DNA of 64,000 nt from Methylacidiphilum infernorum V4 (lineage in GTDB: Bacteria; Verrucomicrobiota; Verrucomicrobiia; Methylacidiphilales; Methylacidiphilaceae): the NCBI RefSeq assembly GCF_000019665.1, contig NC_010794.1, positions 434,001 to 498,000 on the forward strand, in the 5' to 3' direction. Both the position numbers and the translations under genes were made by a program. The notes beneath the pieces are model-generated. The model worked only from the letters and a program-made list of their open reading frames with translations, did no database searches and was not told the origin of the DNA. This document shows, in pieces, positions 1 to 64,000 of the stretch. How positions within the stretch are numbered: the first letter of the stretch is position 1; each line of letters starts with the position of its first letter.

Positions 1-449
1 GCATTTCCTAAAACGACATTGGCTGTTTTACGCCCCACTCCGGGTAATTCGACCAGTTTATCCATTTGGGGAGGAACCTGCCCGTTAAATTTTGTAGCAA
101 TCAGCCTGCAGGTATTCTTTATATTCCTGGCTTTTGTTTTATAAAAGCCAAGACTATGAATCATGCGTTCTAGTTCTTCTATGGAAGCCGAAGCATAATC
201 CTCCGCAGTTTTATATTTTTCAAACAGCTTCGCGGTAACCAAGTTTACCTGCTCGTCGGTACATCGTGCAGAGAGAATGGTAGCGATGAGTAATTCCAAG
301 GGATTCCTGAAAAAAAGGGCGGGCTTTGAATTGGGGTAAGTTTTTTCAAGGATGGCCAGGATCTTTGCTATTCTTTCCTTTTCATCCAAGCTTGCCGGAC
401 CGTGAGCCGGAGAGGACGCTTCGATTGCAGTTTTCTGCTTTTTTTTCAC
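1..449 (-). CDS. nth: Endonuclease III (partial, C-terminus outside window)
   Basis: DNA glycosylase/AP lyase of base-excision repair that removes oxidised pyrimidines. The N-terminal part reads through a helix-hairpin-helix region ending in the family motif LPGVGRKTANVVLGNA at the window edge. The catalytic Lys lies in that segment's neighbourhood, but the Asp and the Fe-S cysteines lie beyond position 1. I place the start at a GTG (447-449), because an AGGAAC ribosome site lies just before it and the frame stays open from there. The gene begins 12 bases after the rimO stop on the same strand, so the two are probably co-transcribed. The family assignment is firm; the start is less so. Confidence 0.88.
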   Translation of the reverse strand, partial: MKKKQKTAIEASSPAHGPASLDEKERIAKILAILEKTYPNSKPALFFRNPLELLIATILSARCTDEQVNLVTAKLFEKYKTAEDYASASIEELERMIHSLGFYKTKARNIKNTCRLIATKFNGQVPPQMDKLVELPGVGRKTANVVLGN

Positions 450-461
450 CGTTCCTGGCCT

Positions 462-1799
462 TTATCGGGCGATCAAATCGTATTCTTTGAAATCTACAAT
501 TTTAACTTCTGTGAAATGACCGGGGGGAAGATGATAGGGAACATGAACAAGAGCATCGACATCCGGGCAGTCCCATTCGGTTCGGGCTACACCGGGATAA
601 TCCACGAGAACTTTTAGAGTTTTTCCCACCAGCTCCTTGTTTTTTTCCTTCGCTATCTCTTTTTGGAGTTCCATGATTTTTTTTGCCCGTCTCTTTTTAA
701 CGATTTCAGGAACTTGGCCGTTCATTTTTTCAGCTTTTGTTCCTTCTTCAGCAGAGTAAGGGAATACACCAAGCCTGTCAAACTTGAATGAACTTACAAA
801 TGAACAGAGTTTCTGAAAATCTTCTTCCGATTCTCCAGGGAATCCCACGATGAGCGTCGTTCGGATAGCCGCGTTTTTAATTTTTGTTCTCATTTCCGCA
901 AGAAGCTCTCTAATGTAGGATTCTTCAGTTTTTCTCTGCATTCTCTCAAGAACAGGATTGGAAATATGTTGGATGGGAATATCGATATACTTGGCGATTT
1001 TTTTTGAAGTGCTGAATTTCTCAATCAAGGATGCATTCCAATGGGCGGGATGGGTATAAAGGAGCCGGATCCAGAAATCTCCTTCCAGGGTTTCCAAGCT
1101 ATCCAATAGGTCTACGAGCAAGGAAGATTGCCCGTTGGAGAGATCACGGCCGTAGAAGGTAGTATCTTGAGAAACAAGGATGATTTCTTTTGTTCCCCGT
1201 CGTATCATCGCTTCTGCTTCGGCGACCACATTCTGTATGGTGCGGCTTCGATACCTGCCCCTTATCCTGGGAATAATGCAAAAGGTGCAAGGATGATTGC
1301 ATCCTTCGGCGATCTTTAAGTAGCCAAAGTGGGAAGGAGTGAGTTTGAGTCTTGGATGCTCAAAATCAGGAATAAACCTTGGAGAAAAATTCAATGCAGG
1401 CATCTCTTTGGAAGAGGGAGGGGTATCAATTAGCTGTTTTACGTAGAGATCGATCTTGGGAATGTCATCAAGGCCTAGAAATAGGTCGACTTCAGGAAGT
1501 AAAGCCGAAAGCTCCTTGCCGTAACGTTGATAGAGGCAACCGCTCACCACTATTTTTTGCTTTTTAGAGGTCGTTGTTCTCCTGTGGATGGCGGCAAGAA
1601 TGGTATCGATAGATTCCTTTTTTGCAGGGAGTATAAAACCACAAGTATTGATTAACAGGATGTCAGCCTGGTGAGGGGAGGCGGTTAAAACCGCACCCGC
1701 TTCGAGCAGTTTCCCAAGCATGATTTCAGAATCAACGAGATTTTTAGAGCACCCCAAGGAAATCATGCCTACGCGAATGCCTGAAAGAGAAGTTTCCAT
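462..1799 (-). CDS. rimO: Ribosomal protein S12 methylthiotransferase RimO
   Basis: Radical-SAM methylthiotransferase that modifies an aspartate of ribosomal protein S12. At 445 residues it has the usual RimO length. The N-terminal UPF0004 domain has its three cluster cysteines at 17 (in [13 protein letters not shown]), 53 and 88. The radical-SAM motif CNHPCTFC at 167-174 gives the second 4Fe-4S cluster, and a TRAM-like tail follows. The [13 protein letters not shown] signature and the IIPRIRGR stretch separate RimO from its paralogue MiaB. It lies between the RodZ-like gene upstream and nth downstream on the same strand. Confidence 0.95.
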
Positions 1800-1865
1800 A
1801 AAAACACCTATCTTATTCTTAAACGATTAAAACGGAGGGCCAAAATGTTAACAAAAGTTTATACC

Positions 1866-2957
1866 TCATGGAGTTGCCGGCAAAATAATATCCTGTGGCG
1901 ATTCCCCCGCTGAAGCTACAGAAATGCTTTTGCCATCTAAAATGAATTCCACTTGCGAAACATTGGAAGCGCGGATTTGGAATCGGGGACCGATAAATTC
2001 TTTATGTTCCCCTCCATGGAGAACTCCAGAAAATACCTGCTTGGCCTTACCTCCCTCTATGACTTGAATAAAAATCCAGGAATCTTTCCTGGCCTGTACG
2101 ACAAGCTTGTAGTTTTTTTCTGCAAAAGAAACAGCCGGTTCATCCGTGTTGTTTTCATCTGCTGAATCGGCATCGGATTCAATTTCCCCGTCCTTTGTCC
2201 TGGGATGATCTTCGAGATTAGGAACGGGTTCTGGGGTTACGGGCAACGCCCTCATGATCTTGACGTTTTCCGTATTTGAAGCCTCTGCGTTAGCGGATGA
2301 AGGAGGAGGAGAAGAAGAAGGGGAAGAAGAGAGGGACTGTTCTTGAGGTTTTTCTTCTGGCTTTATGGGGTGGAGGGGTGTTGCCCTTTTGACGGGTATA
2401 TTTTCAACTTGAAAAAGGTTCCCTTGGCTTCCTTCTGTTGGCTGTTCTTTGGTCAGAGGCTCCAAAATCGAAGGTTTAAGCTCGGGACTTTTTCTTATCT
2501 GTTCTTCATGAGAAGCCATTTTCCCGGGGCCGTGGCGGAAAGAAGTGACTTGGTATATCCTATATAAGCCGATGGAACACATGAGAACAAAAAGGAGAAA
2601 GGCAAAGAAAAAGGCTATCTTTTGTGGAGTAAAAAAAGGCTCTTTTTCTACCGTTGGGTCAACATATTTTACGGGGAGGGTGATTAACAGGTGGTTGTCT
2701 TCTTCTCTAAAACCGAAAATGTTATCCAGTTCATCCAAGAGCGGTTTTTCATCCATCCCCAGGGTCCGGGCATAAATTCTTACAAAACCCCTCACCTGGG
2801 TTGAGGCGGGAATTTTTTCGTATTGATCTTGTTCTAATGCAGCAAGCTGTTCGGGAAGAATTTTGGTTATTTTTGATACGGTTTGCAAAGATAGGCCTTG
2901 GGCTTCCCGTGCTGCCTGAAGCCTTTGGCCTATCGTTTGTTTCATTCCCTGTTCCAT
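1866..2957 (-). CDS. RodZ-like membrane protein with N-terminal HTH
   Basis: Bitopic protein with a cytoplasmic helix-turn-helix of the HTH_25/RodZ type at about residues 5-70 (IGQRLQAAREAQGLSLQTVS). A single membrane segment (about 112-135) is followed by a long Pro/Ser/Glu-rich linker and a C-terminal DUF4115-like beta domain. RodZ homologues link MreB to the cell wall and help keep rod shape; that role here is inference. An upstream ATG at 2975 overlaps the ftsK stop, but the GAGGAGGAGA ribosome site sits at the right distance only for the ATG at 2957, so I start there. It is probably co-transcribed with ftsK. Confidence 0.8.
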   Translation of the reverse strand: MEQGMKQTIGQRLQAAREAQGLSLQTVSKITKILPEQLAALEQDQYEKIPASTQVRGFVRIYARTLGMDEKPLLDELDNIFGFREEDNHLLITLPVKYVDPTVEKEPFFTPQKIAFFFAFLLFVLMCSIGLYRIYQVTSFRHGPGKMASHEEQIRKSPELKPSILEPLTKEQPTEGSQGNLFQVENIPVKRATPLHPIKPEEKPQEQSLSSSPSSSPPPSSANAEASNTENVKIMRALPVTPEPVPNLEDHPRTKDGEIESDADSADENNTDEPAVSFAEKNYKLVVQARKDSWIFIQVIEGGKAKQVFSGVLHGGEHKEFIGPRFQIRASNVSQVEFILDGKSISVASAGESPQDIILPATP

Positions 2958-2974
2958 AATTTTTCTCCTCCTCA

Positions 2975-5455
2975 TTAAATATGGGGAATAGGTCCATTGA
3001 GATCGACCAGGATTTCTCGTGGTTTCGCTCCATTCTCTGGTCCTACAATACCTTTTTCTTCAAGAAGATCCATTACCCAAGCGGCCCTGTTATATCCCAA
3101 TCTCAGTCTTCTTTGAAGAAGAGATGTGCTCGCTCTTTTTTCTTGCCAAATGATTTCAAGGCATTTTTGGACCAGCTCTCGATCGCTTTCGGAAATCTTT
3201 AATTGTTGGTCTTCATTTTCTATAGCCTCTTGCACCTGGGGCATAATAGAAGCGGGATACGCTTCTTTAATATATTCGACGACTTTACAAACCTCTTCTT
3301 CGGATACATAAGCCCCCTGACCGCGTATTAGCTTGGAGGTAGCAGGGGGAAGAAAAAGAAAATCCCCTTTACCGACGAGATTTTCTGCACCGTTTTCGTC
3401 TAGAATGACACGGGAATCAAGAGAACTGGCAACCTGAAAAGCAATTCGGGAAGGAATATTGGCCTTGATGACTCCGGTAATGACTTCTCTACGCGGGGTT
3501 TGGGTGGCAACGATCAAATGTATTCCCGCAGCCCTGGCTTTTGCAGAAAGCCTGGCGATGGCGACTTCAACTTCTGCAGGAGTAGTTTGCATCAAATCGG
3601 CAAGCTCATCGATAACGACTACAATCCATGGGAGTTTGTCTTTAGTTTCCCTGTTTGCTCCCTGGTTCGAAGAAGAATTCTGAAGTTCTAACTTCGAATT
3701 GTACGCTATGATGTTGCGGCTACCCGATTCTGCAAGCAAACTGTAACGTCTTTCCATTTCTTGGACCACCCATTTCAACCCATTGATCACTTTTTTAGGA
3801 TCTACGATCACCGGGACGATCAGGTGGGCAATTCCATTATAAGCTTGGAGTTCAACTTGCTTAGGATCAACCAAGATCATCTTTAATTGATCGGGGCCAA
3901 AGTTGTAAAGCAAGCTCAAGAGTATCGCATTAATACAGACCGATTTCCCGGAACCTGTTGCACCGGCGATGAGCAGATGGGGCATTTCAAAAAGGTCGGC
4001 AATAAGAGGCTCCCCATAGACATCTTTACCTAATGCCAAGGGAATCTTAGCCTTGGAACTATTCCATGGAGAATGTTCTAGTATGTCTCTAAGAAAGACG
4101 GGAATTTTCTTGGCATTGGGGAGTTCTACTCCGACGCTGTCTTTCCCGGGAATGGGAGCCAAAATGTTTACTCTTTCGGCACGCATGGCTCGAGCTATGT
4201 CTCTTTGCAGGTTTTTGATCCTATCAACTCTAACGCCCGGCGCCGGATACAGTTCAAACCGGGTAATCGTGGGACCATAGGTGATTGAACCGGGACTGAC
4301 TTCTATACCAAAACTGGACAAAGTATCTATAAGGAGTTTAGCCTGGTTGCGCAAATCGGCTTCTGGAACAATAACCTTGTCAAGAAACGGATTTTTTTGA
4401 AGAAGATGAAGAGCAGGCGGGGTGTATCCGCCGGAACCGGCAATAGAGGAGGGTTTATCGGGCTTCGGTTCCCCATGGAAAGTATTAGCTAGAGACTGGA
4501 TAGAAACCGATTCTTTTTCTTTCGGCGGAGAAGTGGTTAAAGCCCCGGAAATTCCATCGAGAGAAGGGCTCTTGGAGTTTGCAACAGGGGGTTCGGGTAA
4601 CGGTTTTTTGCTTTCCTTTTCTTTTTTTCCATAATTGAGCAAGTTTAATTTTTCAAGAAGGGAAGGCTTGGTTCCAGGGGAAAGGTCATAACCGGGTTCT
4701 TTTAAGTTTTTAAGGGCAAAAGCCCCAAGAGATCCCGTTTTTTTGTGCAAAAGATCTTCCGATCGCAAAGAACTGACAGCCTGTTTTTTTAAAACTTTCT
4801 GAATTTCTTTTTCTTCTTTTGTCAATTTCTTTTGGGCGATTTCGAGCTTTCCCAGGAGTCCTTTTTGTTGCAAGAGCTTTTCTTCGTGATGGGCTTCCCA
4901 TTTATTTTTAATATAGAGAGCCAGCCTGATGAGACTCCTGATGGGCTCGGTTTCATATATAAGAACAAAAAAAAGAATCAATAAGGTTATAAGTAAAAAG
5001 AAACTGCCTGTTTGCCCTAAAAAGCGAACAAATAAATAGCGATTCAGGATATCACCGATGATTCCTCCAGGAGTAAAAACTTCTTGATTATGCTTGGCGA
5101 GTAGATTGAGAGAGGGTGGCAATTCCAAAAGAGCGGCCAAGGATACAAGGAAAAAAACACTCAAAAGGAGTTTCCCCCACCAACATATTCTAGCGTGAAG
5201 ACCTACGGCTATTCCTGCAGTAATTAAAAGAACGGGGACGCCATAGGCACCAAAACCAAAGAAAGTAAAAAGAAAATAAGCGGTATAAGCTCCTAGAGGC
5301 CCCACAGCGTTTGAAGTTACTGCTTTAGGCGGCCATTGATTGAAGGGAACATCGGTATAATGGAAAGAAGAAAGACTGAGAATAAGCAAAAAGGCCAGTC
5401 CAAAACAGGTAATGCTGAAGAGTTCGAAAAGGAGAGAGTTGCGATCAGTAAACAT
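2975..5455 (-). CDS. ftsK: DNA translocase FtsK/SpoIIIE
   Basis: Septal DNA pump that moves chromosome ends into daughter cells and activates dimer resolution. The 826 residues include an N-terminal membrane domain with four hydrophobic segments within about residues 10-175, and a charged Pro/Ser-rich linker. The motor domain has Walker A GATGSGKS at 498-505, a DELADLM Walker B region, and a C-terminal winged-helix gamma domain that in the family reads KOPS sequences (LQRRLRLGYNRAAWVMDLLEE). The linker is short compared with E. coli FtsK, giving a SpoIIIE-like length. Its stop overlaps a possible upstream start of the RodZ-like gene. Confidence 0.95.
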   Translation of the reverse strand: MFTDRNSLLFELFSITCFGLAFLLILSLSSFHYTDVPFNQWPPKAVTSNAVGPLGAYTAYFLFTFFGFGAYGVPVLLITAGIAVGLHARICWWGKLLLSVFFLVSLAALLELPPSLNLLAKHNQEVFTPGGIIGDILNRYLFVRFLGQTGSFFLLITLLILFFVLIYETEPIRSLIRLALYIKNKWEAHHEEKLLQQKGLLGKLEIAQKKLTKEEKEIQKVLKKQAVSSLRSEDLLHKKTGSLGAFALKNLKEPGYDLSPGTKPSLLEKLNLLNYGKKEKESKKPLPEPPVANSKSPSLDGISGALTTSPPKEKESVSIQSLANTFHGEPKPDKPSSIAGSGGYTPPALHLLQKNPFLDKVIVPEADLRNQAKLLIDTLSSFGIEVSPGSITYGPTITRFELYPAPGVRVDRIKNLQRDIARAMRAERVNILAPIPGKDSVGVELPNAKKIPVFLRDILEHSPWNSSKAKIPLALGKDVYGEPLIADLFEMPHLLIAGATGSGKSVCINAILLSLLYNFGPDQLKMILVDPKQVELQAYNGIAHLIVPVIVDPKKVINGLKWVVQEMERRYSLLAESGSRNIIAYNSKLELQNSSSNQGANRETKDKLPWIVVVIDELADLMQTTPAEVEVAIARLSAKARAAGIHLIVATQTPRREVITGVIKANIPSRIAFQVASSLDSRVILDENGAENLVGKGDFLFLPPATSKLIRGQGAYVSEEEVCKVVEYIKEAYPASIMPQVQEAIENEDQQLKISESDRELVQKCLEIIWQEKRASTSLLQRRLRLGYNRAAWVMDLLEEKGIVGPENGAKPREILVDLNGPIPHI

Positions 5456-5653
5456 ATTGCCAATTTTGAGATCAAGAACGAAAACAGTTAACCGTGTTCA
5501 CTTTTACAATAGCAAAAAAATAAAAAAAAAGAATTTCCATTTTATTCTTGTCGAAGGCTCTGCTTTTTTTAATAGTTAAAAACTCGGTCCCCATGTGGTT
5601 TTTTACTTATAAAAAATTGGGGAAAATTCTTCAATTTAAAAAGGAGGTTGATA

Positions 5654-6289
5654 ATGGCATATCAAATTCCCCCATTACCTTATTCTTTTGATGCTTTGGA
5701 ACCTTACATCAATACGGCAACAATGGATTGTCATTATAACGGACATCATAAAGCCTATGTCCAAAATTTAAATAAAGCCTTGGCTAATTATCCCGATCTT
5801 CAGCAAAAAACTCCAGAGGAGTTGCTCATTTCTCTCCCTGCCATTCCCGAGTCTATCAGAACTGCCGTAAGAAATAACGGTGGGGGACACGTCAACCATT
5901 CTTTTTTTTGGCAGATCATGGCCCCTGCCGCCGGCGGAAAACCTACGGGTAAACTCTACGAGGACATCCTATCTCAATTTGGGAGTTTTGAATCTTTTCA
6001 AGAAAAGTTTGAAGCTGCAGGTCTTGCTCGTTTCGGGAGTGGTTGGGTTTGGTTGGTTGTGAACAAAGAAGGGAAACTTGAGGTTGTTTCTACCCCTAAT
6101 CAAGATAATCCCCTGTCCGAAGGACTTCAGCCCTTTTTTGGATGCGATGTGTGGGAACATGCTTATTACTTGAAATATCAATTTCGTCGAGGAGAGTGGC
6201 TTAAAGCCTTCTGGAATGTTGTGAACTGGACCGCGGTTGAAAGATTTTACTCCCAGGCGTTGGACAAAAATCTTCGTTTTTGTCCCTGA
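5654..6289 (+). CDS. Superoxide dismutase, Fe/Mn family
   Basis: Dismutates superoxide to oxygen and peroxide in the cytoplasm. Metal ligands are visible: the His in [12 protein letters not shown] near the N-terminus, the His in [11 protein letters not shown], and the Asp and His of [11 protein letters not shown]. There is no signal peptide. The frame opens at a TTG at 5648, but the ATG at 5654 has GGAGG six bases upstream and is the better start, giving 211 residues. Metal preference cannot be told from sequence alone. An oxygen-defence enzyme suits an organism that respires aerobically while fixing nitrogen. Confidence 0.95.
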
Positions 6290-6586
6290 TTAAAAAGCCA
6301 TAATCAAATCGCTGCCGAAAATCAAATCAGCCAGAAGTCCAAGACCTCCGTACGTGGCTTTTTCGATGACGGGCAGGCTTCTGGCTTGATTGGCGTAAGC
6401 ACAGCCAAGGACATGCACGCCCTCTGCAAGGGTCGCCAAGGATTCAATTTCCTTGACCCCTTCATCGAGGCAAAAGATATATATCTGATAACCTTGATTG
6501 TGGTAGAAAAATAATTTTTCCAGGAATTGTTGGTATCTCGAACTTTGTCTTGACACGGTCAGTATAAAAGTAAGGATTTTAATCAT
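6290..6586 (-). CDS. DsrE-like small protein
   Basis: 98-residue protein with the fold pattern of the DsrE/TusD sulfur-relay family: a beta strand at the start (KILTFILT), an amphipathic helix, then IYIFCLDEGV and a conserved tail (GCAYANQARSLP...ATYGGLGLLADLIFGSDLIMAF). A Cys at the usual position of the sulfur-carrying residue is present in VLGCAYANQ. Its stop directly abuts the end of the convergent superoxide dismutase gene, leaving no room for a separate terminator. The function is not known. A sulfur-relay role is inference from family. Confidence 0.7.
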   Translation of the reverse strand: MIKILTFILTVSRQSSRYQQFLEKLFFYHNQGYQIYIFCLDEGVKEIESLATLAEGVHVLGCAYANQARSLPVIEKATYGGLGLLADLIFGSDLIMAF

Positions 6587-6642
6587 TTCTTTATATTTTT
6601 GGTTTAAGCTTCTCTTTTAAAAAAAGTAAGGATGTTTTTGAT

Positions 6643-7149
6643 ATGCGCATGGGAAAAAAGAAAAGAGGATGGGCAGATAGTTGTATTTTGTGGATGATCT
6701 CCATTCTTTTCTTTCCTCCCTTGAAAATCAAGGGTGAAGGAAAAGTCGATACGGTAATTCTTGTAGGGAAACTGCCTACTCAACATCTCACGGCTGAAGT
6801 GGTATGGAAAAACGAGGACCTGAGGCGAGGTTTAATGTATAGAGAAAGGTTGCCGGAAGAAAACGGGATGCTTTTTGTTTTGCCTTATGAACAAAAAGCT
6901 GTTTTCTGGATGAAAAATACCCGTATACCTTTATCTATCGCTTTTATGAACAAGGAAGGCAGGATCCTGGAAATTTATTCAATGAAACCCTTTGATTTAA
7001 CTCCGGTCCCGAGTCGTTCTTCAGCAGTCAGATTTGCATTGGAAGTCAACGAAGGATGGTTTGACAGGCATAAGATTTCGGCCGGTGATCAGCTTCATCC
7101 CTTGAACATGTCTTGGGATCAACTCCTGGCTTTGTTAACGGCTAATTGA
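6643..7149 (+). CDS. DUF192 family protein, exported
   Basis: 168-residue protein with an N-terminal hydrophobic stretch (ADSCILWMISILFFPPL) that looks like a signal or anchor sequence, then a DUF192 domain. The family signature is clear: RGLMYRERLPEENGMLFVLP, FWMKNTRIPLSIAFM and VRFALEVNEGW. The biochemical role of DUF192 is not established; it often accompanies envelope proteins. An ATG at 6643 is used, with AAGGA about 12 bases before it; a second ATG lies two codons on. It is followed after 7 bases by the PHP gene, so the two are likely one transcript. Confidence 0.82.
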   Translation: MRMGKKKRGWADSCILWMISILFFPPLKIKGEGKVDTVILVGKLPTQHLTAEVVWKNEDLRRGLMYRERLPEENGMLFVLPYEQKAVFWMKNTRIPLSIAFMNKEGRILEIYSMKPFDLTPVPSRSSAVRFALEVNEGWFDRHKISAGDQLHPLNMSWDQLLALLTAN

Positions 7150-7156
7150 AATTTTT

Positions 7157-7930
7157 ATGAAATTAATTGCTGATTTTCATATGCATCCCCAAGGACATAA
7201 ACTCCAACCTTACACGCATGCACTGCTTGATCCTTGGGCTGAATCTTGCATGCAAAAGGGAATTGTCTATTTCTGTTTTACGGATCATGACCGGTATAGA
7301 GAAGGAGTAAATTTTAGCCTTTTTCGAGAGTGGAAGCAAAAATATCCAAATTTAAATATCGGTATAGGCATTGAAAGAGATAACGATCCTCTGACGGGGC
7401 GGTCTGGATTAGTCTGGGTAAGGGAAAACTGGGAAAACCTCGATTTTGTTCTCGGTTCCGTCCATTTTATCGGGGATTGGCCTTTCGATAGGGCCGGCTA
7501 TGAAGAAGGGTTTTTAAAAAGACCGATTGAAGAGATTTATCGGGATTACACCGCTAACTTGTGCCGGTTGATTGATGAAGGTTTTATTGATTCCCTCGCC
7601 CATTTGGATCTCGTTAAGATATTTAATTATAAGCCAAAAGGGAAAATTCTCGATTATTTCTTGCCCGTTTTAGAAAAAATAAAAGAAAAAGATCTCTGTT
7701 TAGAGATCAATGCGGCAGGCTTGAGAAAACCGGTAAAAGAGCAGTATCCTTCGGAAGAGATTCTTTTTAAGGCGGTTGAATTAAAAATTCCTTTTTCCAT
7801 TGGTTCGGATGCGCATTCCTGGGCAGAGGTGGCCAAGGGTTTTCCCCAGGTTATCGACCTTCTTCGCAAGCTGGGGGTTAAGGAATTGGTTGTTTTTAGA
7901 AATCATTCGAGACTCCCCTTGGCGCTTTAA
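7157..7930 (+). CDS. PHP-domain phosphoesterase (histidinol-phosphatase-like)
   Basis: 257-residue member of the PHP superfamily, metal-dependent phosphoesterases. Metal-binding motifs are visible: DFHMHPQGH at the N-terminus, CFTDHDRYREG, LGSVHFIGDW, and the C-terminal IGSDAHS. Histidinol phosphatase of the HisK type and other PHP hydrolases share this layout. No his genes are nearby, so histidine synthesis is only one possibility. The start is an ATG 7 bases after the DUF192 gene, without a strong ribosome site, which points to translational coupling. Confidence 0.8.
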   Translation: MKLIADFHMHPQGHKLQPYTHALLDPWAESCMQKGIVYFCFTDHDRYREGVNFSLFREWKQKYPNLNIGIGIERDNDPLTGRSGLVWVRENWENLDFVLGSVHFIGDWPFDRAGYEEGFLKRPIEEIYRDYTANLCRLIDEGFIDSLAHLDLVKIFNYKPKGKILDYFLPVLEKIKEKDLCLEINAAGLRKPVKEQYPSEEILFKAVELKIPFSIGSDAHSWAEVAKGFPQVIDLLRKLGVKELVVFRNHSRLPLAL

Positions 7931-7942
7931 AACAAAACAAGA

Positions 7943-8860
7943 TCAAGCTTTCAGGAAAAGGGGTCTATCCTGTTGGTTTCTTTTTTTTTGAGAAAGACAG
8001 GTCCTTAGAGCCCGGCTAAAGAGAAGGGGAGCATCCTTGTAGTTGATTTTTGGCCTGGACTCTAGAGTGTTATATCCCCCTTTTACTATTTTTTCGAGTA
8101 TTCTTTTGCCTCCATGCCAGGTTAATGCGATTTCAAGCTTTAAGGGGAAAGATAGGGTACCGATCAAAGCTTTGCCTTTTTCGAAAAGATCGGCGGTTCT
8201 TTGTACTTGGAAAGAAAGAAGATCTCTAAAACTAGGACTGAATTTTCTTTTGAAAAGATCGGTTTCGGAAACTTTAAACTGTTCCATTTCCTGTCTTGGC
8301 AGATAAATTCTATTTTTTTTCAGGTCTATAGAGATGTCTTGCCAAAAGTTAGCCAGTTGGAGAGCGGTACATATACAATCCGAACAGGAAAACTGGAAAT
8401 CAGAGGTTTGGCGATGAAGGTGGAGGACTAATCTTCCAATGGGATTGGCGCTTTTTTTACAGTAGTCTAATACTTCTTCAAAATTCTCATACCTGTTTTT
8501 TAAAACATCCTGTCGAAAGGCATCGAGGAGATCTGTAAAAAGTTTTAAAGGAAGATCAAATTTTTGAATAGTATCGTGAAGGGCAACAAAGAGGGGATTT
8601 TCATCGCTACGGGAGGGATCAAAAAGATAAGATTGCCACCGGTCAAGCTTGTCGAGTCTTTCCTTTCTTTTTTGTTCATTTTCTCTTTCATTTTCTTTTA
8701 AAAAATAACCTTCATCGGCAAAATCATCCGCAACCCGAGCAAAGGCATATATGGCATGGACATGGGGGGCGAGCTCTTTGCCAACCAGCAAGCCAACGGG
8801 GAAATTTTCATAATGGGATGCGATCTTTTTGCAGTACAAGTAAGCTTGTGCAATGTTCAT
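7943..8860 (-). CDS. hpnC: Squalene/phytoene synthase family protein HpnC
   Basis: Trans-isoprenyl-diphosphate synthase homologue of the HpnC group. HpnC works with HpnD and HpnE to make squalene for hopanoids, by converting presqualene diphosphate to hydroxysqualene. The first Asp-rich motif is ADDFADEG after HVHAIYAFAR, and the second is LANFWQDISID; both pyrophosphate-binding sites are intact. The start region (HYENFPVGLL) and DYCKKSANPIGRLVL are typical of HpnC rather than of phytoene synthase. Length is 305 residues. The hpnD and hpnE partners are not in this window. The next gene downstream (PHP) is convergent. Confidence 0.85.
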   Translation of the reverse strand: MNIAQAYLYCKKIASHYENFPVGLLVGKELAPHVHAIYAFARVADDFADEGYFLKENERENEQKRKERLDKLDRWQSYLFDPSRSDENPLFVALHDTIQKFDLPLKLFTDLLDAFRQDVLKNRYENFEEVLDYCKKSANPIGRLVLHLHRQTSDFQFSCSDCICTALQLANFWQDISIDLKKNRIYLPRQEMEQFKVSETDLFKRKFSPSFRDLLSFQVQRTADLFEKGKALIGTLSFPLKLEIALTWHGGKRILEKIVKGGYNTLESRPKINYKDAPLLFSRALRTCLSQKKRNQQDRPLFLKA

Positions 8861-9009
8861 GAAAAGAATCCCTTATTCCTTTTAAAAACAAAATTAAACT
8901 TTCTCACAACAGTTTTTTGCCGGATCAACGATACTTTATTCCAAGGAGCTGTTAATTTTATAGTTGAATAAAAATCAATAATCGTAAAATAGATTTCCAA
9001 TTTTAGCGT

Positions 9010-9618
9010 ATGAATGTTTTTGGCCTAACAGGAGGAATAGGCTGTGGGAAAACCACTTTGTCGGGCTTTTTTATGACAGAGGGATTTGAGGTCATAGACA
9101 CCGATCTGATTAGCCAAGAGCTTCTTCAACCGGGAAAAGAAAATTGGAAAAAAGTGGTTGACGAGTTTGGAAAAGAAATCTTAAATAAAGATAGCACTAT
9201 AAATCGTAAATTATTAGGTCAGCTTGTTTTTCAGAACCCTGAATTGTTGGATAAATTAAATAAAATAACTCATCCTTCGATACGCCGACAGTGGAAGAGA
9301 AAAGTTTCTGAAACAAAGGAAAAGAATCCAAGAACACGTATAGTAGTTGTTATTCCTCTTTTATTCGAAGAAAAACTCGAAAAAGATTTTGATAAAATTC
9401 TGTGTATCGGCTGTTCTCCCCCTGTGCAATACAAAAGACTGTTAGATAGGGGGCTGATTCCGCAAGAAATTAAAATGAGAATTGAAAGCCAGTGGCCTTT
9501 AGAGAGAAAGATGGAATTAAGCGATTTTGCGTTTTGGAATGATGGATCAATTCAACTGCTCTATGAACAGGGCCGTGTTTTTTTAGCCAGGCTTAGGTCA
9601 TTTGAAACGGGCTCATAA
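9010..9618 (+). CDS. coaE: Dephospho-CoA kinase
   Basis: Catalyses the last step of coenzyme A synthesis, phosphorylating the ribose 3'-hydroxyl of dephospho-CoA. The P-loop GGIGCGKTT is at residues 8-16, followed by EVIDTDLISQELL and NKITHPSIRRQW, the usual CoaE blocks. The lid region RLLDRGLIPQEIKMRIESQWP is also typical. The length of 202 residues is normal. It diverges from hpnC across a 149-base AT-rich gap. No clear ribosome site precedes the ATG. Confidence 0.93.
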   Translation: MNVFGLTGGIGCGKTTLSGFFMTEGFEVIDTDLISQELLQPGKENWKKVVDEFGKEILNKDSTINRKLLGQLVFQNPELLDKLNKITHPSIRRQWKRKVSETKEKNPRTRIVVVIPLLFEEKLEKDFDKILCIGCSPPVQYKRLLDRGLIPQEIKMRIESQWPLERKMELSDFAFWNDGSIQLLYEQGRVFLARLRSFETGS

Positions 9619-9775
9619 TTTTTAGGTTGGAAAAAGGGCTGGATTTGGAGAGTTGAGGGAATCGAATACCAAAATTAACCATCAAGGAGATGAACCTTTA
9701 AGTTGTTCTTTTTAGTGTAATTACAATAATTTGAAAATGAGATCATCAAAAAAAAATCATTTAGAGGGAGTTGCG

Positions 9776-11230
9776 ATGAAATCGCAAGAAGCTTCTGATT
9801 CTGAAAATAATTTGCCCTCTTCAATGAAATCCGAAAATGAAGGGGTAAAGAATAGTCGTGAATATCCTGAACCTGAACAAAAAGAAGAAAATATGGAAAT
9901 GAGAAAATCTGTCCAAGAGGGGGAACTGCAATCAAAAAATAATGGTGTAGATGAACCCTTGGCAATGGGACCCGTCTTGGACTTAAGCAAGCTTCAACAG
10001 TTGTCTTTCTCCGATCTCCAGGTTAAAGCCGCCGAGTACCAGATTGAGAATCCTGGATTGATGAGAAAACATGAAGTGATCTTTGAAATTTTGCGCAGGA
10101 ATGCCCAGAGAAACGGGGCGATTTATGGAGGAGGGGTTCTCGAGATATTGCCCGAAGGTTATGGTTTTTTAAGGTCCGAGGCCTATAACTATTTTCCATG
10201 CCAGGAAGATGTTTACGTTTCTCCCGCCTTAATAAGAAAATTTGGGCTCAAAAAAGGCAATTTGGTATCCGGTCCTATCCGTCCGCCTAAAGAAAAGGAA
10301 AGGTATTTTTCCCTTCTCCAAGTTGAAAAAATAGAGAACGAGGAACCTGAAAAAATTCGGGGGAGGATCATTTTCGATAACTTAACCCCTATCTTTCCTA
10401 ACCGCCGGATTTTTCTTGAGGGGAAGTCCGGGGATCTTTCCATGCGGGTAATGGATCTGGTCACTCCCATTGGATTTGGGCAGAGGGGATTGATTGTTGC
10501 CCCTCCAAGAACGGGTAAAACCGTTTTAATCCAAAAAATTGCCAATGCGATTACCGAAAATCATCCTGATGCTCACCTGATCATACTTCTCGTTGACGAG
10601 AGACCCGAAGAAGTGACCGACATGGAAAGATCGGTGAGAGGAGAGGTGATCAGTTCGACCTTTGATGAAACTCCAGAAAGGCATGTCCAAGTTGCCGAAA
10701 TGGTCATAGAGAGAGCAAAGAGAATGGCCGAAAACAAGATTGACGTGGTCATTTTATTGGATTCTTTGACGAGGCTGGCCCGGGCTTACAATACGCTCCA
10801 ACCGCATAGCGGCAAGATCTTGACCGGCGGTGTCGATGCCAATGCCCTGCAGAAGCCGAGAAGGTTTTTTGCAACGGCCAGGAATCTTGAAGAAGGGGGC
10901 AGTGTAACCATAATTGCCACGGCGTTGATCGATACGGGCTCAAAAATGGATGACGTGATCTTTGAAGAGTTCAAGGGGACGGGGAACATGGAATTGCACC
11001 TTGACCGGGCGCTTGTGGATAAGAGAATTTATCCGGCCATTAATATTCCCAAATCCGGGACCCGCCGAGAAGAGCTTCTCTATCATCCCGACGAGCTGAT
11101 ACGCATTCATGTACTTCGTCGGGCGTTGTCCTCGGTTCCCCCCATCGAAGCCATGGAACTTCTACTCGAAAGATTGAAGAAAACAAAAAATAACGTGGAG
11201 TTTCTTCTTTCTATGAATCTGAAAGAGTAA
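9776..11230 (+). CDS. rho: Transcription termination factor Rho
   Basis: Hexameric RNA helicase for factor-dependent termination. After a charged, low-complexity N-terminal extension of about 65 residues come the Rho N-domain ([26 protein letters not shown]), the RNA-binding cold-shock-like domain ([21 protein letters not shown]), and the RecA-like motor. The motor has Walker [20 protein letters not shown], and the Q-loop/R-loop region [14 protein letters not shown]. The frame opens at 9731, but GAGGGAG precedes the ATG at 9776 at a proper distance, so I start there. The Glu/Asn-rich N-terminal insert is longer than in E. coli. Confidence 0.95.
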
Positions 11231-11544
11231 TCGAAATAGAGTTCCTGGCTCATTTACAAAAAACGGGCCGTAATCTGTCTTTGGGTTGGGAAAGGCTTTG
11301 TTGAACCGCGGAAGAATTTCAAAAAACTTGCAGGGCTGTTTTGTAAAAAAGTAAAGAGAAAAAAACAGGTTTTTTTTGTAGAAATTCCTTCATAGGATTT
11401 CCTTTTTCCAAACTTCAAAAAGGATTTTAGTTTCGTTCTCTACCCCAATCTCAAAGAGATCAGTCGGCAAGAGGGGGCAATCGCTTTTGAGCTTTTTGTT
11501 GATTTCTTCTGATGATCTGTCAAAGTTTTCTATAGTTTTTAGCC
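11231..11544. other. Intergenic gap between rho and ppa
   Basis: 314 bases with no recognisable gene on either strand. It contains poly-A and poly-T patches (around 11353-11380), but I see no convincing hairpin with a T-run and no strong -35/-10 pair. It presumably holds the rho 3' end and the ppa promoter. Confidence 0.5.
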
Positions 11545-12132
11545 ATGACCACTCCTTTTTCTAACCTGAGGAAGGGTGTTTTTCATCCCTGGCACGACGT
11601 CTCTCCGGGAGTGAAAGAACTGCCCTCTCAATTCCATGCCGTGATCGAAGTCTCCAGGGGAAGCTCAAACAAGTACGAATTGGATAAAGAAACAGGCCTT
11701 TTGCGGTTGGACCGCGTTCTTTATTCAGCGGTTTACTATCCGGCAAATTACGGGTTTATTCCCCGAACCCTGGCCGAAGATAACGATCCCCTTGATGTTT
11801 TAGTGCTGGGAGATGAGCCCGTCCTGCCGATGACCTTGGTTCATGCAAGAGCCATTGGACTGATGGTCATGGAAGATCAGGGACAGCTCGATCACAAGGT
11901 CGTGTGCGTACTCATGAGCGATCCCGAGTACAGCCAACTCAATGACATTCATGAGCTTCCCATCCATAAGCTTCGGGTGATACGTAGGTTTTTTGAAGAT
12001 TACAAGGCCCTTGAGCATAAAAAAGTCGTTGTTGAAGATTTCCTCCCTTCCAAGGAAGCTCTTCCCGTTATCGAGGAGTCCCTGGAGAGATATAACCGGT
12101 GGAGACAACAGCACTCCTCTCTCTTTGATTAA
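11545..12132 (+). CDS. ppa: Inorganic pyrophosphatase, family I
   Basis: Soluble Mg-dependent enzyme that hydrolyses pyrophosphate. The family I active-site blocks are present: VIEVSRGSSNKYELDKETG, VYYPANYGFIPRTLAEDNDPLDVLVLG (with the conserved D-x-D-P-x-D-x-x-V pattern), and the C-terminal HKKVVVEDFLPS. Length of 195 residues matches the bacterial hexameric form. It reads toward the mer genes but is separated from them by a recognisable MerR-type promoter, so it is probably a separate unit. Confidence 0.94.
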   Translation: MTTPFSNLRKGVFHPWHDVSPGVKELPSQFHAVIEVSRGSSNKYELDKETGLLRLDRVLYSAVYYPANYGFIPRTLAEDNDPLDVLVLGDEPVLPMTLVHARAIGLMVMEDQGQLDHKVVCVLMSDPEYSQLNDIHELPIHKLRVIRRFFEDYKALEHKKVVVEDFLPSKEALPVIEESLERYNRWRQQHSSLFD

Positions 12133-12159
12133 TATTTGAAAAGCAAGGAATGATTTTTT

Positions 12160-12191
12160 TTGACCCTGTACTTTAGTTTAGGGTTTATATT
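12160..12191 (+). promoter_or_regulatory. MerR-type promoter/operator upstream of merR
   Basis: A -35 box TTGACC (12160-12165) and a -10 box TATATT (12186-12191) are 20 bases apart, longer than the normal 17 and typical of MerR-activated promoters. Between and over the boxes lies a dyad: ACCCT..ACT..AGT..AGGGT across 12163-12184. MerR proteins bind such dyads and untwist the long spacer when metal is bound. This is a direct sequence match to the known architecture. It would drive merR and the merT fusion. Confidence 0.8.
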
Positions 12192-12197
12192 TTCTTT

Positions 12198-12617
12198 GTG
12201 GGAGAAAAGACCAACAATAAACCTTTGACAATCGGGCAGGTTGCTCGGCTGTCGGCTGTCGGGGTTGAAACTATTCGGTTTTATGAACGCAGGGGACTTC
12301 TTCACAAGCCCATGCGCTCCCCCTCCGGGTATCGCCTTTACGATCATAAGGCGGTCATAACGATAAATTTTATTAAGCGGGCCCAAGCCTTGGGATGGTC
12401 CCTGCGGGAGATCAAGGAACTTCTTTATTTACCCAAGGAAAGGGGCTGTGAAAAGATAAACTTGAAAATTCGGGCGAAGATCGAAGAACTGGATAACAAG
12501 ATCTGTGACCTGCAGAGGATAAAACGGATGCTCAAGCAACTGGCTACCTACTGCAAAGGGAACAGGCAAGGAGAAGATTGTCCTCTTCTTATGACTTTAA
12601 TGGAGAATGACCTATGA
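12198..12617 (+). CDS. merR: MerR-family metal-responsive regulator
   Basis: 139-residue regulator with the N-terminal winged helix (LTIGQVARLSAVGVETIRFYERRGLL, then SGYRLYDHKAV) and a long dimerisation helix. Cysteines suitable for Hg(II) lie at RGCEKI, in TYCKGNR and in EDCPLLM; three Cys in the C-terminal half are what mercury-type MerR uses. Placement before a MerT homologue supports mercury. The start is GTG at 12198, only about 7 bases after the -10 box, so the message would be nearly leaderless. A TTG at 12231 is an alternative start. It overlaps the next gene by four bases (ATGA). Confidence 0.85.
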   Translation: MGEKTNNKPLTIGQVARLSAVGVETIRFYERRGLLHKPMRSPSGYRLYDHKAVITINFIKRAQALGWSLREIKELLYLPKERGCEKINLKIRAKIEELDNKICDLQRIKRMLKQLATYCKGNRQGEDCPLLMTLMENDL

Positions 12618-13213
12618 AAAGCACGAGGCTTGGGATTCTCTCCCTTATTCTGGCTTCGAGTTGTTGTGCAGGCCCTCTTCTTTTGGCAGCACTAGGACTG
12701 GGGGCAGGCTCAGCTTTTTTCGGCAAATTTCACTGGGTTTTTTTGATAGGGGGAGCCGTGTTGCTCCTTTGGGCATGGAAGCGGTATTGGTTTGAGCAAA
12801 AGAGTTGTAAATGTGAGACCAAGAAAGAGGAAACTCATCGGTCCCAGCTCATCACCCTCCAACTCTCTACGGTGTTTTTCCTCTTCTTTCTTGCCATGAA
12901 CGTTTTCCCTTACGTTTTTGACCTGAAAGGATCGGAACAAAGCCTGCCTGCAGCGGCGCTCTCTCAGGGCAGCCTGGTGGCTAAAATCCCCATCGGAGGG
13001 ATGAGTTGCGCCAGCTGCGAGTTGGAAATAAGCCACTCCCTTAAAAAGATCAAGGGAATAAAATGGGTGAAGGTGAGCTTTCCTTCCAAGGAGGCTACGG
13101 TGATTTACGATCCAAAAGAGGTAGAGATGGCCAGGATCCTTTCTGCGATTCGCGAAAGCGGTTATGAACCGGGCAGCCCTCGACTCTTCAAGCAACCTGT
13201 AGATGCCCACTAG
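12614..13213 (+). CDS. merT: MerT-MerP fusion mercury transporter
   Basis: 199-residue inner-membrane protein. Residues 1-65 carry two membrane helices with the MerT vicinal pair SSCCAGP in the first and a Cys-x-Cys (KSCKCE) in the following cytoplasmic loop. A third hydrophobic segment follows (STVFFLFFLAMNVFPYVF). The C-terminal 70 residues are a heavy-metal-associated domain with GMSCASCE, equivalent to the separate periplasmic MerP. The protein thus combines Hg(II) capture and import in one chain, feeding MerA. It is translationally coupled to merR. MerT-HMA fusions are known in other bacteria. Confidence 0.88.
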   Translation: MKSTRLGILSLILASSCCAGPLLLAALGLGAGSAFFGKFHWVFLIGGAVLLLWAWKRYWFEQKSCKCETKKEETHRSQLITLQLSTVFFLFFLAMNVFPYVFDLKGSEQSLPAAALSQGSLVAKIPIGGMSCASCELEISHSLKKIKGIKWVKVSFPSKEATVIYDPKEVEMARILSAIRESGYEPGSPRLFKQPVDAH

Positions 13214-13237
13214 AAACTCATTTTCAAGAACAAGCGG

Positions 13238-14890
13238 TCAGGTGGCACAACAGGAAAGCCTTCCAACGTCTTTTTTGAAGGTTAGCGCGGCAAGCTTGAA
13301 GGCTTCAGCCATGGTCAAGTAGGGATGCAAAGCTTCGATAATATCCTGGTAGGTTAAACCATGCCGGAGGGCTAATACGGCTTCCTCGATAACATCACCC
13401 GCTGCCGCGGCCAATACGTGTGCTCCTATGAGCCTGCCTGTTTTCTCCTCGGCGACGAGTTTGACTAAGCCTCGGCTATCCAGGGAGACGATCGCCTTGG
13501 GTACTTCTTGAATAGGCAATAGGGCGACAATGGTGGAATATCCCGCTTCTTTTGCTTGATCTTCGGTCAGCCCCACGCTGGCGATTTGGGGATCGGTGAA
13601 GGTCACGCGGGGAAGAGAAGAAAGATCGATAGCCCGATTCTTTCCGCTAATAGCGTTTTCTGCGGCAACTCCCCCTGTATAAGCGGATACGTAGACGAAC
13701 TGGGGCAGGCTTGCGCAATCTCCGGCAGCATAAATCTCCGGATTTGTCGTCCTTAGGAACTCATCAACGAGGATTGCTCCCCGGTTTGTGACTTTTACGC
13801 CCACTTCCTCAAGTCCAAGGCCATTTGTGTTGGCGACTCGACCCGTCGCCGCAAGAATCTGCTCGACCTCCATCTCGATGACTTTACCCTCTTTTTGAAC
13901 GGAGAGCCGCTTATGCTTGCTTCCCTTTTTTTCGACCTGGAGGATTTGAGTGTGGGTAAAAATTTCAATCCCCTCCTCTTCAAGGTAACGATGCAGGCTA
14001 TCCCGGATCTCCGGCTCTTCTGCCATAGCTATGGCGGGTAAAGCTTCAAGCAGGACAACCTTGACTCCAAATCGACTGAACATCTGTCCAAGTTCAAGTC
14101 CAATGGCTCCAGCACCGATTACAGCAAGGGAAGCGGGAAGGGTTTTTAAGTCTAGGGCAGTTGTACTATCCAGGCAGCCTGTCTCCTTGAGACCGGGAAC
14201 CGGGGGTATGGAGGGTGAAGAACCCGTGGCGATGAGAATCTTCCTTGAACTGTAAGATTTATCACCGACGATTACCCGGTTCCCTTGTGCCAGTCTTGCT
14301 TTACCCCGGATGAGGGAAATTTGAGGATAGACATCCAGAAGATGGATGTATTTAGATTGGCGCAAGGAGTTGACGAGCTTTTCTTTTTGATCAACGAGCT
14401 CTTTCCAGTTCAAGGATAGGGGGGCGGCTTTCAAGCCAGCGAACCGGGGATGGGATGCCCAGTGATAGATTTCTGCGGCTCGAATCAAGAACTTGGAGGG
14501 GATACACCCTACATTGACACATGTTCCCCCGATGGTTGATTCTTCCACGATCCCAATGTTTGCACCGAGCTCGGCAGCTTTTATAGCGGCGGCAAAAGCG
14601 GCCGATCCTCCTCCAATGATCAAAAGATCATAATCTTTTTTTTCTCTCTCTTTTATGGATTCGAAGGGTTCTTGTCCGGTGACGGTTCCACGGTAACCGG
14701 ACCGTTCAATCCCTTTGAGAATGTCATCTATATTCAAATTCTCATCGATGACTAGGGTTCCTTTCTTTGTGCGCCAATCGGGAATATCCACTTCTTCCAC
14801 TCCCTCTATGTTCCCCAAGGCTTCTTTGAGACGGCGTGCACAATCAGCACAATGCATTCCTTCAATCTGTACTATAATACGTTTGCTCAT
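13238..14890 (-). CDS. merA: Mercuric reductase MerA
   Basis: Flavoprotein that reduces Hg(II) to volatile Hg(0) with NADPH. An N-terminal HMA domain carries GMHCADC at 11-17. The FAD site is GGGSAAFAAAIKAAELG, the redox disulfide is GTCVNVGCIPS, the NADPH site is VIGAGAIGLELGQMF, and the C-terminal vicinal pair CC at 547-548 hands Hg(II) to the active site. All residues that separate MerA from lipoamide dehydrogenase are present. The gene is convergent with merRT, with a 24-base gap, and has its own MerR-type operator upstream. Length is 550 residues. Confidence 0.95.
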   Translation of the reverse strand: MSKRIIVQIEGMHCADCARRLKEALGNIEGVEEVDIPDWRTKKGTLVIDENLNIDDILKGIERSGYRGTVTGQEPFESIKEREKKDYDLLIIGGGSAAFAAAIKAAELGANIGIVEESTIGGTCVNVGCIPSKFLIRAAEIYHWASHPRFAGLKAAPLSLNWKELVDQKEKLVNSLRQSKYIHLLDVYPQISLIRGKARLAQGNRVIVGDKSYSSRKILIATGSSPSIPPVPGLKETGCLDSTTALDLKTLPASLAVIGAGAIGLELGQMFSRFGVKVVLLEALPAIAMAEEPEIRDSLHRYLEEEGIEIFTHTQILQVEKKGSKHKRLSVQKEGKVIEMEVEQILAATGRVANTNGLGLEEVGVKVTNRGAILVDEFLRTTNPEIYAAGDCASLPQFVYVSAYTGGVAAENAISGKNRAIDLSSLPRVTFTDPQIASVGLTEDQAKEAGYSTIVALLPIQEVPKAIVSLDSRGLVKLVAEEKTGRLIGAHVLAAAAGDVIEEAVLALRHGLTYQDIIEALHPYLTMAEAFKLAALTFKKDVGRLSCCAT

Positions 14891-14932
14891 ATCTTTTCCT
14901 CGTTGCCAGGCTTGGTTTTCCTTTTTTAGATT

Positions 14933-14964
14933 AATCTAAAGCCTTGACCATGCTACAGGGTCAA
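14933..14964 (-). promoter_or_regulatory. MerR-type promoter/operator upstream of merA
   Basis: On the minus strand a -35 TTGACC (14959-14964) is followed after 20 bases by TAGATT (14933-14938). The first 11 bases, TTGACCCTGTA, are identical to those of the merR promoter. TTGACC and GGTCAA form an exact inverted repeat spaced by 9 bases (14944-14964). A separate perfect 16-base palindrome, TTTAGATTAATCTAAA, covers the -10 (14925-14940). The shared half-site suggests that the same MerR controls both transcripts. Confidence 0.72.
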
Positions 14965-15017
14965 CCTCTTTATTGAGCCGATTATCCCGGGAAAGGCTGT
15001 GAAAAAAAAACTTCCTG

Positions 15018-15033
15018 TGTGAGTTTTATCACA
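15018..15033 (+). promoter_or_regulatory. NifA upstream activator site of nifB
   Basis: Exact TGT-N10-ACA (TGT 15018-15020, ACA 15031-15033), the consensus NifA binding site. It is about 120 bases before the sigma-54 element of nifB, a usual distance for activation by DNA looping. Confidence 0.7.
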
Positions 15034-15154
15034 ACCTTCACAAGAGGTTTTGTATCGATTCCGACAAGAATATTTCCCCGGGGCAAGCTTTATTCCAGAT
15101 CGTGACACGGCTCAAAATGGAGGAATGAAAGCCTTCCACAAGGACAATGCCCTG

Positions 15155-15171
15155 TTGGCATATCTTTTGCT
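15155..15171 (+). promoter_or_regulatory. Sigma-54 promoter of nifB operon
   Basis: TTGGCATATCTTTTGCT has GG at -24 and GC at -12 separated by 10 bases, matching the RpoN consensus. The nifB start codon lies about 37 bases downstream and a ribosome site AGGAGGT precedes it. An exact NifA site lies upstream. Confidence 0.85.
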
Positions 15172-15208
15172 CAAACTTATCCAGAAAATCACAACAAGGA
15201 GGTAGTCG

Positions 15209-16780
15209 ATGACCGCTGCTTTGACCGAGGTTGCAAAACCGAAAAATTTTCAGCGTTTAAAAACCCTTGGCTTATCCGTGACTTCCTTGGTTCAGCATCA
15301 AGGATGCGGTTCAAAAGGAGGCAGCGGAAAATCCAGTTGTGGATCGGGAGCAGGCGCTGGAGATCTACCCGAAGAAATATGGGAAAAAGTCAAAAATCAT
15401 CCCTGTTATAGTGAAGAAGCCCACCATTATTATGCCCGTATGCATGTAGCGGTGGCCCCAGCTTGCAATATCCAGTGTAATTATTGTAACAGGAAGTACG
15501 ACTGTGCGAACGAGAGCAGACCTGGAGTTGTAAGTGAAAGGCTTACCCCGGAAGAAGCAGCAAACAAGGTTTTAGCCGTGGCCTCTCTTATACCCCAGAT
15601 GACCGTCCTTGGAATAGCCGGTCCGGGCGATCCCCTGGCTAATCCGGACAAAACATTTAAGACCTTTGAACTTGTAGCCAAGAAAGCTCCGGACATAAAA
15701 CTATGCCTTTCTACCAATGGACTGGCTCTTCCTGATTATGTCAAGCGCATCAAAGAGTTTAACGTCGATCATGTGACGATTACCATCAACATGATAGAGC
15801 CCGAGGTGGGAGAAAAGATCTATCCCTGGGTTTTTTACAAGCATAAAAGGTACAAGGGCAAAGAGGCGGCAAGAATTCTCTCCGAAAGACAACTTGAAGG
15901 CTTGGAAATGCTGACCTCCGAGAAGATTCTTTGCAAGATCAATTCTGTAATGATTCCGGGAATAAACGATGAGCATCTTGTAGAAGTCAACAAGGCTGTA
16001 AAGTCAAGGGGGGCTTTCCTGCACAATATCATGCCGCTGATTTCTGCACCGGAACATGGGACTTATTTTGGATTAACAGGGCAAAGAGGCCCGACCGCCC
16101 AGGAGTTGAAAGCCTTACAGGATAAGTGCGAAGGGCAGATGAATATGATGAGACATTGTAGGCAGTGTCGTGCTGATGCGGTCGGGTTGCTTGGAGAAGA
16201 TCGAAGTAGTGAATTTACCAAGGAAAAACTTTCTGCAATCGAGTTGAACTATAACCTGGAGGCCAGGAATGCTTACAAGAGTCAAGTCGAGCTTGAAAGA
16301 CAGAAGAGGCTGGCTGAAAGGCAGCGGCAGTTACAAGAAGTAGCCAAAGAAAACAGCGATTTGAAAATTTTGGTTGCTGTAGCGACGAAGGGTGGAGGGA
16401 AAATCAACGAGCATTTTGGCCATGCCAAGGAATTCCAGGTCTACGAGGTGAGTACAAAAGGGTCGAAATTTATTGGACACCGTCGAGTCGATCTCTATTG
16501 CCAGGGAGGGTATGGAGAAGACGATGCTCTTGAGACCGTCATTCGGGCTATAAGAGATTGCGTAGCCGTATTCGTGGCAAAAATAGGGGCCTGCCCCAAA
16601 GAAGCATTAGAGAAAGCCGGAATCGAACCCATTGATCAATTTGCTTTCGAATACATTGAGAAAGCCGCCTTGAGCTATTTCAAGGATTATCTTCGGAGGG
16701 TGAGTGAAGGGTTGGTCGATCCAACGAAAAAGGGAGACGCCTTGATTCGCCAAGGAGCTTTGATTGCTCAGAATGGATAG
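15209..16780 (+). CDS. nifB: Nitrogenase cofactor biosynthesis protein NifB
   Basis: Radical-SAM enzyme that fuses 4Fe-4S units and inserts carbide to make NifB-co, the core of FeMo-co. The N-terminal [16 protein letters not shown] is a flexible segment. The radical-SAM motif has Cys 86, 90 and 93 (ACNIQCNYC), with [10 protein letters not shown] after it. [16 protein letters not shown] is the typical end of the catalytic part. A charged linker leads to a C-terminal NifX-like domain (from about 395: [22 protein letters not shown]), which binds the cofactor. 523 residues is the normal length for proteobacterial-type fused NifB. It is first in a sigma-54 operon. Confidence 0.97.
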
Positions 16781-16820
16781 AGAAAAGACAAAGAGAACAG
16801 CATGAAAAGGAGAAAACTCT

Positions 16821-17045
16821 ATGGCTTATAAAATTGTGGCATCCCAATGCACGGGGTGTTCGGCATGTGAACCCGAGTGCCCCAATGGGGCAATATATGA
16901 AAAGGATGGTATCTTTGCCATCAATCCGGATAAATGCACGGAATGTATCGGCTTTTACGATGAACCCCAATGTGTATCCGTCTGTCCGGTGGATAACACC
17001 TGCATAATCGATAAAAGCCGACCCCGGTATAAAGCTAAAAATTAA
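16821..17045 (+). CDS. fdxN: 2[4Fe-4S] ferredoxin, FdxN type
   Basis: 74-residue bacterial ferredoxin with one [12 protein letters not shown] cluster motif and a second C-x2-C-x(n)-C-x3-C motif interrupted by a short loop ([18 protein letters not shown]), the pattern of the nif-linked FdxN/YfhL group. In nif regions this protein is thought to donate electrons to NifB or nitrogenase. GGAG lies before the ATG. It is 40 bases after nifB and 2 bases before the next gene, so it is co-transcribed. Confidence 0.9.
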
Positions 17046-17047
17046 CC

Positions 17048-17380
17048 ATGAAAATTGCTATTACACCTAATGCCAAAGGTTTTATTAGCCGGATGATTCG
17101 GATGTGTGGGGGGAGTAAAAATGCGGGGATGAGGTTAACCGTAGGAGAAGGAGGTTGTTCGGGGTTAAATACGGAATTCAGCGTCGAAGAAAAACCGTGG
17201 GAAGGGGACCTGGTGTGGGAGGATGGGATTAAGCTCTTTATTCCTCAAGAATGTGCTCCTTATTTTGATGATGCCATTATCCATTTTGTGGAAACTCCCA
17301 TGGAAACGCGCCTTATTGTTTTATCTGGGAAAAGAGCACAAAACTCCTGTGGCTGTTCTTCTTCTCCACAAACAGGATAA
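17048..17380 (+). CDS. A-type Fe-S carrier (HesB/IscA-like), nif-linked
   Basis: 110-residue IscA-family protein. The three ligand cysteines are present: GEGGCSGLNTEF and the C-terminal SCGC. The rest is divergent from IscA, with a basic N-terminal stretch (ISRMIRMCGGSKNAG). Members next to nifB are found in several diazotrophs and are believed to help supply or scaffold Fe-S clusters for NifB; that role is inference from position. It starts 2 bases after the ferredoxin stop. Confidence 0.82.
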   Translation: MKIAITPNAKGFISRMIRMCGGSKNAGMRLTVGEGGCSGLNTEFSVEEKPWEGDLVWEDGIKLFIPQECAPYFDDAIIHFVETPMETRLIVLSGKRAQNSCGCSSSPQTG

Positions 17381-17396
17381 AAACGATTGCTCGGAT

Positions 17397-17912
17397 ATGA
17401 ATAGGACAATGTCCAACGAGATAGATACCTATGGGATTCCAGAAGATTATTGGGGAGCTTTGGATCCAGAAGCGGAAGAAGAACTTAAAAAAGCCTCTTT
17501 ATCTTATCCCGATAAAAGAAAAGTTCTTTACCATTTAAGCAGGGCCTTTGAGAAAGCGGGAGCACATATGACCGTCCTTATTGGGATGTATCGGTTTTAC
17601 TTCTATCAGAGCGATCTTCAGAAATCCCTTTACTGGGGAAAGCGGTGTGTTGCCCAGGCGGCAAAAAAATTGGGTATCAGCGAAAACTGGGAAAAATTGA
17701 CCGAAGAACATCGCAATAGATTAAGAAAGGAAGAAAGTCCGCTTGTCGACCTCTATCTTAGGGCTTTTCATGCCGTTGCCTATCTGCTGGGCCGTTTAGG
17801 AAAAAAAGAGGAAGCTTTGAAAATGCTGGAGTTGCTCTGCCAAATCGATGAGTCAAAGCAACTTGGTGCCGAGAGACTGGTAGGAATATTGATGGCGGAG
17901 GAAAACTCATGA
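17397..17912 (+). CDS. TPR-like protein of nif operon, function unknown
   Basis: 171-residue, mainly helical protein. Helix pairs such as KRKVLYHLSRAFEKAGAHMTVLIGMYRFYFYQSDLQKSLYWGKRCV and YLRAFHAVAYLLGRLGKKEEALKMLELLC resemble degenerate tetratricopeptide repeats, which usually bind partner proteins. I do not recognise a named family. The open frame extends upstream inside the Fe-S carrier gene, but the first ATG after that gene (17397; a second ATG is at 17409) is the likely start. It overlaps the LRV gene by four bases, which suggests coupled translation and a joint role. Confidence 0.7.
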   Translation: MNRTMSNEIDTYGIPEDYWGALDPEAEEELKKASLSYPDKRKVLYHLSRAFEKAGAHMTVLIGMYRFYFYQSDLQKSLYWGKRCVAQAAKKLGISENWEKLTEEHRNRLRKEESPLVDLYLRAFHAVAYLLGRLGKKEEALKMLELLCQIDESKQLGAERLVGILMAEENS

Positions 17913-18727
17913 AAGATCTTTCAAAAGAATGCTTGGATTGGGAGGGCCTGCCGGTTAACTGTGCAAGCTGTCCCCACAAGGAGTTGGAACTCAAAGGGAA
18001 ATGTCGCATGGGAGAAGCTTGTGTGCAGGATAGGTATGCAAAAAGAATAGAAAGGTTTTTCGAATGCAATCCCACCCTTGCGATCAACTATATCACCCAT
18101 CCTTATTTTGAGATCCGTGCTATTGCATTGAGGTATGTTGACGGTCATCACCAGATTCGTCTTTCCATGGATCCCGATGAAACGGTCCGGATGAGCGCGG
18201 CTTATTATGTCCCTCGGAAATTTCTTTTGCGGATGCGCTTTGATGAAAGTCGTGAAGTGCGGATAAGAGCGGCAGGTTTGCTTGAAGGGTTGGATCTTGT
18301 CCCCATGCTGATCGATCCCGATTACTACGTTAGAATCCTCGTGGCAAGAAAAATCCCCTTGGAGTGGTTGATCTTCATGGTATCTGATCCCGAGCCGGCC
18401 GTGCGCATAGAGGTAGCTAAAAGGGTAGGAGATGAGGGATTGATCATGCTTGCCAATGACCTGGACGAAGAGGTCCGGCTGACGGTCGTATCTCGATTGG
18501 ATACGAAGGAGTTAAACCGGTTTATAAACGATCCGAGCTGGAAGGTAAGGTTTGAAGTGGTTCGAAGAATCAATCCGAAATATCTTGGTCTCTTTTGTCA
18601 AGACCAGGATTCTTTTGTAAGAGAATTTGCCAAGATTCGAATGGAAGAGCAGTGGGGTTCGGCCTCATCGAATGGTTCCACAAAAGAATGGGAAAAAAAG
18701 AGTAACGATGAGAGAAAAGGATGTTAA
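17909..18727 (+). CDS. LRV 4Fe-4S leucine-rich-variant protein
   Basis: 272-residue protein like the Azotobacter vinelandii LRV protein of the nif region. The N-terminus has a 4Fe-4S binding module (CASCPHKELELKGKCRMGEAC, then CNPT). About eight helical repeats of roughly 24 residues follow, each with a DPD/DPS turn (MDPDETVRMSAAYYVP, IDPDYYVRILVARKI, SDPEPAVRIEVAKRV). The superhelix probably binds a protein partner, with the cluster at one end; function in nitrogen fixation is unproven. The end overlaps nifZ by 20 bases. Confidence 0.85.
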   Translation: MKDLSKECLDWEGLPVNCASCPHKELELKGKCRMGEACVQDRYAKRIERFFECNPTLAINYITHPYFEIRAIALRYVDGHHQIRLSMDPDETVRMSAAYYVPRKFLLRMRFDESREVRIRAAGLLEGLDLVPMLIDPDYYVRILVARKIPLEWLIFMVSDPEPAVRIEVAKRVGDEGLIMLANDLDEEVRLTVVSRLDTKELNRFINDPSWKVRFEVVRRINPKYLGLFCQDQDSFVREFAKIRMEEQWGSASSNGSTKEWEKKSNDERKGC

Positions 18728-18986
18728 CGAACTTGACGGTCCTCCCGCTTTTGAATATGGCCAGCGAGTAAGAAGCAAAAAAAACATACGCAATGACGGG
18801 ACATTTCCCGGGAAGGAAATCGGTGAGATCCTGGTTAAAAAAGGAGAGATCGGTTATGTCACCAGTATCGGAACTTTTCTTCAAAAATTTTACATCTACG
18901 GGGTAGATTTCGTGGAAAGGGGCTATCTCGTAGGGATGAAATCCGAAGAGTTAGAACCCGCCGAAGAAGAAGAAAAGGGACAATGA
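18708..18986 (+). CDS. nifZ: NifZ, nitrogenase MoFe protein maturation
   Basis: 92-residue NifZ. The family core is seen in FEYGQRVRSKKNIRNDGTFPGKEIGEILVKKGEIGYVTSIGTFLQ and the following IYGVDFVERGYLVGMKSEEL. NifZ acts with NifW in forming the second P-cluster of NifDK. The frame is open further upstream within the LRV gene; the ATG at 18708 gives the family length. The stop overlaps the nifS start by four bases. Confidence 0.9.
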   Translation: MREKDVNELDGPPAFEYGQRVRSKKNIRNDGTFPGKEIGEILVKKGEIGYVTSIGTFLQKFYIYGVDFVERGYLVGMKSEELEPAEEEEKGQ

Positions 18987-20194
18987 GAGAAAGGCTGTAC
19001 TTGGATTACAACGCTACGACCCCTCTTTTAGAAGAGGTTTTCGAAGCCATGCTCCCTTGGCTCGGTCCAAGATTTGGCAATCCCTCGAGTAGTCATCGTG
19101 AAGGGAAAGAAGCTAAAGAAGCTTTGTTTCTTTCCCGCAAGCAAATTGCCCGCTTTCTGGGGGCAAAGCCCGAAGAAATTATTTTTACAAGTGGTTGTTC
19201 GGAAAGCATAGCTTTGGCTTTCAAGGGAGTTTTGGGCGCCGCTCCCGAAGGGAAAAATAAGATTGTCGTTTCGGCGGTTGAACATCCCGTAGTCTTTAGT
19301 TTGCTCAAGCAACTTGAGAAAGAAAACGTAAAAATTGGCGTTGTGGGGGTGGACAGGGATGGAGCTATCAGGCTAGAAGAACTTCAAAAGGCTTTAGATC
19401 CCTCCGTTATCCTGCTCAGTTTTCTGTGGGCAAACAACGAAACGGGGGTGCTTTTCCCTATCCAAGAAATCGGCCGTTTCGCTAAAGCTCAAGGAATCCT
19501 TTTTCACGTGGATGGGGCTCAAGTAGCAGGCAAAATCCCTATCGATCTTTCAGCTCTTCCCATCGATCTCTTTTCCCTTTCAGCGCACAAGTTTTATGGC
19601 CCCAAGGGAATTGGAGTTCTTTACAAGAAAAAGGGGGTAGAGCTGGCACCCCTGGTCCCGGGTCATCAAGAAAGGGGTTTAAGGGGAGGCACAGAAAACG
19701 TTGCAGCCGTGGTGGGGATGGCAAAAGCTTGTGAAGTGGTCGAAATGAAGATGAAAGGGGAGAGCTTGAGGCTTCAAAAATTGAGGGATGGGATGGAAGA
19801 GCGGATTAAAAAGCAATGGCCAGGAGCAGTAATCGTCGGGGAAAGGAATACCCGCATTTGTAATACTTCGAACATCATTTTTCCGGGAATAGACGCCGAG
19901 GAACTGCTGAATTTTCTTGATCTGAACGGAATTGCTGTTTCAACTGGATCGGCGTGTACAAGGGGCAGCCAGGAACCATCCCACGTTCTCATGGCGATGG
20001 GATACGACTCCCAAGAGGCTTCTTCGGCGCTAAGAATTTCTTTTGGATACGCCACCACAGCGAAAGAAATAGAAGGCTTCTTGGACGTTCTTTTTTCGTT
20101 TAAAAAAAATCGGGCTGATTTGGACCCTGGGCATGAGCCAAAAGAGACGGGGAAGGAGACTGCCGGAAATGCTTTCTTGAAGGATTTGGCATGA
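18983..20194 (+). CDS. nifS: Cysteine desulfurase NifS
   Basis: PLP enzyme that releases sulfur from cysteine for nitrogenase Fe-S clusters. The N-terminus YLDYNATTP is typical. PLP lysine 203 lies in SLSAHKFYGPKG, and the persulfide cysteine 325 lies in STGSACTRGSQEPSHVL, the long flexible loop of the NifS/IscS group. Length is 403 residues. Position between nifZ and nifQ and the distance from any isc genes make it the nif-specific enzyme; nifU is not seen in this window. Confidence 0.95.
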   Translation: MRERLYLDYNATTPLLEEVFEAMLPWLGPRFGNPSSSHREGKEAKEALFLSRKQIARFLGAKPEEIIFTSGCSESIALAFKGVLGAAPEGKNKIVVSAVEHPVVFSLLKQLEKENVKIGVVGVDRDGAIRLEELQKALDPSVILLSFLWANNETGVLFPIQEIGRFAKAQGILFHVDGAQVAGKIPIDLSALPIDLFSLSAHKFYGPKGIGVLYKKKGVELAPLVPGHQERGLRGGTENVAAVVGMAKACEVVEMKMKGESLRLQKLRDGMEERIKKQWPGAVIVGERNTRICNTSNIIFPGIDAEELLNFLDLNGIAVSTGSACTRGSQEPSHVLMAMGYDSQEASSALRISFGYATTAKEIEGFLDVLFSFKKNRADLDPGHEPKETGKETAGNAFLKDLA

Positions 20195-20202
20195 TTATTG
20201 CT
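20186..20202 (+). promoter_or_regulatory. Candidate internal sigma-54 promoter before nifQ
   Basis: TTGGCATGATTATTGCT spans the end of nifS with GG-N10-GC at exact spacing. It would give an extra transcript for nifQ and the rhodanese gene. I find no TGT-N10-ACA site within about 150 bases upstream, so it could be a chance match inside coding sequence. The predicted start of transcription near 20213 would be just before the ATG codons at 20222 and 20225. Confidence 0.5.
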
Positions 20203-20221
20203 GAGCTTGAAACAAACCGCC

Positions 20222-20788
20222 ATGATGGAATTTTGCTTACAAATAGGAGATGAAAGCCAAGAGAGCTGTGAGCTTTCATTTTCTCTTTTATCCATTCTTA
20301 AAAAGAGTTTTACTTACGTCCTCCAGAGGTTTGGAAATAGGGAAAGTGAACCCTTTATCCCTTTTCTTGGCATGTCCAGCGAAGAGGTGGGAAAGCTCGC
20401 CTCTTTTTTCGATTTGACCCTGGATTCCCCTCAAAGAGGGAACCTAGGGGCTTATCTGGGATGCTTGGAAGAGCACAAGATGCTGGTAGAGTTTTTCCTT
20501 CGTTATCGGAACCGGGACGGGGAGATTTCTTTATGGGTATCCCACCTTTTAGCAACGGCTTCGCTAGGTGAAAACCATCTTTGGCAAGACATGGGTCTTC
20601 AAAATAGGGCTGAGCTCGGTTTTCTTTTACGCTCCCTATTTTTTCCTCTCTTTAGTGCCAATAAACAAGACATGCGTTGGAAGAGATTTTTCTATAGGAA
20701 ATTATGTGAAGAGGAGGGGATCTTTGTATGCAAAGCCCCTAATTGTAAGGATTGTTCGGATAGGCCAATATGCTTTGGCCCGGAATAA
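20222..20788 (+). CDS. nifQ: NifQ, molybdenum donor for FeMo-co
   Basis: Iron-sulfur protein thought to deliver molybdenum to the FeMo-co assembly site. The C-terminal cluster motif is exact: C-x4-C-x2-C-x5-C in FVCKAPNCKDCSDRPICFG. The middle region (HLWQDMGLQNRAELGFLLRSLFFPLFSANKQDMRWKRFFYRKLCEEEG) is the conserved NifQ part. The frame could start at TTG 20198, but that codon lies in a candidate sigma-54 promoter, so I prefer ATG 20222 (188 residues). A clear ribosome site is lacking for either. Confidence 0.9.
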   Translation: MMEFCLQIGDESQESCELSFSLLSILKKSFTYVLQRFGNRESEPFIPFLGMSSEEVGKLASFFDLTLDSPQRGNLGAYLGCLEEHKMLVEFFLRYRNRDGEISLWVSHLLATASLGENHLWQDMGLQNRAELGFLLRSLFFPLFSANKQDMRWKRFFYRKLCEEEGIFVCKAPNCKDCSDRPICFGPE

Positions 20789-20806
20789 TAAAAAAGGAGG
20801 AAGAAG

Positions 20807-21664
20807 ATGAATGCAGGTTATGCTTTTGCCGAAAAATTAGTCGAAGTGGAATGGCTCGCCGAGAATTTGAATGCCCTTGGTCCAGATATCCGGATCGTGG
20901 AAAGTAACGAAGATGTGTTAGTTTATGACACGGGTCATATCCCGGGAGCTGTTCATATCGATTGGCGGAAAGACCTCCAAGACCCCTTAATCCGGGATTA
21001 CATCTCTACGGAAAAATTCGCCCAGCTTTGTTCTCGAAACGGCATTACTATTGATACTACCTGTATTTTCTATGGGGATAAGTCCAATTGGTGGGCTTGT
21101 TATGCCCTGTGGGCATTCGAATTGTTTGGACACACAAAGGCGAAAATTCTCAACGGGGGAAGGGACAAGTGGATCAAATTGGGTCTGCCTATAACCAAGG
21201 AAAAACCTACCTATGAAAAAACCTTCTATCCCGTGCCGCCGCAAAGAAAAGATGGGGAAATCCGCGTTTTTTATGACGAGGTGCTTTCTTTTTTGAAAAC
21301 AAGGGGTCCCCTGATCGACGTGCGCAGTCCCGGAGAATTTTCCGGGGAACTCCTTCACATGCCCGAGTATCCTCAAGAAGGAGTGTTGCGGGGAGGCCAT
21401 ATTCCAGGGGCTAAAAGTGTGCCCTGGAAAACGGCGGTAAATGAAGACGGCACATTTAAGTCTTTTGCCGAACTGCAGGAAATTTATGAAAAACAGGCGG
21501 GGCTAGATCCCGAAAAAGAAACGATTGTTTATTGCCGGATAGGCGAGCGTTCAAGTCATACCTGGTTTGTTTTGAAGTATCTGCTTGGTCATAAAAAGGT
21601 CAAAAATTATGACGGGTCGTGGACCGAATGGGGAAACAAGGTTGCTGCACCGATTGAGCGCTAA
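20807..21664 (+). CDS. Two-domain rhodanese, nif-linked sulfurtransferase
   Basis: 285-residue sulfurtransferase with two rhodanese domains. The first (about 10-135) is the structural domain, with [17 protein letters not shown]. The second (about 155-280) holds the persulfide cysteine in [16 protein letters not shown], after [12 protein letters not shown] and [13 protein letters not shown]. The active loop CRIGERSS fits thiosulfate rather than mercaptopyruvate sulfurtransferases. In Azotobacter vinelandii a rhodanese gene, rhdN, also follows nifQ, so this is probably its counterpart. GGAGGA precedes the ATG. Confidence 0.88.
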
Positions 21665-21746
21665 ATCCCTATTCTTTTGTTACCCTGAAGGAGTTTATTT
21701 TGCTGGGGAGGGTTAAAAGCCTGTTCCCGGGCAGGAGCAGGAGCGG

Positions 21747-21774
21747 TTCCCTGTTGCGTTTATTTCGCAGGGAA
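21747..21774 (+). terminator. Hairpin after the nifB-rhodanese operon
   Basis: TTCCCTG (21747-21753) pairs exactly with CAGGGAA (21768-21774), and an inner GCG/CGC pair may extend the stem. It lies between two convergent genes, 80 bases after the rhodanese stop, where a terminator is expected. There is no T-run after it, so it may act with Rho or only protect the 3' end. Confidence 0.35.
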
Positions 21775-21868
21775 TACTTCAAAGACGCCTAAAAAGGAAT
21801 TGTCCGAGGCTAGGGGCAAAGACAAAAATTCGCTGGGTCCTGAACCCTTTGAAAAACGGTGGTCTCTT

Positions 21869-23458
21869 TTAGAACTTTTTTATTTCTATGCCATATTTTT
21901 TTAAGGCATAACCGAGCTGCCTTGGGGTGATGTTCAGCAGGCGGGCAGCCTTGGCTTGGACCCAGCCGCACTTTTCCATAGCTTGAATAATTTTTTCCTT
22001 GGGATCATCGGAGATGAGGGGGCTAAAGAAGGAAGATCTTGGGGTTTCTTCCCTGGATTTGGCTTCTTCAGAAGAGACAACGGGTGTGGAGATTACCTGC
22101 AGCTCTTTTTTCCACAGCATGGGAGAAGAGCATTGATTCCTTCGGCAAGCGACATCGATCTCGTCTATCCAGTTGTTCCGGGAATTTGTCGCGGCCCTTT
22201 CCAGGCAATTTTCCAGTTCTCTGACATTTCCCGGCCAATGACAATTGATCAACAACTTAAGGGCTTCCGGGGTGATTCTTAATTTTCGGTTCAATTCTTT
22301 CCCGATCTTGTTTAAAATATGATCGGCAAGAAGCGGAATATCCTCTTTTCTCTCTCGCAAAGGGGGCAAGGAGATGGATACGACGTTGATCCGGAAGTAA
22401 AGGTCGGCACGAAACTCACCCTTCAAGACCGCCTCTTCAAGATTTTTATTCGTAGCCGTAATGACCCTTACATCTACCCGAATAGTTTTATTGCCCCCCA
22501 CCCTTTCAAACTCCCTTTCTTGCAGAACCCGGAGCAGTTTCACCTGGACAGCGGGAGAGATATCTCCGATTTCATCCAGGAAGAGAGTACCGCCGTGAGC
22601 CAATTCAAACCGGCCTTTCCTTTCAAAAAGCGCCCCGGTAAAGGCCCCTTTTTCATGTCCAAAAAGTTCGGATTCAAGAATAGTTTCCGGCAAGGCTGAA
22701 CAGTTGACTTTTATAAAAGGTCCCTCTTTCCTCGGGCTAAGGTAATGTATGGTACGCGCGATAACTTCTTTTCCCGTGCCGCTTTCTCCGCGGAGCAGAA
22801 CCGTAGAGCGCGAAGGAGCCACGTGGTAAACAAGATCCATGACCGCTTGCATCTGCTTGCTTTGTCCAATGACCCCACCGTTGTTTTTTAGCTGGATGTC
22901 GCCGTTTTTCCGAGGGGGAGGTGGCAGTTCCAGGCTTTGGGGAAAGGGGATCGGTTTGAAATTGTCCATGCTGAGTTTTATTTTTTGTCCGAAAAGATTC
23001 GTTGCCAGGCTGAGAGTCAGCGTAGTTTCAGATAACGGCTCAAGGGCGGATTCCCTTTTCTTTTCACAGACGAGAACCCCTATGCATTCTCTTTCGTATC
23101 GAATCGGCAAACAAAAAAGGGAAATGGGCTCTTCTGTGCCGTCCTCTTCATGAGAAATATCCGAACTGAAGTAGGGTTCTTTGTGAATGTCGGGAACGAC
23201 GATGGGAAATCCGTTTTTTAAAACCTGTTCAATAAAAAAATAGTAAAAAGAGAAATGGTTGTCGGCTTGATCGTTGCCACAACCGGCCAGAAGGATAGGA
23301 TCTTGGCCTTTGCGGATGAAAATTAAAGATTTCTGTAATTTTAAATGAATATTTAAAATTTTTAATGATTCTCGGAATGATTGAAAAAGAAGGGGTTGAG
23401 AAGAGGTAAGGATCTTGCTGATTTCATAAATGGCAACAAATTCTCCGTTTTTTTTCAT
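21869..23458 (-). CDS. nifA: NifA, sigma-54-dependent nitrogen fixation activator
   Basis: 529-residue bacterial enhancer-binding protein. An N-terminal GAF domain spans about 10-160. The AAA+ domain (about 192-425) has Walker A GESGTGKE at 224-231 and the sigma-54 contact loop GAFTGA at 271-276. A Fis-type helix-turn-helix at about 485-529 (WVQAKAARLLNITPRQLGYALKKYG) binds TGT-N10-ACA sites. Cys 406, 418, 438 and 443 form C-X11-C-X19-C-X4-C, the arrangement found in oxygen-sensitive NifA. No nifL is next to it, which agrees with direct oxygen sensing. It is transcribed divergently from the next A-type carrier gene. Confidence 0.95.
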   Translation of the reverse strand: MKKNGEFVAIYEISKILTSSQPLLFQSFRESLKILNIHLKLQKSLIFIRKGQDPILLAGCGNDQADNHFSFYYFFIEQVLKNGFPIVVPDIHKEPYFSSDISHEEDGTEEPISLFCLPIRYERECIGVLVCEKKRESALEPLSETTLTLSLATNLFGQKIKLSMDNFKPIPFPQSLELPPPPRKNGDIQLKNNGGVIGQSKQMQAVMDLVYHVAPSRSTVLLRGESGTGKEVIARTIHYLSPRKEGPFIKVNCSALPETILESELFGHEKGAFTGALFERKGRFELAHGGTLFLDEIGDISPAVQVKLLRVLQEREFERVGGNKTIRVDVRVITATNKNLEEAVLKGEFRADLYFRINVVSISLPPLRERKEDIPLLADHILNKIGKELNRKLRITPEALKLLINCHWPGNVRELENCLERAATNSRNNWIDEIDVACRRNQCSSPMLWKKELQVISTPVVSSEEAKSREETPRSSFFSPLISDDPKEKIIQAMEKCGWVQAKAARLLNITPRQLGYALKKYGIEIKKF

Positions 23459-23476
23459 GGGCCTTAAAAAAATAAA

Positions 23477-23493
23477 AGCACAGGCTGTGCCAT
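23477..23493 (-). promoter_or_regulatory. Candidate sigma-54 promoter of nifA
   Basis: On the minus strand ATGGCACAGCCTGTGCT gives TGGCAC at -24 and GC at -12 with N10 between. The transcript would begin about 9 bases before the nifA ATG, leaving room only for AAGG as ribosome site. The same bases form a palindrome (GCACAGGCTGTGC), which could instead be an operator. If used, NifA would act on its own gene. Confidence 0.45.
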
Positions 23494-23621
23494 TTTAAAT
23501 GCCATTATTGTTCGATTAAGGATAGCTAACCTATTCATGGAGTTTCGAGAACGCAAAAAAGGAGTCCTTCCCTTTTCTTTTTTATGGATCTGTAAGAAAC
23601 CCTTAATCTTTGGACCTTTTT

Positions 23622-23638
23622 TTGGCATGGGAGATGCT
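23622..23638 (+). promoter_or_regulatory. Sigma-54 promoter of the A-type carrier pair
   Basis: TTGGCATGGGAGATGCT has GG-N10-GC at exact spacing, 24 bases before the start codon of the first carrier. Upstream there is only a near match to the NifA site, TGT-N10-ATA at 23509-23524, about 100 bases before the -24 element. Confidence 0.72.
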
Positions 23639-23661
23639 CATTAAAAAGAAAAGGAGGATGT

Positions 23662-24069
23662 ATGAACCAAACAGTAAAAGATAGAGAGAAGGAACATCAA
23701 CTGGGGGATGAAATCAACGGAAACCACGGGGTTGAATTATCCGGATCGGCCGTGCAAAAAATTAGGTCCTTGATTGAAGAAGAAAAGGATACGGAGCTTA
23801 AACTGCGCATTTTCATAACTGGAGGGGGCTGTTCGGGTTTCCAGTACAATTTTGCCTTTGATAAACAGATAGAGGAAGGAGATATCCTTTATGAAAAGGG
23901 CGGGGTTTGGCTGGTCATTGATCCCCAAAGCCACATGTACCTGAAAGGATCGGTCATAGATTACGAGGAAAATCTTGAAGGAGCTCGTTTCGTCATCCAC
24001 AACCCCAACGCAGGATCAACCTGTAGCTGTGGTTCTTCATTTTCTGCAAACTGCTCCCAAGGAGTATAA
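23662..24069 (+). CDS. A-type Fe-S carrier (ErpA/IscA-like)
   Basis: 135-residue member of the HesB/IscA family. The ligand cysteines lie in [12 protein letters not shown] and the C-terminal STCSCGSSF. Compared with ErpA it has a hydrophilic N-terminal extension of about 25 residues and a cysteine near the end (SANCSQ). A role in passing Fe-S clusters to nitrogenase proteins is inferred from the sigma-54 promoter and the neighbours. GGAGGA precedes the ATG. The second carrier follows after 14 bases. Confidence 0.87.
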
Positions 24070-24083
24070 AGGAGGCAACTGCC

Positions 24084-24413
24084 ATGGCTATTACGATAAC
24101 ACCAAGAGCACAAGAGAAACTGGCCAAATCGTTGCTTGGAAAAAAGGAGTTTGTAGGTTTAAGGCTTGCGGTATTACGAGCGGGATGCGCGGGTTTTACC
24201 TACCAAATGGATTATGTCCGGGAAGTGGAATCGGGTGATTTTGTCTACGCCTTTGCGGGGGGACAATTGGTTGTAGACAAGGATTCTCTAAAAATGGTTG
24301 ATGGCTTGGTTCTTGATTACGTTAAGGATCCTTTTAGAGAAAGGTTTGTTTTCAATAATCCTAATGCTACCGGAAGCTGTGGCTGTGGGGAAAGTTTTAG
24401 CCTGTCCAGATAG
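24084..24413 (+). CDS. A-type Fe-S carrier, IscA-like (second copy)
   Basis: 109-residue IscA-family protein with cysteines in LRAGCAGFTYQMDY and NATGSCGCGESF. The short length and the MAITITPRAQEKL start are close to nif-type IscA proteins found beside nifU/nifS. It forms a tandem with the preceding carrier under the same promoter, with AAGGAGG before the ATG. The two differ enough that they are unlikely to be a recent duplication. Confidence 0.88.
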   Translation: MAITITPRAQEKLAKSLLGKKEFVGLRLAVLRAGCAGFTYQMDYVREVESGDFVYAFAGGQLVVDKDSLKMVDGLVLDYVKDPFRERFVFNNPNATGSCGCGESFSLSR

Positions 24414-24426
24414 CCAAAAACAAAAT

Positions 24427-24442
24427 TGTCAGTTTTTTGACA
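24427..24442 (+). promoter_or_regulatory. NifA upstream activator site of nifT operon
   Basis: TGT (24427-24429), N10, ACA (24440-24442) is an exact NifA site, embedded in a wider inverted repeat (ATTGTCA and TGACAAT). It starts 14 bases after the stop of the second A-type carrier and about 115 bases before the -24 element. The hairpin it could form in RNA may also end the preceding transcript. Confidence 0.75.
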
Positions 24443-24554
24443 ATAATGATTGCCCGCTGGAAAGCGGACGAAAAAGGAAGAGAAAGCCCGGGATCGTTTT
24501 TAAGCCTCGCTCTAAAAGCCAAGGGGAAGAATTATTGTTTTACCGGCATTGGGC

Positions 24555-24571
24555 TTGGCATTTCCCTTGCT
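24555..24571 (+). promoter_or_regulatory. Sigma-54 promoter of the nifT operon
   Basis: TTGGCATTTCCCTTGCT is a near-perfect RpoN element with GG-N10-GC. nifT starts 42 bases downstream. Together with the upstream activator site it makes the following four genes part of the NifA regulon. Confidence 0.87.
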
Positions 24572-24613
24572 TAATAAAAAGAATCTAGAGGATGAATCCT
24601 TGAGAACAGCCTT

Positions 24614-24823
24614 ATGAAAATCATGGTAAGAAAGAAAGAAGCAGGAGAGATAACGATTTACATCGCCAAAAAAGACCTTGAAGAGCCGATCGTCAGCGCG
24701 GACAAAGAAGGGTTATTTGGGGGCGTGGTGACCCTGGCTAATGGAATGAAATTTCTTTTACCGGAAGTTCCTCCTGGAACGAAGTTACCCCTGACTCTAG
24801 AAGCAAGAAAGATCGAGGGATGA
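24614..24823 (+). CDS. nifT: NifT/FixT small protein
   Basis: 69-residue NifT (also called FixT/FixU). The family pattern is MVRKKEAGEITIYIAKKDLEEPIV, then GGVVTLANGMKFLLPE. It is nearly always found with nif structural genes, though deletion has shown little phenotype elsewhere and its function is unknown. Here it is not next to nifHDK but heads an operon with the DegT-like gene. Its stop overlaps the next start (ATGA). Confidence 0.9.
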   Translation: MKIMVRKKEAGEITIYIAKKDLEEPIVSADKEGLFGGVVTLANGMKFLLPEVPPGTKLPLTLEARKIEG

Positions 24824-25998
24824 CCCCTGGATTGAATCGCGGCAAAATAATGAATGGAAAGTTGATCAAGTTTTCAGATCCTGATATGACAAGTAGAGAA
24901 CTAGAAGGGGTCTATCGGGTTCTTGGATCGAGCGATTTCAGTGGCGGGGCTGAAATCGAGGCTTTTGAAAGGGATTTTGCCCGTTACGTGGGTAGGAAAT
25001 ACGGGGTGAGTTTTTCCGGGGCAAAAGTCGCTTTTTATCTTTGTTTGAAGGCCCTTGGATTGGGGAAAGGGGATACAGTGATCCTTTCGGCTTGCTCATG
25101 GAGAGAAACAGGACAGGTATTAGCTTGGGCAGAAATTGTCCCTAGGTTTGTGGATATCGACTATTGGTCTATGGCCATAGAGCCCTCGAAGATAGAAAAA
25201 GAGATCACCCCCGAGGTAAAAGCCATCATCGGATCGAATCCCAATGGGCATCCTGCCGATTGGCAGCAACTCGAGAAGATCGCCAAGGACCATTCCCTTT
25301 TTTTGATAGAGGACTCGACAGAAGCCATTGGTTGTTCTTTTAAAGGGAGGCGGGTAGGTTCTTTTGGAATTTGTTCCCTTTTTGATTTTTCGCAGCCTTC
25401 GGCTCTCGTTACAGGCAGGGGGGCGATGATCGTAACGGATTGTGAAGGGCTGGCTTCTTTGCTGAGGATACTCAGGGATCGATCCGCAGAAGAAAGGCAG
25501 TCTGTAGTAAAATCGAGGCAGCCTTATTTAGGCTGTTCAATGAGCGGCCTGGAAGCAGCGCTGGGGGTAGCCCAGTTGCAAAGGATAGATGAAATCTTGC
25601 AAAAAAGAAAAGCGGTGGAAGAATTTTACTCCCATTTTCTTTGTGGATTCGAAGGCATAAAAGACCCTTATGTTTCCCCGCAGGCAACGGAAGTCCATTG
25701 GTTTTCTTATGTCGTTCACCTGGGAACGAGATTTTCAAAGTCCAGTAGGGATGCCATCATAGAAGATTTGAGAAGAGAGAATATCGAGGCTTATCCCTAT
25801 TGTCATCCGCTGCATATGACGGGATGGGCTATAGAAAGAGGAATGCGCAGGGGCATGTTGCCGATAACCGAGAGGGTTGCCGACAGGACAATCGCCTTAC
25901 CCTTCCATGGTCAGTTGAGTTTCGAAGAAGTGGAATTTATCGTCAAAAACCTTAAAGAAGCCTCCCTTAACGTTGGAGCGGGAGCGGCTATTTACTGA
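24820..25998 (+). CDS. DegT/DnrJ/EryC1/StrS-type protein without PLP lysine
   Basis: 392-residue fold-type I aminotransferase homologue of the sugar-aminotransferase (DegT) family. Family blocks include FSGAKVAFYLCLKALGLGKGDTV, FVDIDYWSMAIEPSKIE and LIEDSTEAIGC, where Asp 165 would contact the PLP ring. The block that normally reads F-S-F-H-x-x-K is LFDFSQPSALVTGRGAMIVT; the PLP-binding lysine aligns with Ser 194. No nearby Lys replaces it. The protein should not form the internal aldimine, so it is probably not a transaminase. It is translationally coupled to nifT and followed by two unusual genes. A start at ATG 24850 is possible. Confidence 0.83.
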   Translation: MTPGLNRGKIMNGKLIKFSDPDMTSRELEGVYRVLGSSDFSGGAEIEAFERDFARYVGRKYGVSFSGAKVAFYLCLKALGLGKGDTVILSACSWRETGQVLAWAEIVPRFVDIDYWSMAIEPSKIEKEITPEVKAIIGSNPNGHPADWQQLEKIAKDHSLFLIEDSTEAIGCSFKGRRVGSFGICSLFDFSQPSALVTGRGAMIVTDCEGLASLLRILRDRSAEERQSVVKSRQPYLGCSMSGLEAALGVAQLQRIDEILQKRKAVEEFYSHFLCGFEGIKDPYVSPQATEVHWFSYVVHLGTRFSKSSRDAIIEDLRRENIEAYPYCHPLHMTGWAIERGMRRGMLPITERVADRTIALPFHGQLSFEEVEFIVKNLKEASLNVGAGAAIY

Positions 25999-26019
25999 AA
26001 TGCCAAGCAAAGGAGGGTT

Positions 26020-26253
26020 ATGCACAGCCGACCTGTTATACTGCATGTGCGGTTTGGTTCGGACGGGCAGGTGATGGAAATTGCCGAAAGACCCAAGCAT
26101 ATGTCTGCCCAGCAGTGGTTTAGCTTTCTTTGGGGAAAAGCGGGGGATAAGTTCCAAGCCTTGTCCGGGGGGAGAGGCATTTTTAGGCTTTCAGGAGAAT
26201 TTTGGGAAGAAATAAAAAAGGAAACATCGAGCCATGGACAAAACGACGGTTGA
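26020..26253 (+). CDS. Small nif-operon protein, function unknown
   Basis: 77-residue protein with no family I recognise. It begins with a beta-rich segment (RPVILHVRFGSDGQVMEIAERP) and continues with KHMSAQQWFSFLWGKAGDKFQALSGGRGIFRL, then a charged tail. It has no cysteines and no membrane segment. A strong GGAGG ribosome site and a 20-base overlap with the SIR2-like gene support it as real. Its place in the NifA-controlled nifT operon suggests it works with its neighbours. Confidence 0.65.
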   Translation: MHSRPVILHVRFGSDGQVMEIAERPKHMSAQQWFSFLWGKAGDKFQALSGGRGIFRLSGEFWEEIKKETSSHGQNDG

Positions 26254-27091
26254 AAGTGATCTCGAAGATATTTTAAAATCCCTGGAATCAGGACAGCTTG
26301 TCCCCTTTCTTGGACCTGGGGTGTTAGAACTCAGCAAAGAATCCTTTTCCTTTCCTACAAATCCGGAAATGCTTTCCGAGAGGTTGGCTTCTTTGGTTGC
26401 CGTTCCCTCGAGAATAAGGAAAAACCTTTGGAGCACCAGCCAATATATCGAAAATTACAGGCATAGAAAAACACTCAAAGCCCTTTTAAGCCAGATATTT
26501 GATGAACAAGCAGAACCCAATGACTTGCAGAAGTGGCTTGCCCGAATTCCCAAGCTACCCCTGGTTGTAGATGTGTGGTATGATTGTTCATTGAGCCTTG
26601 CTTTGAAAGAAAGGCCGTCATGGGGACAGATCCAGGGAGTGAGCCAAGCCGAATATCCGGGAAGATGGGTTAAAGCCTATGACCGAGAAGGTAAAGAAGT
26701 AGAACTGGGAGAGGCGGAGGGCTGGCAAACGGTCCTATATAAACCTTTGGGTTCGGTAAGGCCCCAAAAAAATTTTATCATATCCGATTCGGACTACGTG
26801 GAGGTGTTGACCGAAATCGACATTCAAACTCCTATACCTGACCTTGTAAAGAGGTTGAGGCAGGGAAGAAGTTTCCTCTTTATAGGGTGCCGTTTCCAGA
26901 GTCAAATTGAGAGAACGTGGGCTAGGCAGATTCTAAAGCGGTCATCCTCTTCCCATTGGGCTGTCATTTCAACTCCTCTTACAAAAAACGAAGAGCGGTT
27001 TCTTTCCGAGGCTCATATTAAACAGCTTGATTTATCCCTGGAAGACTTTTCCCGAAAGCTATTGCATTTTTATCCGGCTTTCCCTTTATAG
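26234..27091 (+). CDS. SIR2-like protein with degenerate NAD site
   Basis: 285-residue protein with the layout of SIR2_2-type domains. LVPFLGPGV at 22-30 matches the first NAD loop (usually FLGAGVS). VVDVWYDCSLSLAL matches the TNYDxxLE block, but Trp 115 replaces Asn. YKPLGSVRPQKNFIISDSDYVE matches the KLHGS...DY block, but Leu 172 replaces the catalytic His. FLFIGCRFQSQIE near 214 matches the late VGYSxxD block. The NAD hydrolase/deacylase reaction is therefore unlikely, while ligand or protein binding is possible. It ends the nifT operon. SIR2-like genes are seen in other nif clusters, but their role is unknown. Confidence 0.72.
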   Translation: MDKTTVESDLEDILKSLESGQLVPFLGPGVLELSKESFSFPTNPEMLSERLASLVAVPSRIRKNLWSTSQYIENYRHRKTLKALLSQIFDEQAEPNDLQKWLARIPKLPLVVDVWYDCSLSLALKERPSWGQIQGVSQAEYPGRWVKAYDREGKEVELGEAEGWQTVLYKPLGSVRPQKNFIISDSDYVEVLTEIDIQTPIPDLVKRLRQGRSFLFIGCRFQSQIERTWARQILKRSSSSHWAVISTPLTKNEERFLSEAHIKQLDLSLEDFSRKLLHFYPAFPL

Positions 27092-27119
27092 TCCCTTACC
27101 GTTGGGAAAAAAGCGACAA

Positions 27120-27135
27120 TGTAAGAAAAACAACA
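27120..27135 (+). promoter_or_regulatory. NifA upstream activator site of nifW-fix operon
   Basis: TGT (27120-27122), N10, ACA (27133-27135) is an exact match to the NifA consensus about 80 bases before the -24 element of nifW. The inner bases are A-rich and the wider flanks are not symmetrical, so it is weaker than the nifT site. Confidence 0.6.
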
Positions 27136-27181
27136 GAAAAGACACACCCCCTTTTGTTCGCCGGGATCAGCCGGAGCAGGG

Positions 27182-27202
27182 TTAATCCTGATCAGGGATT
27201 AA
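27182..27202 (+). repeat. Inverted repeat just upstream of nifW promoter
   Basis: TTAATCC and GGATTAA flank TGATCAG to make a near-perfect palindrome, 13 bases before the sigma-54 element. It lies where integration host factor or a repressor could act. There is no T-run after it, so it does not look like a terminator for the SIR2-like gene. Confidence 0.45.
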
Positions 27203-27214
27203 AAAATAAAAAAA

Positions 27215-27231
27215 TTGGCATGTAACTTGCT
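27215..27231 (+). promoter_or_regulatory. Sigma-54 promoter of nifW-fixABCX
   Basis: TTGGCATGTAACTTGCT fits the RpoN consensus with GG-N10-GC, 19 bases before the nifW start codon. No other promoter is visible before fixA, so it probably drives all five genes. Confidence 0.85.
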
Positions 27232-27249
27232 GGAAACAAAACAAGGACT

Positions 27250-27615
27250 ATGGCTGATTCTTTTTTAAAAAAAATGGAAAAATTGGAGGCCGCCGAAGAT
27301 TTCTTCAAATTGCTTGAGATCCCCTACGATATAAAAGTTCTTAGGGTTTACAGGCTTCATATCCTCCAAAGGTTCCACGATTACATCTCGGCTGGATCCA
27401 GGGATGTGGGCACGCAAACCGAAGAACAGCTCAAGCAGTACTACGGCTCTTTACTGGAGAAGGCTTACCGGGATTTTGTTCATTCTACTGCCCAGGAGGA
27501 AAAGGTTTTTAAAGTTTTTAAAGAGCAGCAACCCGCCTCTCCTCGGACAGAAGTTCGATTTGTTTCTTTGGATTCATTGATAGGGGGTTCGAAACTCAAA
27601 AGCAAAACCCTTTAA
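27250..27615 (+). CDS. nifW: NifW, nitrogenase-stabilising protein
   Basis: 121-residue NifW. Family features are LEAAEDFFKLLEIPYDIKVLRVYRLHILQRFHDYI and the central YRDFVHST. NifW takes part in MoFe protein maturation and oxygen protection of nitrogenase, working with NifZ. Here it heads the fix operon, 9 bases before fixA, while nifZ is in the nifB operon. Confidence 0.9.
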   Translation: MADSFLKKMEKLEAAEDFFKLLEIPYDIKVLRVYRLHILQRFHDYISAGSRDVGTQTEEQLKQYYGSLLEKAYRDFVHSTAQEEKVFKVFKEQQPASPRTEVRFVSLDSLIGGSKLKSKTL

Positions 27616-27624
27616 AAAGGAACC

Positions 27625-28452
27625 ATGCATGCTGTCATTCTTGTGAAACAAGTACCGGATTCAAGCCAGATTAGGGTACATCCACAAACAGGAACGATTA
27701 TGCGCCAGGGAGTCCCGGCTATTTTAAACCCCTACGATGTGTATGCCCTGGAAGAGGCTTTGCAGCTCAAGGATAAGTACGGAGCGTTCTTGACCGCTCT
27801 TTCCATGGGGCCGTTACAAGCGGAAAATGCCTTAAGAAAAGCCCTTTCTTATGGAGTGGATGAAGCTTTTCTTTTGTCGGATAGATCCTTTGCCGGATCC
27901 GACACCTTGGCTACCTCCTATGCCCTGGCGGCGGCTCTAAGAAAGATCGATTCTTACAGGAAAATAGATATCGTGTTTACGGGCAAACAAACTATAGATG
28001 GCGATACGGGACAAGTAGGACCCGGGGTGGCACGACGTCTAGGCTTTCAACTCCTTACCTACGTATTGGAAATCAAGCATATCGATTTTGAGAAAAAGAC
28101 GATCTTGGTCCATAGGAAGAGCGAGAGAGGCATCCAGATTGTAGCTTCGAAAATTCCTTGCCTTATTACCGTTTTTGAAGGGAAAAAGCCTATCCGTTAC
28201 GCTTCTCTACCCAACATGATTAGAGCGGCAAGGGCGCCTGTAAAAATATGGAACAGGGTGGATGCGGGTATAGAGGAATTGTCCAAGATCGGTCTTAAGG
28301 GATCTCCAACGGTTGTCGGTAAAGTGTTTGCCCCTCAAAATTCCAGGGGACCTGCAGAGAGGCTGGAGGGGAGGAGTCCGGAAGAAATCTGCTCCCTATT
28401 GGTTGAGAAAATCTTCGAGAGGTTTCCGGAAGTAGAAAAAAAACTGGGATGA
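27625..28452 (+). CDS. fixA: FixA, electron transfer flavoprotein beta subunit
   Basis: 275-residue EtfB-type subunit of the FixABCX complex, which bifurcates electrons from NADH to quinone and to ferredoxin/flavodoxin for nitrogenase. Family signatures are ILVKQVPDSSQIRV, NPYDVYALEEAL, SYGVDEAFLLSD, and FTGKQTIDGDTGQVGPGVA. The last block belongs to the FAD-binding part. It lies directly after nifW and 31 bases before fixB. Confidence 0.95.
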   Translation: MHAVILVKQVPDSSQIRVHPQTGTIMRQGVPAILNPYDVYALEEALQLKDKYGAFLTALSMGPLQAENALRKALSYGVDEAFLLSDRSFAGSDTLATSYALAAALRKIDSYRKIDIVFTGKQTIDGDTGQVGPGVARRLGFQLLTYVLEIKHIDFEKKTILVHRKSERGIQIVASKIPCLITVFEGKKPIRYASLPNMIRAARAPVKIWNRVDAGIEELSKIGLKGSPTVVGKVFAPQNSRGPAERLEGRSPEEICSLLVEKIFERFPEVEKKLG

Positions 28453-28483
28453 AAATCTCCATTAATAAAGAAAAGAGCATTCT

Positions 28484-29608
28484 ATGGCTGAAAATGTGGA
28501 TAAAGCAAAAAATGCGAAAAGAAAAAAGCCGGTAATAGATCCAAAACTGGCGGATTACAGGGGAGTTTGGGTGTTTGTAGAACAGGAGGAGGGAGTTGTC
28601 CACCCGGTGAGCTGGGAGTTACTCGGAAGGGCTCGAATTTTGGCAACTTCCCTGGGAGTTGAAGTTGCTGCGGTCGTGCTTGGGGCAAACGACGAAACCG
28701 TGGACAAAATCACCGGGCAGGCGATGAGCTACGGAGCGGAGAAGGTCTACCAAGTGGTTGATCCGGCCCTTTGCGATTACCGGAGTGATCCCTACACCGA
28801 TTGCCTGGTGAACCTTGTCAAGAAATACAAACCGGAGATTCTTTTGCTTGGAGCCACTTCCTTGAGTCGGGATCTGGCCAGTAGTGTGGCAACCATCCTC
28901 GAGACGGGATTGACCGCTGACTGTACCGAACTCACAATCGATATTGAAAATCGAAGCCTGGAAGCAACGCGTCCTACATTCGGGGGAAGCTTACTTTGCA
29001 CGATATTGACTCTTAATTACAGGCCTCAAATGGCTACCGCAAGACCCGGGGTGTTGCCTATACCCCTTCCTGGACCCGACAGGAAGGGAATCATAATCCG
29101 AGAACCTATGCGGATTGATGAAGAAAAATTAATAACCAAGGTATTAGGCTTTATTCCTGATCCCTGCAATGCTGCGGAAAGACTTTCCACGGCAGAAATC
29201 GTCGTGGGCGGAGGAAGAGGGTTAAAACAGCCGGGTCATTTTTCTCTTTTGAGAGAACTTGCCGATCTTCTAGGTGGGGAAGTGGGGGGAACACGACCCG
29301 TAGTCCAAGCTGGTTGGCTTGATACAGAAAGACAAATTGGTCAGACGGGAAAAACTATAAGGCCTAAAGTCTATATTGCCGTGGGGATATCGGGTGCAAT
29401 CCAGCATAGAGTGGGTATCGAAAAAGCGGGAATGATTGTTGCCATTAATAATGATCCTAACGCCCCTATTTTTGATTATGCAGACCTCGGCATAGTTGGA
29501 GATTTCCTTGAAATTATTCCTGCTTTGATTCGGGTACTCAAGAAGAAGAGAGCTGCGAAAAACGGCTTATCCAATACAGGAAGAACCATAGGGATCGAGA
29601 TCAAATGA
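28484..29608 (+). CDS. fixB: FixB, electron transfer flavoprotein alpha subunit
   Basis: 374-residue EtfA-type subunit, partner of FixA. The C-terminal FAD domain shows GGRGLK, GGTRPVVQAGW, RQIGQTGKTIRPKVYIAVGISGAIQH and NNDPNAPIFDYADLGIVGD. The N-terminal 25 residues are lysine-rich and slightly longer than in EtfA. The stop overlaps the fixC start by four bases. Confidence 0.95.
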   Translation: MAENVDKAKNAKRKKPVIDPKLADYRGVWVFVEQEEGVVHPVSWELLGRARILATSLGVEVAAVVLGANDETVDKITGQAMSYGAEKVYQVVDPALCDYRSDPYTDCLVNLVKKYKPEILLLGATSLSRDLASSVATILETGLTADCTELTIDIENRSLEATRPTFGGSLLCTILTLNYRPQMATARPGVLPIPLPGPDRKGIIIREPMRIDEEKLITKVLGFIPDPCNAAERLSTAEIVVGGGRGLKQPGHFSLLRELADLLGGEVGGTRPVVQAGWLDTERQIGQTGKTIRPKVYIAVGISGAIQHRVGIEKAGMIVAINNDPNAPIFDYADLGIVGDFLEIIPALIRVLKKKRAAKNGLSNTGRTIGIEIK

Positions 29609-30903
29609 AAGAAAAATTTGATTGCATTGTCGTCGGTGCCGGTCCTGGAGGGACGGCAGCGGCATATACACTGGCAAAGCATGGTCTTAATGTAATACAA
29701 TTAGAACGTGGAGAATACCCGGGTTCAAAGAACGTCCAGGGAGCGGTGTTGTATGCCCATTCCCTTGAAAAGTTGATTCCCGGTTTTCGTAAAGATGCTC
29801 CTCTTGAGCGTTTTGTGGCTGAACAACGCATTTGGGTTGTCGATGGGGACTCTTACGTGGGAACTACCCATAGGACTCATGCCTTGGATTGGGAAACAGC
29901 CGATCGCTATACCATATTGCGTGCTTCGTTTGATAAGTGGTTTTCAAGAAAAGCTCAAGAGGCTGGAGTCTTGTTGATTTGTGAAACAACGGTAACGGAT
30001 TTGATCAAGGAAAAGAACCGGGTTGTCGGAGTAAAAACGGATAGGGAAGATGGAGACCTCTATGCAGATGTGGTGATTCTAGCTGATGGAGTCAACTCGC
30101 TTTTGGCACGAAAAGCGGGATTCAGGAAGGAAATTTTTCCTCATGAAGTGGCCTTGGGAGTGAAAGAAACGATTTTTATGTCCCAGGAAGCATTGGAAGA
30201 ACGTTTTGGACTTTCAGACAGCCAGGGAATAGCCATCGAAATGGTGGGAACGATTACCCAAGGGATGCTTGGAACCGCTTTTCTTTATACCAACAAAGAG
30301 TCCGTTTCCATAGGGGTCGGTTGTCTTTTAGCCGATCTCAAAAAAGAAAAAATTCCCCCTTTTGAGCTCCTGGAGTCCTTGAAAAATCATCCGGCCGTAA
30401 AACCCCTCATCCACGGGGGGGAAACCAAAGAGTACTCGGCCCACTTGATCCCGGAGGGAGGATACCATGGCATTCCTCAAATTTATGGGGATGGATGGAT
30501 GATCGTCGGAGATGCAGCCATGTTTGTCAATTCTATCCACAGGGAAGGATCGAATTTGGCGATGGAAACAGGGAGGCTGGCCGCCGAAACCGTTATAGAG
30601 ATTAAAAAGAAAGGTGGCCCTTTCAATAAAGAACAGTTAGCCCTTTATAGGAATAAGCTGGAAAACAGCTTCGTTCTTAAAGATCTTAAAAAGTATAGGC
30701 AATTTCATTCCGTATTTAGGGCCAATCCCCATTTCCTAACGACCTATCCTCGGCTTCTCAATTCTTCTTTCTTTTCTCTTCTCAAGGTCGATGGCACAGA
30801 CAAGAAAACCAAGGAAAGGGAGATTTGGAAGAACATCCTGAAAAAAAGGTCCCTTAGGGGTATTTTTCAAGACGCAATTCAGCTATGGAGGGCTACCCGA
30901 TGA
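29605..30903 (+). CDS. fixC: FixC, flavoprotein-quinone oxidoreductase
   Basis: 432-residue flavoprotein of the ETF-quinone oxidoreductase family. The dinucleotide fold is at the start (CIVVGAGPGGTAAAYTLAKHG), and the second FAD block is YGDGWMIVGDAAMFVNSIHREGSNLAMETGRLAAET. FixC receives electrons from FixAB and passes them to quinone or to FixX. It starts in an ATGA overlap with fixB and ends in one with fixX. Confidence 0.95.
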   Translation: MKEKFDCIVVGAGPGGTAAAYTLAKHGLNVIQLERGEYPGSKNVQGAVLYAHSLEKLIPGFRKDAPLERFVAEQRIWVVDGDSYVGTTHRTHALDWETADRYTILRASFDKWFSRKAQEAGVLLICETTVTDLIKEKNRVVGVKTDREDGDLYADVVILADGVNSLLARKAGFRKEIFPHEVALGVKETIFMSQEALEERFGLSDSQGIAIEMVGTITQGMLGTAFLYTNKESVSIGVGCLLADLKKEKIPPFELLESLKNHPAVKPLIHGGETKEYSAHLIPEGGYHGIPQIYGDGWMIVGDAAMFVNSIHREGSNLAMETGRLAAETVIEIKKKGGPFNKEQLALYRNKLENSFVLKDLKKYRQFHSVFRANPHFLTTYPRLLNSSFFSLLKVDGTDKKTKEREIWKNILKKRSLRGIFQDAIQLWRATR

Positions 30904-31184
30904 TACAGATTGCAGAAAAACTTTATCAAAACCGTTACCGCGTGGATGAAGGCAGACCTCATATCAAGATCAAAGACCAGCATATCTGTTCGTTGTGCCA
31001 CGACAAAAGTTGCACCGTTCTTTGTCCTGCGGGCTGTTACCAAAGGGGCGAAGGGAATACCGTTTCCCTGGTTACAGACGGCTGCTTGGAATGTGGCACC
31101 TGCCAGGTTATTTGCTTGGAGCATAGAAACATACTCTGGGAATACCCTCGAGGAGGATTTGGGATTCTCTACAAGTTTGGTTAA
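30900..31184 (+). CDS. fixX: FixX, ferredoxin-like protein
   Basis: 94-residue ferredoxin-like subunit of the Fix complex. Cluster cysteines are in HICSLCHDKSCTVLCPAGCY and GCLECGTCQVICLEH. The end (EYPRGGFGILYKFG) is typical of FixX. The open frame begins earlier inside fixC, but GGAGGG lies seven bases before the ATG at 30900, whose ATGA overlaps the fixC stop. It is the last gene of the nif/fix region here. Confidence 0.93.
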   Translation: MIQIAEKLYQNRYRVDEGRPHIKIKDQHICSLCHDKSCTVLCPAGCYQRGEGNTVSLVTDGCLECGTCQVICLEHRNILWEYPRGGFGILYKFG

Positions 31185-31454
31185 ACCCGAAGAGGTCAAT
31201 GGAAGAAGTCATTTTCTTCTCCCTGATCCTGCTTGCCCTGGCATGACAGGGCTTTGAATCGGCTCGAAAAAGAATTGCAAGCTTACGATTTTCTTCTCCG
31301 ACGGCGGCGAAGAGGAGGGAAATTCCCTTTGCCCGTTCCCGGCCTAACCTTTTCGAGCCGATCCCTAATCAACAACCCCTGGGCGGATGGCTTCCAAGAA
31401 GTGGTGCCGACTGCCTTCGGATAACGCCAAGGGCTTTATATTTTAGGGGAAGAT

Positions 31455-32150
31455 CTATCCTTTCTTGGAGCCGTATGGAGCGTTCAAAGCATGGATAAGT
31501 TTTTGAGCTCCCTTGGGGACTGCGACTTTACCGCTGAGAATTTCTTTCGAGCTTACCTCTTTGTGGTAATATCTTTTGTTGGTATCCTTGGATTCAGCTA
31601 TGTCCAGGCCCGTTAAAGCGAGTCCTCCAAAAAATCCCTTGCTTCTTTTATAAACATAAATATGGGATTTAGGCTTACGCTCGGTTTCTGTCGTTGGCCC
31701 GGCCACGCCTTCCATTTCACCTTTAAGCTTCAATTTTCCGCCGCGGGCGAAATTATCTACGGCTTGTTTTGTATTGAGGATAAGGACATAATGGGTGGTT
31801 TCTCCTCCCACTTGAAGACCAAAACCCATGCCTGAAACCGAAATGGCCGACGGGGCGGTCCAGCTCTGGCCTTTTCTTGCTACCACCAGTCCATGACCGC
31901 TTTCTCCGCTGAAGATGAACCCGGCTTCGGATACCCTTATCACCGCTACCCCTTTAGCTTTATCGAACACGGATTGGGGAATTCCATTCTTGGGATCTTT
32001 TTTAAATTCTTTTATGACCTCCGTGGAATGATCGATTGTCCGCTGAAAATCCCATGAAGCCCAAGCCGGGGTACTCAAAAAGAAAAGACTGAGCAACAAA
32101 AACAGGCTTACTTTTAAGCTTCCTTTCGTTTCTCCATCGAAAAGTTTCAT
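31455..32150 (-). CDS. SYLF-domain (Ysc84) lipid-binding protein, exported
   Basis: 231-residue protein with a signal peptide (KVSLFLLLSLFFLSTPAWAS) and a SYLF domain. The domain is marked by AKGVAVIRVSEAGFIFSGESGHGLVVAR, SAISVSGMGFGLQVGGE and FFGGLALTGLDIAES. In other organisms SYLF domains bind phosphoinositides or other lipids; bacterial copies are periplasmic and of unknown role. The frame opens at 32201, but GAGGAGGA precedes the ATG at 32150, so I start there. The 270 bases between it and fixX hold no gene I can support. Confidence 0.85.
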   Translation of the reverse strand: MKLFDGETKGSLKVSLFLLLSLFFLSTPAWASWDFQRTIDHSTEVIKEFKKDPKNGIPQSVFDKAKGVAVIRVSEAGFIFSGESGHGLVVARKGQSWTAPSAISVSGMGFGLQVGGETTHYVLILNTKQAVDNFARGGKLKLKGEMEGVAGPTTETERKPKSHIYVYKRSKGFFGGLALTGLDIAESKDTNKRYYHKEVSSKEILSGKVAVPKGAQKLIHALNAPYGSKKG

Positions 32151-32325
32151 AATGTTTTCCTCCTCGGTGATTTTTGATTTATATATTAGCAATGAGAACA
32201 TTTTTTTTTTTAAATATTAAGAACTTTGTGATCAAGGAAAAACTGTCCGCTAAAAAGAAATTCCTGATAAACTTATTTTCTGTTATTGGACAGAAAAGGT
32301 CATAAAATCTTTAACCTTTCTTTTT

Positions 32326-33813
32326 ATGCCTATTCATAGTTTTGAACAGTTTGTACAAAAGCTTGAGGAGGAAGAAGAGCTTATCCGCATCAAAGAACCG
32401 GTACATACCGAGCTTGAAATTACCGCCCTTGCCGATCGAGAAATGAAGAGTCCGGGAGGGGGTTACGCCCTTTTTTTTGAAAAGCCGATCTTGTTGAAAG
32501 GGAAAATTTCTCATTTTCCCCTTCTCATTAATGCCTTTGGATCTTGGAAAAGAATGGAGATCGTCTTAGGGAGGAAAATTGATGAGCTGGTTGAAGAGAT
32601 CCAAGGCTTGTTAAAAGCTGAAGCTCCCCAGGGATTTTTCGAAGGCTTGAAGGTTATACGAAAGGGTATTGACTTTTTCAAATCCAAACCCCGAATTGTA
32701 GGTTCAGCGCCCTGTCAAGAAGAAGTCGTTATTCTTGATCAGGAAAATCCTTCTTTTGGGTTGCTCGATCTGCCCGTTTTAAAGTGTTGGCCTAAGGATG
32801 GAGGAGGCTATATTACCCTACCCCAAGTTTTTTCGATTGACCCCTCTACGGCCAAGAGAAATGTCGGGATGTACAGGGTGCAAGTTTTCGATCAAAAGAC
32901 AGCGGCGATGCATTGGCAGGTCCACAAGGTGGGGGCAAGGCACAGCCAGGAATATGCCAAGGAAAAAATTCTCATGCCGGTGGCCATTTGCCTGGGTGGT
33001 GATCCCTTGCTTACTTTTGCCGCTACGGCTCCACTTCCAGATGGGATGGATGAGGTCGTATTTGCAGGCTTTTTAAGAAAGGAAGGCATACCCATGGTCA
33101 GGTGTAAAACCGTTGACTTGGAAGTGCCGGCGGAAGCGGATATCGTCATCGAAGGGATCGTGGATCCTCTTGATCTTAGGGCGGAAGGACCTTTCGGCGA
33201 TCATACCGGTTTTTATACCCCCGTGGATTTTTATCCTGTTTTTCATGCCAAGGCCATTACTTTTCGTCGCAAGGCGGTTTTCCCAGCAACGATTGTAGGC
33301 ATTCCCCCCATGGAAGACTATTACTTGGGAACGACCAGCCTGAAGCTTTTCATGCCCCTGTTAAAAATGAATTTTCCCGAGATCGTGGACATTGCCCTGC
33401 CTCCCGAGGGAGTGTTCCACAACCTTCTTTTTGTTTCGATAAAAAAGCAATATCCTTACCAGGCTTACAAGGTCATGCATGGATTATGGGGAATGGGACA
33501 GATGATGTTTACAAAAATGATTGTTGTTGTCGATGAGGATGTCGATGTGCAAAACACCTCTGAGGTGCTTTTTCATCTTTGTGCCAACGTCGATCCGCAA
33601 AGAGATTTTTTGTTTACCCGGGCTCCCACCGACAGCTTGGATCATGCCCAATCCTTGCCCAATATCGGATCTCACGTGGGCATTGATGCGACAAAAAAGT
33701 TCCCCTCTGAAGGATACAAAAGGCAATGGCCGGAAAAAATTGCCATGCCTAAAGAGATTATTCAAAAAGTTGAAGAAAAATTTCCAAGAACATGGGGGCA
33801 AAAAACGCGATGA
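32326..33813 (+). CDS. UbiD-family decarboxylase
   Basis: 495-residue prenylated-FMN-dependent decarboxylase. Family blocks are CWPKDGGGYITLPQVFSIDP, NVGMYRVQVFDQKTAAMHWQVHKVGARH, VVFAGFLRKEGIPMVRCKTVDLEVPAEADIVIEG and the region EGPFGDHTGFYTP, where the catalytic Glu is found. The most likely substrate is a ubiquinone or menaquinone (futalosine-pathway) precursor, but this cannot be decided from sequence. No ubiX flavin prenyltransferase is nearby. The stop overlaps the start of the next gene. Confidence 0.9.
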   Translation: MPIHSFEQFVQKLEEEEELIRIKEPVHTELEITALADREMKSPGGGYALFFEKPILLKGKISHFPLLINAFGSWKRMEIVLGRKIDELVEEIQGLLKAEAPQGFFEGLKVIRKGIDFFKSKPRIVGSAPCQEEVVILDQENPSFGLLDLPVLKCWPKDGGGYITLPQVFSIDPSTAKRNVGMYRVQVFDQKTAAMHWQVHKVGARHSQEYAKEKILMPVAICLGGDPLLTFAATAPLPDGMDEVVFAGFLRKEGIPMVRCKTVDLEVPAEADIVIEGIVDPLDLRAEGPFGDHTGFYTPVDFYPVFHAKAITFRRKAVFPATIVGIPPMEDYYLGTTSLKLFMPLLKMNFPEIVDIALPPEGVFHNLLFVSIKKQYPYQAYKVMHGLWGMGQMMFTKMIVVVDEDVDVQNTSEVLFHLCANVDPQRDFLFTRAPTDSLDHAQSLPNIGSHVGIDATKKFPSEGYKRQWPEKIAMPKEIIQKVEEKFPRTWGQKTR

Positions 33814-34838
33814 AGAAGATCTTTATAAGTGGAGCGGCGGGCTTCCTTGGATATTCTACGGCCAGGCGGCTGCTTGAACTAGGTTATAAAGTGGCCGGAA
33901 TAGATAATCTCAATCCCTATTATTCGGTCGAACTTAAAGAAGCCCGACTCAAGATTCTCCAAGGTTATAGCGAGTTTATTTTTGGGAAAGTCGACCTGCT
34001 GGATAAAAAAGCAGTTGAGGCTCTTTTTTTTGACTTTGAACCCGACTGCGTTATTCATTATGCGGCACAGGCCGGGGTAAGGTATAGCCTGGTCGATCCT
34101 TATGCCTATGCTCAATCCAATGTCTCTGGAGTTGTTCCCATCCTGGAATGTTGCCGAAAAAAAGGAATAGGCCATTTTCTTTTGGCAAGCTCAAGTTCGG
34201 TCTACGGCATGAACCGACTTATTCCCTTTAAAGTTAATCATCCTGCCGATCACCCGCTCAGTATTTATGCCGCGACAAAAAAGGCTGCCGAACTTATAGC
34301 CCACAGCTATAGCCATCTTTTCGCCATTCCCGTTAGTTGCCTACGCTTTTTCACGGTCTATGGGCCGTGGGGCCGTCCTGACATGGCTTACTACAAGTTT
34401 GCCAGCTCTATTTATCGGGATCGGCCTATAGAAGTTTATGCTGAAGGTAAACTCAAGAGGGATTATACTTACGTGGATGACGTCGTGGAAGCGGTTATTC
34501 GACTTATCGATTCTCCTCCCCAACCCAACCGGGGAGAAGGACAATTAGAAGACTGCCTGGATCCTTCGGTCAGCACGGCTCCTTTTCGGATTCATAACGT
34601 AGGCAACAAGCAGCCGGAAAATATTCTCAAATTAGTCCATTTAATTGAAAAATACTTGGACAAGAAGGCTCGCATAAAGTTCTTGCCCATGCCTCCGGGA
34701 GATGTTGAATGTACTTATGCGGATACGACGACTCTTGAAAAGGAAATCGGTTACAGCCCTCAGACTTCGCTTGAAGAGGGTATAGGCCGTTTTATCAAGT
34801 GGTTTTGTAACGAGGGTTACCGTTTTAAGACCGATTAA
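33810..34838 (+). CDS. NAD-dependent epimerase, UDP-glucuronate 4-epimerase-like
   Basis: 342-residue extended short-chain dehydrogenase. The NAD fold starts KKIFISGAAGFLGYSTARRLLELG, and the catalytic triad is in LASSSSVYG and YAATKKAAE (Tyr-x3-Lys). The order IDNLNPYYSVELKEARLKIL and TVYGPWGRPDMAYYKFA is that of UDP-glucuronate 4-epimerases that make UDP-galacturonate for surface polysaccharides. An ATG at 33792 in the same frame is possible, but the ATGA overlap with ubiD at 33810 is preferred. Confidence 0.85.
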   Translation: MKKIFISGAAGFLGYSTARRLLELGYKVAGIDNLNPYYSVELKEARLKILQGYSEFIFGKVDLLDKKAVEALFFDFEPDCVIHYAAQAGVRYSLVDPYAYAQSNVSGVVPILECCRKKGIGHFLLASSSSVYGMNRLIPFKVNHPADHPLSIYAATKKAAELIAHSYSHLFAIPVSCLRFFTVYGPWGRPDMAYYKFASSIYRDRPIEVYAEGKLKRDYTYVDDVVEAVIRLIDSPPQPNRGEGQLEDCLDPSVSTAPFRIHNVGNKQPENILKLVHLIEKYLDKKARIKFLPMPPGDVECTYADTTTLEKEIGYSPQTSLEEGIGRFIKWFCNEGYRFKTD

Positions 34839-35072
34839 CAGATAAAAAGAATGGGTTTTTCTTTATCCTTTTGCATGGCTTTTGCATTTTTTTAAATGCA
34901 GGGGGAATTATAATCGAGGCTTTCTGAAACGCAGGGCAAGAGAAGATAAAATTTTTCTAAAGCATAGTTGTTTGCAATATATGTTTTTCTATGGTAAGAA
35001 AAACTAGAAATGATTTTTTAGAGTAAGATTGTTCGCTACATAATCGTTTCAAACCCCTTTATATGGGAAAAT

Positions 35073-35438
35073 ATGGATGATTTCGAAGAGATTTGGGAAA
35101 AGATAAGAAAAGGGAGTCCTTATCCAGAACCGGATCCTCATTTTATGGATAGGTTCAGGGCTAGGCTTCATTACGAGAAGATTCAAGCCAAGAAAAGAAG
35201 GCAAGCCTTCAAGTCCCTGGCCGTCTTCTGTTCGGTTCTTGTTTTCACGGCCAGTCTTTTGGGTATCGGGCAAAGATGCATGCAGTCCTGGATGAGAAAT
35301 GAAGCAATGAATTTATTAGAGACAATGATCGAAAATGCCGCCAGCGATGGAACCGAGCTTCTTGCCTTGGAAAAACCTATCTCTTCTGTGAGCGAAAGTC
35401 TTGAGGAGCTATGGTCGGAAGAATTATCTTCTTTTTGA
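35073..35438 (+). CDS. Single-pass membrane protein, anti-sigma-like layout
   Basis: 121-residue protein with an acidic cytoplasmic N-terminus (MDDFEEIWEKIRKGSPYPEPDPHFMDRFRARL), one membrane segment (about 50-67, SLAVFCSVLVFTASLLGIG) and a periplasmic tail. The layout is like that of small anti-sigma factors, but no sigma-factor gene lies upstream and I see no zinc motif. I do not recognise the family. Its end overlaps the next gene by 28 bases, so the two are coupled. Confidence 0.6.
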   Translation: MDDFEEIWEKIRKGSPYPEPDPHFMDRFRARLHYEKIQAKKRRQAFKSLAVFCSVLVFTASLLGIGQRCMQSWMRNEAMNLLETMIENAASDGTELLALEKPISSVSESLEELWSEELSSF

Positions 35439-35932
35439 TAGTTTTGTTTACTTCAGGTTTTTTGTCCTTCAGGCTAGGAAATATTGCCCACGGCCAGGTG
35501 CACAGGGGCACCGACTCCTTGATGCCTTTATGGGCCCAAGATGCAGAAATGAGGGAAAAGATTTTTGAAGTTCTCTACCTTCCTGATGAAGAGCTGATCA
35601 AGGAACTTTTCAAATGGCCCAAGTTTAATCAAATGAATCTCGAGGAAAAAGGATGGTTTCTCCAGCGCATAGCGATCATGCGCAACAAGCAAAAGGAGTT
35701 GGCCAGGGCAAAAGCAAGGCAAATGGGATTGTCCTTGAATGAAGACCAACTCAACGCCTTTGAAAGGAAATTTTGGACCAAGAGGTTAGAAATAGAAAAG
35801 AGATTTATCCAGGAAACGGAGGCACGAAGAAAAGAATTAGCCAAAGAGTTGGAAGAAGAACTGCAAAAAGAGTTTTCTTCCCCTTCCTTGGATTCTTCGA
35901 AGCCGATGCAAGCACGCAGCAAGACCAACTAA
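35411..35932 (+). CDS. Exported coiled-coil protein, DUF3106-like
   Basis: 173-residue protein with an N-terminal signal or anchor (RIIFFLIVLFTSGFLSFRLG) and a mainly helical, charged body. The segment NQMNLEEKGWFLQRIAIMRNKQKELARAKARQMG resembles periplasmic helical-repeat proteins of the DUF3106/CnrX-type group. Residues 120-155 form a probable coiled coil rich in Glu, Lys and Arg. Together with the upstream membrane protein it may form an envelope-sensing pair; this is inference. Function unknown. Confidence 0.62.
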   Translation: MVGRIIFFLIVLFTSGFLSFRLGNIAHGQVHRGTDSLMPLWAQDAEMREKIFEVLYLPDEELIKELFKWPKFNQMNLEEKGWFLQRIAIMRNKQKELARAKARQMGLSLNEDQLNAFERKFWTKRLEIEKRFIQETEARRKELAKELEEELQKEFSSPSLDSSKPMQARSKTN

Positions 35933-36007
35933 GGCCAACCGGGTTCTCTTTAAATATTTTTAAATCTATGGTTGTGTTCAAAGGAAAGAAGCTCTAAGAA
36001 TTTTTTT

Positions 36008-36481
36008 GTGGAACAAGAACCCGCTCTTTGCCAGGCCATCCTTTTTTCTGAATTTGTCATCAGAGAGAAGGGAAGCGATAAACTTTCGATAATCAACTCT
36101 TTCAATAGGCTTTTTTCCCCTCAGTTTCCTTTCCTGACACCTCCTTTTTTCCTTTCCCTTTTGCTGACCCATTTGCGCGGTAAAATTGCCTCCTTGGATC
36201 TGACGGCAAGGGTCGAAGATCCAAGTTCCGGTCATGTCCTGGCCAGTTCTTCGGGAAAGATCGGCTTTCCGGAGGATAGACCCCCATTCGATGAAAGAGA
36301 AATCCACGATATTGTTATCCCCATCAGTCCCTTTCTTGTCTTTCAACAGGGCAACTATAGTGTGGTTGTCCTGGTCAACAACGAAAAAGTAGGAGAGAGA
36401 ATGCTGCCTGTTCTTCCCTTTCCTTCGGGACAGGGGATGCCTCCTTCCGTTAAACCCTTTTTTCCCCCCTCGTCGCCGTAA
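36008..36481 (+). CDS. Conserved hypothetical protein, DUF6941-like
   Basis: 157-residue beta-rich protein. The pattern ILFSEFVIREKGSDKLSIINSFNRLFSPQFP, then VEDPSSGHVLASS and YSVVVLVNNEKVGERMLPV, fits a family of small immunoglobulin-like domains (DUF6941) of unknown function. The frame is open from TTG 35972; I favour GTG 36008 because the conserved part begins soon after. There is no signal peptide. The stop is 39 bases from the convergent ActC-ActD gene. Confidence 0.55.
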   Translation: MEQEPALCQAILFSEFVIREKGSDKLSIINSFNRLFSPQFPFLTPPFFLSLLLTHLRGKIASLDLTARVEDPSSGHVLASSSGKIGFPEDRPPFDEREIHDIVIPISPFLVFQQGNYSVVVLVNNEKVGERMLPVLPFPSGQGMPPSVKPFFPPSSP

Positions 36482-36519
36482 GGCTCTGGTTAGGTTTAAA
36501 TCCTCAAGCTTAAAAGAAC

Positions 36520-38622
36520 TTATTCGGGTATGGGGTCCACTGCTGTTGCTCCAAGCCGAGAAAGCAAAGAATAAAGCGTCGAAGAAAAGAGGGGATCTGT
36601 TTTTTTGACGACAAGAAAAAAGCCGTCGTCCATGCCTCGCTCGTTGTACCTTTTCCAAGAGAAAAGAGGATGATAGAACTTGAATAATCTTCCACAGAAC
36701 AAAATCCCAAAAAAGGCGCCAAAAGAAGCGAAAAGGGCGGTAAGTTCGAAAAATATGGGGATGAAAGTAGGCAAGCTAAAGTAGGGTTTGCCCTGGACGA
36801 CTAGAGGATAAAAAAGGCTTAAAATGGAGCTGCTGGGCAGGGATTTTAAAAAATCGGGACGAGGCAAGGAGAGGGTACAGACAAGAAACAAGGCCAAAAA
36901 AAAGCCGATAATCCCTCCACATAAGACTATGCGTGAAACCCAGGATTTTCTGAGCATGCCCGCTTCCGAAAGTTCGTGAAAGGGATAAGGACTGAAAAGT
37001 TCAAAATGCCTAAAGCCTAAATGCTTGAGCCTCTTTGCTGCCTTGCAGAGAAGCCCTGGAGAAGGAAATTCCGCCCCTATGCCGTAAAGGGGCTTTTGGT
37101 TCTTTAAATCCTGCGGGGCAACCGGTTGTTGGGCCGAAATCGAAAGAGCGTTTTCCAAGGCTAACTCTTCTTGCCATTTATTTTCCTCTTCGGAGGAGAA
37201 ATAAGGCTCCTGCCCATGCTGTAATGAACCATGGACAAGGGTTTTGACTTCAAACATCGCTACCGAGGGAAGAAAACGTAAAAAAAGAAGAAAAAGAGTT
37301 AAAAAAAGACCTATGGAACCGACGTAAAGCAATACATCGCAGAGGGTAGGTACAAAAATTCTCCAGGAAGAAGGCAAAAAATCCCTATGGAGAGAAATGA
37401 TGATGATGACAAAACGTTCAAGCCACATACCTATGTTGGCTAAAAAAGCGACAAAAAATAGACTAAGGGGATTAGTCCGGAACGACCTTATCCAAAGAAA
37501 TTGGGGGGCAATACTGTTGCAGAAAAGCATGGACCAGAAAGCCCAGAAATAGGGCCCTTTTATACGGTTCAAGAAGGCATAACGTTCATAAGGATTAGCA
37601 CTATACCAGGCGGTGAAAAGTTCGATCAGGTAAACATAGCCGACCATCGAGCCCGTGGCTAAAAGCCACTTACCCATCTGGTTGATATGTTCGTCCAGGA
37701 TCAATTCTTTGAGCTTGGGGATAAGGGCTCGGCTGGGGATAAGCAAAACCAAGATCATCGCAAATCCGCCAAAAATCGCTCCGACGCCGAAATAGGGGGG
37801 GAAAATCGTAGCATGCCAGCCGGGAAGAATCGTTGAAGCGAAATCACAGGAAACAAAGGAATGCACGGAGAGAACCAAGGGGGTGAGTATGCCTGCAAGG
37901 CAAAGATAGCCCATTTCATAGTGGATCCACTGGCTGGCCGAACCAAGCCAACCCAAGGAAAGAATAGCCCACAGCCTTTTTTTAAAAGGATTTTCTTCTT
38001 TTTCTCTTAACGTGGCGAAATCGGGAATCATGCCTAAGTACCAGTAAAGCAAAGAGACGGTGAGGTAAGTCAGCACGGCAAATACGTCCCACATGAGGGC
38101 TGCTCTCAAGTTTTGCCAAATGCCCGCCGACCAGGGAACAGGAAAGAGATACCAACCCATCCACTGCCTTCCGATATGAATGGCAGGGAAGATGGCTCCA
38201 CTGGCTACGGCGAAAATTGCCGAAGCTTCTGCGGCCCTGTTGACGGCATTCCTCCATTTTTGTCGGGATAAGAGTAAAATGGCGGATATAAGAGTCCCCG
38301 CATGACCGATGCCGATCCAAAACACGAAGTCAACGATGGGCCAACCCCAGACGACGGGAGATTGGTTTCCCCAAACCCCGATTCCTGTCGAAATTACATA
38401 GACGATCATTACAAAGGCTAGGGCGGCAAGAGAGCCGGTGATTGTAATGGTCCATTTCCACCACCTGCCCATGGGAGTGGAAAGAATATGAAAGACGATG
38501 GCGCTGATCGAGGATAGGCTTATGTGTGAAGGAAGCAATGGGGGTCTTTGGATTTCTACTTCCCCTTTCGTGCGTTCAGGCAATCCTACAAAAGGAATTT
38601 CGCGGGAGGGGTTTCCATCCAT
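36520..38622 (-). CDS. ActC-ActD fusion (alternative complex III-like)
   Basis: 700-residue membrane protein. The first 450 residues are an NrfD/ActC quinol-interacting protein with about ten membrane helices ([50 protein letters not shown]). From about 510 to the end it is ActD/DUF3341: [41 protein letters not shown], then two helices and a conserved DDGFFLVV segment. In alternative complex III these two subunits are separate neighbours within actABCDEF. Here they are one chain, and the cytochrome, iron-sulfur and other subunits are absent from both sides. Confidence 0.85.
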
Positions 38623-38806
38623 AAATAATAAGATCGATTATTTTAATTAATAATTAAAGAAAAAAAGGGAACGAAAACAAGCCCAAATTCTTATCTCGTT
38701 GCCTATGAAAATATTGAGATAAAAACCGGGATTTTTCTTAGATATTTCTCTTCTTCTTTTGTAAAAGGATCTCGACAAAGATTTTTTTTCCGATGATTTT
38801 TTAGCA

Positions 38807-39697
38807 ATGCGCCTTGTTTTGGTTGACGGAAACTATTATGCTTTTCGTTCTTTTTATGCTATGCCTTCTCTTGCAACCCGGTCGGGAGAACCGACCAATG
38901 CTCTCTACGGTTTGACCATGGTGCTTCGTCGCCTGCTTTCCGATTTGAAGCCCGAGCTGGGGGCGGTTGTATTTGACGGGGGGTTGCCTGCCGAAAGACT
39001 GGCGCTGAGAGCTGATTACAAGGCCAACAGGCCCGAGATTCCCAGTGCCTTAAAAAGCCAGCTTCCTTGGATCAAGAAACTTGTCAAGGCCTTGGGCCTT
39101 TGCCCCATTGAAGTAGAAGGGCAAGAAGCCGACGATGTTATAGCCAGTTATACAAAGAAAGCGGTTGAAAAAGGCATAGATGTCGTTCTTGCGACAAGCG
39201 ACAAGGATTTGATGAGCCTGGTAGGGGAACACGTGCGTGTGTACACGGTAGAAAAGAAAAGATTTAAGCTTCTGGGGCAGCGCGAAATCGAGGAAAAATG
39301 GTCTGTTAAGCCCAGCCAGATTCCCGATGTTCTTGCATTGATCGGCGACAGCGTTGATAATATACCGGGAGTGGAGGGCATTGGAAAGAAAACGGCCACG
39401 AAGTGGATAATTCAATATGGTTCTTTATTTTCTCTCCTTCAAGCTCGAGACATTCCGGACAGGCGTTTCGCCAAGCTCCTTGAAGAAAACAAAGAACGGA
39501 TTATGATCAATTGGAAGATGCTGGAATTAAAAGACAACATTGAGCTTCCCTTGCCCATCGAGGAACTCCGCATAGTTCCAGATTACGAAGCCCAGGAGAA
39601 ACTCTTTGAAAAATTCGAGTTTAAAAAGTTGGCCCAGGAGGTGAGAAAACTTTCGGGAACAAAAGAAAAGGACAGTACAGGCGGTCTTTTTGAATAA
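38807..39697 (+). CDS. 5'-3' exonuclease (PolA N-terminal domain-like)
   Basis: 296-residue flap endonuclease/5'-3' exonuclease. The start VLVDGNYYAFRSFYAMP, the acidic block VVFDGG, EGQEADDVIASYTKKA, ATSDKDLMSLV and the helix-hairpin-helix PDVLALIGDSVDNIPGVEGIGKKTA are all present. It matches the exonuclease part of DNA polymerase I but stops before any polymerase domain. It may act with a separate polymerase, or be a stand-alone RNA primer-removing enzyme like ExoIX/YpcP. The DNA after the stop encodes an unrelated Fe-S carrier. Confidence 0.88.
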   Translation: MRLVLVDGNYYAFRSFYAMPSLATRSGEPTNALYGLTMVLRRLLSDLKPELGAVVFDGGLPAERLALRADYKANRPEIPSALKSQLPWIKKLVKALGLCPIEVEGQEADDVIASYTKKAVEKGIDVVLATSDKDLMSLVGEHVRVYTVEKKRFKLLGQREIEEKWSVKPSQIPDVLALIGDSVDNIPGVEGIGKKTATKWIIQYGSLFSLLQARDIPDRRFAKLLEENKERIMINWKMLELKDNIELPLPIEELRIVPDYEAQEKLFEKFEFKKLAQEVRKLSGTKEKDSTGGLFE

Positions 39698-39764
39698 AAT
39701 GAAACTTTAAAGGGCTTAAAAGATTGGTAATTTCTTTTTCCAGCGGTAATTTAAAACGACAAAT

Positions 39765-40133
39765 ATGGGTATGAAAAGCACTGTTACTTATACAAAGGGT
39801 TCCGAAAAGCTTTGCGCCATTTCTGAAAAAGCGGCGGAAAAGTTGAAAGAGCTCCTTTCGCAAAGCAGCAGAAAAGAGGGAGCCCTGAAAATTTCAGTAG
39901 TGGGTGGGGGATGTGCCGGGCTCCAGTATGAAATGGACCTGGTCGATGGTCCGGAAGAAAAAGATATCCTTATTGAAAGCAGGGGAGTCAAGCTCGTCAT
40001 TGATCCTAAAAGTGCCCTCTTTATAAGCGGTTCTATTCTTGATTATTCTGAAGAGCTGCAAAATGAGGGTTTTGTCGTCAAAAATCCCAATGCGCTTTCT
40101 CATTGCTCGTGTGGTAAAAGCTTTGCCGTTTAA
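39765..40133 (+). CDS. A-type Fe-S carrier (IscA/ErpA family), third type
   Basis: 122-residue HesB/IscA-family protein with GGGCAGLQYEMDL and the C-terminal SHCSCGKSFAV giving the three Cys ligands. It is away from the nif operons and has no sigma-54 element before it, so it is probably the general (housekeeping) carrier. The start is ATG 39765, or ATG 39771; no strong ribosome site is seen. The MFS gene follows after 28 bases. Confidence 0.87.
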   Translation: MGMKSTVTYTKGSEKLCAISEKAAEKLKELLSQSSRKEGALKISVVGGGCAGLQYEMDLVDGPEEKDILIESRGVKLVIDPKSALFISGSILDYSEELQNEGFVVKNPNALSHCSCGKSFAV

Positions 40134-40161
40134 AAGTAAAAATCGGCTTTAAGGAGGAGTC

Positions 40162-41421
40162 TTGGGTCCTGAACATTCTCAAAAGCCTTTTTTGTCAAAG
40201 ATTAAAGCTTCAGCTTCTTATTCTGCTTCATTGCAACTGGTCCTGCTCTTTGGCTTTGTCAGCCTTACAGCGGACATGACCTATGAGGGAGCCCGCTCCA
40301 TTTTAGGTCCCTTTCTCAGCACGGTTGGGGCCACGGGCAGCGCCATCGGATTTATTGCCGGCCTGGGAGAATTGACCGGATATGTCGTCCGCATCTTTGC
40401 AGGGAGCATAGGGGATAAAACAAAAGGCCACTGGGCTTTTGTTTATCTCGGCTATTTTATAAATCAAATTGCCGTGCCCCTCCTCGCTCTTGCCCGAAGT
40501 TGGCCACAGGTTGCTTGCCTGGTTGTTTTAGAAAGGCTGGGCAAGGGGATCCGTTCCCCCTCCCGTGATGCCCTGCTTTCCACGGCTACGGAAGGGATGG
40601 GTAAGGGAATCGGTTTTGGTATCCATGAAGCGCTCGACCAACTTGGGGCGATGATCGGTCCTTTGCTCGTTTCCTTGGCGATGATTTATTGGAAAAATTA
40701 CCGGACGGCCCTTGGTTTTTTGTTTATTCCCGCTTTTTTTTCCTTGTTGTTTCTTTTCATTACCCACAATAGGTACAAAAAAGCGATACATGCCATAACC
40801 GACTCTCAAGAAGAGCTCGAGCGGGAAGATAGCCCCTCGACAACAAAGGCAGGATTGGGTAAAGAGTTCTGGATCTACATAACCGCTCTAGGTTTTATAG
40901 CGATGGGCTACGTTGATTTCCCTCTTATTGCTTACCATTTGGGCAAACGGGGTCTTTTTAACGAATATGAGCTTCCCCTGCTTTACACGCTGGCCATGGG
41001 CATCGATGCCGTAGTGGCATTGGTAGCGGGCAAGCTGTTTGACAAAAGCGGGATCAGTTCGATGATCTGGCCCATCATTATGGGCTCTTTGGCTTCACCC
41101 TTGATATTTGTATTTCCCCTGCAAACCCTAGCCCTTGTTGGAATGATTTTTTGGGGTATAGGCCTGGGTGTACAGGAATCCGTGGTCAGGGCGGCTCTTG
41201 CGAGCCTTGTTCCCCCGCCGATTCGAGGTAGAGCTTTCGGTATCTATTACTTTGTCTTTGGTCTCTTTTGGTTTTTGGGAAGCTTTGTTCTTGGTTTCCT
41301 TTATGATCACTCCACCCTCTACGTCGCCGTTTGCTCCTTTTTGCTCCAGATTATGGCCATTCCCATGCTTCAAAGCTGCCAAAGAAAAGTTTCTGAACTA
41401 AAAAACAATGTTCAAAATTAA
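40162..41421 (+). CDS. MFS transporter
   Basis: 419-residue major facilitator with about 12 membrane helices. The loop between helices 2 and 3 is GSIGDKTKGHWAFVYLGYF, and the conserved loop RLGKGIRSPSRDALLS matches a subgroup of uncharacterised MFS proteins. The central loop at about 215-235 is charged. Substrate unknown. The start is TTG 40162, directly after the strong ribosome site AAGGAGGAG; the spacing is short but no other start fits. It is probably co-transcribed with the Fe-S carrier. Confidence 0.85.
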   Translation: MGPEHSQKPFLSKIKASASYSASLQLVLLFGFVSLTADMTYEGARSILGPFLSTVGATGSAIGFIAGLGELTGYVVRIFAGSIGDKTKGHWAFVYLGYFINQIAVPLLALARSWPQVACLVVLERLGKGIRSPSRDALLSTATEGMGKGIGFGIHEALDQLGAMIGPLLVSLAMIYWKNYRTALGFLFIPAFFSLLFLFITHNRYKKAIHAITDSQEELEREDSPSTTKAGLGKEFWIYITALGFIAMGYVDFPLIAYHLGKRGLFNEYELPLLYTLAMGIDAVVALVAGKLFDKSGISSMIWPIIMGSLASPLIFVFPLQTLALVGMIFWGIGLGVQESVVRAALASLVPPPIRGRAFGIYYFVFGLFWFLGSFVLGFLYDHSTLYVAVCSFLLQIMAIPMLQSCQRKVSELKNNVQN

Positions 41422-41513
41422 GAAAACTTTTTTCTTCAATTCTGGGGATAAACTCCAACCGGCCAAGGGTATGACCTCTAGAGAACCCGGTTGAAGCTTC
41501 TAGGACCGCTCCC

Positions 41514-42140
41514 TTAGATGGTCCAAGAATCATCGCTAAAACCGGGGTCGTCGTCTATGTCATCGTCGACAATAGTGGCATCGTCAAGATTTTCTTCGGC
41601 ATCGCCGGCAGAGTCATCGGTCAGCAATTTATCCCGGTCTTCTCCGGAGGCCTCAGGCTCAGACGAGGATTCTGGAGGAACGACGATGTTGATATTTTGT
41701 TGGGGACGGCCGAATCCAAGCAAGTTTTCAAGGGCCGCTAGCCCCAGGGCTCCTAGCCCCATCAATCCTGCGGCTTTAGCCGCCTCTTTTAAATCAGCAC
41801 CCTTTTGAGGAGCAGGAGGAGGGGTTTTAGCCTGCTCTCCTTTTGTTGATGAAAAAGAGGGATCCCAGTGAAGCATCTCCTCGGGGCGGCTATCGTTGCC
41901 TGTAGCCATCTGTTGCTTCATTTTTTGTTTGAATCCCTCCAGGGAAGGAGGAGTTATGGGAAAGGGAAAGTAAAGAACGGCGTGCCCCCCGCTTTCTTTT
42001 CTTTGGAGAACAGAAGCCAGCCATTCTCTTTCTTCGGCGGACAGTTCTTGGGGGTTCACATCCAACTCTATGTTATCCCCGTTGCAATCGATACCCTGCC
42101 TCAAACAAGAAATTTGATCCACAGGACAAAGAATTTTCAT
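41514..42140 (-). CDS. Acidic hypothetical protein
   Basis: 208-residue protein without a recognised family. The N-terminal part (KILCPVDQISCLRQGIDCNGDNIELDVNPQELSAEEREWLASVL) has three cysteines. The middle is Pro/Lys-rich, then comes a glycine/alanine helix (AGLMGLGALGLAALENLLGFG) and a very acidic tail (about 15 Asp/Glu in the last 45 residues). The frame stays open to an ATG at 42320, so the protein may be 60 residues longer. A perfect TATAAT box lies just before the ATG at 42140, which would make a leaderless message from there. Start uncertain. Confidence 0.5.
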   Translation of the reverse strand: MKILCPVDQISCLRQGIDCNGDNIELDVNPQELSAEEREWLASVLQRKESGGHAVLYFPFPITPPSLEGFKQKMKQQMATGNDSRPEEMLHWDPSFSSTKGEQAKTPPPAPQKGADLKEAAKAAGLMGLGALGLAALENLLGFGRPQQNINIVVPPESSSEPEASGEDRDKLLTDDSAGDAEENLDDATIVDDDIDDDPGFSDDSWTI

Positions 42141-42833
42141 AAGCAAATTATAAACAGTTTTTCTCCCTATACAACTGTTCCCGTAAGAGTTGGCTCCATA
42201 AGCAAAGACAAAACTGATTTTCAGCTTTACCAAGGCCGGTTTTCTTTCCCCAGGTCCTTCGCCGGGACCATCGGCTGTTAAAAACAGGGGCAAGTTTACG
42301 GACGGTTTTCTTTTTGCCATGGGGTATCTTGCCGACCACCTTAGTAGCTGGCTGGCCTGCCTTTCCCGGCTCCAGCCGGAGCAATTCCGGATGCGGCACT
42401 GCAATTGCTTGCTAAAGGCTCGCCGCGGGCAGGGCAGTTGCGGTTGCCGGCCGCTTTGAGGCAGCACACCAAGTCCAGCTCACGGCCGTAATGTGCCCGC
42501 ATTGCGGGCGGGTCCATTCCCGGTCCTTGAGCGTTATCAGCCTTGCCTGTGCTCACCATGCTTTTCAAAGTTCCCTTATACATTAATGCGGATGGTGTAT
42601 AATACTTCAGTTTATCCTTGGCGTACCCGTGCAGGAACTCCGGTGGAATTTGCCACGGGGGAGCGCTCAAAATGCCTATCCCAGGAATGCTTCTCAATGC
42701 ATGAAAAGGCCCTCCACGTTCAACACTTTAAACCCTAAGACATTTTTATCTTGTCAACGTCTAAAAACCCCTCTTAAATAAGAACAATCCCTATTTTTTT
42801 GCCGCTACGAAACGGTAATTTTTAAGAGCTTTG
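42141..42833. other. Gap with GC-rich patch before ruvC
   Basis: No gene that I can support. Bases 42340-42560 are clearly richer in G and C than the flanks. On the minus strand a frame of 118 codons (42341-42697) is open, and its translation is rich in Ala, Gly, Pro and Cys with no known domain. It may be a remnant of a lost mobile element or gene. The last 100 bases before ruvC are AT-rich and presumably carry its promoter. Confidence 0.45.
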
Positions 42834-43340
42834 ATGAACAAGCCGCTCAGAATCCTTGGGATCGATCCTGCCCTTCGGAAAACGGGCTATGGAATCATCG
42901 AGTCCAATGGGACGTCTACCCGCTTAATCGATTTTGGAGTCATTGTGACTGAACATGCCGATCAAGCTAGGAAACTAAGGTCTATTTATGAGAGGCTGCT
43001 TTCTATAATCCAGGAGTATTCCCCGGAGCACGTGGCTATGGAATCGATAATTTTCGTCCAAAACAGGAAAACGGCTATCGACATGGGGGCAGCGCGTGGA
43101 GTAGCCCTTTTGTTGTTCTCATTAAAAGAGCTCCCTGTTTTTGAATATAGTCCGAGGAAAATTAAAATGGCGGCTACCGGTAAAGGCTCTGCACGTAAAG
43201 AACAGGTTTCCTTTATGATCAGGGCACTATTGGCTATGGATAGTTTACCTCCCCTGGATGCGGCTGACGCCCTTGCGGTGGCTTTAACCCATGTTCATCA
43301 TTTTTGGCAGTTGCCTAAAGTTTATGATTTCTTACCTTAA
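42834..43340 (+). CDS. ruvC: Holliday junction resolvase RuvC
   Basis: 168-residue endonuclease that cuts Holliday junctions moved by RuvAB. The catalytic acids are seen in ILGIDPALRKTGYGII (Asp), VAMESIIFVQNRKTAIDMGAARG (Glu) and PLDAADALAVALTH (two Asp). ATG 42834 directly follows a TTG in frame and is the likely start. The stop overlaps ruvA by 17 bases. Confidence 0.95.
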   Translation: MNKPLRILGIDPALRKTGYGIIESNGTSTRLIDFGVIVTEHADQARKLRSIYERLLSIIQEYSPEHVAMESIIFVQNRKTAIDMGAARGVALLLFSLKELPVFEYSPRKIKMAATGKGSARKEQVSFMIRALLAMDSLPPLDAADALAVALTHVHHFWQLPKVYDFLP

Positions 43341-43926
43341 GGGAACATTAATTTATAGCTTATTCCCTCATATTATCGTGGAGGTGCGGGGTATCGGCTT
43401 TGAGGTGTTTTGCTCCCTCTCCCTTTTCCGCAACCTTCCCCCCCTTTATTCAGAGCTCACTCTTTACACCCACTTAGAGGTTTCAGAAAATCGCCTGGAG
43501 CTTTTTGGATTTAAGGATCTTGAAGAACAGCTTACTTTCCGGTTGCTCGTAGAAAAAGTGCACGGAGTGGGCCCTAGGACGGCTCTTTCCATTCTCAATG
43601 TGCTTCCTCCAAGCGAACTGAAAGCGGCCGTCGGCAGGGCTGATTTTCGGCTGCTTTCAAAGATAAAAGGAATAGGAGAAAAGACCGCTCATAGACTGGT
43701 TGTTGAATTAAAAGACAGTTGGGCTACCGCTGAAGCTTCATCTTCTTCCGGGACGGCGATTGTCGGAGATCGAGTTTTTGAAGATGCCTTGAGAGCTTTG
43801 GTTGCTTTAGGATATAAAGAACCCGAGGCATTGAAACGGCTGCGAAGGGTAAGGGAAAAACATCCCCAAATGGATCTTGAAGGGATTATAAAGGAATGCT
43901 TGAAGCTAGCCAGCGGAGAAGGTTGA
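43324..43926 (+). CDS. ruvA: Holliday junction branch migration protein RuvA
   Basis: 200-residue RuvA. The N-terminal OB domain begins [29 protein letters not shown]. The helix-hairpin-helix pair is [18 protein letters not shown] and [22 protein letters not shown]. The C-terminal domain that touches RuvB is [18 protein letters not shown]. The frame is open upstream inside ruvC; the ATG at 43324 gives the normal start. ruvB starts 5 bases after the stop. Confidence 0.95.
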
Positions 43927-43931
43927 TACAA

Positions 43932-44948
43932 ATGAAATCCAAGATTGAAGCCCTCGGTGCGGATTCGGCCGATAAATTTTTTGAGGAAAGTTTAAGACCT
44001 CAAAAACTGGACGAGTTTTTAGGGCAGGAAAAAATTAGGGAACGGCTTTATATCCTGGTTCAAGCGGCAAAGATTAAAAATGAACCGCTTCCCCATCTTC
44101 TCTTCAGCGGTCCTCCAGGTCTTGGGAAGACGACCTTAGCCCATATCCTGTCCAAGGAAATGAACGCTTCTCTTAAGATTACTTCTGGTCCGGCTCTCGA
44201 TAAAGCGGCCAACCTCGCCGGGATATTAACTTCTCTTGAGTCCTTTGATGTTCTTTTCATTGACGAGATCCACCGGTTGAGCAGACCCGTCGAAGAATAT
44301 CTTTATCCGGCGATGGAGGACTTTCGGATGGATATTTTAATCGATCAAGGACCAAACGCTCGAAGCATTCGGCTCAATCTTCCCAAATTTACTCTTGTCG
44401 GGGCAACAACCAGGGTGGGACTGCTGACCGAACCCCTGAGGAGTCGCTTTGGGCTGATTAATCGGCTCGAGTATTACAAGGTAGAAGATCTGGTACGCAT
44501 TGTTCAGCGCTCGGCCCGCATCTTGGAGATAGAAGTTAACGAGCAGGCGGCAAAAGAGGTGGCCAAGCGCTGCCGGGGAACACCTAGAACGGTCAACCAT
44601 CTTTTGAGGTGGATAAGGGACTATGCTTATGCCAAGGGTTATCAAAAGGTATCCCTGGATGTGGTCAACAAGGCTTTGGAAATGATCGAGATTGACGAGG
44701 ATGGATTGGATGAGATGGATAAAAAGATACTGGAAACGATCATCTACAAATTTGAAGGAGGACCTGTGGGACTCCAGTCTCTTGCGGTGGCGGTGGGTGA
44801 GGATCCGGGAACACTCGAAGAAGTTCACGAACCTTACCTCATTTTAGAAGGCTACTTGAAAAGAACTCCTCAAGGCAGGGTGGTTACGGCTCGAGCCTAC
44901 GAAAAGTTAAAAGCCGTTTTGCCTTCTGCCCAAGAGGAGTTATTTTGA
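43932..44948 (+). CDS. ruvB: Holliday junction branch migration ATPase RuvB
   Basis: 338-residue AAA+ motor of branch migration. [18 protein letters not shown] opens the family region, Walker A is [11 protein letters not shown], Walker B is [11 protein letters not shown], sensor 1 is LVGATTRVG, and the C-terminal winged helix begins near [34 protein letters not shown]. The frame opens earlier in ruvA, but the ATG at 43932 with GAGAAGG before it is the better start. ruvCAB in this order is a complete operon. Confidence 0.96.
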
Positions 44949-45034
44949 GCTTTTCTTTTTGACTTCTGCGGTTAGATTATGTTCAATTAACCCTTGTGTC
45001 TACTTAGCCCTTGTTTTTTTGTCCTTTTTCAATC

Positions 45035-45451
45035 ATGAAAAGCTTCAGGGAAGAAATCTGGTTCAATATTCCTTCTCGTCGAGCCTTTGTTTTGCTGACT
45101 CCGAAACTGGAGGAGTGTGTTAAAAAAAGCGGAATTAAAGAGGGCCTTCTTCTCTGTAATGCCATGCACATTACGGCAAGTGTTTTTATTAATGATAATG
45201 AGCCGGGATTGCACGAGGATTTCGAAAGATGGTTAGAAAAGCTTGCTCCGGAAAAGCCTCATTCCCAATACAAGCATAATGTAGGCGAAGACAACGCGGA
45301 TGCTCATTTAAAAAGAACGATCATGGGAAGAGAAGTAGTCGTAGCCATAACGGGAGGTAAACTGGACCTGGGTCCATGGGAGCAAATATTTTATGGTGAA
45401 TTTGATGGAATGAGAAGGAAACGAGTTTTGGTCAAGATTATCGGTGAATGA
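45035..45451 (+). CDS. YjbQ/UPF0047 family protein
   Basis: 138-residue member of the YjbQ family, which shows weak thiamine-phosphate synthase activity in E. coli. The signature is [34 protein letters not shown], then [45 protein letters not shown], with the conserved His residues. The ATG at 45035 gives the family start. The stop overlaps an upstream alternative start of the next gene. Confidence 0.9.
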
Positions 45452-45458
45452 AGGGTTT

Positions 45459-46028
45459 ATGAGCAAAAGGAGTTGCCCGTTCAAAAGGCTGCTATCCGTC
45501 CTCCTGCTGGGGCTATTGGTTTTTGGCTGTGCCAATTCTCTACCTCCAGAGTTGACATGGGATAAGGTTTTGTATGCTATTCGGGAAAAGTTTCCGGACG
45601 TGGCCTCTATTTCTACCGATAAGTTAGAAAGGTGGATTGCCGTGGGAGAAGAATATGCTCCCGTGCTGCTGGACGTCCGAACAGTCGATGAGTATGAAGT
45701 CAGCCATCTTTACCATGCTTGGAGAGTCTCTCCCAACGACAAGGTGCGATTGGGCTATAGGGGGTTGAAAAGGGAGCAACCCATCGTGGTTTATGACTCT
45801 GTAGGGTTCAGGGCGGCATCCTTTGCCCGACGACTCCAGCAAGCGGGATACTGGCAGGTGTGTTATCTTGAGGGTTCCATTTTCAAGTGGGCCAATGAGG
45901 GAAGGGCTTTGTATAAGGGAGAAAAAAAGGTGAGCATGGTTCATCCTTGTGATTCTTATTGGGGGAAGCTCCTTAACCCTGAACACAGGGCTCTTTCATT
46001 GGTAGATCTCGCCGAACCGGTATATTAA
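45459..46028 (+). CDS. Rhodanese-like lipoprotein without active cysteine
   Basis: 189-residue protein with a lipoprotein signal (RLLSVLLLGLLVFGCANS; the Cys would be acylated), so it should sit on a membrane facing the periplasm. A rhodanese domain follows: VLLDVRTVDEYEVSHLYHAWRVSP and a C-terminal WANEGR. The active-site loop that normally reads C-x-x-G-x-R is VVYDSVGFRAAS, with Asp in place of Cys, so sulfur transfer is not expected. Start is ATG 45459 after GAAGGG; a GTG at 45444 is possible. Probably co-transcribed with yjbQ. Confidence 0.8.
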   Translation: MSKRSCPFKRLLSVLLLGLLVFGCANSLPPELTWDKVLYAIREKFPDVASISTDKLERWIAVGEEYAPVLLDVRTVDEYEVSHLYHAWRVSPNDKVRLGYRGLKREQPIVVYDSVGFRAASFARRLQQAGYWQVCYLEGSIFKWANEGRALYKGEKKVSMVHPCDSYWGKLLNPEHRALSLVDLAEPVY

Positions 46029-46093
46029 CCATGGAGATTAAATTCTGGGATTGATATTTTCCTTCGTTATTTTCATAGTTTATTCATAGGCAA

Positions 46094-46167
46094 GCCTCGG
46101 TAGCTCAGTTGGTCAGAGCAGGTGACTCTTAATCACTGGGTCGGGGGTTCGAATCCCTCCCGGGGCA
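46094..46167 (+). tRNA. tRNA-Lys (anticodon CUU)
   Basis: 74-base cloverleaf. The acceptor stem is GCCTCGG (46094-46100) with CCGGGGC (46160-46166), with one G-U pair. The D loop contains AGCTCAGTTGGTCAGAGC, the anticodon stem GGTGA/TCACT has loop CTCTTAA with CTT at its centre, and the T arm holds GGTTCGAATCC. The CCA end is not encoded. The CUU anticodon reads AAG lysine codons. Confidence 0.95.
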
Positions 46168-46301
46168 GGAAAAGTTTCTTTCTCCATTGATCTGCTGGAC
46201 AAAAAAAGGTTAATCCGGTATAGCTTTAAGAAAAGGCCGATATTCGAATGTTTTTCTCTTTTTTTCGTTCAAAAAATAAGAGATGATGGTTGACCTTCTT
46301 T

Positions 46302-47552
46302 ATGAACACTCTAAATAGCTCCGATTCAGAAAGTCATCTAGATTTTGTTTCCTTTTCTAAAGCGGTCAAGAGCCAGTTTGAAACTTGCCCATTCCCTTTT
46401 GAAGATGAAAAAGTGCTTTCCGACCAATCTTGGAAAATCGTTCCTCCTCATTGGTTTAACGCGGTGGGAAGGCCGGGAAAACCTTTTTATGATCGCGGGA
46501 GATTTTTGGTTGCCGGCTGTGGGACCGGCAACGAGGCTTTTAACATAGCTAGAGCCTTTCCCAATCTGGAGGTCGTAGCCTTCGACGCAAGTTCAAGGGC
46601 CATTGATATAGCCCTTAAGTGGCAGAAAGCTTCAGGGATAAACAACGTTCATTTCTTGCAAGAAGACCTGTTAAATCCGAACTTGGCTCAAAGCTTGGGG
46701 TATAACTTTGATTGGATAAGTTGTCATGAAGTTCTTGCTTACGTTTATGATCCTCAAGCCGCCCTCGCCCATTTGGCTGGCTGCCTTTCCCCGGAGGGCT
46801 GCTTATACATTGGAGTTAAAGGGACCTTCCATCCGACGGTTAGGTTGGCCCCGGCCATATCCCTATTTTCTTTGAGCATGGACAGTCCCGAGCAGGTAAA
46901 GAGAACTCGAGAGGTCCTTTGCGTCTGTGATAACCTGATGGGAATCCCCATTGACAAGGGAATTGGGGCTCAGCCTGAAAGCTATTTAAAGAATCATGTT
47001 TTTGGGGTGCATCATGATTCGTTCCCCTTGCATACCTGGATTGAAATTATTCATAATGCCGGTCTCCAATATATCAATTCTTTGTACACTTCAATGAGCT
47101 TTCTTCAGCTTCAGGATAACCGGTTTTTCGATCTGCTGACCGAACTCGACCTGCCCACTCTCCATTCGTTAATCGATCATTGCAATCCTTCGTTTTTCCA
47201 CATGATCGTTGCCTCGAAACCGAGGATGGTTCCCCCTTTTGCCCCTGCAGATAAAAAAGAATTTTTGCGCTGGCGTCCCTTGGTCGACTTGTGGGACAGG
47301 ACGAAAATTCCTGCCGTGCAACCTCCTTATAACCAGGTTTTGGATGTCAGCTTCGATATTCCCGGTCTTTATAGGCAACTGCCTTTGAAGCTTTCTTCTT
47401 ATTTAATCGAGTTTTTAAGAAGATCGGATGGAAGCCGGTCTGTTTCTCAACTGGTTGCGGAGATTGGCGTTGACATCAAAGCTGAAGAGCTGTTTACGGC
47501 TCTAGCCCGGTTTTATTTTACCTCCCTGCTCAATTTTCTGCCTCCGCTTTGA
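46302..47552 (+). CDS. Class I SAM-dependent methyltransferase
   Basis: 416-residue protein. The methyltransferase fold spans about 60-190: FLVAGCGTGNEAFNIARAFP (motif I), VVAFDASSRAIDIALKW (motif II) and DWISCHEVLAYVYDPQAALAHLAGCLSPEG. A C-terminal part of about 200 residues has no clear family but contains FHMIVASKPR and a helical PqqD-like end (LPLKLSSYLIEFLRRSDGSRSVSQLVAEIG). Its place beside glycosyltransferase and sugar genes suggests a role in surface glycan or lipid modification. Start is ATG 46302; a TTG at 46290 is in frame. Confidence 0.8.
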   Translation: MNTLNSSDSESHLDFVSFSKAVKSQFETCPFPFEDEKVLSDQSWKIVPPHWFNAVGRPGKPFYDRGRFLVAGCGTGNEAFNIARAFPNLEVVAFDASSRAIDIALKWQKASGINNVHFLQEDLLNPNLAQSLGYNFDWISCHEVLAYVYDPQAALAHLAGCLSPEGCLYIGVKGTFHPTVRLAPAISLFSLSMDSPEQVKRTREVLCVCDNLMGIPIDKGIGAQPESYLKNHVFGVHHDSFPLHTWIEIIHNAGLQYINSLYTSMSFLQLQDNRFFDLLTELDLPTLHSLIDHCNPSFFHMIVASKPRMVPPFAPADKKEFLRWRPLVDLWDRTKIPAVQPPYNQVLDVSFDIPGLYRQLPLKLSSYLIEFLRRSDGSRSVSQLVAEIGVDIKAEELFTALARFYFTSLLNFLPPL

Positions 47553-47742
47553 TCCGCAAGCAAAAGGTCTTGGGTTCATTAAAATATGTTTTTTTTCCAA
47601 GATGGGCATCCAAGCAATCCCGGATAGGCATTAACTTCGGCTGGATCGAGGGGAGTTTTTGTGCGGGATGCGGACCGATAAAGAAGTTGAGTGACAAAGG
47701 GGTTTTTTTTATACTGTTTCATTATTTTTCAACCCCTTTTTT

Positions 47743-50202
47743 ATGCGGCTTGAGCCTTCTTCCTATCATTATGCGGTGGAGAAACCCGATAAAGGCTTTC
47801 TTATTTTGAACAATTCCAAGCTTTATGTTTGTGGGTGGTTCTTGGATTCCCAGGGAAGGGCTGGAAAACTGGTTAAAGTAGAAAGCAACCAAGATGAATA
47901 TATCTGTCGACCCCTAAATAGGATAGATATCCAGCAAAAATATGAGGAAAGGGGGATTTCGGTTGACCCGATGTGCGGTTTTTATTGCCACTGCGAGCTG
48001 AGCAGAGGAGTCAAGCATGTAAGGATATCGGTTCTTCTTCTTTCCGGGAAGTGGGTTAAACTGGCCAGCTACCTGGTTATTGTACAAAAGGAAAAGAATG
48101 AAGCTCAAAAGGAAGGGCTACGGCTTGCATCGACTTCGAAAACCGTTATTCCTCGTCCTGGTCTTACCCTTCCGAATGAGCAGTGGCTGAAGGTTTCCCT
48201 TGAGCTTTTTTTAGCTAACGGGGCTGCAAGGCTGAAATTTCCCTTTTTTCCTGATCCCCTTGTAAGCATTGTCATGTCGACAAGAAATAGGGCCGAGCTC
48301 CTTTACCAGTGCCTGCAATCCATTTTGGCTCATGTATCGATTCCTTATGAATTAATTATTGCCGACAACTGTTCGACGGATGCCACAGCCCAACTCTTAG
48401 CCAAGGTGGAGGGGATCAAGACCTTCAAAAACGAACAGGATCTTGAATATTTGTTGAGCGTCAACAAGGCGGCCTCAATGGCAAAAGGAAAATACCTGCT
48501 TCTTTTGAACAACGATATTATCCTAAGCCCTCAGAGTATAGACCATTTACTCCGGACGATCGAGTCTTACCCGGGATGCGGTGCCGTTGGATGCAAGCTA
48601 GTCAGGCCGGATGGATCTTTGCAAGAAGCAGGGTCCATTATCTGGGCCGATGGCAGCGGGCTGGCCTACGGCAGGAACGATCCTAAGCCGATGAGTCCTG
48701 AATATTCTTTTGTTAGGGAAGTGGATTACTGTTCGGCGGCTTGCTTGCTTGTGCGCAGGGAGTTGTGGGAAAGGCTTGGAGGATATGACCCGAGGTATGT
48801 CCCCGCCTATTACGAAGACAGCGATCTTTGCCTTGGCCTGTGGTCTTTAGGCTATAAGGTCGTTTATCAGCCCGCGGCCCTTGTTTTCCATTATGAATTC
48901 GGGAGCCGGCCAATGGATACGATCGTAGAGATGATGAAAAAAAACAAAGAAAAATTCTTCCAGAAGTGGGAGGAGAGGCTAAAAACTCAGCACCGGCCGG
49001 ATTTTGACGTTTTAAAAGGAAGAGACAGGAGAAACCAGTCTTTATCGAGCGACTTTAAGGGCAGGCTTTTGTTTATCGACGATCGCATTCCCCATCCTCG
49101 GCTAGGCAGAGGCTTCGGCCGGTCCTGGTCTATTTTGCGGGTTCTCGAAAGATCAGGATACTTGCTCACCTTCTACCCGCTGGTTTCCCAAGAGTGTCCC
49201 TTGACGAACGGGCAGTCCTCTTTGCTTGAAAAAATCGAGCTTATGCTCCAATGGGGAATAGAAAAACTGGAAAATTTTTTAGAGGAAAGACAAGGTTATT
49301 ATGATCTGGTGTTTGTCAGCCGACCTCATAATTTCAAAGCTTTTAGTGCGCTGATCAAAAGAAGGCCGGAGTTGGTCGCTCACAGCCGTGTAATTTATGA
49401 TGCCGAAGCGATTTATGTCCAAAGGGAAATTTTAAAAAACAGCCTTTATGGGATCGACCAAACAGAGGAGGAAAAAACAAGGCTCATGCAAGAGGAAATT
49501 TCTTTAGGAAGGTTGGCTCACCGGGTAGTGGCTGTAACGAGCAGGGAAGCCCGTTATTTTGAAGGGGCCGGTTGCCAGGTTTTTATCCTTGGCCATGCCT
49601 TGGAGTGCCATCCTACGGAAAGGGAATTCAAAGAAAGGGAGGGATTTCTCTTCGTGGGTTACATGGGAGAGGAAGGCCCTAACACCGATGGGCTATATTG
49701 GTTTGCATACCAGGTGCTTCCGATATTAAAGAAGAAAATCCAAGACAATTTCGAGGTTTTTGCCGTGGGAAAAGCTTCAGAGGATTTTGTAAAGAAGCTT
49801 GATCCTTTGGGAATAAAATTCTTGGGAGAGTTAGAAGATCTTCGGCCTCTTTATGAACGCTCAAGGGTATTTATTGCGCCAATTCGATATGCCGCAGGGA
49901 TGCCCGTGAAAGTCCATGAAGCCGCTGCCTATGGTATTCCCGTGGTAGCGACTTCGCTTGTTGCCGAACAGCTTTCGTGGGTAGCCGGGGAGCACCTCCT
50001 CGTTGCCGATGATCCTGAAGAAGTTGCCGAGTGTTGTCTTAAGCTTTACAAGGAGGAGAGCTTATGGAAAAAGATCAGGCAGAAGGCTCTTGATCGGGTA
50101 AAAGAGGATTGCGATCCCAAGAAGTTTGAAGACAATCTTCTTTCGATTTTGAAATTTAGCGAAAGAAGTGAAGAAAGCAAAATGAATGATTGCAGGCCCT
50201 GA
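47743..50202 (+). CDS. Two-domain glycosyltransferase (GT2 plus GT4-like)
   Basis: 819-residue enzyme. After a short N-terminal beta domain of about 150 residues comes a GT2 domain (about 165-400): VSIVMSTRNRAELLYQCLQSIL, the LLLNNDI Asp motif, DYCSAACLLVRRELWERLGGYD and YEDSDLCLGLW. A second domain (about 430-810) is GT-B-like, with the late block FVGYMGEEGPNTDGLYWFAYQVLP and PIRYAAGMPVKVHEAAAYGIPVVAT typical of GT4. Such tandem enzymes build repeating glycans, each domain adding one sugar. Acceptor and donors are not known. Confidence 0.85.
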   Translation: MRLEPSSYHYAVEKPDKGFLILNNSKLYVCGWFLDSQGRAGKLVKVESNQDEYICRPLNRIDIQQKYEERGISVDPMCGFYCHCELSRGVKHVRISVLLLSGKWVKLASYLVIVQKEKNEAQKEGLRLASTSKTVIPRPGLTLPNEQWLKVSLELFLANGAARLKFPFFPDPLVSIVMSTRNRAELLYQCLQSILAHVSIPYELIIADNCSTDATAQLLAKVEGIKTFKNEQDLEYLLSVNKAASMAKGKYLLLLNNDIILSPQSIDHLLRTIESYPGCGAVGCKLVRPDGSLQEAGSIIWADGSGLAYGRNDPKPMSPEYSFVREVDYCSAACLLVRRELWERLGGYDPRYVPAYYEDSDLCLGLWSLGYKVVYQPAALVFHYEFGSRPMDTIVEMMKKNKEKFFQKWEERLKTQHRPDFDVLKGRDRRNQSLSSDFKGRLLFIDDRIPHPRLGRGFGRSWSILRVLERSGYLLTFYPLVSQECPLTNGQSSLLEKIELMLQWGIEKLENFLEERQGYYDLVFVSRPHNFKAFSALIKRRPELVAHSRVIYDAEAIYVQREILKNSLYGIDQTEEEKTRLMQEEISLGRLAHRVVAVTSREARYFEGAGCQVFILGHALECHPTEREFKEREGFLFVGYMGEEGPNTDGLYWFAYQVLPILKKKIQDNFEVFAVGKASEDFVKKLDPLGIKFLGELEDLRPLYERSRVFIAPIRYAAGMPVKVHEAAAYGIPVVATSLVAEQLSWVAGEHLLVADDPEEVAECCLKLYKEESLWKKIRQKALDRVKEDCDPKKFEDNLLSILKFSERSEESKMNDCRP

Positions 50203-50238
50203 TTTTTTTTGATAGAAAAATAACTTCATTATTTTCTT

Positions 50239-51036
50239 ATGGACTTAAGCAGGATCCCCATTTTCGTTTTGTGTGGAGGAATGGGCACAAGACTGAGAGA
50301 AGAAACGGAGTTTAGGCCCAAGCCGATGGTGACGATTGGCAAACATCCTATCCTCTGGCATATCTTGCAGAGTTACTCTCGATTCGGCTTTAAAAAATTT
50401 GTCCTATGCCTGGGCTACAAGTCCGAAATGATCAAGAGCTACTTTTACAATTTTTTCTCCTTGAACAGCGATTGCACGATCAACTTGATGAATAACAGGA
50501 CGATAATCCATGAAAGCATAGATCCCATCGACTGGGAAATAACGATGGCTTACACCGGGGAAAAATCGATGACGGGCAGCCGTATTGCCCAAGCGGCAAA
50601 AAAGTACATGGGGGAGTCGGAACATTTTGGAGTGACTTATGGGGATGGTTTGACCGATGTCAACCTTGCCGATGAATTTCATTTCCACCTCGGACATCGT
50701 AAAATCGGCACTATTCTTGGGGTTAATCCACCCTCTCGGTTTGGTGAGCTTGAGGTGGAAGGAAACCAGGTCGTTTCTTTTAGAGAAAAACCCGATTTTG
50801 AAGATGAATGGATCAATGGCGGGTATTTTTTCTTTAGAAAAGAATTTCTTTCTTATCTTTCTGAAGAAGAAAGCTGCGTTCTCGAAAAAGCCCCGCTTTT
50901 TAATTTAGCGAAGGATGGTCAACTGATGGTTTACAAGCATAAAGGATTTTGGGCTTGCATGGATACGCAGAGAGATAGGGATACTCTTGTTAAAATGATC
51001 GAGGAAGGAAATACTCCTTGGCTGACTAAAAAGTAA
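50239..51036 (+). CDS. rfbF: Glucose-1-phosphate cytidylyltransferase
   Basis: 265-residue nucleotidyltransferase that makes CDP-glucose from CTP and glucose 1-phosphate, first step to CDP-dideoxy or branched sugars. Signatures are FVLCGGMGTRLREETEFRPKPMVTIGKHPILWHI, FVLCLGYKSEMIKSYF, GVTYGDGLTDVNL and a C-terminal MDTQRDRDTL. The RfbF-specific start and the HFGVTYGDGLTDV block separate it from dTDP- and UDP-sugar enzymes. No obvious CDP-glucose 4,6-dehydratase follows; the next gene is another epimerase-type enzyme. Confidence 0.9.
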   Translation: MDLSRIPIFVLCGGMGTRLREETEFRPKPMVTIGKHPILWHILQSYSRFGFKKFVLCLGYKSEMIKSYFYNFFSLNSDCTINLMNNRTIIHESIDPIDWEITMAYTGEKSMTGSRIAQAAKKYMGESEHFGVTYGDGLTDVNLADEFHFHLGHRKIGTILGVNPPSRFGELEVEGNQVVSFREKPDFEDEWINGGYFFFRKEFLSYLSEEESCVLEKAPLFNLAKDGQLMVYKHKGFWACMDTQRDRDTLVKMIEEGNTPWLTKK

Positions 51037-51040
51037 AGAG

Positions 51041-52036
51041 ATGAAAAAAATTTTAGTGACGGGTAGCCAGGGCTACATTGGAGTGCACCTGGTTGCACTA
51101 TGTAAAGCTTACGGAATGCACGTTACGGGATGTGATATCGGCTATTTTGAAGGCTGTGAATGGGATTCCTTCCCTCCCAGCGATGTGGAGTGGAAAAAAG
51201 ATTTTTTATCGATCAAGGAAAATGAGCTCGAAGGTTTTGATGCGATTTGCCACCTTGCGGCTATCTCCAACGATCCCATGGGGGAATTGGATGAGAACCT
51301 GACCTACCGGGTAAACAGGGATGGAGCGATAAGCCTTGCCCAAAAAGCTAAAAAAGCTGGAGTGCCTCTTTTTCTCTTCGCCGGGAGCTGTTCAGTTTAC
51401 GGAAAGGCCGGTTCCCTGGACCTGGATGAAAATGCCCCGTTTAATCCCGTCTCGGCTTATGCCCGTTCCAAGGTAGAGGCTGAAAGAGAAATCTCCAAGC
51501 TCTCCAGTTCTTCCTTTTCCCCCGTTTTTTTAAGAAATGCAACGGCCTTTGGTTATTCTCCCATGCTGAGAATAGATCTAGTTGCCAACAACCTGCTTTC
51601 CTGTGCCCTCGCCACCAGAGAGATTAGGGTGATGAGCGACGGAACCCCCTGGCGTCCCCTCGTCCATTGTAAAGATATAGCTAGGGCTTTTATTGCCTTG
51701 ATCCAGGCTCCCCGGCAGCTTGTTCATAACCAATCGATCAATATCGGGGGGAATAAAGAGAATTACCAGGTAAAACAGATCGTCGAAAAGGTGAAGAGCT
51801 TGGTGCCGGATGCCAAGGTTGTTTATACAGGGGAAGTCGGAGCCGATCCTCGAAATTACCGGGTATCGTTCGATAAGCTTTCCAAGCTCCTTCCTGACTT
51901 TAAACTTCAATACTCCTTGGATAGCGGCCTGGAGGAGCTTTACAAGTTCATGACAGAAAAAAAATTCTCAAGGGAAGATTTCCTCTCCGACAAGTTTGTA
52001 AGGTTAAGAAGGTTAAAACAAAAGCTACAGAAATAG
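51041..52036 (+). CDS. NAD-dependent epimerase/dehydratase
   Basis: 331-residue extended SDR. The cofactor site is ILVTGSQGYIGVHLVALCKAYG, the aspartate region is CDIGYFEGCEWDSFP, and the active site includes FAGSCSVYG and YARSKVEAE (Tyr-x3-Lys). The substrate site has FLRNATAFGYSPMLRIDLVANNLL. Related enzymes reduce or epimerise nucleotide-linked sugars; given rfbF before and rfbC after, the substrate is probably a CDP- or dTDP-sugar. It starts 4 bases after rfbF. Confidence 0.8.
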   Translation: MKKILVTGSQGYIGVHLVALCKAYGMHVTGCDIGYFEGCEWDSFPPSDVEWKKDFLSIKENELEGFDAICHLAAISNDPMGELDENLTYRVNRDGAISLAQKAKKAGVPLFLFAGSCSVYGKAGSLDLDENAPFNPVSAYARSKVEAEREISKLSSSSFSPVFLRNATAFGYSPMLRIDLVANNLLSCALATREIRVMSDGTPWRPLVHCKDIARAFIALIQAPRQLVHNQSINIGGNKENYQVKQIVEKVKSLVPDAKVVYTGEVGADPRNYRVSFDKLSKLLPDFKLQYSLDSGLEELYKFMTEKKFSREDFLSDKFVRLRRLKQKLQK

Positions 52037-52047
52037 GGGTTTAAAAC

Positions 52048-52593
52048 ATGAAGTTTACACCGCTTCCCCTTGCGGGGGCTTTTTTAATTGACCTGGAAAA
52101 AAAAGAAGATCCCCGGGGTTTTTTTGCTCGAGTTTTTTGCAGAAGGGAATATGAAGCGCATGGGCTCGATCCGGATATTGCCCAGATTAACACCTCTTTA
52201 AGCCTGAAAAAGGGGACCTTGCGTGGGCTCCATTACCAAGTATTTCCCAAGGCCGAAACCAAGGTCATCCGTTGCCTGCGGGGAGCTCTTTGGGACGTGA
52301 TCGTGGACTTGCGTCCCGAATCCAAAACCTATCTCTGCCATTACGGTTGTGAACTCAACGAGGAAAACCGGCGGATGGTTTACGTGCCCCGCGGATTCGC
52401 CCATGGTTTTTTGACTTTAGCCGACAATACCGAAGCCTATTACCTTGTAGGGGAATTCTATTCTCCCGAACATGAAAGAGGAATCCGCTATAATGATCCG
52501 GCTTTGAACATTACCTGGCCTTTTGAACCTCTTGTGATTTCCGAAAAGGATAGAAATTATCCCGATTGGAACAAAGAGAAAGCGGTGGAATGA
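52048..52593 (+). CDS. rfbC: dTDP-4-dehydrorhamnose 3,5-epimerase family protein
   Basis: 181-residue cupin epimerase of the RfbC family. Conserved blocks are DPRGFFARVFCRREYEAHGL, QINTSLSLKKGTLRGLHYQ (catalytic His in GLHYQ), VRCL-like VIRCLRGALWDVIVDLRPES and VYVPRGFAHGFLTLADNTEAYYLV. In this cluster the substrate may be a CDP-linked rather than a dTDP-linked 4-keto sugar. The stop overlaps the next start (ATGA). Confidence 0.87.
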   Translation: MKFTPLPLAGAFLIDLEKKEDPRGFFARVFCRREYEAHGLDPDIAQINTSLSLKKGTLRGLHYQVFPKAETKVIRCLRGALWDVIVDLRPESKTYLCHYGCELNEENRRMVYVPRGFAHGFLTLADNTEAYYLVGEFYSPEHERGIRYNDPALNITWPFEPLVISEKDRNYPDWNKEKAVE

Positions 52594-53522
52594 AAATTCT
52601 CTTTACGGGTGGGAGTTCCTTTACGGGCTATTGGTTTTGTAGGCAACTTCTGGAAAAAGGGCATGAGGTTACAGGGTTGTTAACCCAAAAGAGGGAAAAC
52701 TACGAAGGAATCCGCAAAGAGAGAGTAGAGAGACTTTCCTGCGAGATGGAACTGATCGAAGAGTCTCCTTTTGGTTCGGAAAAGATGATCGATCTTCTTA
52801 AGAAAGGAACCTTTGATGTCCTTTGTCATCATGGGGCTTACCTCAAGGATTATAAAAGCGAGCAATTTGATTGGCTTTATGCCTTGGAGACAAACACCAA
52901 GAATATCAAGCAGGTTATTCATCTTGCCAAAGAGCAAGGCCTTGGAGCTATCATTCTGACGGGTTCTATCTTTGAACAAAACGAGGGGATAGGCAATGTC
53001 CCTTTAAGAGCTTTTTCTCCTTATGGCCTTTCCAAGGGATTGACTTTCGAAGTATTTCGTTATTATGCCCAGCTCTATAACATTCCCTTGGGGAAATTCG
53101 TCATTCCCAATCCCTTTGGAATGCTTGAGGAAAAAAGGTTTACTTTTTATTTAATTTCCCAGTGGAAAAGAGGGAACATACCGGCGGTTCAAACTCCCCA
53201 TTACATCCGGGACAACATTCCCTGTGATCTTCTTGCCGGTTGTTACGGCCGGTTTGTAGAAAAGGTTTTTGTTCAAAAAGGACCGTTTTATCGGTCCAAT
53301 CCCAGTTATTTTGTAGAATCCCAGGGGGCTTTTGCTTTAAGACTCTCCAGGGAGGTAAGCAAGAGATCGGCTTTAAGTTGTCCTGTAGAACTCAAGGAAC
53401 AAAAATCCTATGCCGAGCCCCTCGTTCGAGTGAATACGGAGCCGGCGATTTTTGAGGTCCAGGATTGGTCTGAAGATCGGTTTTGGGATGATTACGTGGC
53501 TTATGCTCTTGAACATTACTGA
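52590..53522 (+). CDS. NAD-dependent epimerase/reductase, sugar-modifying
   Basis: 310-residue extended SDR. The N-terminus is KILFTGGSSFTGYWFCRQLLEKGHEVTGL, with an active Tyr and Lys in FSPYGLSKGLTFE and a Ser/Thr in ILTGSIFEQ. It is divergent from the other epimerases here, and probably acts as a 4-ketoreductase that finishes the deoxysugar made by RfbF and RfbC. The frame opens inside rfbC, but the ATGA overlap at 52590 marks the start. Confidence 0.75.
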   Translation: MKILFTGGSSFTGYWFCRQLLEKGHEVTGLLTQKRENYEGIRKERVERLSCEMELIEESPFGSEKMIDLLKKGTFDVLCHHGAYLKDYKSEQFDWLYALETNTKNIKQVIHLAKEQGLGAIILTGSIFEQNEGIGNVPLRAFSPYGLSKGLTFEVFRYYAQLYNIPLGKFVIPNPFGMLEEKRFTFYLISQWKRGNIPAVQTPHYIRDNIPCDLLAGCYGRFVEKVFVQKGPFYRSNPSYFVESQGAFALRLSREVSKRSALSCPVELKEQKSYAEPLVRVNTEPAIFEVQDWSEDRFWDDYVAYALEHY

Positions 53523-53571
53523 GATGTCGTTTTGTTCCCTCCCTTAGTATTTCTCTACAGGGTAAGTATAA

Positions 53572-54765
53572 ATGGAAGAAAAGGATCTTGTTGTTATTGG
53601 TGGGGGCATCATAGGACTGGCTTTGGCCTACAAATGGATTTGCGCCAAAAAGAAGGATTCGGTTGTCGTTTTAGAAAAGGAAAAGGATGTAGGCAGGCAC
53701 CAAAGTAGCCATAATAGCGGTGTTCTCCATGCGGGGCTTTATTATTCCCCTGGAAGCTTAAAAGCAAAACTGGCCGTCGAGGGGATCAGGCAGATGGTAT
53801 CTTTTTGCAAAGAAAATAAAATAGCCCATGAAATTTGCGGGAAGCTGGTTGTGGCTACCGAAGAGCGGGAAGTTGCCGAGCTCCATCGACTCAAAAAGCA
53901 GGGAGAGCAAAATGGGCTTGTGGGATTGCGTATCCTTGATGCTCAAGAAATGAGAAAAATTGAACCCTACGTAAGGGGCGTAGCCGCGATTTTTGTCCCT
54001 GAGGAAGGTATTGTTGATTACCGGCAGGTGTGTCTAGAGCTTGCCGCAAAAATAGAATCCATGAGGGGAAAAATTTTAAAAGAAGTGAAAATAACCGGCA
54101 TAGAGAAAAAAGGAAAACTTTGGGAAGTAAGAACTGATGGCCGAAGTTTTTTGACATCGAACCTGGTTAACTGTGCGGGTCTGCATTCCGACAGGATATG
54201 CCGGATGGCCATGGGGAGCTGTCCCCTCCGGATTGTTCCTTTTAGGGGGGAATATTTCGAACTCAAGCAGGACAAAACTTACCTGGTCAAGAATTTGATC
54301 TATCCCGTCCCCGATCCCCGGTTCCCTTTCTTAGGGGTTCACCTGACGCGAATGATCAACGGCAAGGTCGAGGCTGGTCCCAATGCGGTTCTATCCTTAT
54401 CTAGGGAAGGATATAACAAAGGAAGTTTTGATTGGAAAGATGCCTTTGATTCCCTGACTTACGTAGGATTGTGGAACTTTTTAAAAAGGTATCCTCTTGC
54501 AGCTTGGGAAGAATGGAAAAAATCAAGCAATAAAAGGCTTTTTTGTCGTGCAGTCCAGAAGCTCGTTCCCGCGATCAAAGAAGAAGACCTGGGCAGGGGA
54601 GCCGTGGGGATCCGGGCTCAAGCTCTATTCCCAGATGGAAGGCTTGTAAATGACTTTCTTTTTGTCAAGGAAGAAGGAATCCTCCATCTTCTCAACGCCC
54701 CAAGCCCGGGAGCAACGGCATCACTGGCGATTGCCGATGAACTGATAAAAACTCTCGAACTCTAG
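53572..54765 (+). CDS. lhgO: L-2-hydroxyglutarate oxidase (LhgO)
   Basis: 397-residue FAD-dependent oxidase of the DAO superfamily. The FAD site is LVVIGGGIIGLALAYKWICAKK, followed by the strongly conserved GRHQSSHNSGVLHAGLYYSPGSLKA, and the later blocks IPVPDPRFPFLGVHLTR-like YPVPDPRFPFLGVHL and GIRAQAL. LhgO oxidises L-2-hydroxyglutarate, passing electrons to the quinone pool. It stands 49 bases after the sugar genes and may not belong to their pathway. Confidence 0.88.
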   Translation: MEEKDLVVIGGGIIGLALAYKWICAKKKDSVVVLEKEKDVGRHQSSHNSGVLHAGLYYSPGSLKAKLAVEGIRQMVSFCKENKIAHEICGKLVVATEEREVAELHRLKKQGEQNGLVGLRILDAQEMRKIEPYVRGVAAIFVPEEGIVDYRQVCLELAAKIESMRGKILKEVKITGIEKKGKLWEVRTDGRSFLTSNLVNCAGLHSDRICRMAMGSCPLRIVPFRGEYFELKQDKTYLVKNLIYPVPDPRFPFLGVHLTRMINGKVEAGPNAVLSLSREGYNKGSFDWKDAFDSLTYVGLWNFLKRYPLAAWEEWKKSSNKRLFCRAVQKLVPAIKEEDLGRGAVGIRAQALFPDGRLVNDFLFVKEEGILHLLNAPSPGATASLAIADELIKTLEL

Positions 54766-55356
54766 GCGAACTTTCATTCCCTGGTTAGCCCTTGAGTCAT
54801 TGACTCTTTCCTGGCAAAAGTCAATTCTTTATTCTTTTTTGATAGCATTGAAAAAAAATGTTAGGAGCTTGCCTGGGGGATAGGATTGCCCATCCAAAGG
54901 AGGTTTGTCCAAGCGACTCTTTGAAAGAGAGCCCGGTATCGAGATCTTTCATAAAGGCCGAGGAGGCTAAGAGAGTCATTTTTCCCCAAGATTCTTCTTT
55001 CGGAAGCTTGAAGTCGTCCCGGTTTATTTGAAAAGAAAAGACGGTCGCAAGGGAAAGCAGGAGCAGGTAAGCCTGTGGAAAAAGACAGGAGTTAAACCTA
55101 GCCCTAGAGCGATAAGAAAGGAGAAGGGAAGCAGGAAGAAATGCTCGCCAGGGGATGGGGATGAAGACTCAAAATAAGCAAATAAAAAAACTACCCTCTT
55201 TTTTAGCTTTGCACTGGGGCCACAAGGTATTAGAGCTTGGCTTTAAGAAAAGAAAGATTTCCTGGGAATGAAGGGCTTTCGGTTATCTCGGCAGAGGGAA
55301 GTTATTTTACCCCAGAACAATCAATCGGAAAAAAATCCAGGTCAACTTTGTTTGGC
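54766..55356. other. Long gap between lhgO and antiporter gene
   Basis: 591 bases with no gene I can support on either strand; short frames lack ribosome sites and family resemblance. A short perfect inverted repeat GAGTCATTGACTC lies 29 bases after the lhgO stop (54794-54806) and may mark its 3' end, but is not followed by a T-run. The rest is purine-rich on the plus strand. Confidence 0.5.
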
Positions 55357-56547
55357 TTAACCTTCTTCTTCGTATTCCCCCAGTTCTTTTTTAACGACAA
55401 CTTTCTTTTCTTTGGGGACTTCGCCCCTGGGTAATAACAGTCCGGCAAGAAAAACCGGGATAAGGGTGCTTAGAAGGGTTGCCAGGGTAATCAAAGAATA
55501 GATTTCCCTGCTTAATATTTTATTCTGGATGCCGTAATGGGCGGCAATAAGGCCGAATGTCAATCCTCCGCTGGTTAAAAGCGAACCAAAGAGGCTTTCT
55601 TTTAAGGGATGTTTTTCAAGCAGGAGGTAAGGAAGGACACCGATGATTTTAAAACAGGTCTTTAGGAGGGTGAGAAGCAGCAGGGGAATGAAACCGATGA
55701 CGAGCATGGGAAAAGAGATATGAAATCCGCTTTTCATGAAGAAAAAAGGGGTAAGAATGCTATAGGCGACCGCTCTTAGTCTTCGACGGAAAAGTTGATC
55801 TTCGGAAAAGGCGTTGGCAGCGAGTACTCCCAGAATGAAAGCCGGCAGGACGGGCTCGGTTTTGGCCATGGAAGCTAAAAACCCAAGGAAGGTAAGCATG
55901 AAAAAAACGAACTTTATTTCGGGTTCGCTCACCGGGCTTTTCTTGAGAAAGTGAAGAAGGGAACGAAGTATTTTGGGGAAAAACCATAAAAGGATGAGGG
56001 CAAAAAGGGCGAATAGAATAGAAGATAACTCCCAATGGGTGAAAAAAATACCTAGAGTGAGGACCGATCCAAAATCGGTAATAAAACAGCTCGCCAGGAG
56101 GGTTTTCCCCAACGAAGAATTTTCTATGCCTCTTTCAAGAAGGGAAGTATAAACTATGGCAATGGAGGTTGTGCCCAGGGCTATCCCTGCAATGAGAGAT
56201 TGGGCGGGTTGCCACTGAAAGAAAAAGTGCGTGAACAGTGCAATAGCCATGAAGGGCACAAGAAAAGAAAAGCTTCCCGACAACAGGTGTTTTTTCCATG
56301 ATTGGCTGAAAAACTCCGGTTCTATTTCCGTTCCGGCAATGAAGCAAAGCATTGTGGCGCCGAGCTTGGAGAGGAAATTCATCCATTCGGTTGGCTGGGA
56401 AAGATCTAAAAAATGGCTTAATGCGGCTCCTACCAGGATTTCGACTATCGCTACGGGAACCCTGAATTTAATGGCGAGCAGTGCTGCCGAAAAGGCGCCG
56501 CCCATCCATAAAGAAATGAAAAACCAGGGATTTTCTAAGATATTCAT
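55357..56547 (-). CDS. Kef-type cation:proton antiporter (CPA2)
   Basis: 396-residue membrane protein with about 12 helices, like the Na+/H+ exchanger domain of the CPA2 family. Family features include VPVAIVEILVGAALSHF near helix 2, IAGTEIEPEFF, a central ASCFITDFGSVLTLG with the Asp pair region of ion transport, and GSLLTSGGLTFGLIAAHYGI. There is no C-terminal TrkA-N domain. The tail is charged (KKEKKVVVKKELGEYEEE). The frame opens at ATG 56610; the ATG at 56547 fits the family better. Ion specificity cannot be told. Confidence 0.82.
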   Translation of the reverse strand: MNILENPWFFISLWMGGAFSAALLAIKFRVPVAIVEILVGAALSHFLDLSQPTEWMNFLSKLGATMLCFIAGTEIEPEFFSQSWKKHLLSGSFSFLVPFMAIALFTHFFFQWQPAQSLIAGIALGTTSIAIVYTSLLERGIENSSLGKTLLASCFITDFGSVLTLGIFFTHWELSSILFALFALILLWFFPKILRSLLHFLKKSPVSEPEIKFVFFMLTFLGFLASMAKTEPVLPAFILGVLAANAFSEDQLFRRRLRAVAYSILTPFFFMKSGFHISFPMLVIGFIPLLLLTLLKTCFKIIGVLPYLLLEKHPLKESLFGSLLTSGGLTFGLIAAHYGIQNKILSREIYSLITLATLLSTLIPVFLAGLLLPRGEVPKEKKVVVKKELGEYEEEG

Positions 56548-56769
56548 GCAGGGTAATGAATAAAACGGGCTCAAGAAGGAAGAAGTTTCTTTTGCTGATC
56601 TTTTATGCATTAGCTGTATGGCCAGCAGGGAAAAAATTTTTTGCTCGATATGAGAGGATATGATAAGCTGAATCTAAAAATACTCCAAGAAAGGCGCATC
56701 GACGTAGCCTTTTGTTTCCCCTGGTTTTTGCTGTTGCCGTGTTGAACAATTAAAAGAAGGAGGCAGATC

Positions 56770-57918
56770 ATGTCTTCACTAAAACACCTGTTTAGTCCCC
56801 TGGTCGTTGGGGAAGTCCCTACGGCCAATAGAATATGGATGGCTCCCATGACACGTTGTCGTGCGGGTCAACCCGGGGATGTCCCCACCGAGCTCATGGC
56901 TAAATATTATGCCCAGAGGGCATCAGCGGGCTTGATCATCAGTGAAGCTACTCAAATCAGTAGGGAGGGGCAAGGATATGCTTGGACTCCTGGAATTTAC
57001 ACAGATGCCCAGGAGGAAGGTTGGCGTCGCGTGGTAAAGGCCGTGCATGAAGCGGGAGGCAAAATGGCCCTCCAACTTTGGCACGTAGGAAGGGTGTCCC
57101 ATCACCTTCTTCAAGAAGAGGGGAAGCCTCCGGTTGCTCCTTCTGCGGTGAGAGCTCAAAACACTTGGTGTTTTGTGGTGCTTCCCGATGGTACCGCTGC
57201 GCAAGTAGAACCCGATACGCCCAGGGAGCTTTCTATTGAGGAGATCCAGCGGATCATCGCTGAGTACGCCTCCGCGGCTAAAAGAGCAATGAGAGCGGGT
57301 TTTGACCTGGTTGAAGTCCATAGCGCCAATGGTTATCTTCCCAACCAGTTTCTCGATGTGCGCGCCAATCAGAGGAAAGATAGATATGGGGGCAGTGTTG
57401 AAAATAGGGCAAGGTTCGTCTTGGAGGTGGTCGACGCGGTATGTGAAGCGGTAGGTAAAAAAAGGGTTGGGGTAAGGCTTTCTCCAAAAGGGATATTTGC
57501 GGATATGACTGTAGAAGGAAGCATGGAAAGCTGCCTCTACGTGGCTTCAGAACTGGGGAAGCGCAATATAGCCTACCTGCACATCGTTGAACCGGATTGG
57601 GCTAATGGACAACCTTTAAGGGATGAAGAAAGGCTTGCTTTCCGTAAAACTTTCCCCCATGTCCTGACTTTTTGTAGTGGCTATACCGCTGAGAAGGCGG
57701 AACGGGCAATTGCTTCTGGAATAGCCGATGCGATCGCTTTTGGTCGGCTTTTTATCGCTAACCCCGATTTGCCGGAAAGGTTCCGCAGGGGAGCCTCTCT
57801 CAACGAGCCGGACCCTTCCACTTTTTATGGGGGCGGGGAAAAAGGGTATACGGACTATCCTCCACTGGACCAACACCTTCCGTCGGCCAAAAAAACGCTG
57901 GATGTCAGCCAGGATTGA
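56770..57918 (+). CDS. Old yellow enzyme, NADH:flavin oxidoreductase
   Basis: 382-residue FMN enzyme that reduces activated alkenes, nitro compounds and electrophiles. Signatures are NRIWMAPMTRCRA, GLIISEATQISREGQGY, ALQLWHVGRVSH, the active-site pair in FDLVEVHSANGYLPNQFLD (His-x2-Asn), NQRKDRYGGSVENRARF and the FMN phosphate region IAFGRLFIANPDLPERF. It resembles NemA. AAGGAGG precedes the ATG. No regulator is adjacent. Confidence 0.93.
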   Translation: MSSLKHLFSPLVVGEVPTANRIWMAPMTRCRAGQPGDVPTELMAKYYAQRASAGLIISEATQISREGQGYAWTPGIYTDAQEEGWRRVVKAVHEAGGKMALQLWHVGRVSHHLLQEEGKPPVAPSAVRAQNTWCFVVLPDGTAAQVEPDTPRELSIEEIQRIIAEYASAAKRAMRAGFDLVEVHSANGYLPNQFLDVRANQRKDRYGGSVENRARFVLEVVDAVCEAVGKKRVGVRLSPKGIFADMTVEGSMESCLYVASELGKRNIAYLHIVEPDWANGQPLRDEERLAFRKTFPHVLTFCSGYTAEKAERAIASGIADAIAFGRLFIANPDLPERFRRGASLNEPDPSTFYGGGEKGYTDYPPLDQHLPSAKKTLDVSQD

Positions 57919-58084
57919 ACTCCCCCCCAAGGTAAGTTTGCCGGAGAAGAGCTGTAAGCGGCTTGGGAAAAAAGATTAAAGCCCTATTCTAGCCCTTCCT
58001 AAGGTAGCTTTCGGCCTCTATTTTTAAAGAGGATGGGTATGAACCGATTTTGAACTGGTCAAGGAGCATCTTGCGGGAAGGGGA

Positions 58085-58750
58085 CTAAAGAGAAAGGAAA
58101 AAGGCATGAAAGAGGGATTTATAATAATGTAAATCTCTTTCTGGATGGTACTGGACTCCCACGCAAAAAGGATAGTCCTTTAATCTTACCTGTTCAACGA
58201 TTCCATCTTTTTTTGACCGGGCTTCTATCCGAAGGCCGGTAGCGATCCTATCGAGGGCCTGGTGGTGTGAACTGTTAACCTTGGCAAAACAAAAAGAGGG
58301 TTGATTTTCAAAGTCGAGTTCTTGGATATTCTGGTCGTGCTGTCCCGGGTCGTTGTGCCCGGGTATGTCGAGAAGAAGGCTTCCTCCAAGAAAGGTATTG
58401 AGAACCTGTATTCCCCTGCAAATACCGAGAATGGGCTTGCCGTTTTTGAGGGCCTGTTCAAGAATGCTAAATTCCCACTCGTCGCGTAAGCGGTCGCAGG
58501 ATTGAATGAGGGCAGGATTATGAACCGGTTGTTGGGCGTATTTCTCCAGGTATTCCCTGGAAATGTCTCCTCCACCGGTGAGCAGAACCCCGTCGTATTC
58601 AGGGGGAAAAGGAAGGGGAAATGAACCTTTAGAGCTTGCCGCCCGGACGTCGACAAGGACGGTGAAAAATTCTTTTTCTGCCCATTGTCCTAACCGTTTG
58701 AAAAGTTCTTTGTCCTCGTCTCGAACCCAGCAATACACTTTTTTGAGCAT
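58085..58750 (-). CDS. Class I glutamine amidotransferase-like hydrolase (PuuD type)
   Basis: 221-residue gamma-glutamyl hydrolase-like protein. GVLLTGGGDISREYLEKY, the nucleophile elbow PILGICRGIQVLNTFLGGSLLLDI, SSHHQALDRIATGL and GVQYHPERD give the Cys-His-Glu triad in the order known for gamma-glutamyl-GABA hydrolase. It could serve polyamine breakdown, but no puu genes are near, so the substrate is open. The start is an ATG at 58750. Confidence 0.86.
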   Translation of the reverse strand: MLKKVYCWVRDEDKELFKRLGQWAEKEFFTVLVDVRAASSKGSFPLPFPPEYDGVLLTGGGDISREYLEKYAQQPVHNPALIQSCDRLRDEWEFSILEQALKNGKPILGICRGIQVLNTFLGGSLLLDIPGHNDPGQHDQNIQELDFENQPSFCFAKVNSSHHQALDRIATGLRIEARSKKDGIVEQVRLKDYPFCVGVQYHPERDLHYYKSLFHAFFLSL

Positions 58751-59149
58751 GAAAAAATAAACCTATAGCTAAAATACGGGGCAAGTCCTTTTTGTTAATC
58801 CCTTTCTATAATTAAAAAAGAAAAAAATAATAATTATTTAATCAAAAATTATTACAAAGTATTGGGCTTTGAATAGGATATGCAATCTTAAAAAGAGGGT
58901 TCATTCCAGGAGATGTTTCCCTGTATATAATCAATGCTATTATTATATTATTAGCAATTATATACTTATCGCTGTTTTTGATATTGACAATTTTATATAA
59001 CTACACTATTCTTTTTAGAAATTTTTTAAATGAGAAGTTTAAGGTTAGCCCCTCTTTTATCTGCTTTCTTTTTTGCAACTTCCATGGGCTTGGTTCGTGC
59101 TCTACTGAAGGTCTACACAACTTGTTGATACTTTGTTCTTCGTATTAAA
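58751..59149. other. AT-rich leader region before the hyf-like operon
   Basis: 399 bases, very AT-rich between 58800 and 59040, no gene seen. It separates divergent genes and must hold both promoters. One good -35/-10 pair toward the hyf-like genes is listed separately; it would leave a leader of about 130 bases. Confidence 0.5.
58984..59012 (+). promoter_or_regulatory. Candidate sigma-70 promoter of hyf-like operon
   Basis: TTGACA (58984-58989, perfect -35) and TATTCT (59007-59012, four of six -10 bases) are 17 bases apart. No sigma-54 element is seen here, which suggests that the operon is not under NifA. Confidence 0.5.
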
Positions 59150-61153
59150 ATGCAAGATTATCTCCTTAAGGGATTGCTTTTATCTTTTGTATTTTACCTT
59201 GGCTTGATTTTGCTTGCGAGGAAAAACTACAGGGGAGTTTATCTTCTCAGCGGGTTCTACGCGGGGATTTCTTTTCTTCTTTCTCTATTTTTTCTTCTCT
59301 TTCATGGGTCGAGCCAGGCGGCTGTATTTCCTTTAGGTCTTCCGGGAACGGGGGCCCATTTTAGAATCGATTCTTTGAGTGCATTTTTTCTCTTGGTGGT
59401 CAACCTCGCTTCTTTTATGGCCTCCTTGTATGGCCTTGGGTATGGTTCGCATTTTGCTGAGCAACAGAGGATACTGCCTTTTTATATCCTTTTCTTAGGA
59501 TCGATGAACATGGTCCTCCTGGCCGCGGATATGTTTAGCTTTCTTTTTTTCTGGGAGCTTATGTCTCTTTCTTCGTGGGCCTTGGTGATGTCTTCGCACA
59601 AAGAAAAAGAAACGGCTGGGGCCGGTTTTATCTATCTTTTGATGGCCGTCCTGGGGACGTTTGCTCTCCTTTTTTCAATGAGCCTGCTTGCTTCCCATTC
59701 CGGAACTTTCAGTTTTGAGGGGATGAGCAAGGCTGCCTTGCCCTCAAAGAGTGCTTCTCTTGTTTTTGCTCTTGCTCTATTTGGAGCAGGATCGAAAGCG
59801 GGACTGGTGCCCCTGCACGCTTGGCTGCCCAGGGCTCACCCGGCAGCCCCTAGCCATGTGTCTGCCCTGATGAGCGGGGTGATGACCAAGGTAGCCGTCT
59901 ATGGATTTCTACGGATCGTCTTTGATCTGCTGAGAACCCAGGAAAAATGGTGGAGCTATCTTCTCCTTGTCATTGCAGGAGTCTCGATGATTGCAGGAGT
60001 TCTTTATGCGCTCATGCAGCATGACTTAAAAAGGCTGTTGGCCTACCATACAATAGAAAACATCGGCATCGTTTTTGTGGGTATCGGTTTAGCCATGGCT
60101 TTCAAGACCTACGGTATGGTTGCTGCTTCTGCCCTTTCTTTTAGCGCTTCTCTGTTCCACGTTCTGAACCATTCTCTTTTTAAAAATCTGCTTTTTCTTG
60201 GTGCCGGCTCAATCCAATCTTCAACGGGCAGCAGGGACATGGAAAAGCTGGGAGGGCTCGTTTCGAAAATGCCCTACACCGCCTTTGCTTTTTTGATGGG
60301 GAGCATGGCTATTTGCGCCCTTCCCCCGTTAAATGGTTTCGTTTCCGAGTGGTTGCTCATGCAGTCGATCCTTTTGAGTCCCCAGCTTCCTTCATGGGGA
60401 TTAAAATTCCTCGTTCCTTCCATTGGGGCTTTCCTTGCTTTGTCTGCCGCCTTGGCTGCCAGTTGTTTTATAAAAGTCTATGGGATTACTTTTTTAGGGC
60501 GACCCAGGTCGATGAGTGCCATGGCGGCAACTGAAACCGATCGGTGGTCTCTGCTCGCCCTCTATTTTCTTGCTTTTCTCTGCCTTCTTTGGGGTGTCTT
60601 TCCTGCCCCCGTCCTTCATTTGTTGGGACCTGCCGTAGGTTTGCTATCCGGGGGAGAATATTTTAATCTTTCCGGAAAGCCTTTTTATGAGCCTTTATCG
60701 TTGAACATCGATCGCAATGCTTATAATGGGCTTTTTTTGATCCTTTTGCTGGGGGGATTTTCCCTATGCATTCTGTTCATGGTTTTGGGGAAAGCTTCGC
60801 CTTATGCCCGGAAAACACCCGCGTGGGATTGTGGATACCCTGAAAATAGTCCCTTTTGTCAATATACGGCCGGTAGTTATGCCCAACCGATTCGCAAGGT
60901 TTTCGGTCCCGCTTTTTTTGCGGTAAAAGAGAAGGTGGTATGTTTGAGCCCTTGGCTGCCCAAGCCTGCTCGAATATTTCTTAGGCTCCATGATTTAGCC
61001 TGGGAATACGGCTATCTGCCGGTGGCTCGGACAATCGATAGGTGGAGTGCAAAGATCAACATCCTGCAGTTTCTCACCGTGAGAAGATACCTGGTCCTTG
61101 TTTTCGTGACCCTGGTGGTCCTTTTGTTATCCTTGGCCCTCATGCTCCAATGA
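59150..61153 (+). CDS. hyfB: HyfB-like proton-translocating membrane subunit
   Basis: 667-residue antiporter-type subunit (NuoL/HyfB/HycC family) with about 15-16 membrane helices. The core motif FGAGSKAGLVPLHAWLPRAHPAAPSHVSALMSGVMTKVAVYGFLRI carries the Lys and His of the proton channel, with LKRLLAYHTIENIGIVFVG after it. A C-terminal extension with PAWDCGYPENSPFCQYTAGSYAQPIRKVFG is typical of HyfB/HycC and separates it from NuoL. It belongs to a group 4 hydrogenase or a related energy-converting complex. Confidence 0.9.
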   Translation: MQDYLLKGLLLSFVFYLGLILLARKNYRGVYLLSGFYAGISFLLSLFFLLFHGSSQAAVFPLGLPGTGAHFRIDSLSAFFLLVVNLASFMASLYGLGYGSHFAEQQRILPFYILFLGSMNMVLLAADMFSFLFFWELMSLSSWALVMSSHKEKETAGAGFIYLLMAVLGTFALLFSMSLLASHSGTFSFEGMSKAALPSKSASLVFALALFGAGSKAGLVPLHAWLPRAHPAAPSHVSALMSGVMTKVAVYGFLRIVFDLLRTQEKWWSYLLLVIAGVSMIAGVLYALMQHDLKRLLAYHTIENIGIVFVGIGLAMAFKTYGMVAASALSFSASLFHVLNHSLFKNLLFLGAGSIQSSTGSRDMEKLGGLVSKMPYTAFAFLMGSMAICALPPLNGFVSEWLLMQSILLSPQLPSWGLKFLVPSIGAFLALSAALAASCFIKVYGITFLGRPRSMSAMAATETDRWSLLALYFLAFLCLLWGVFPAPVLHLLGPAVGLLSGGEYFNLSGKPFYEPLSLNIDRNAYNGLFLILLLGGFSLCILFMVLGKASPYARKTPAWDCGYPENSPFCQYTAGSYAQPIRKVFGPAFFAVKEKVVCLSPWLPKPARIFLRLHDLAWEYGYLPVARTIDRWSAKINILQFLTVRRYLVLVFVTLVVLLLSLALMLQ

Positions 61154-62097
61154 ATAACTTCCTTTATCAGCTTATAGATATAGTTCTTGTCCTCTGCATC
61201 GCTCCCCTGGTTACGGGGATTGCGGTTAAGACGAGGGCTCGGTTGCTGATGAAAAAAGGGCCCTCGGTCTTTCAACCCTACCGCGACCTGCTAAAACTTT
61301 TACGTAAGGAGGTGACCCTCCCGGAAACGGCTTCCTGGCTTTTTAGGGCGATTCCTTACGGGGTCTTTGCAATGAGCTGGCTTGCGGCTTGTCTTGTCCC
61401 CACGTTTTCTTCCGGCCTGTGGTTTGGAAAAGCCGCGGATCTGATCGCCATTATCGCCCTGTTGGGCTCGGCACGGTTTTTACTTTCCCTCGCGGCGTTG
61501 GATCCGGGAACGAGTTTTGGAGGATTGGGCTCAAGCCGGGAATCTTTCATTAGTTCCCTTGCCGAACCGGCCATGATCATGATCATTTTCACCCTTGCCC
61601 TTGTGGCCAAGTCGACTGATCTATCATGCATCTCTTCTTTCATGATGTCCGGGCAGGCGGGTCTTAGAGTTTCCCTATGGCTTGCCCTGGCCTCTTTTGT
61701 TCTTGTTGCTATTGCTGAGAATGGAAGGATTCCGGTGGATAATCCCTCGACACACTTGGAATTAACCATGGTTCACGAAGCCATGATCTTGGAATATTCG
61801 GCCAAATACCTGGCTCTGTTGGAAGCGGCAAGCCAGCTCAAACTCGTTCTCTATTTATCCTTGATGATGACGATCTTCTTTCCCTTCGGGATGACTTCTC
61901 CAGGTAATGAGATAGCACAGCTCCCTGTAGCCATCCTGGTTTACCTGGCCAAAATGGCCATGGGAGCCGTAATCCTTGCTTTTTTTGAAAGCCTGGTGGC
62001 AAAGATGCGTCTTTTTAGGATACCCAGTTTTCTGGGAGCCGCTTTCATGCTTGCCCTCCTGGCCACCCTATTACTTTTTGTTTCACGAAGCTTATGA
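61150..62097 (+). CDS. hyfC: HyfC-like membrane subunit (NuoH homologue)
   Basis: 315-residue, eight-helix subunit of the NuoH/HycD/HyfC family. Key segments are MKKGPSVFQPYRDLLKLLRKE, the Glu-containing SSRESFISSLAEPAMI, AENGRIPVDNPSTHLELTMVHEAMILEYS. In the complex it forms the link between the soluble arm and the proton channel. The open frame reaches back into hyfB, but the ATGA overlap marks the start at 61150. Confidence 0.9.
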   Translation: MNNFLYQLIDIVLVLCIAPLVTGIAVKTRARLLMKKGPSVFQPYRDLLKLLRKEVTLPETASWLFRAIPYGVFAMSWLAACLVPTFSSGLWFGKAADLIAIIALLGSARFLLSLAALDPGTSFGGLGSSRESFISSLAEPAMIMIIFTLALVAKSTDLSCISSFMMSGQAGLRVSLWLALASFVLVAIAENGRIPVDNPSTHLELTMVHEAMILEYSAKYLALLEAASQLKLVLYLSLMMTIFFPFGMTSPGNEIAQLPVAILVYLAKMAMGAVILAFFESLVAKMRLFRIPSFLGAAFMLALLATLLLFVSRSL

Positions 62098-62759
62098 CCA
62101 CCAACCTTAATTTCGATATCGCTCACATGCTGGCAGGATCCATGCTTCTTGTCAGTTTTATCCTTCTGTACCAGGATAGGATGTTCAGCCTTCTGAATGT
62201 CTTTAGTCTTCATGCCCTCGTGCTGGCGGCGGCCGCAGCCTGGCAGGGTTACATGCAGAAAGCCCCTCATCTCTATGCCACGGCATTGATCGCCTTGGGG
62301 TTCAAGGCTATTGGAATACCTCTCTCTTTAAGATGGCTCGTAGTTAAGCTGGGCATTCACCGAAAGATAGAGACGGTAGTGGGCACGGGACCTTCCGTAA
62401 TCCTGGGAATAGGCCTGACCGCTCTTTCCATTACGGTGATGATGAAAGCAAGTGGGTCGACCGATCCCATGACGAGGGAAGATCTATCCTTTGCCCTGGC
62501 GGTGGTTTTGATCGGTCTTTTGATGATGGTCAGCAGGCGTAACGCGATCAGCCAGGTGGTGGGATTCATGTCGATGGAAAATGGCCTTATTCTTGCGGCG
62601 GTAGGAGCCAAGGGAATGCCCCTTGTCGTCGAAATCAGCGTCGCTTTTTCCGTCATGGTTGCCCTTATCGTCGTAGGTATATTCCTTTTCCGGATAAGAG
62701 AGCGGTTCGATATCGTCGATATCCGCAGGCTTGAAAAGTCAGGAGGAGAAAGGCCATGA
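62094..62759 (+). CDS. hyfE: HyfE-like membrane subunit (NuoK-like)
   Basis: 221-residue membrane protein with about seven helices. The region AVVLIGLLMMVSRRNAISQVVGFMSMENGLILAAVGAKGMPLVVEISVAFSVMVALIVVGIFLFRI is the NuoK/MrpC-like part, with the conserved Glu residues. The N-terminal part is specific to HyfE. It is joined by ATGA overlaps to hyfC and hyfF. Confidence 0.88.
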   Translation: MTTNLNFDIAHMLAGSMLLVSFILLYQDRMFSLLNVFSLHALVLAAAAAWQGYMQKAPHLYATALIALGFKAIGIPLSLRWLVVKLGIHRKIETVVGTGPSVILGIGLTALSITVMMKASGSTDPMTREDLSFALAVVLIGLLMMVSRRNAISQVVGFMSMENGLILAAVGAKGMPLVVEISVAFSVMVALIVVGIFLFRIRERFDIVDIRRLEKSGGERP

Positions 62760-64000
62760 GTGCCGCAGCGGTTATTCTTTTTCCTTTTATCGGCATCCTT
62801 CTTCTTTCCCAGATTTCCTCTTATAGGATTTCAAGCTGGCTCAACACTCTTTTTTCTTTTCTTTCTTTCGTCGGTTCCCTTTTTTTGCTTTTCAAAAAAG
62901 ACCCTCCAGGTTCGTTTTTCCTGGTAGATGAACTGAATATCGTTTTCATTCTCCTGACGAATTTCATCGGGTTTACCACGGCCCTTTTCAGTCAGCGTTA
63001 TATCGCCCATGAAATAGAGATCGGCCATCTTTCCCCTCCCTCTTTAAGGTTCTATCACAGCATGTACCAGGCTTTGCTCTTCGGCATGAACCTGGCCCTT
63101 TGTTCTAATAATATCGGGCTTATGTGGGTATCGATAGAAATGGCCACGCTCTCTACCGTGCTTATGGTCGGTATTTACCGGACGACGGAATCTTTGGAAG
63201 CTTCATGGAAATACTTTATTCTTGGGGGCGTGGGCATAGCGTTGGCCCTTTTTGGAACGTTTCTTTTTTATATTTCCGCCCGGCCTACGATTGGAGAAGG
63301 CCTTGCCGCTATGGCTTGGACTAACCTCTTTTCGCATGCAGCCTACCTGGATTCTTCCCTTGTTAATATCGGCTTTATCTTCATTCTCATTGGTTATGGG
63401 ACCAAGGTGGGTCTTTTCCCCCTTCATGGATGGCTACCGGATGCCCATGCCGAAGGGCCTACTCCGATTTCCGCCGTTCTTTCTGGATTACTCCTCAACG
63501 TCGCCCTCTATGCGATCCTGCGGTTTAAGATTCTCCTTTCAGCCAATCCCCATGCCCTGCAGGCAGGCCCCCTTCTCACGGCCATGGGGCTTGCTTCCGT
63601 GTTGTTTGCAGCGCTTATGTTCTACAAGAGAAGGGACATTAAACGGCTCTTTGCCTATTCATCGATTGAACATATGGGAATTATCTCTTTTGCTTTTGGC
63701 ATTGGGGGTGCCCTTGCCAACTTTGCGGGGCTTTTGCACATGAGTATGCACAGCTTGACCAAGTCAGCGATCTTTTTTGCTATCGGTTACATCTCCCAGA
63801 TAAAAAGGACGCAGAAAATAGCCGATTTATCCGGGCTGACATCAAGCCATCCGGTTCTCGGTTGGGGTCTTGTCTTTGGAGTGCTCGCCATAGCAGGGCT
63901 TCCTCCCATGGGTGTTTTTATGAGTGAATTTTTGGTGTTAAGTTCGGCTTTTGCCCGGTCTCCCCTGCTTGCTGCCTGCCTTGCTGTTGGATTGATTACG
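62756..64000 (+). CDS. hyfF: HyfF-like membrane subunit (partial, C-terminus outside window)
   Basis: 415 codons are visible of a NuoN/HyfF-type proton-pumping subunit that continues past the window. Features are MWVSIEMATLSTVLMVGIYR, the channel motif GYGTKVGLFPLHGWLPDAHAEGPTPISAVLSGLLLNVALYAILR, and IKRLFAYSSIEHMGIISFAFG. The order hyfB-C-E-F matches hydrogenase-4 and Ehr-type complexes; the next genes should be hyfG and hyfI. Without HyfG it cannot be decided whether a NiFe site is present. Confidence 0.9.
   Translation, partial: MSAAAVILFPFIGILLLSQISSYRISSWLNTLFSFLSFVGSLFLLFKKDPPGSFFLVDELNIVFILLTNFIGFTTALFSQRYIAHEIEIGHLSPPSLRFYHSMYQALLFGMNLALCSNNIGLMWVSIEMATLSTVLMVGIYRTTESLEASWKYFILGGVGIALALFGTFLFYISARPTIGEGLAAMAWTNLFSHAAYLDSSLVNIGFIFILIGYGTKVGLFPLHGWLPDAHAEGPTPISAVLSGLLLNVALYAILRFKILLSANPHALQAGPLLTAMGLASVLFAALMFYKRRDIKRLFAYSSIEHMGIISFAFGIGGALANFAGLLHMSMHSLTKSAIFFAIGYISQIKRTQKIADLSGLTSSHPVLGWGLVFGVLAIAGLPPMGVFMSEFLVLSSAFARSPLLAACLAVGLIT

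Follow-up and report, generated by a model that had tools for sequence, protein, structure and literature searches.

A DegT-like and a SIR2-like protein of nif clusters are probably overlooked nitrogenase helpers rather than the enzymes they are annotated as

A 64,000-nucleotide stretch of the Methylacidiphilum infernorum V4 genome (family Methylacidiphilaceae; hereafter the window) contains, among its nif genes, one gene for a DegT-type aminotransferase homologue (nif-DegT) and one for a SIR2-type NADase/deacylase homologue (nif-SIR2), both with substitutions at the expected catalytic positions. The question raised by this locus is what such a pair does in a nitrogenase gene cluster. Their database names, aminotransferase and SIR2 family protein, would point experiments the wrong way, and the nitrogenase parts list holds such uncharacterised members in many diazotrophs, including methanotrophs, Azoarcus-type and Beijerinckiaceae bacteria. 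The answer bears on nitrogenase assembly and on the transfer of nif clusters to new hosts.

Operon Organization and Control Signals

The operon nifT-DegT-p77-SIR2 occupies positions 24614–27091 of the window, in the gene order nifA (minus strand), two IscA-type genes, nifT, DegT, p77, SIR2, nifW and fixBACX. Its elements, all on the plus strand, are as follows.

24427–24442, plus strand: NifA upstream activator site TGTCAGTTTTTTGACA, an exact TGT-N10-ACA, found in the same place in loci L044–L047
24556–24571, plus strand: sigma-54 (-24/-12) promoter TGGCATTTCCCTTGCT, kept in four congeners
24614–24823, plus strand: nifT/fixU, first gene of the operon (TIGR02934, 99 bits; PF06988, 89 bits)
24820–25998, plus strand: nif-DegT, predicted pseudo-aminotransferase of 392 amino acids (PF01041 match)
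26020–26253, plus strand: p77, without a Pfam or NCBIfam match
26234–27091, plus strand: nif-SIR2, predicted pseudo-NADase of 285 amino acids (PF13289 match)
27120–27135 and 27216–27231, plus strand: second NifA site and sigma-54 promoter, starting a separate nifW-fixBACX operon

A preliminary description of this DNA had placed two intact, translationally linked frames behind a NifA site and a sigma-54 promoter, and both points hold. The two control signals recur at the matching position in four congeners, the stop codon of nifT overlaps the start of DegT in an ATGA at 24820–24823, p77 begins 21 bp after DegT, and the SIR2 start falls within p77. An assembly or frameshift artefact was rejected, as the frames are intact in 10 relatives. 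Within the Methylacidiphilaceae the block nifT-DegT-p77-SIR2-nifW-fixBACX is intact wherever it is visible, and the one member without SIR2 is also without a close DegT. Strict patterns for the NifA site and promoter ahead of nifT gave no match in two Methylacidimicrobium-type loci, where nifS lies directly upstream of nifT.

Replaced PLP-Site Residues in nif-DegT

By sequence, nif-DegT belongs to the DegT family (PF01041, 253.5 bits against a cut-off of 19.8). Its AlphaFold2 model (pLDDT 90.4) is closest to GDP-perosamine synthase, with a TM score of 0.86 and 28% identity to 3bn1/3dr4, and it resembles this enzyme and ArnB (the DegT/DnrJ/EryC1/StrS group) in fold and length, in retaining Asp165 and in most of the SGT loop. 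It differs from them in having no Schiff-base lysine, in the changes Ser to Asp and, at the O3' contact, Gln to Glu, in the loss of the GxNxRM motif and in an added NVGAGAAIY tail. Two codons mark the former cofactor site.

25312–25314, plus strand: Asp165, the pyridine-N1 aspartate, kept in 72 of 72 nif-DegT
25399–25401, plus strand: Ser194, at the Schiff-base lysine position, occupied by Ser, Gly, Ala or Phe and never Lys, in the context FDFSQPSAL

The assignment of Ser194 to the PLP-binding lysine position, with Asp165 kept, was confirmed: Ser194 aligns with K186 of GDP-perosamine synthase, and an alignment shift that would restore the lysine was rejected because HMM, MAFFT and ordinary paralogues all give the same placement. 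Among the 72 nif-cluster homologues listed, which span Alpha-, Beta- and Gammaproteobacteria, Verrucomicrobia and Binatota, the position holds Ser in 40, Gly in 29, Ala in two, Phe in one and Lys in none; ordinary DegT proteins of the same order (n = 19) have Lys in 18 and His in one. The absence of lysine is therefore family-wide, whereas the serine singled out earlier is not itself conserved. Even within the Methylacidiphilaceae, where the motif reads FDFSQP(S/G)AL, the genus of the window has Ser and its sister genus Gly.

The remainder of the site has changed as consistently. The phosphate-binding Ser of the FSF motif, present in 19/19 ordinary DegT proteins, is Asp189 in 71/71 nif-DegT; the O3'-contacting Gln/His is Glu168 (71/71); His at position 140 (19/19 ordinary) is Asn (71/71); and the GxNxRM motif, with its neighbouring-subunit Asn/Arg, is gone. 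Glu164, Asp165 and Glu168 are invariant over the 72 proteins listed, and the SGT loop is mostly retained. In ArnB-type structures, the residues at these positions are established contacts of the PLP phosphate and of O3', with a further phosphate contact made from the neighbouring subunit. Replacement of the lysine together with the phosphate Ser, O3' Gln/His and Asn/Arg argues against an intact PLP site, and the earlier suggestion that the protein binds a PLP-like ligand is accordingly not supported.

A remodelled site may still be an active one. Invariant Lys281, Asp189 and Glu168 and several histidines could reflect a different, retained chemistry, with either the pocket (Asp165, Glu168, Asp189, Asn140, His144) or Lys281 acting on a nif metabolite, or with metal or cofactor binding, and nif-SIR2 only binding a nucleotide. 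Invariance of the substituted residues is what an active site would show, not a decayed one, and some DegT relatives that lack the lysine are still enzymes, namely the ColD-type His dehydratases, L038 having His at this position. However, the ColD-like L038 retains the phosphate Ser, where nif-DegT has Asp in all cases, and position 194 drifts between Ser, Gly and Ala, unlike a catalytic residue. With His at 194 in 0/72 nif-DegT listed and the phosphate Ser lost, nif-DegT does not qualify as a ColD/E1-type dehydratase. We regard new chemistry as an unlikely explanation, albeit one to be taken seriously.

Loss of the Catalytic Residues in nif-SIR2

The second protein falls within SIR2_2 by sequence (PF13289, 80 bits against a cut-off of 24.5). 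Its columns were set by alignment with 13 non-nif SIR2_2 proteins and by HMM alignment to ThsA; in the matching columns the non-nif SIR2_2 proteins of related bacteria mostly have TTNYD, TTNWD or TTNFD and KxHG.

26576–26578, plus strand: Trp115, in place of the catalytic Asn, as in 85 of the 85 proteins listed
26747–26749, plus strand: Leu172, in place of the catalytic His, which just 3 of the 85 proteins listed retain

Both comparisons agree with the substitutions first described, Leu172 for His, Trp115 for Asn and GPGV where GAGxS is expected. Over the 85 nif-SIR2 listed, the His position varies (Leu 53, Ile 16, Trp 5, Phe 3, His 3, and others), so that the leucine is not fixed and three proteins keep His; the Asn is kept by none, and the two catalytic residues occur together in 0/85. 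The possibility that the KxHG histidine is located elsewhere in nif-SIR2 was rejected from the alignment with non-nif SIR2_2 proteins. In two Bradyrhizobium loci (L128 and L137), SIR2 lies upstream of nifB, apart from DegT, and has kept the His (KPHGS), the Asn still being Trp.

The AlphaFold2 model of nif-SIR2 (pLDDT 92.4) is nearest to the phage-defence NADases ThsA, DSR2 and KomC (7uxt/8btp; Z ∼19.9, r.m.s. deviation ∼3.5 over ∼254 residues). PADLOC gives a weak ThsA HMM match and a marginal LmuA match. Beyond the shared SIR2 fold, nif-SIR2 differs from these enzymes in the change of Asn to Trp (85/85 listed), in a His that is mostly Leu or Ile, in an extra TEIDIQTPIP loop and in being nif-linked, outside a defence context. 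A ThsA-like NADase function was rejected, both catalytic residues being lost. No relative of the SIR2 protein was found in viral contigs.

The fold shared with the NAD-binding ThsA, DSR2 and KomC is also the starting point for a reading in which the two proteins are ligand sensors that control nitrogenase or NifA, SIR2 recognising NAD/ADP-ribose or a nucleotide and DegT a molecule resembling PLP or a sugar nucleotide. SIR2 expression is NifA-dependent in Rhodobacter capsulatus, where the product Rcc03262 was not found in a nifA deletion (PMC6925177); that is the one case in which control by NifA itself has been shown. Against sensing stand the change of GAGxS to GPGV, the bulky Trp in place of Asn, and neighbours that are maturation genes, not draT/draG or glnB-type regulators. 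As the GAGxS motif is altered, retention of NAD binding appears doubtful from the sequence, and we consider ligand sensing improbable, somewhat more so than new chemistry.

Conservation and Distribution

When 84,980 species genomes were scanned with the SIR2 alignment, more than 500 loci emerged, of which the best 80 were used; nearly all of these 80 are visibly beside other nif genes and ∼70 have a DegT match. The preliminary description also mentions SIR2-like and DegT genes in other nif clusters. In a Rhizobiales sample of 199 genomes (nifH in 31, SIR2 in 22, DegT in 4), SIR2 was found in 21/31 nifH-positive and 1/168 nifH-negative genomes and DegT in 4/31 and 0/168, all four with SIR2. The 300 genomes of a Burkholderiales sample (nifH in 46, SIR2 in 36, DegT in 27) gave 33/46 versus 3/254 for SIR2 and 25/46 versus 2/254 for DegT, all 27 with SIR2. 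The associations with nifH have Fisher P values of 5e-4 to 6e-30, not corrected for phylogeny, and incomplete assembly may account for the few carriers without nifH. Over the 499 genomes, SIR2 is present in 31 of the 31 with DegT, the reverse not being true, and nif genomes lacking both genes exist.

In the tree, all nif-DegT sequences fall into a single, long-stemmed clade (100/100), within which those from Verrucomicrobia branch among those from Proteobacteria; the lysine was therefore most simply lost once, before the family spread with nif clusters. Plasmid-borne orthologues in Methylococcus and Paraburkholderia nif clusters are 46–51% identical, the next DegT proteins ∼30%. The dN/dS ratio is ∼0.05 for DegT and ∼0.12 for SIR2, indicating purifying selection, and since the substitutions hold family-wide, they reflect more than chance.

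These results bear on whether the two genes are functionless passengers of the nif cluster, left over from a SIR2 system of the defence type and from a sugar gene. That the closest structural matches of SIR2 are defence NADases, and that plasmid copies are occasionally broken, would fit such an origin, but the low dN/dS, near-invariant motifs across several phyla and strict co-occurrence with nifH strongly contradict it, leaving it very improbable. Family-wide residue loss, purifying selection and invariant motifs together indicate a conserved, remodelled pair and not decay.

Among the broken copies, DegT is frameshifted on a Bradyrhizobium nodule plasmid (L056:9001–10120) and SIR2 is truncated on a Paraburkholderia symbiosis plasmid (L058:10187–10468), from which it follows that neither gene is needed everywhere; some legume symbionts seem to have lost the pair. 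In a Fibrobacteria MAG (L136:7259–7607) and a proteobacterial MAG (L123:5769–6940) the DegT match is in several pieces, through truncation, frameshift or assembly error.

Invariant Flexible Motifs

The least ordered stretches of the two models, whose overall folds are intact, include two that rank among the most conserved.

25969–25995, plus strand: C-terminal tail NVGAGAAIY of DegT, a near-invariant feature of nif-DegT that ordinary DegT lacks
26810–26839, plus strand: loop TEIDIQTPIP of SIR2 (residues 193–202), near-invariant and predicted to be disordered

The DegT end has pLDDT block means of 70 and 53, and SIR2 residues 193–196 are below 50. Invariant yet flexible segments in these models suggest docking, or folding on binding. 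The SIR2 loop is equally invariant in genomes without DegT, and a role as docking site for DegT alone was rejected on this ground. Of SIR2 positions conserved only alongside DegT, Gly143 alone stood out.

Module Partners and Proposed Role

DegT and SIR2 lie in a conserved order beside nifB-nifZ-nifS-nifT. Module membership was counted over 65 loci in which nifB, nifT and SIR2 are all visible, drawn from the best 80 of more than 500: the genes for a NifS-like desulfurase, a 2Fe-2S ferredoxin and p77 are confined to loci with DegT, and are present in 0/7 SIR2 loci that lack it. The p77 family, with the motif LSGGRGxFR, has relatives in at least 46 scanned nif loci. NifS and the NifS-like desulfurase are fold type I PLP proteins, only distantly related to DegT, that adjoin nifT-DegT in many clusters; unlike nif-DegT, the desulfurase retains its own catalytic Lys and Cys, so not every member of the module is dead.

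Loss of both ancestral chemistries and dedication of the pair to nif are well supported, and we hold them to be highly likely: the genes track nifH and stand behind a NifA site and a sigma-54 promoter, as expected of nif accessory genes. The non-enzymatic role proposed in the preliminary description stands in this respect, with both active sites lost and a nif association seen in more than 70 loci and in nifH co-occurrence; its scaffold or maturation function is a further step that we infer. Our preferred reading, to which we give a probability of roughly 0.55, is that of a nif-dedicated pseudoenzyme pair, without aminotransferase and NADase/deacylase chemistry, acting by binding in nitrogenase maturation. 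Gene order, module co-occurrence and the flexible invariant motifs are what suggest maturation.

In such a mechanism, SIR2 would be the core part and DegT an add-on dependent on it, travelling with the NifS-type desulfurase, the 2Fe-2S ferredoxin and p77. The DegT dimer would keep the fold-type-I scaffold around a PLP-free, remodelled pocket and dock by its C-terminal tail, and SIR2 would dock by its TEIDIQTPIP loop, on a shared client in maturation, possibly the NifS/NifZ/NifT Fe-S supply step or apo-NifDK. From this reading we infer non-catalysis in vitro, a physical complex, its client and the step served. A more specific and speculative version, which we think rather unlikely as it stands, makes the DegT-SIR2 complex an unrecognised maturation or protection factor, whose acid-rich former PLP pocket holds a metal, Fe-S or cofactor precursor and whose tail engages NifDK or NifS/NifZ/NifT.

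Relation to Earlier Reports

SIR2 proteins of nif clusters have been named before: besides Rcc03262, these are ZMO1821 (Zymomonas mobilis), PST_1325 (Pseudomonas stutzeri) and a Rhodovulum protein (PMC6925177, PMC8594446, PMC11332353, PMC9412634). They are likened to nif-SIR2 by annotation and nif location, and in the excerpted text of these papers no function is given, the lost catalytic residues go unremarked and a DegT partner is unmentioned. A search for nif-cluster DegT proteins in the literature returned nothing relevant, nor did the literature searched hold mutant or binding data on either protein. The nif SIR2-like protein has thus been reported already, without a function, whereas we found no report of a DegT pseudoenzyme in nif clusters.

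In Methylacidiphilum fumariolicum SolV, transcripts of fixU/nifT (Mfum_690015) rise from 164 to 2265 RPKM under N2 fixation (∼14-fold) and those of nifW (Mfum_690011) from 62 to 2260 RPKM; that expression table has no entry for the three intervening locus tags, which are probably those of SIR2, p77 and DegT (PMC3404531).

Several further genes were noted in and around these clusters. In most proteobacterial clusters, nifT and DegT are separated by the gene for a small nif-linked protein with a weak DUF6129 match (L055:8738–9001 and equivalents), which is absent from the operon of the window, where nifT and DegT overlap. Plasmids of Bradyrhizobium and Methylovirgula also carry p77 relatives that lack annotation (L060, L061). 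Finally, positions 17909–18727 of the window encode a repeat protein that resembles the LRV_FeS protein of L055 and may be of the nif-linked leucine-rich-repeat/FeS4 kind, a gene of which is N2-induced in strain SolV (PMC3404531).
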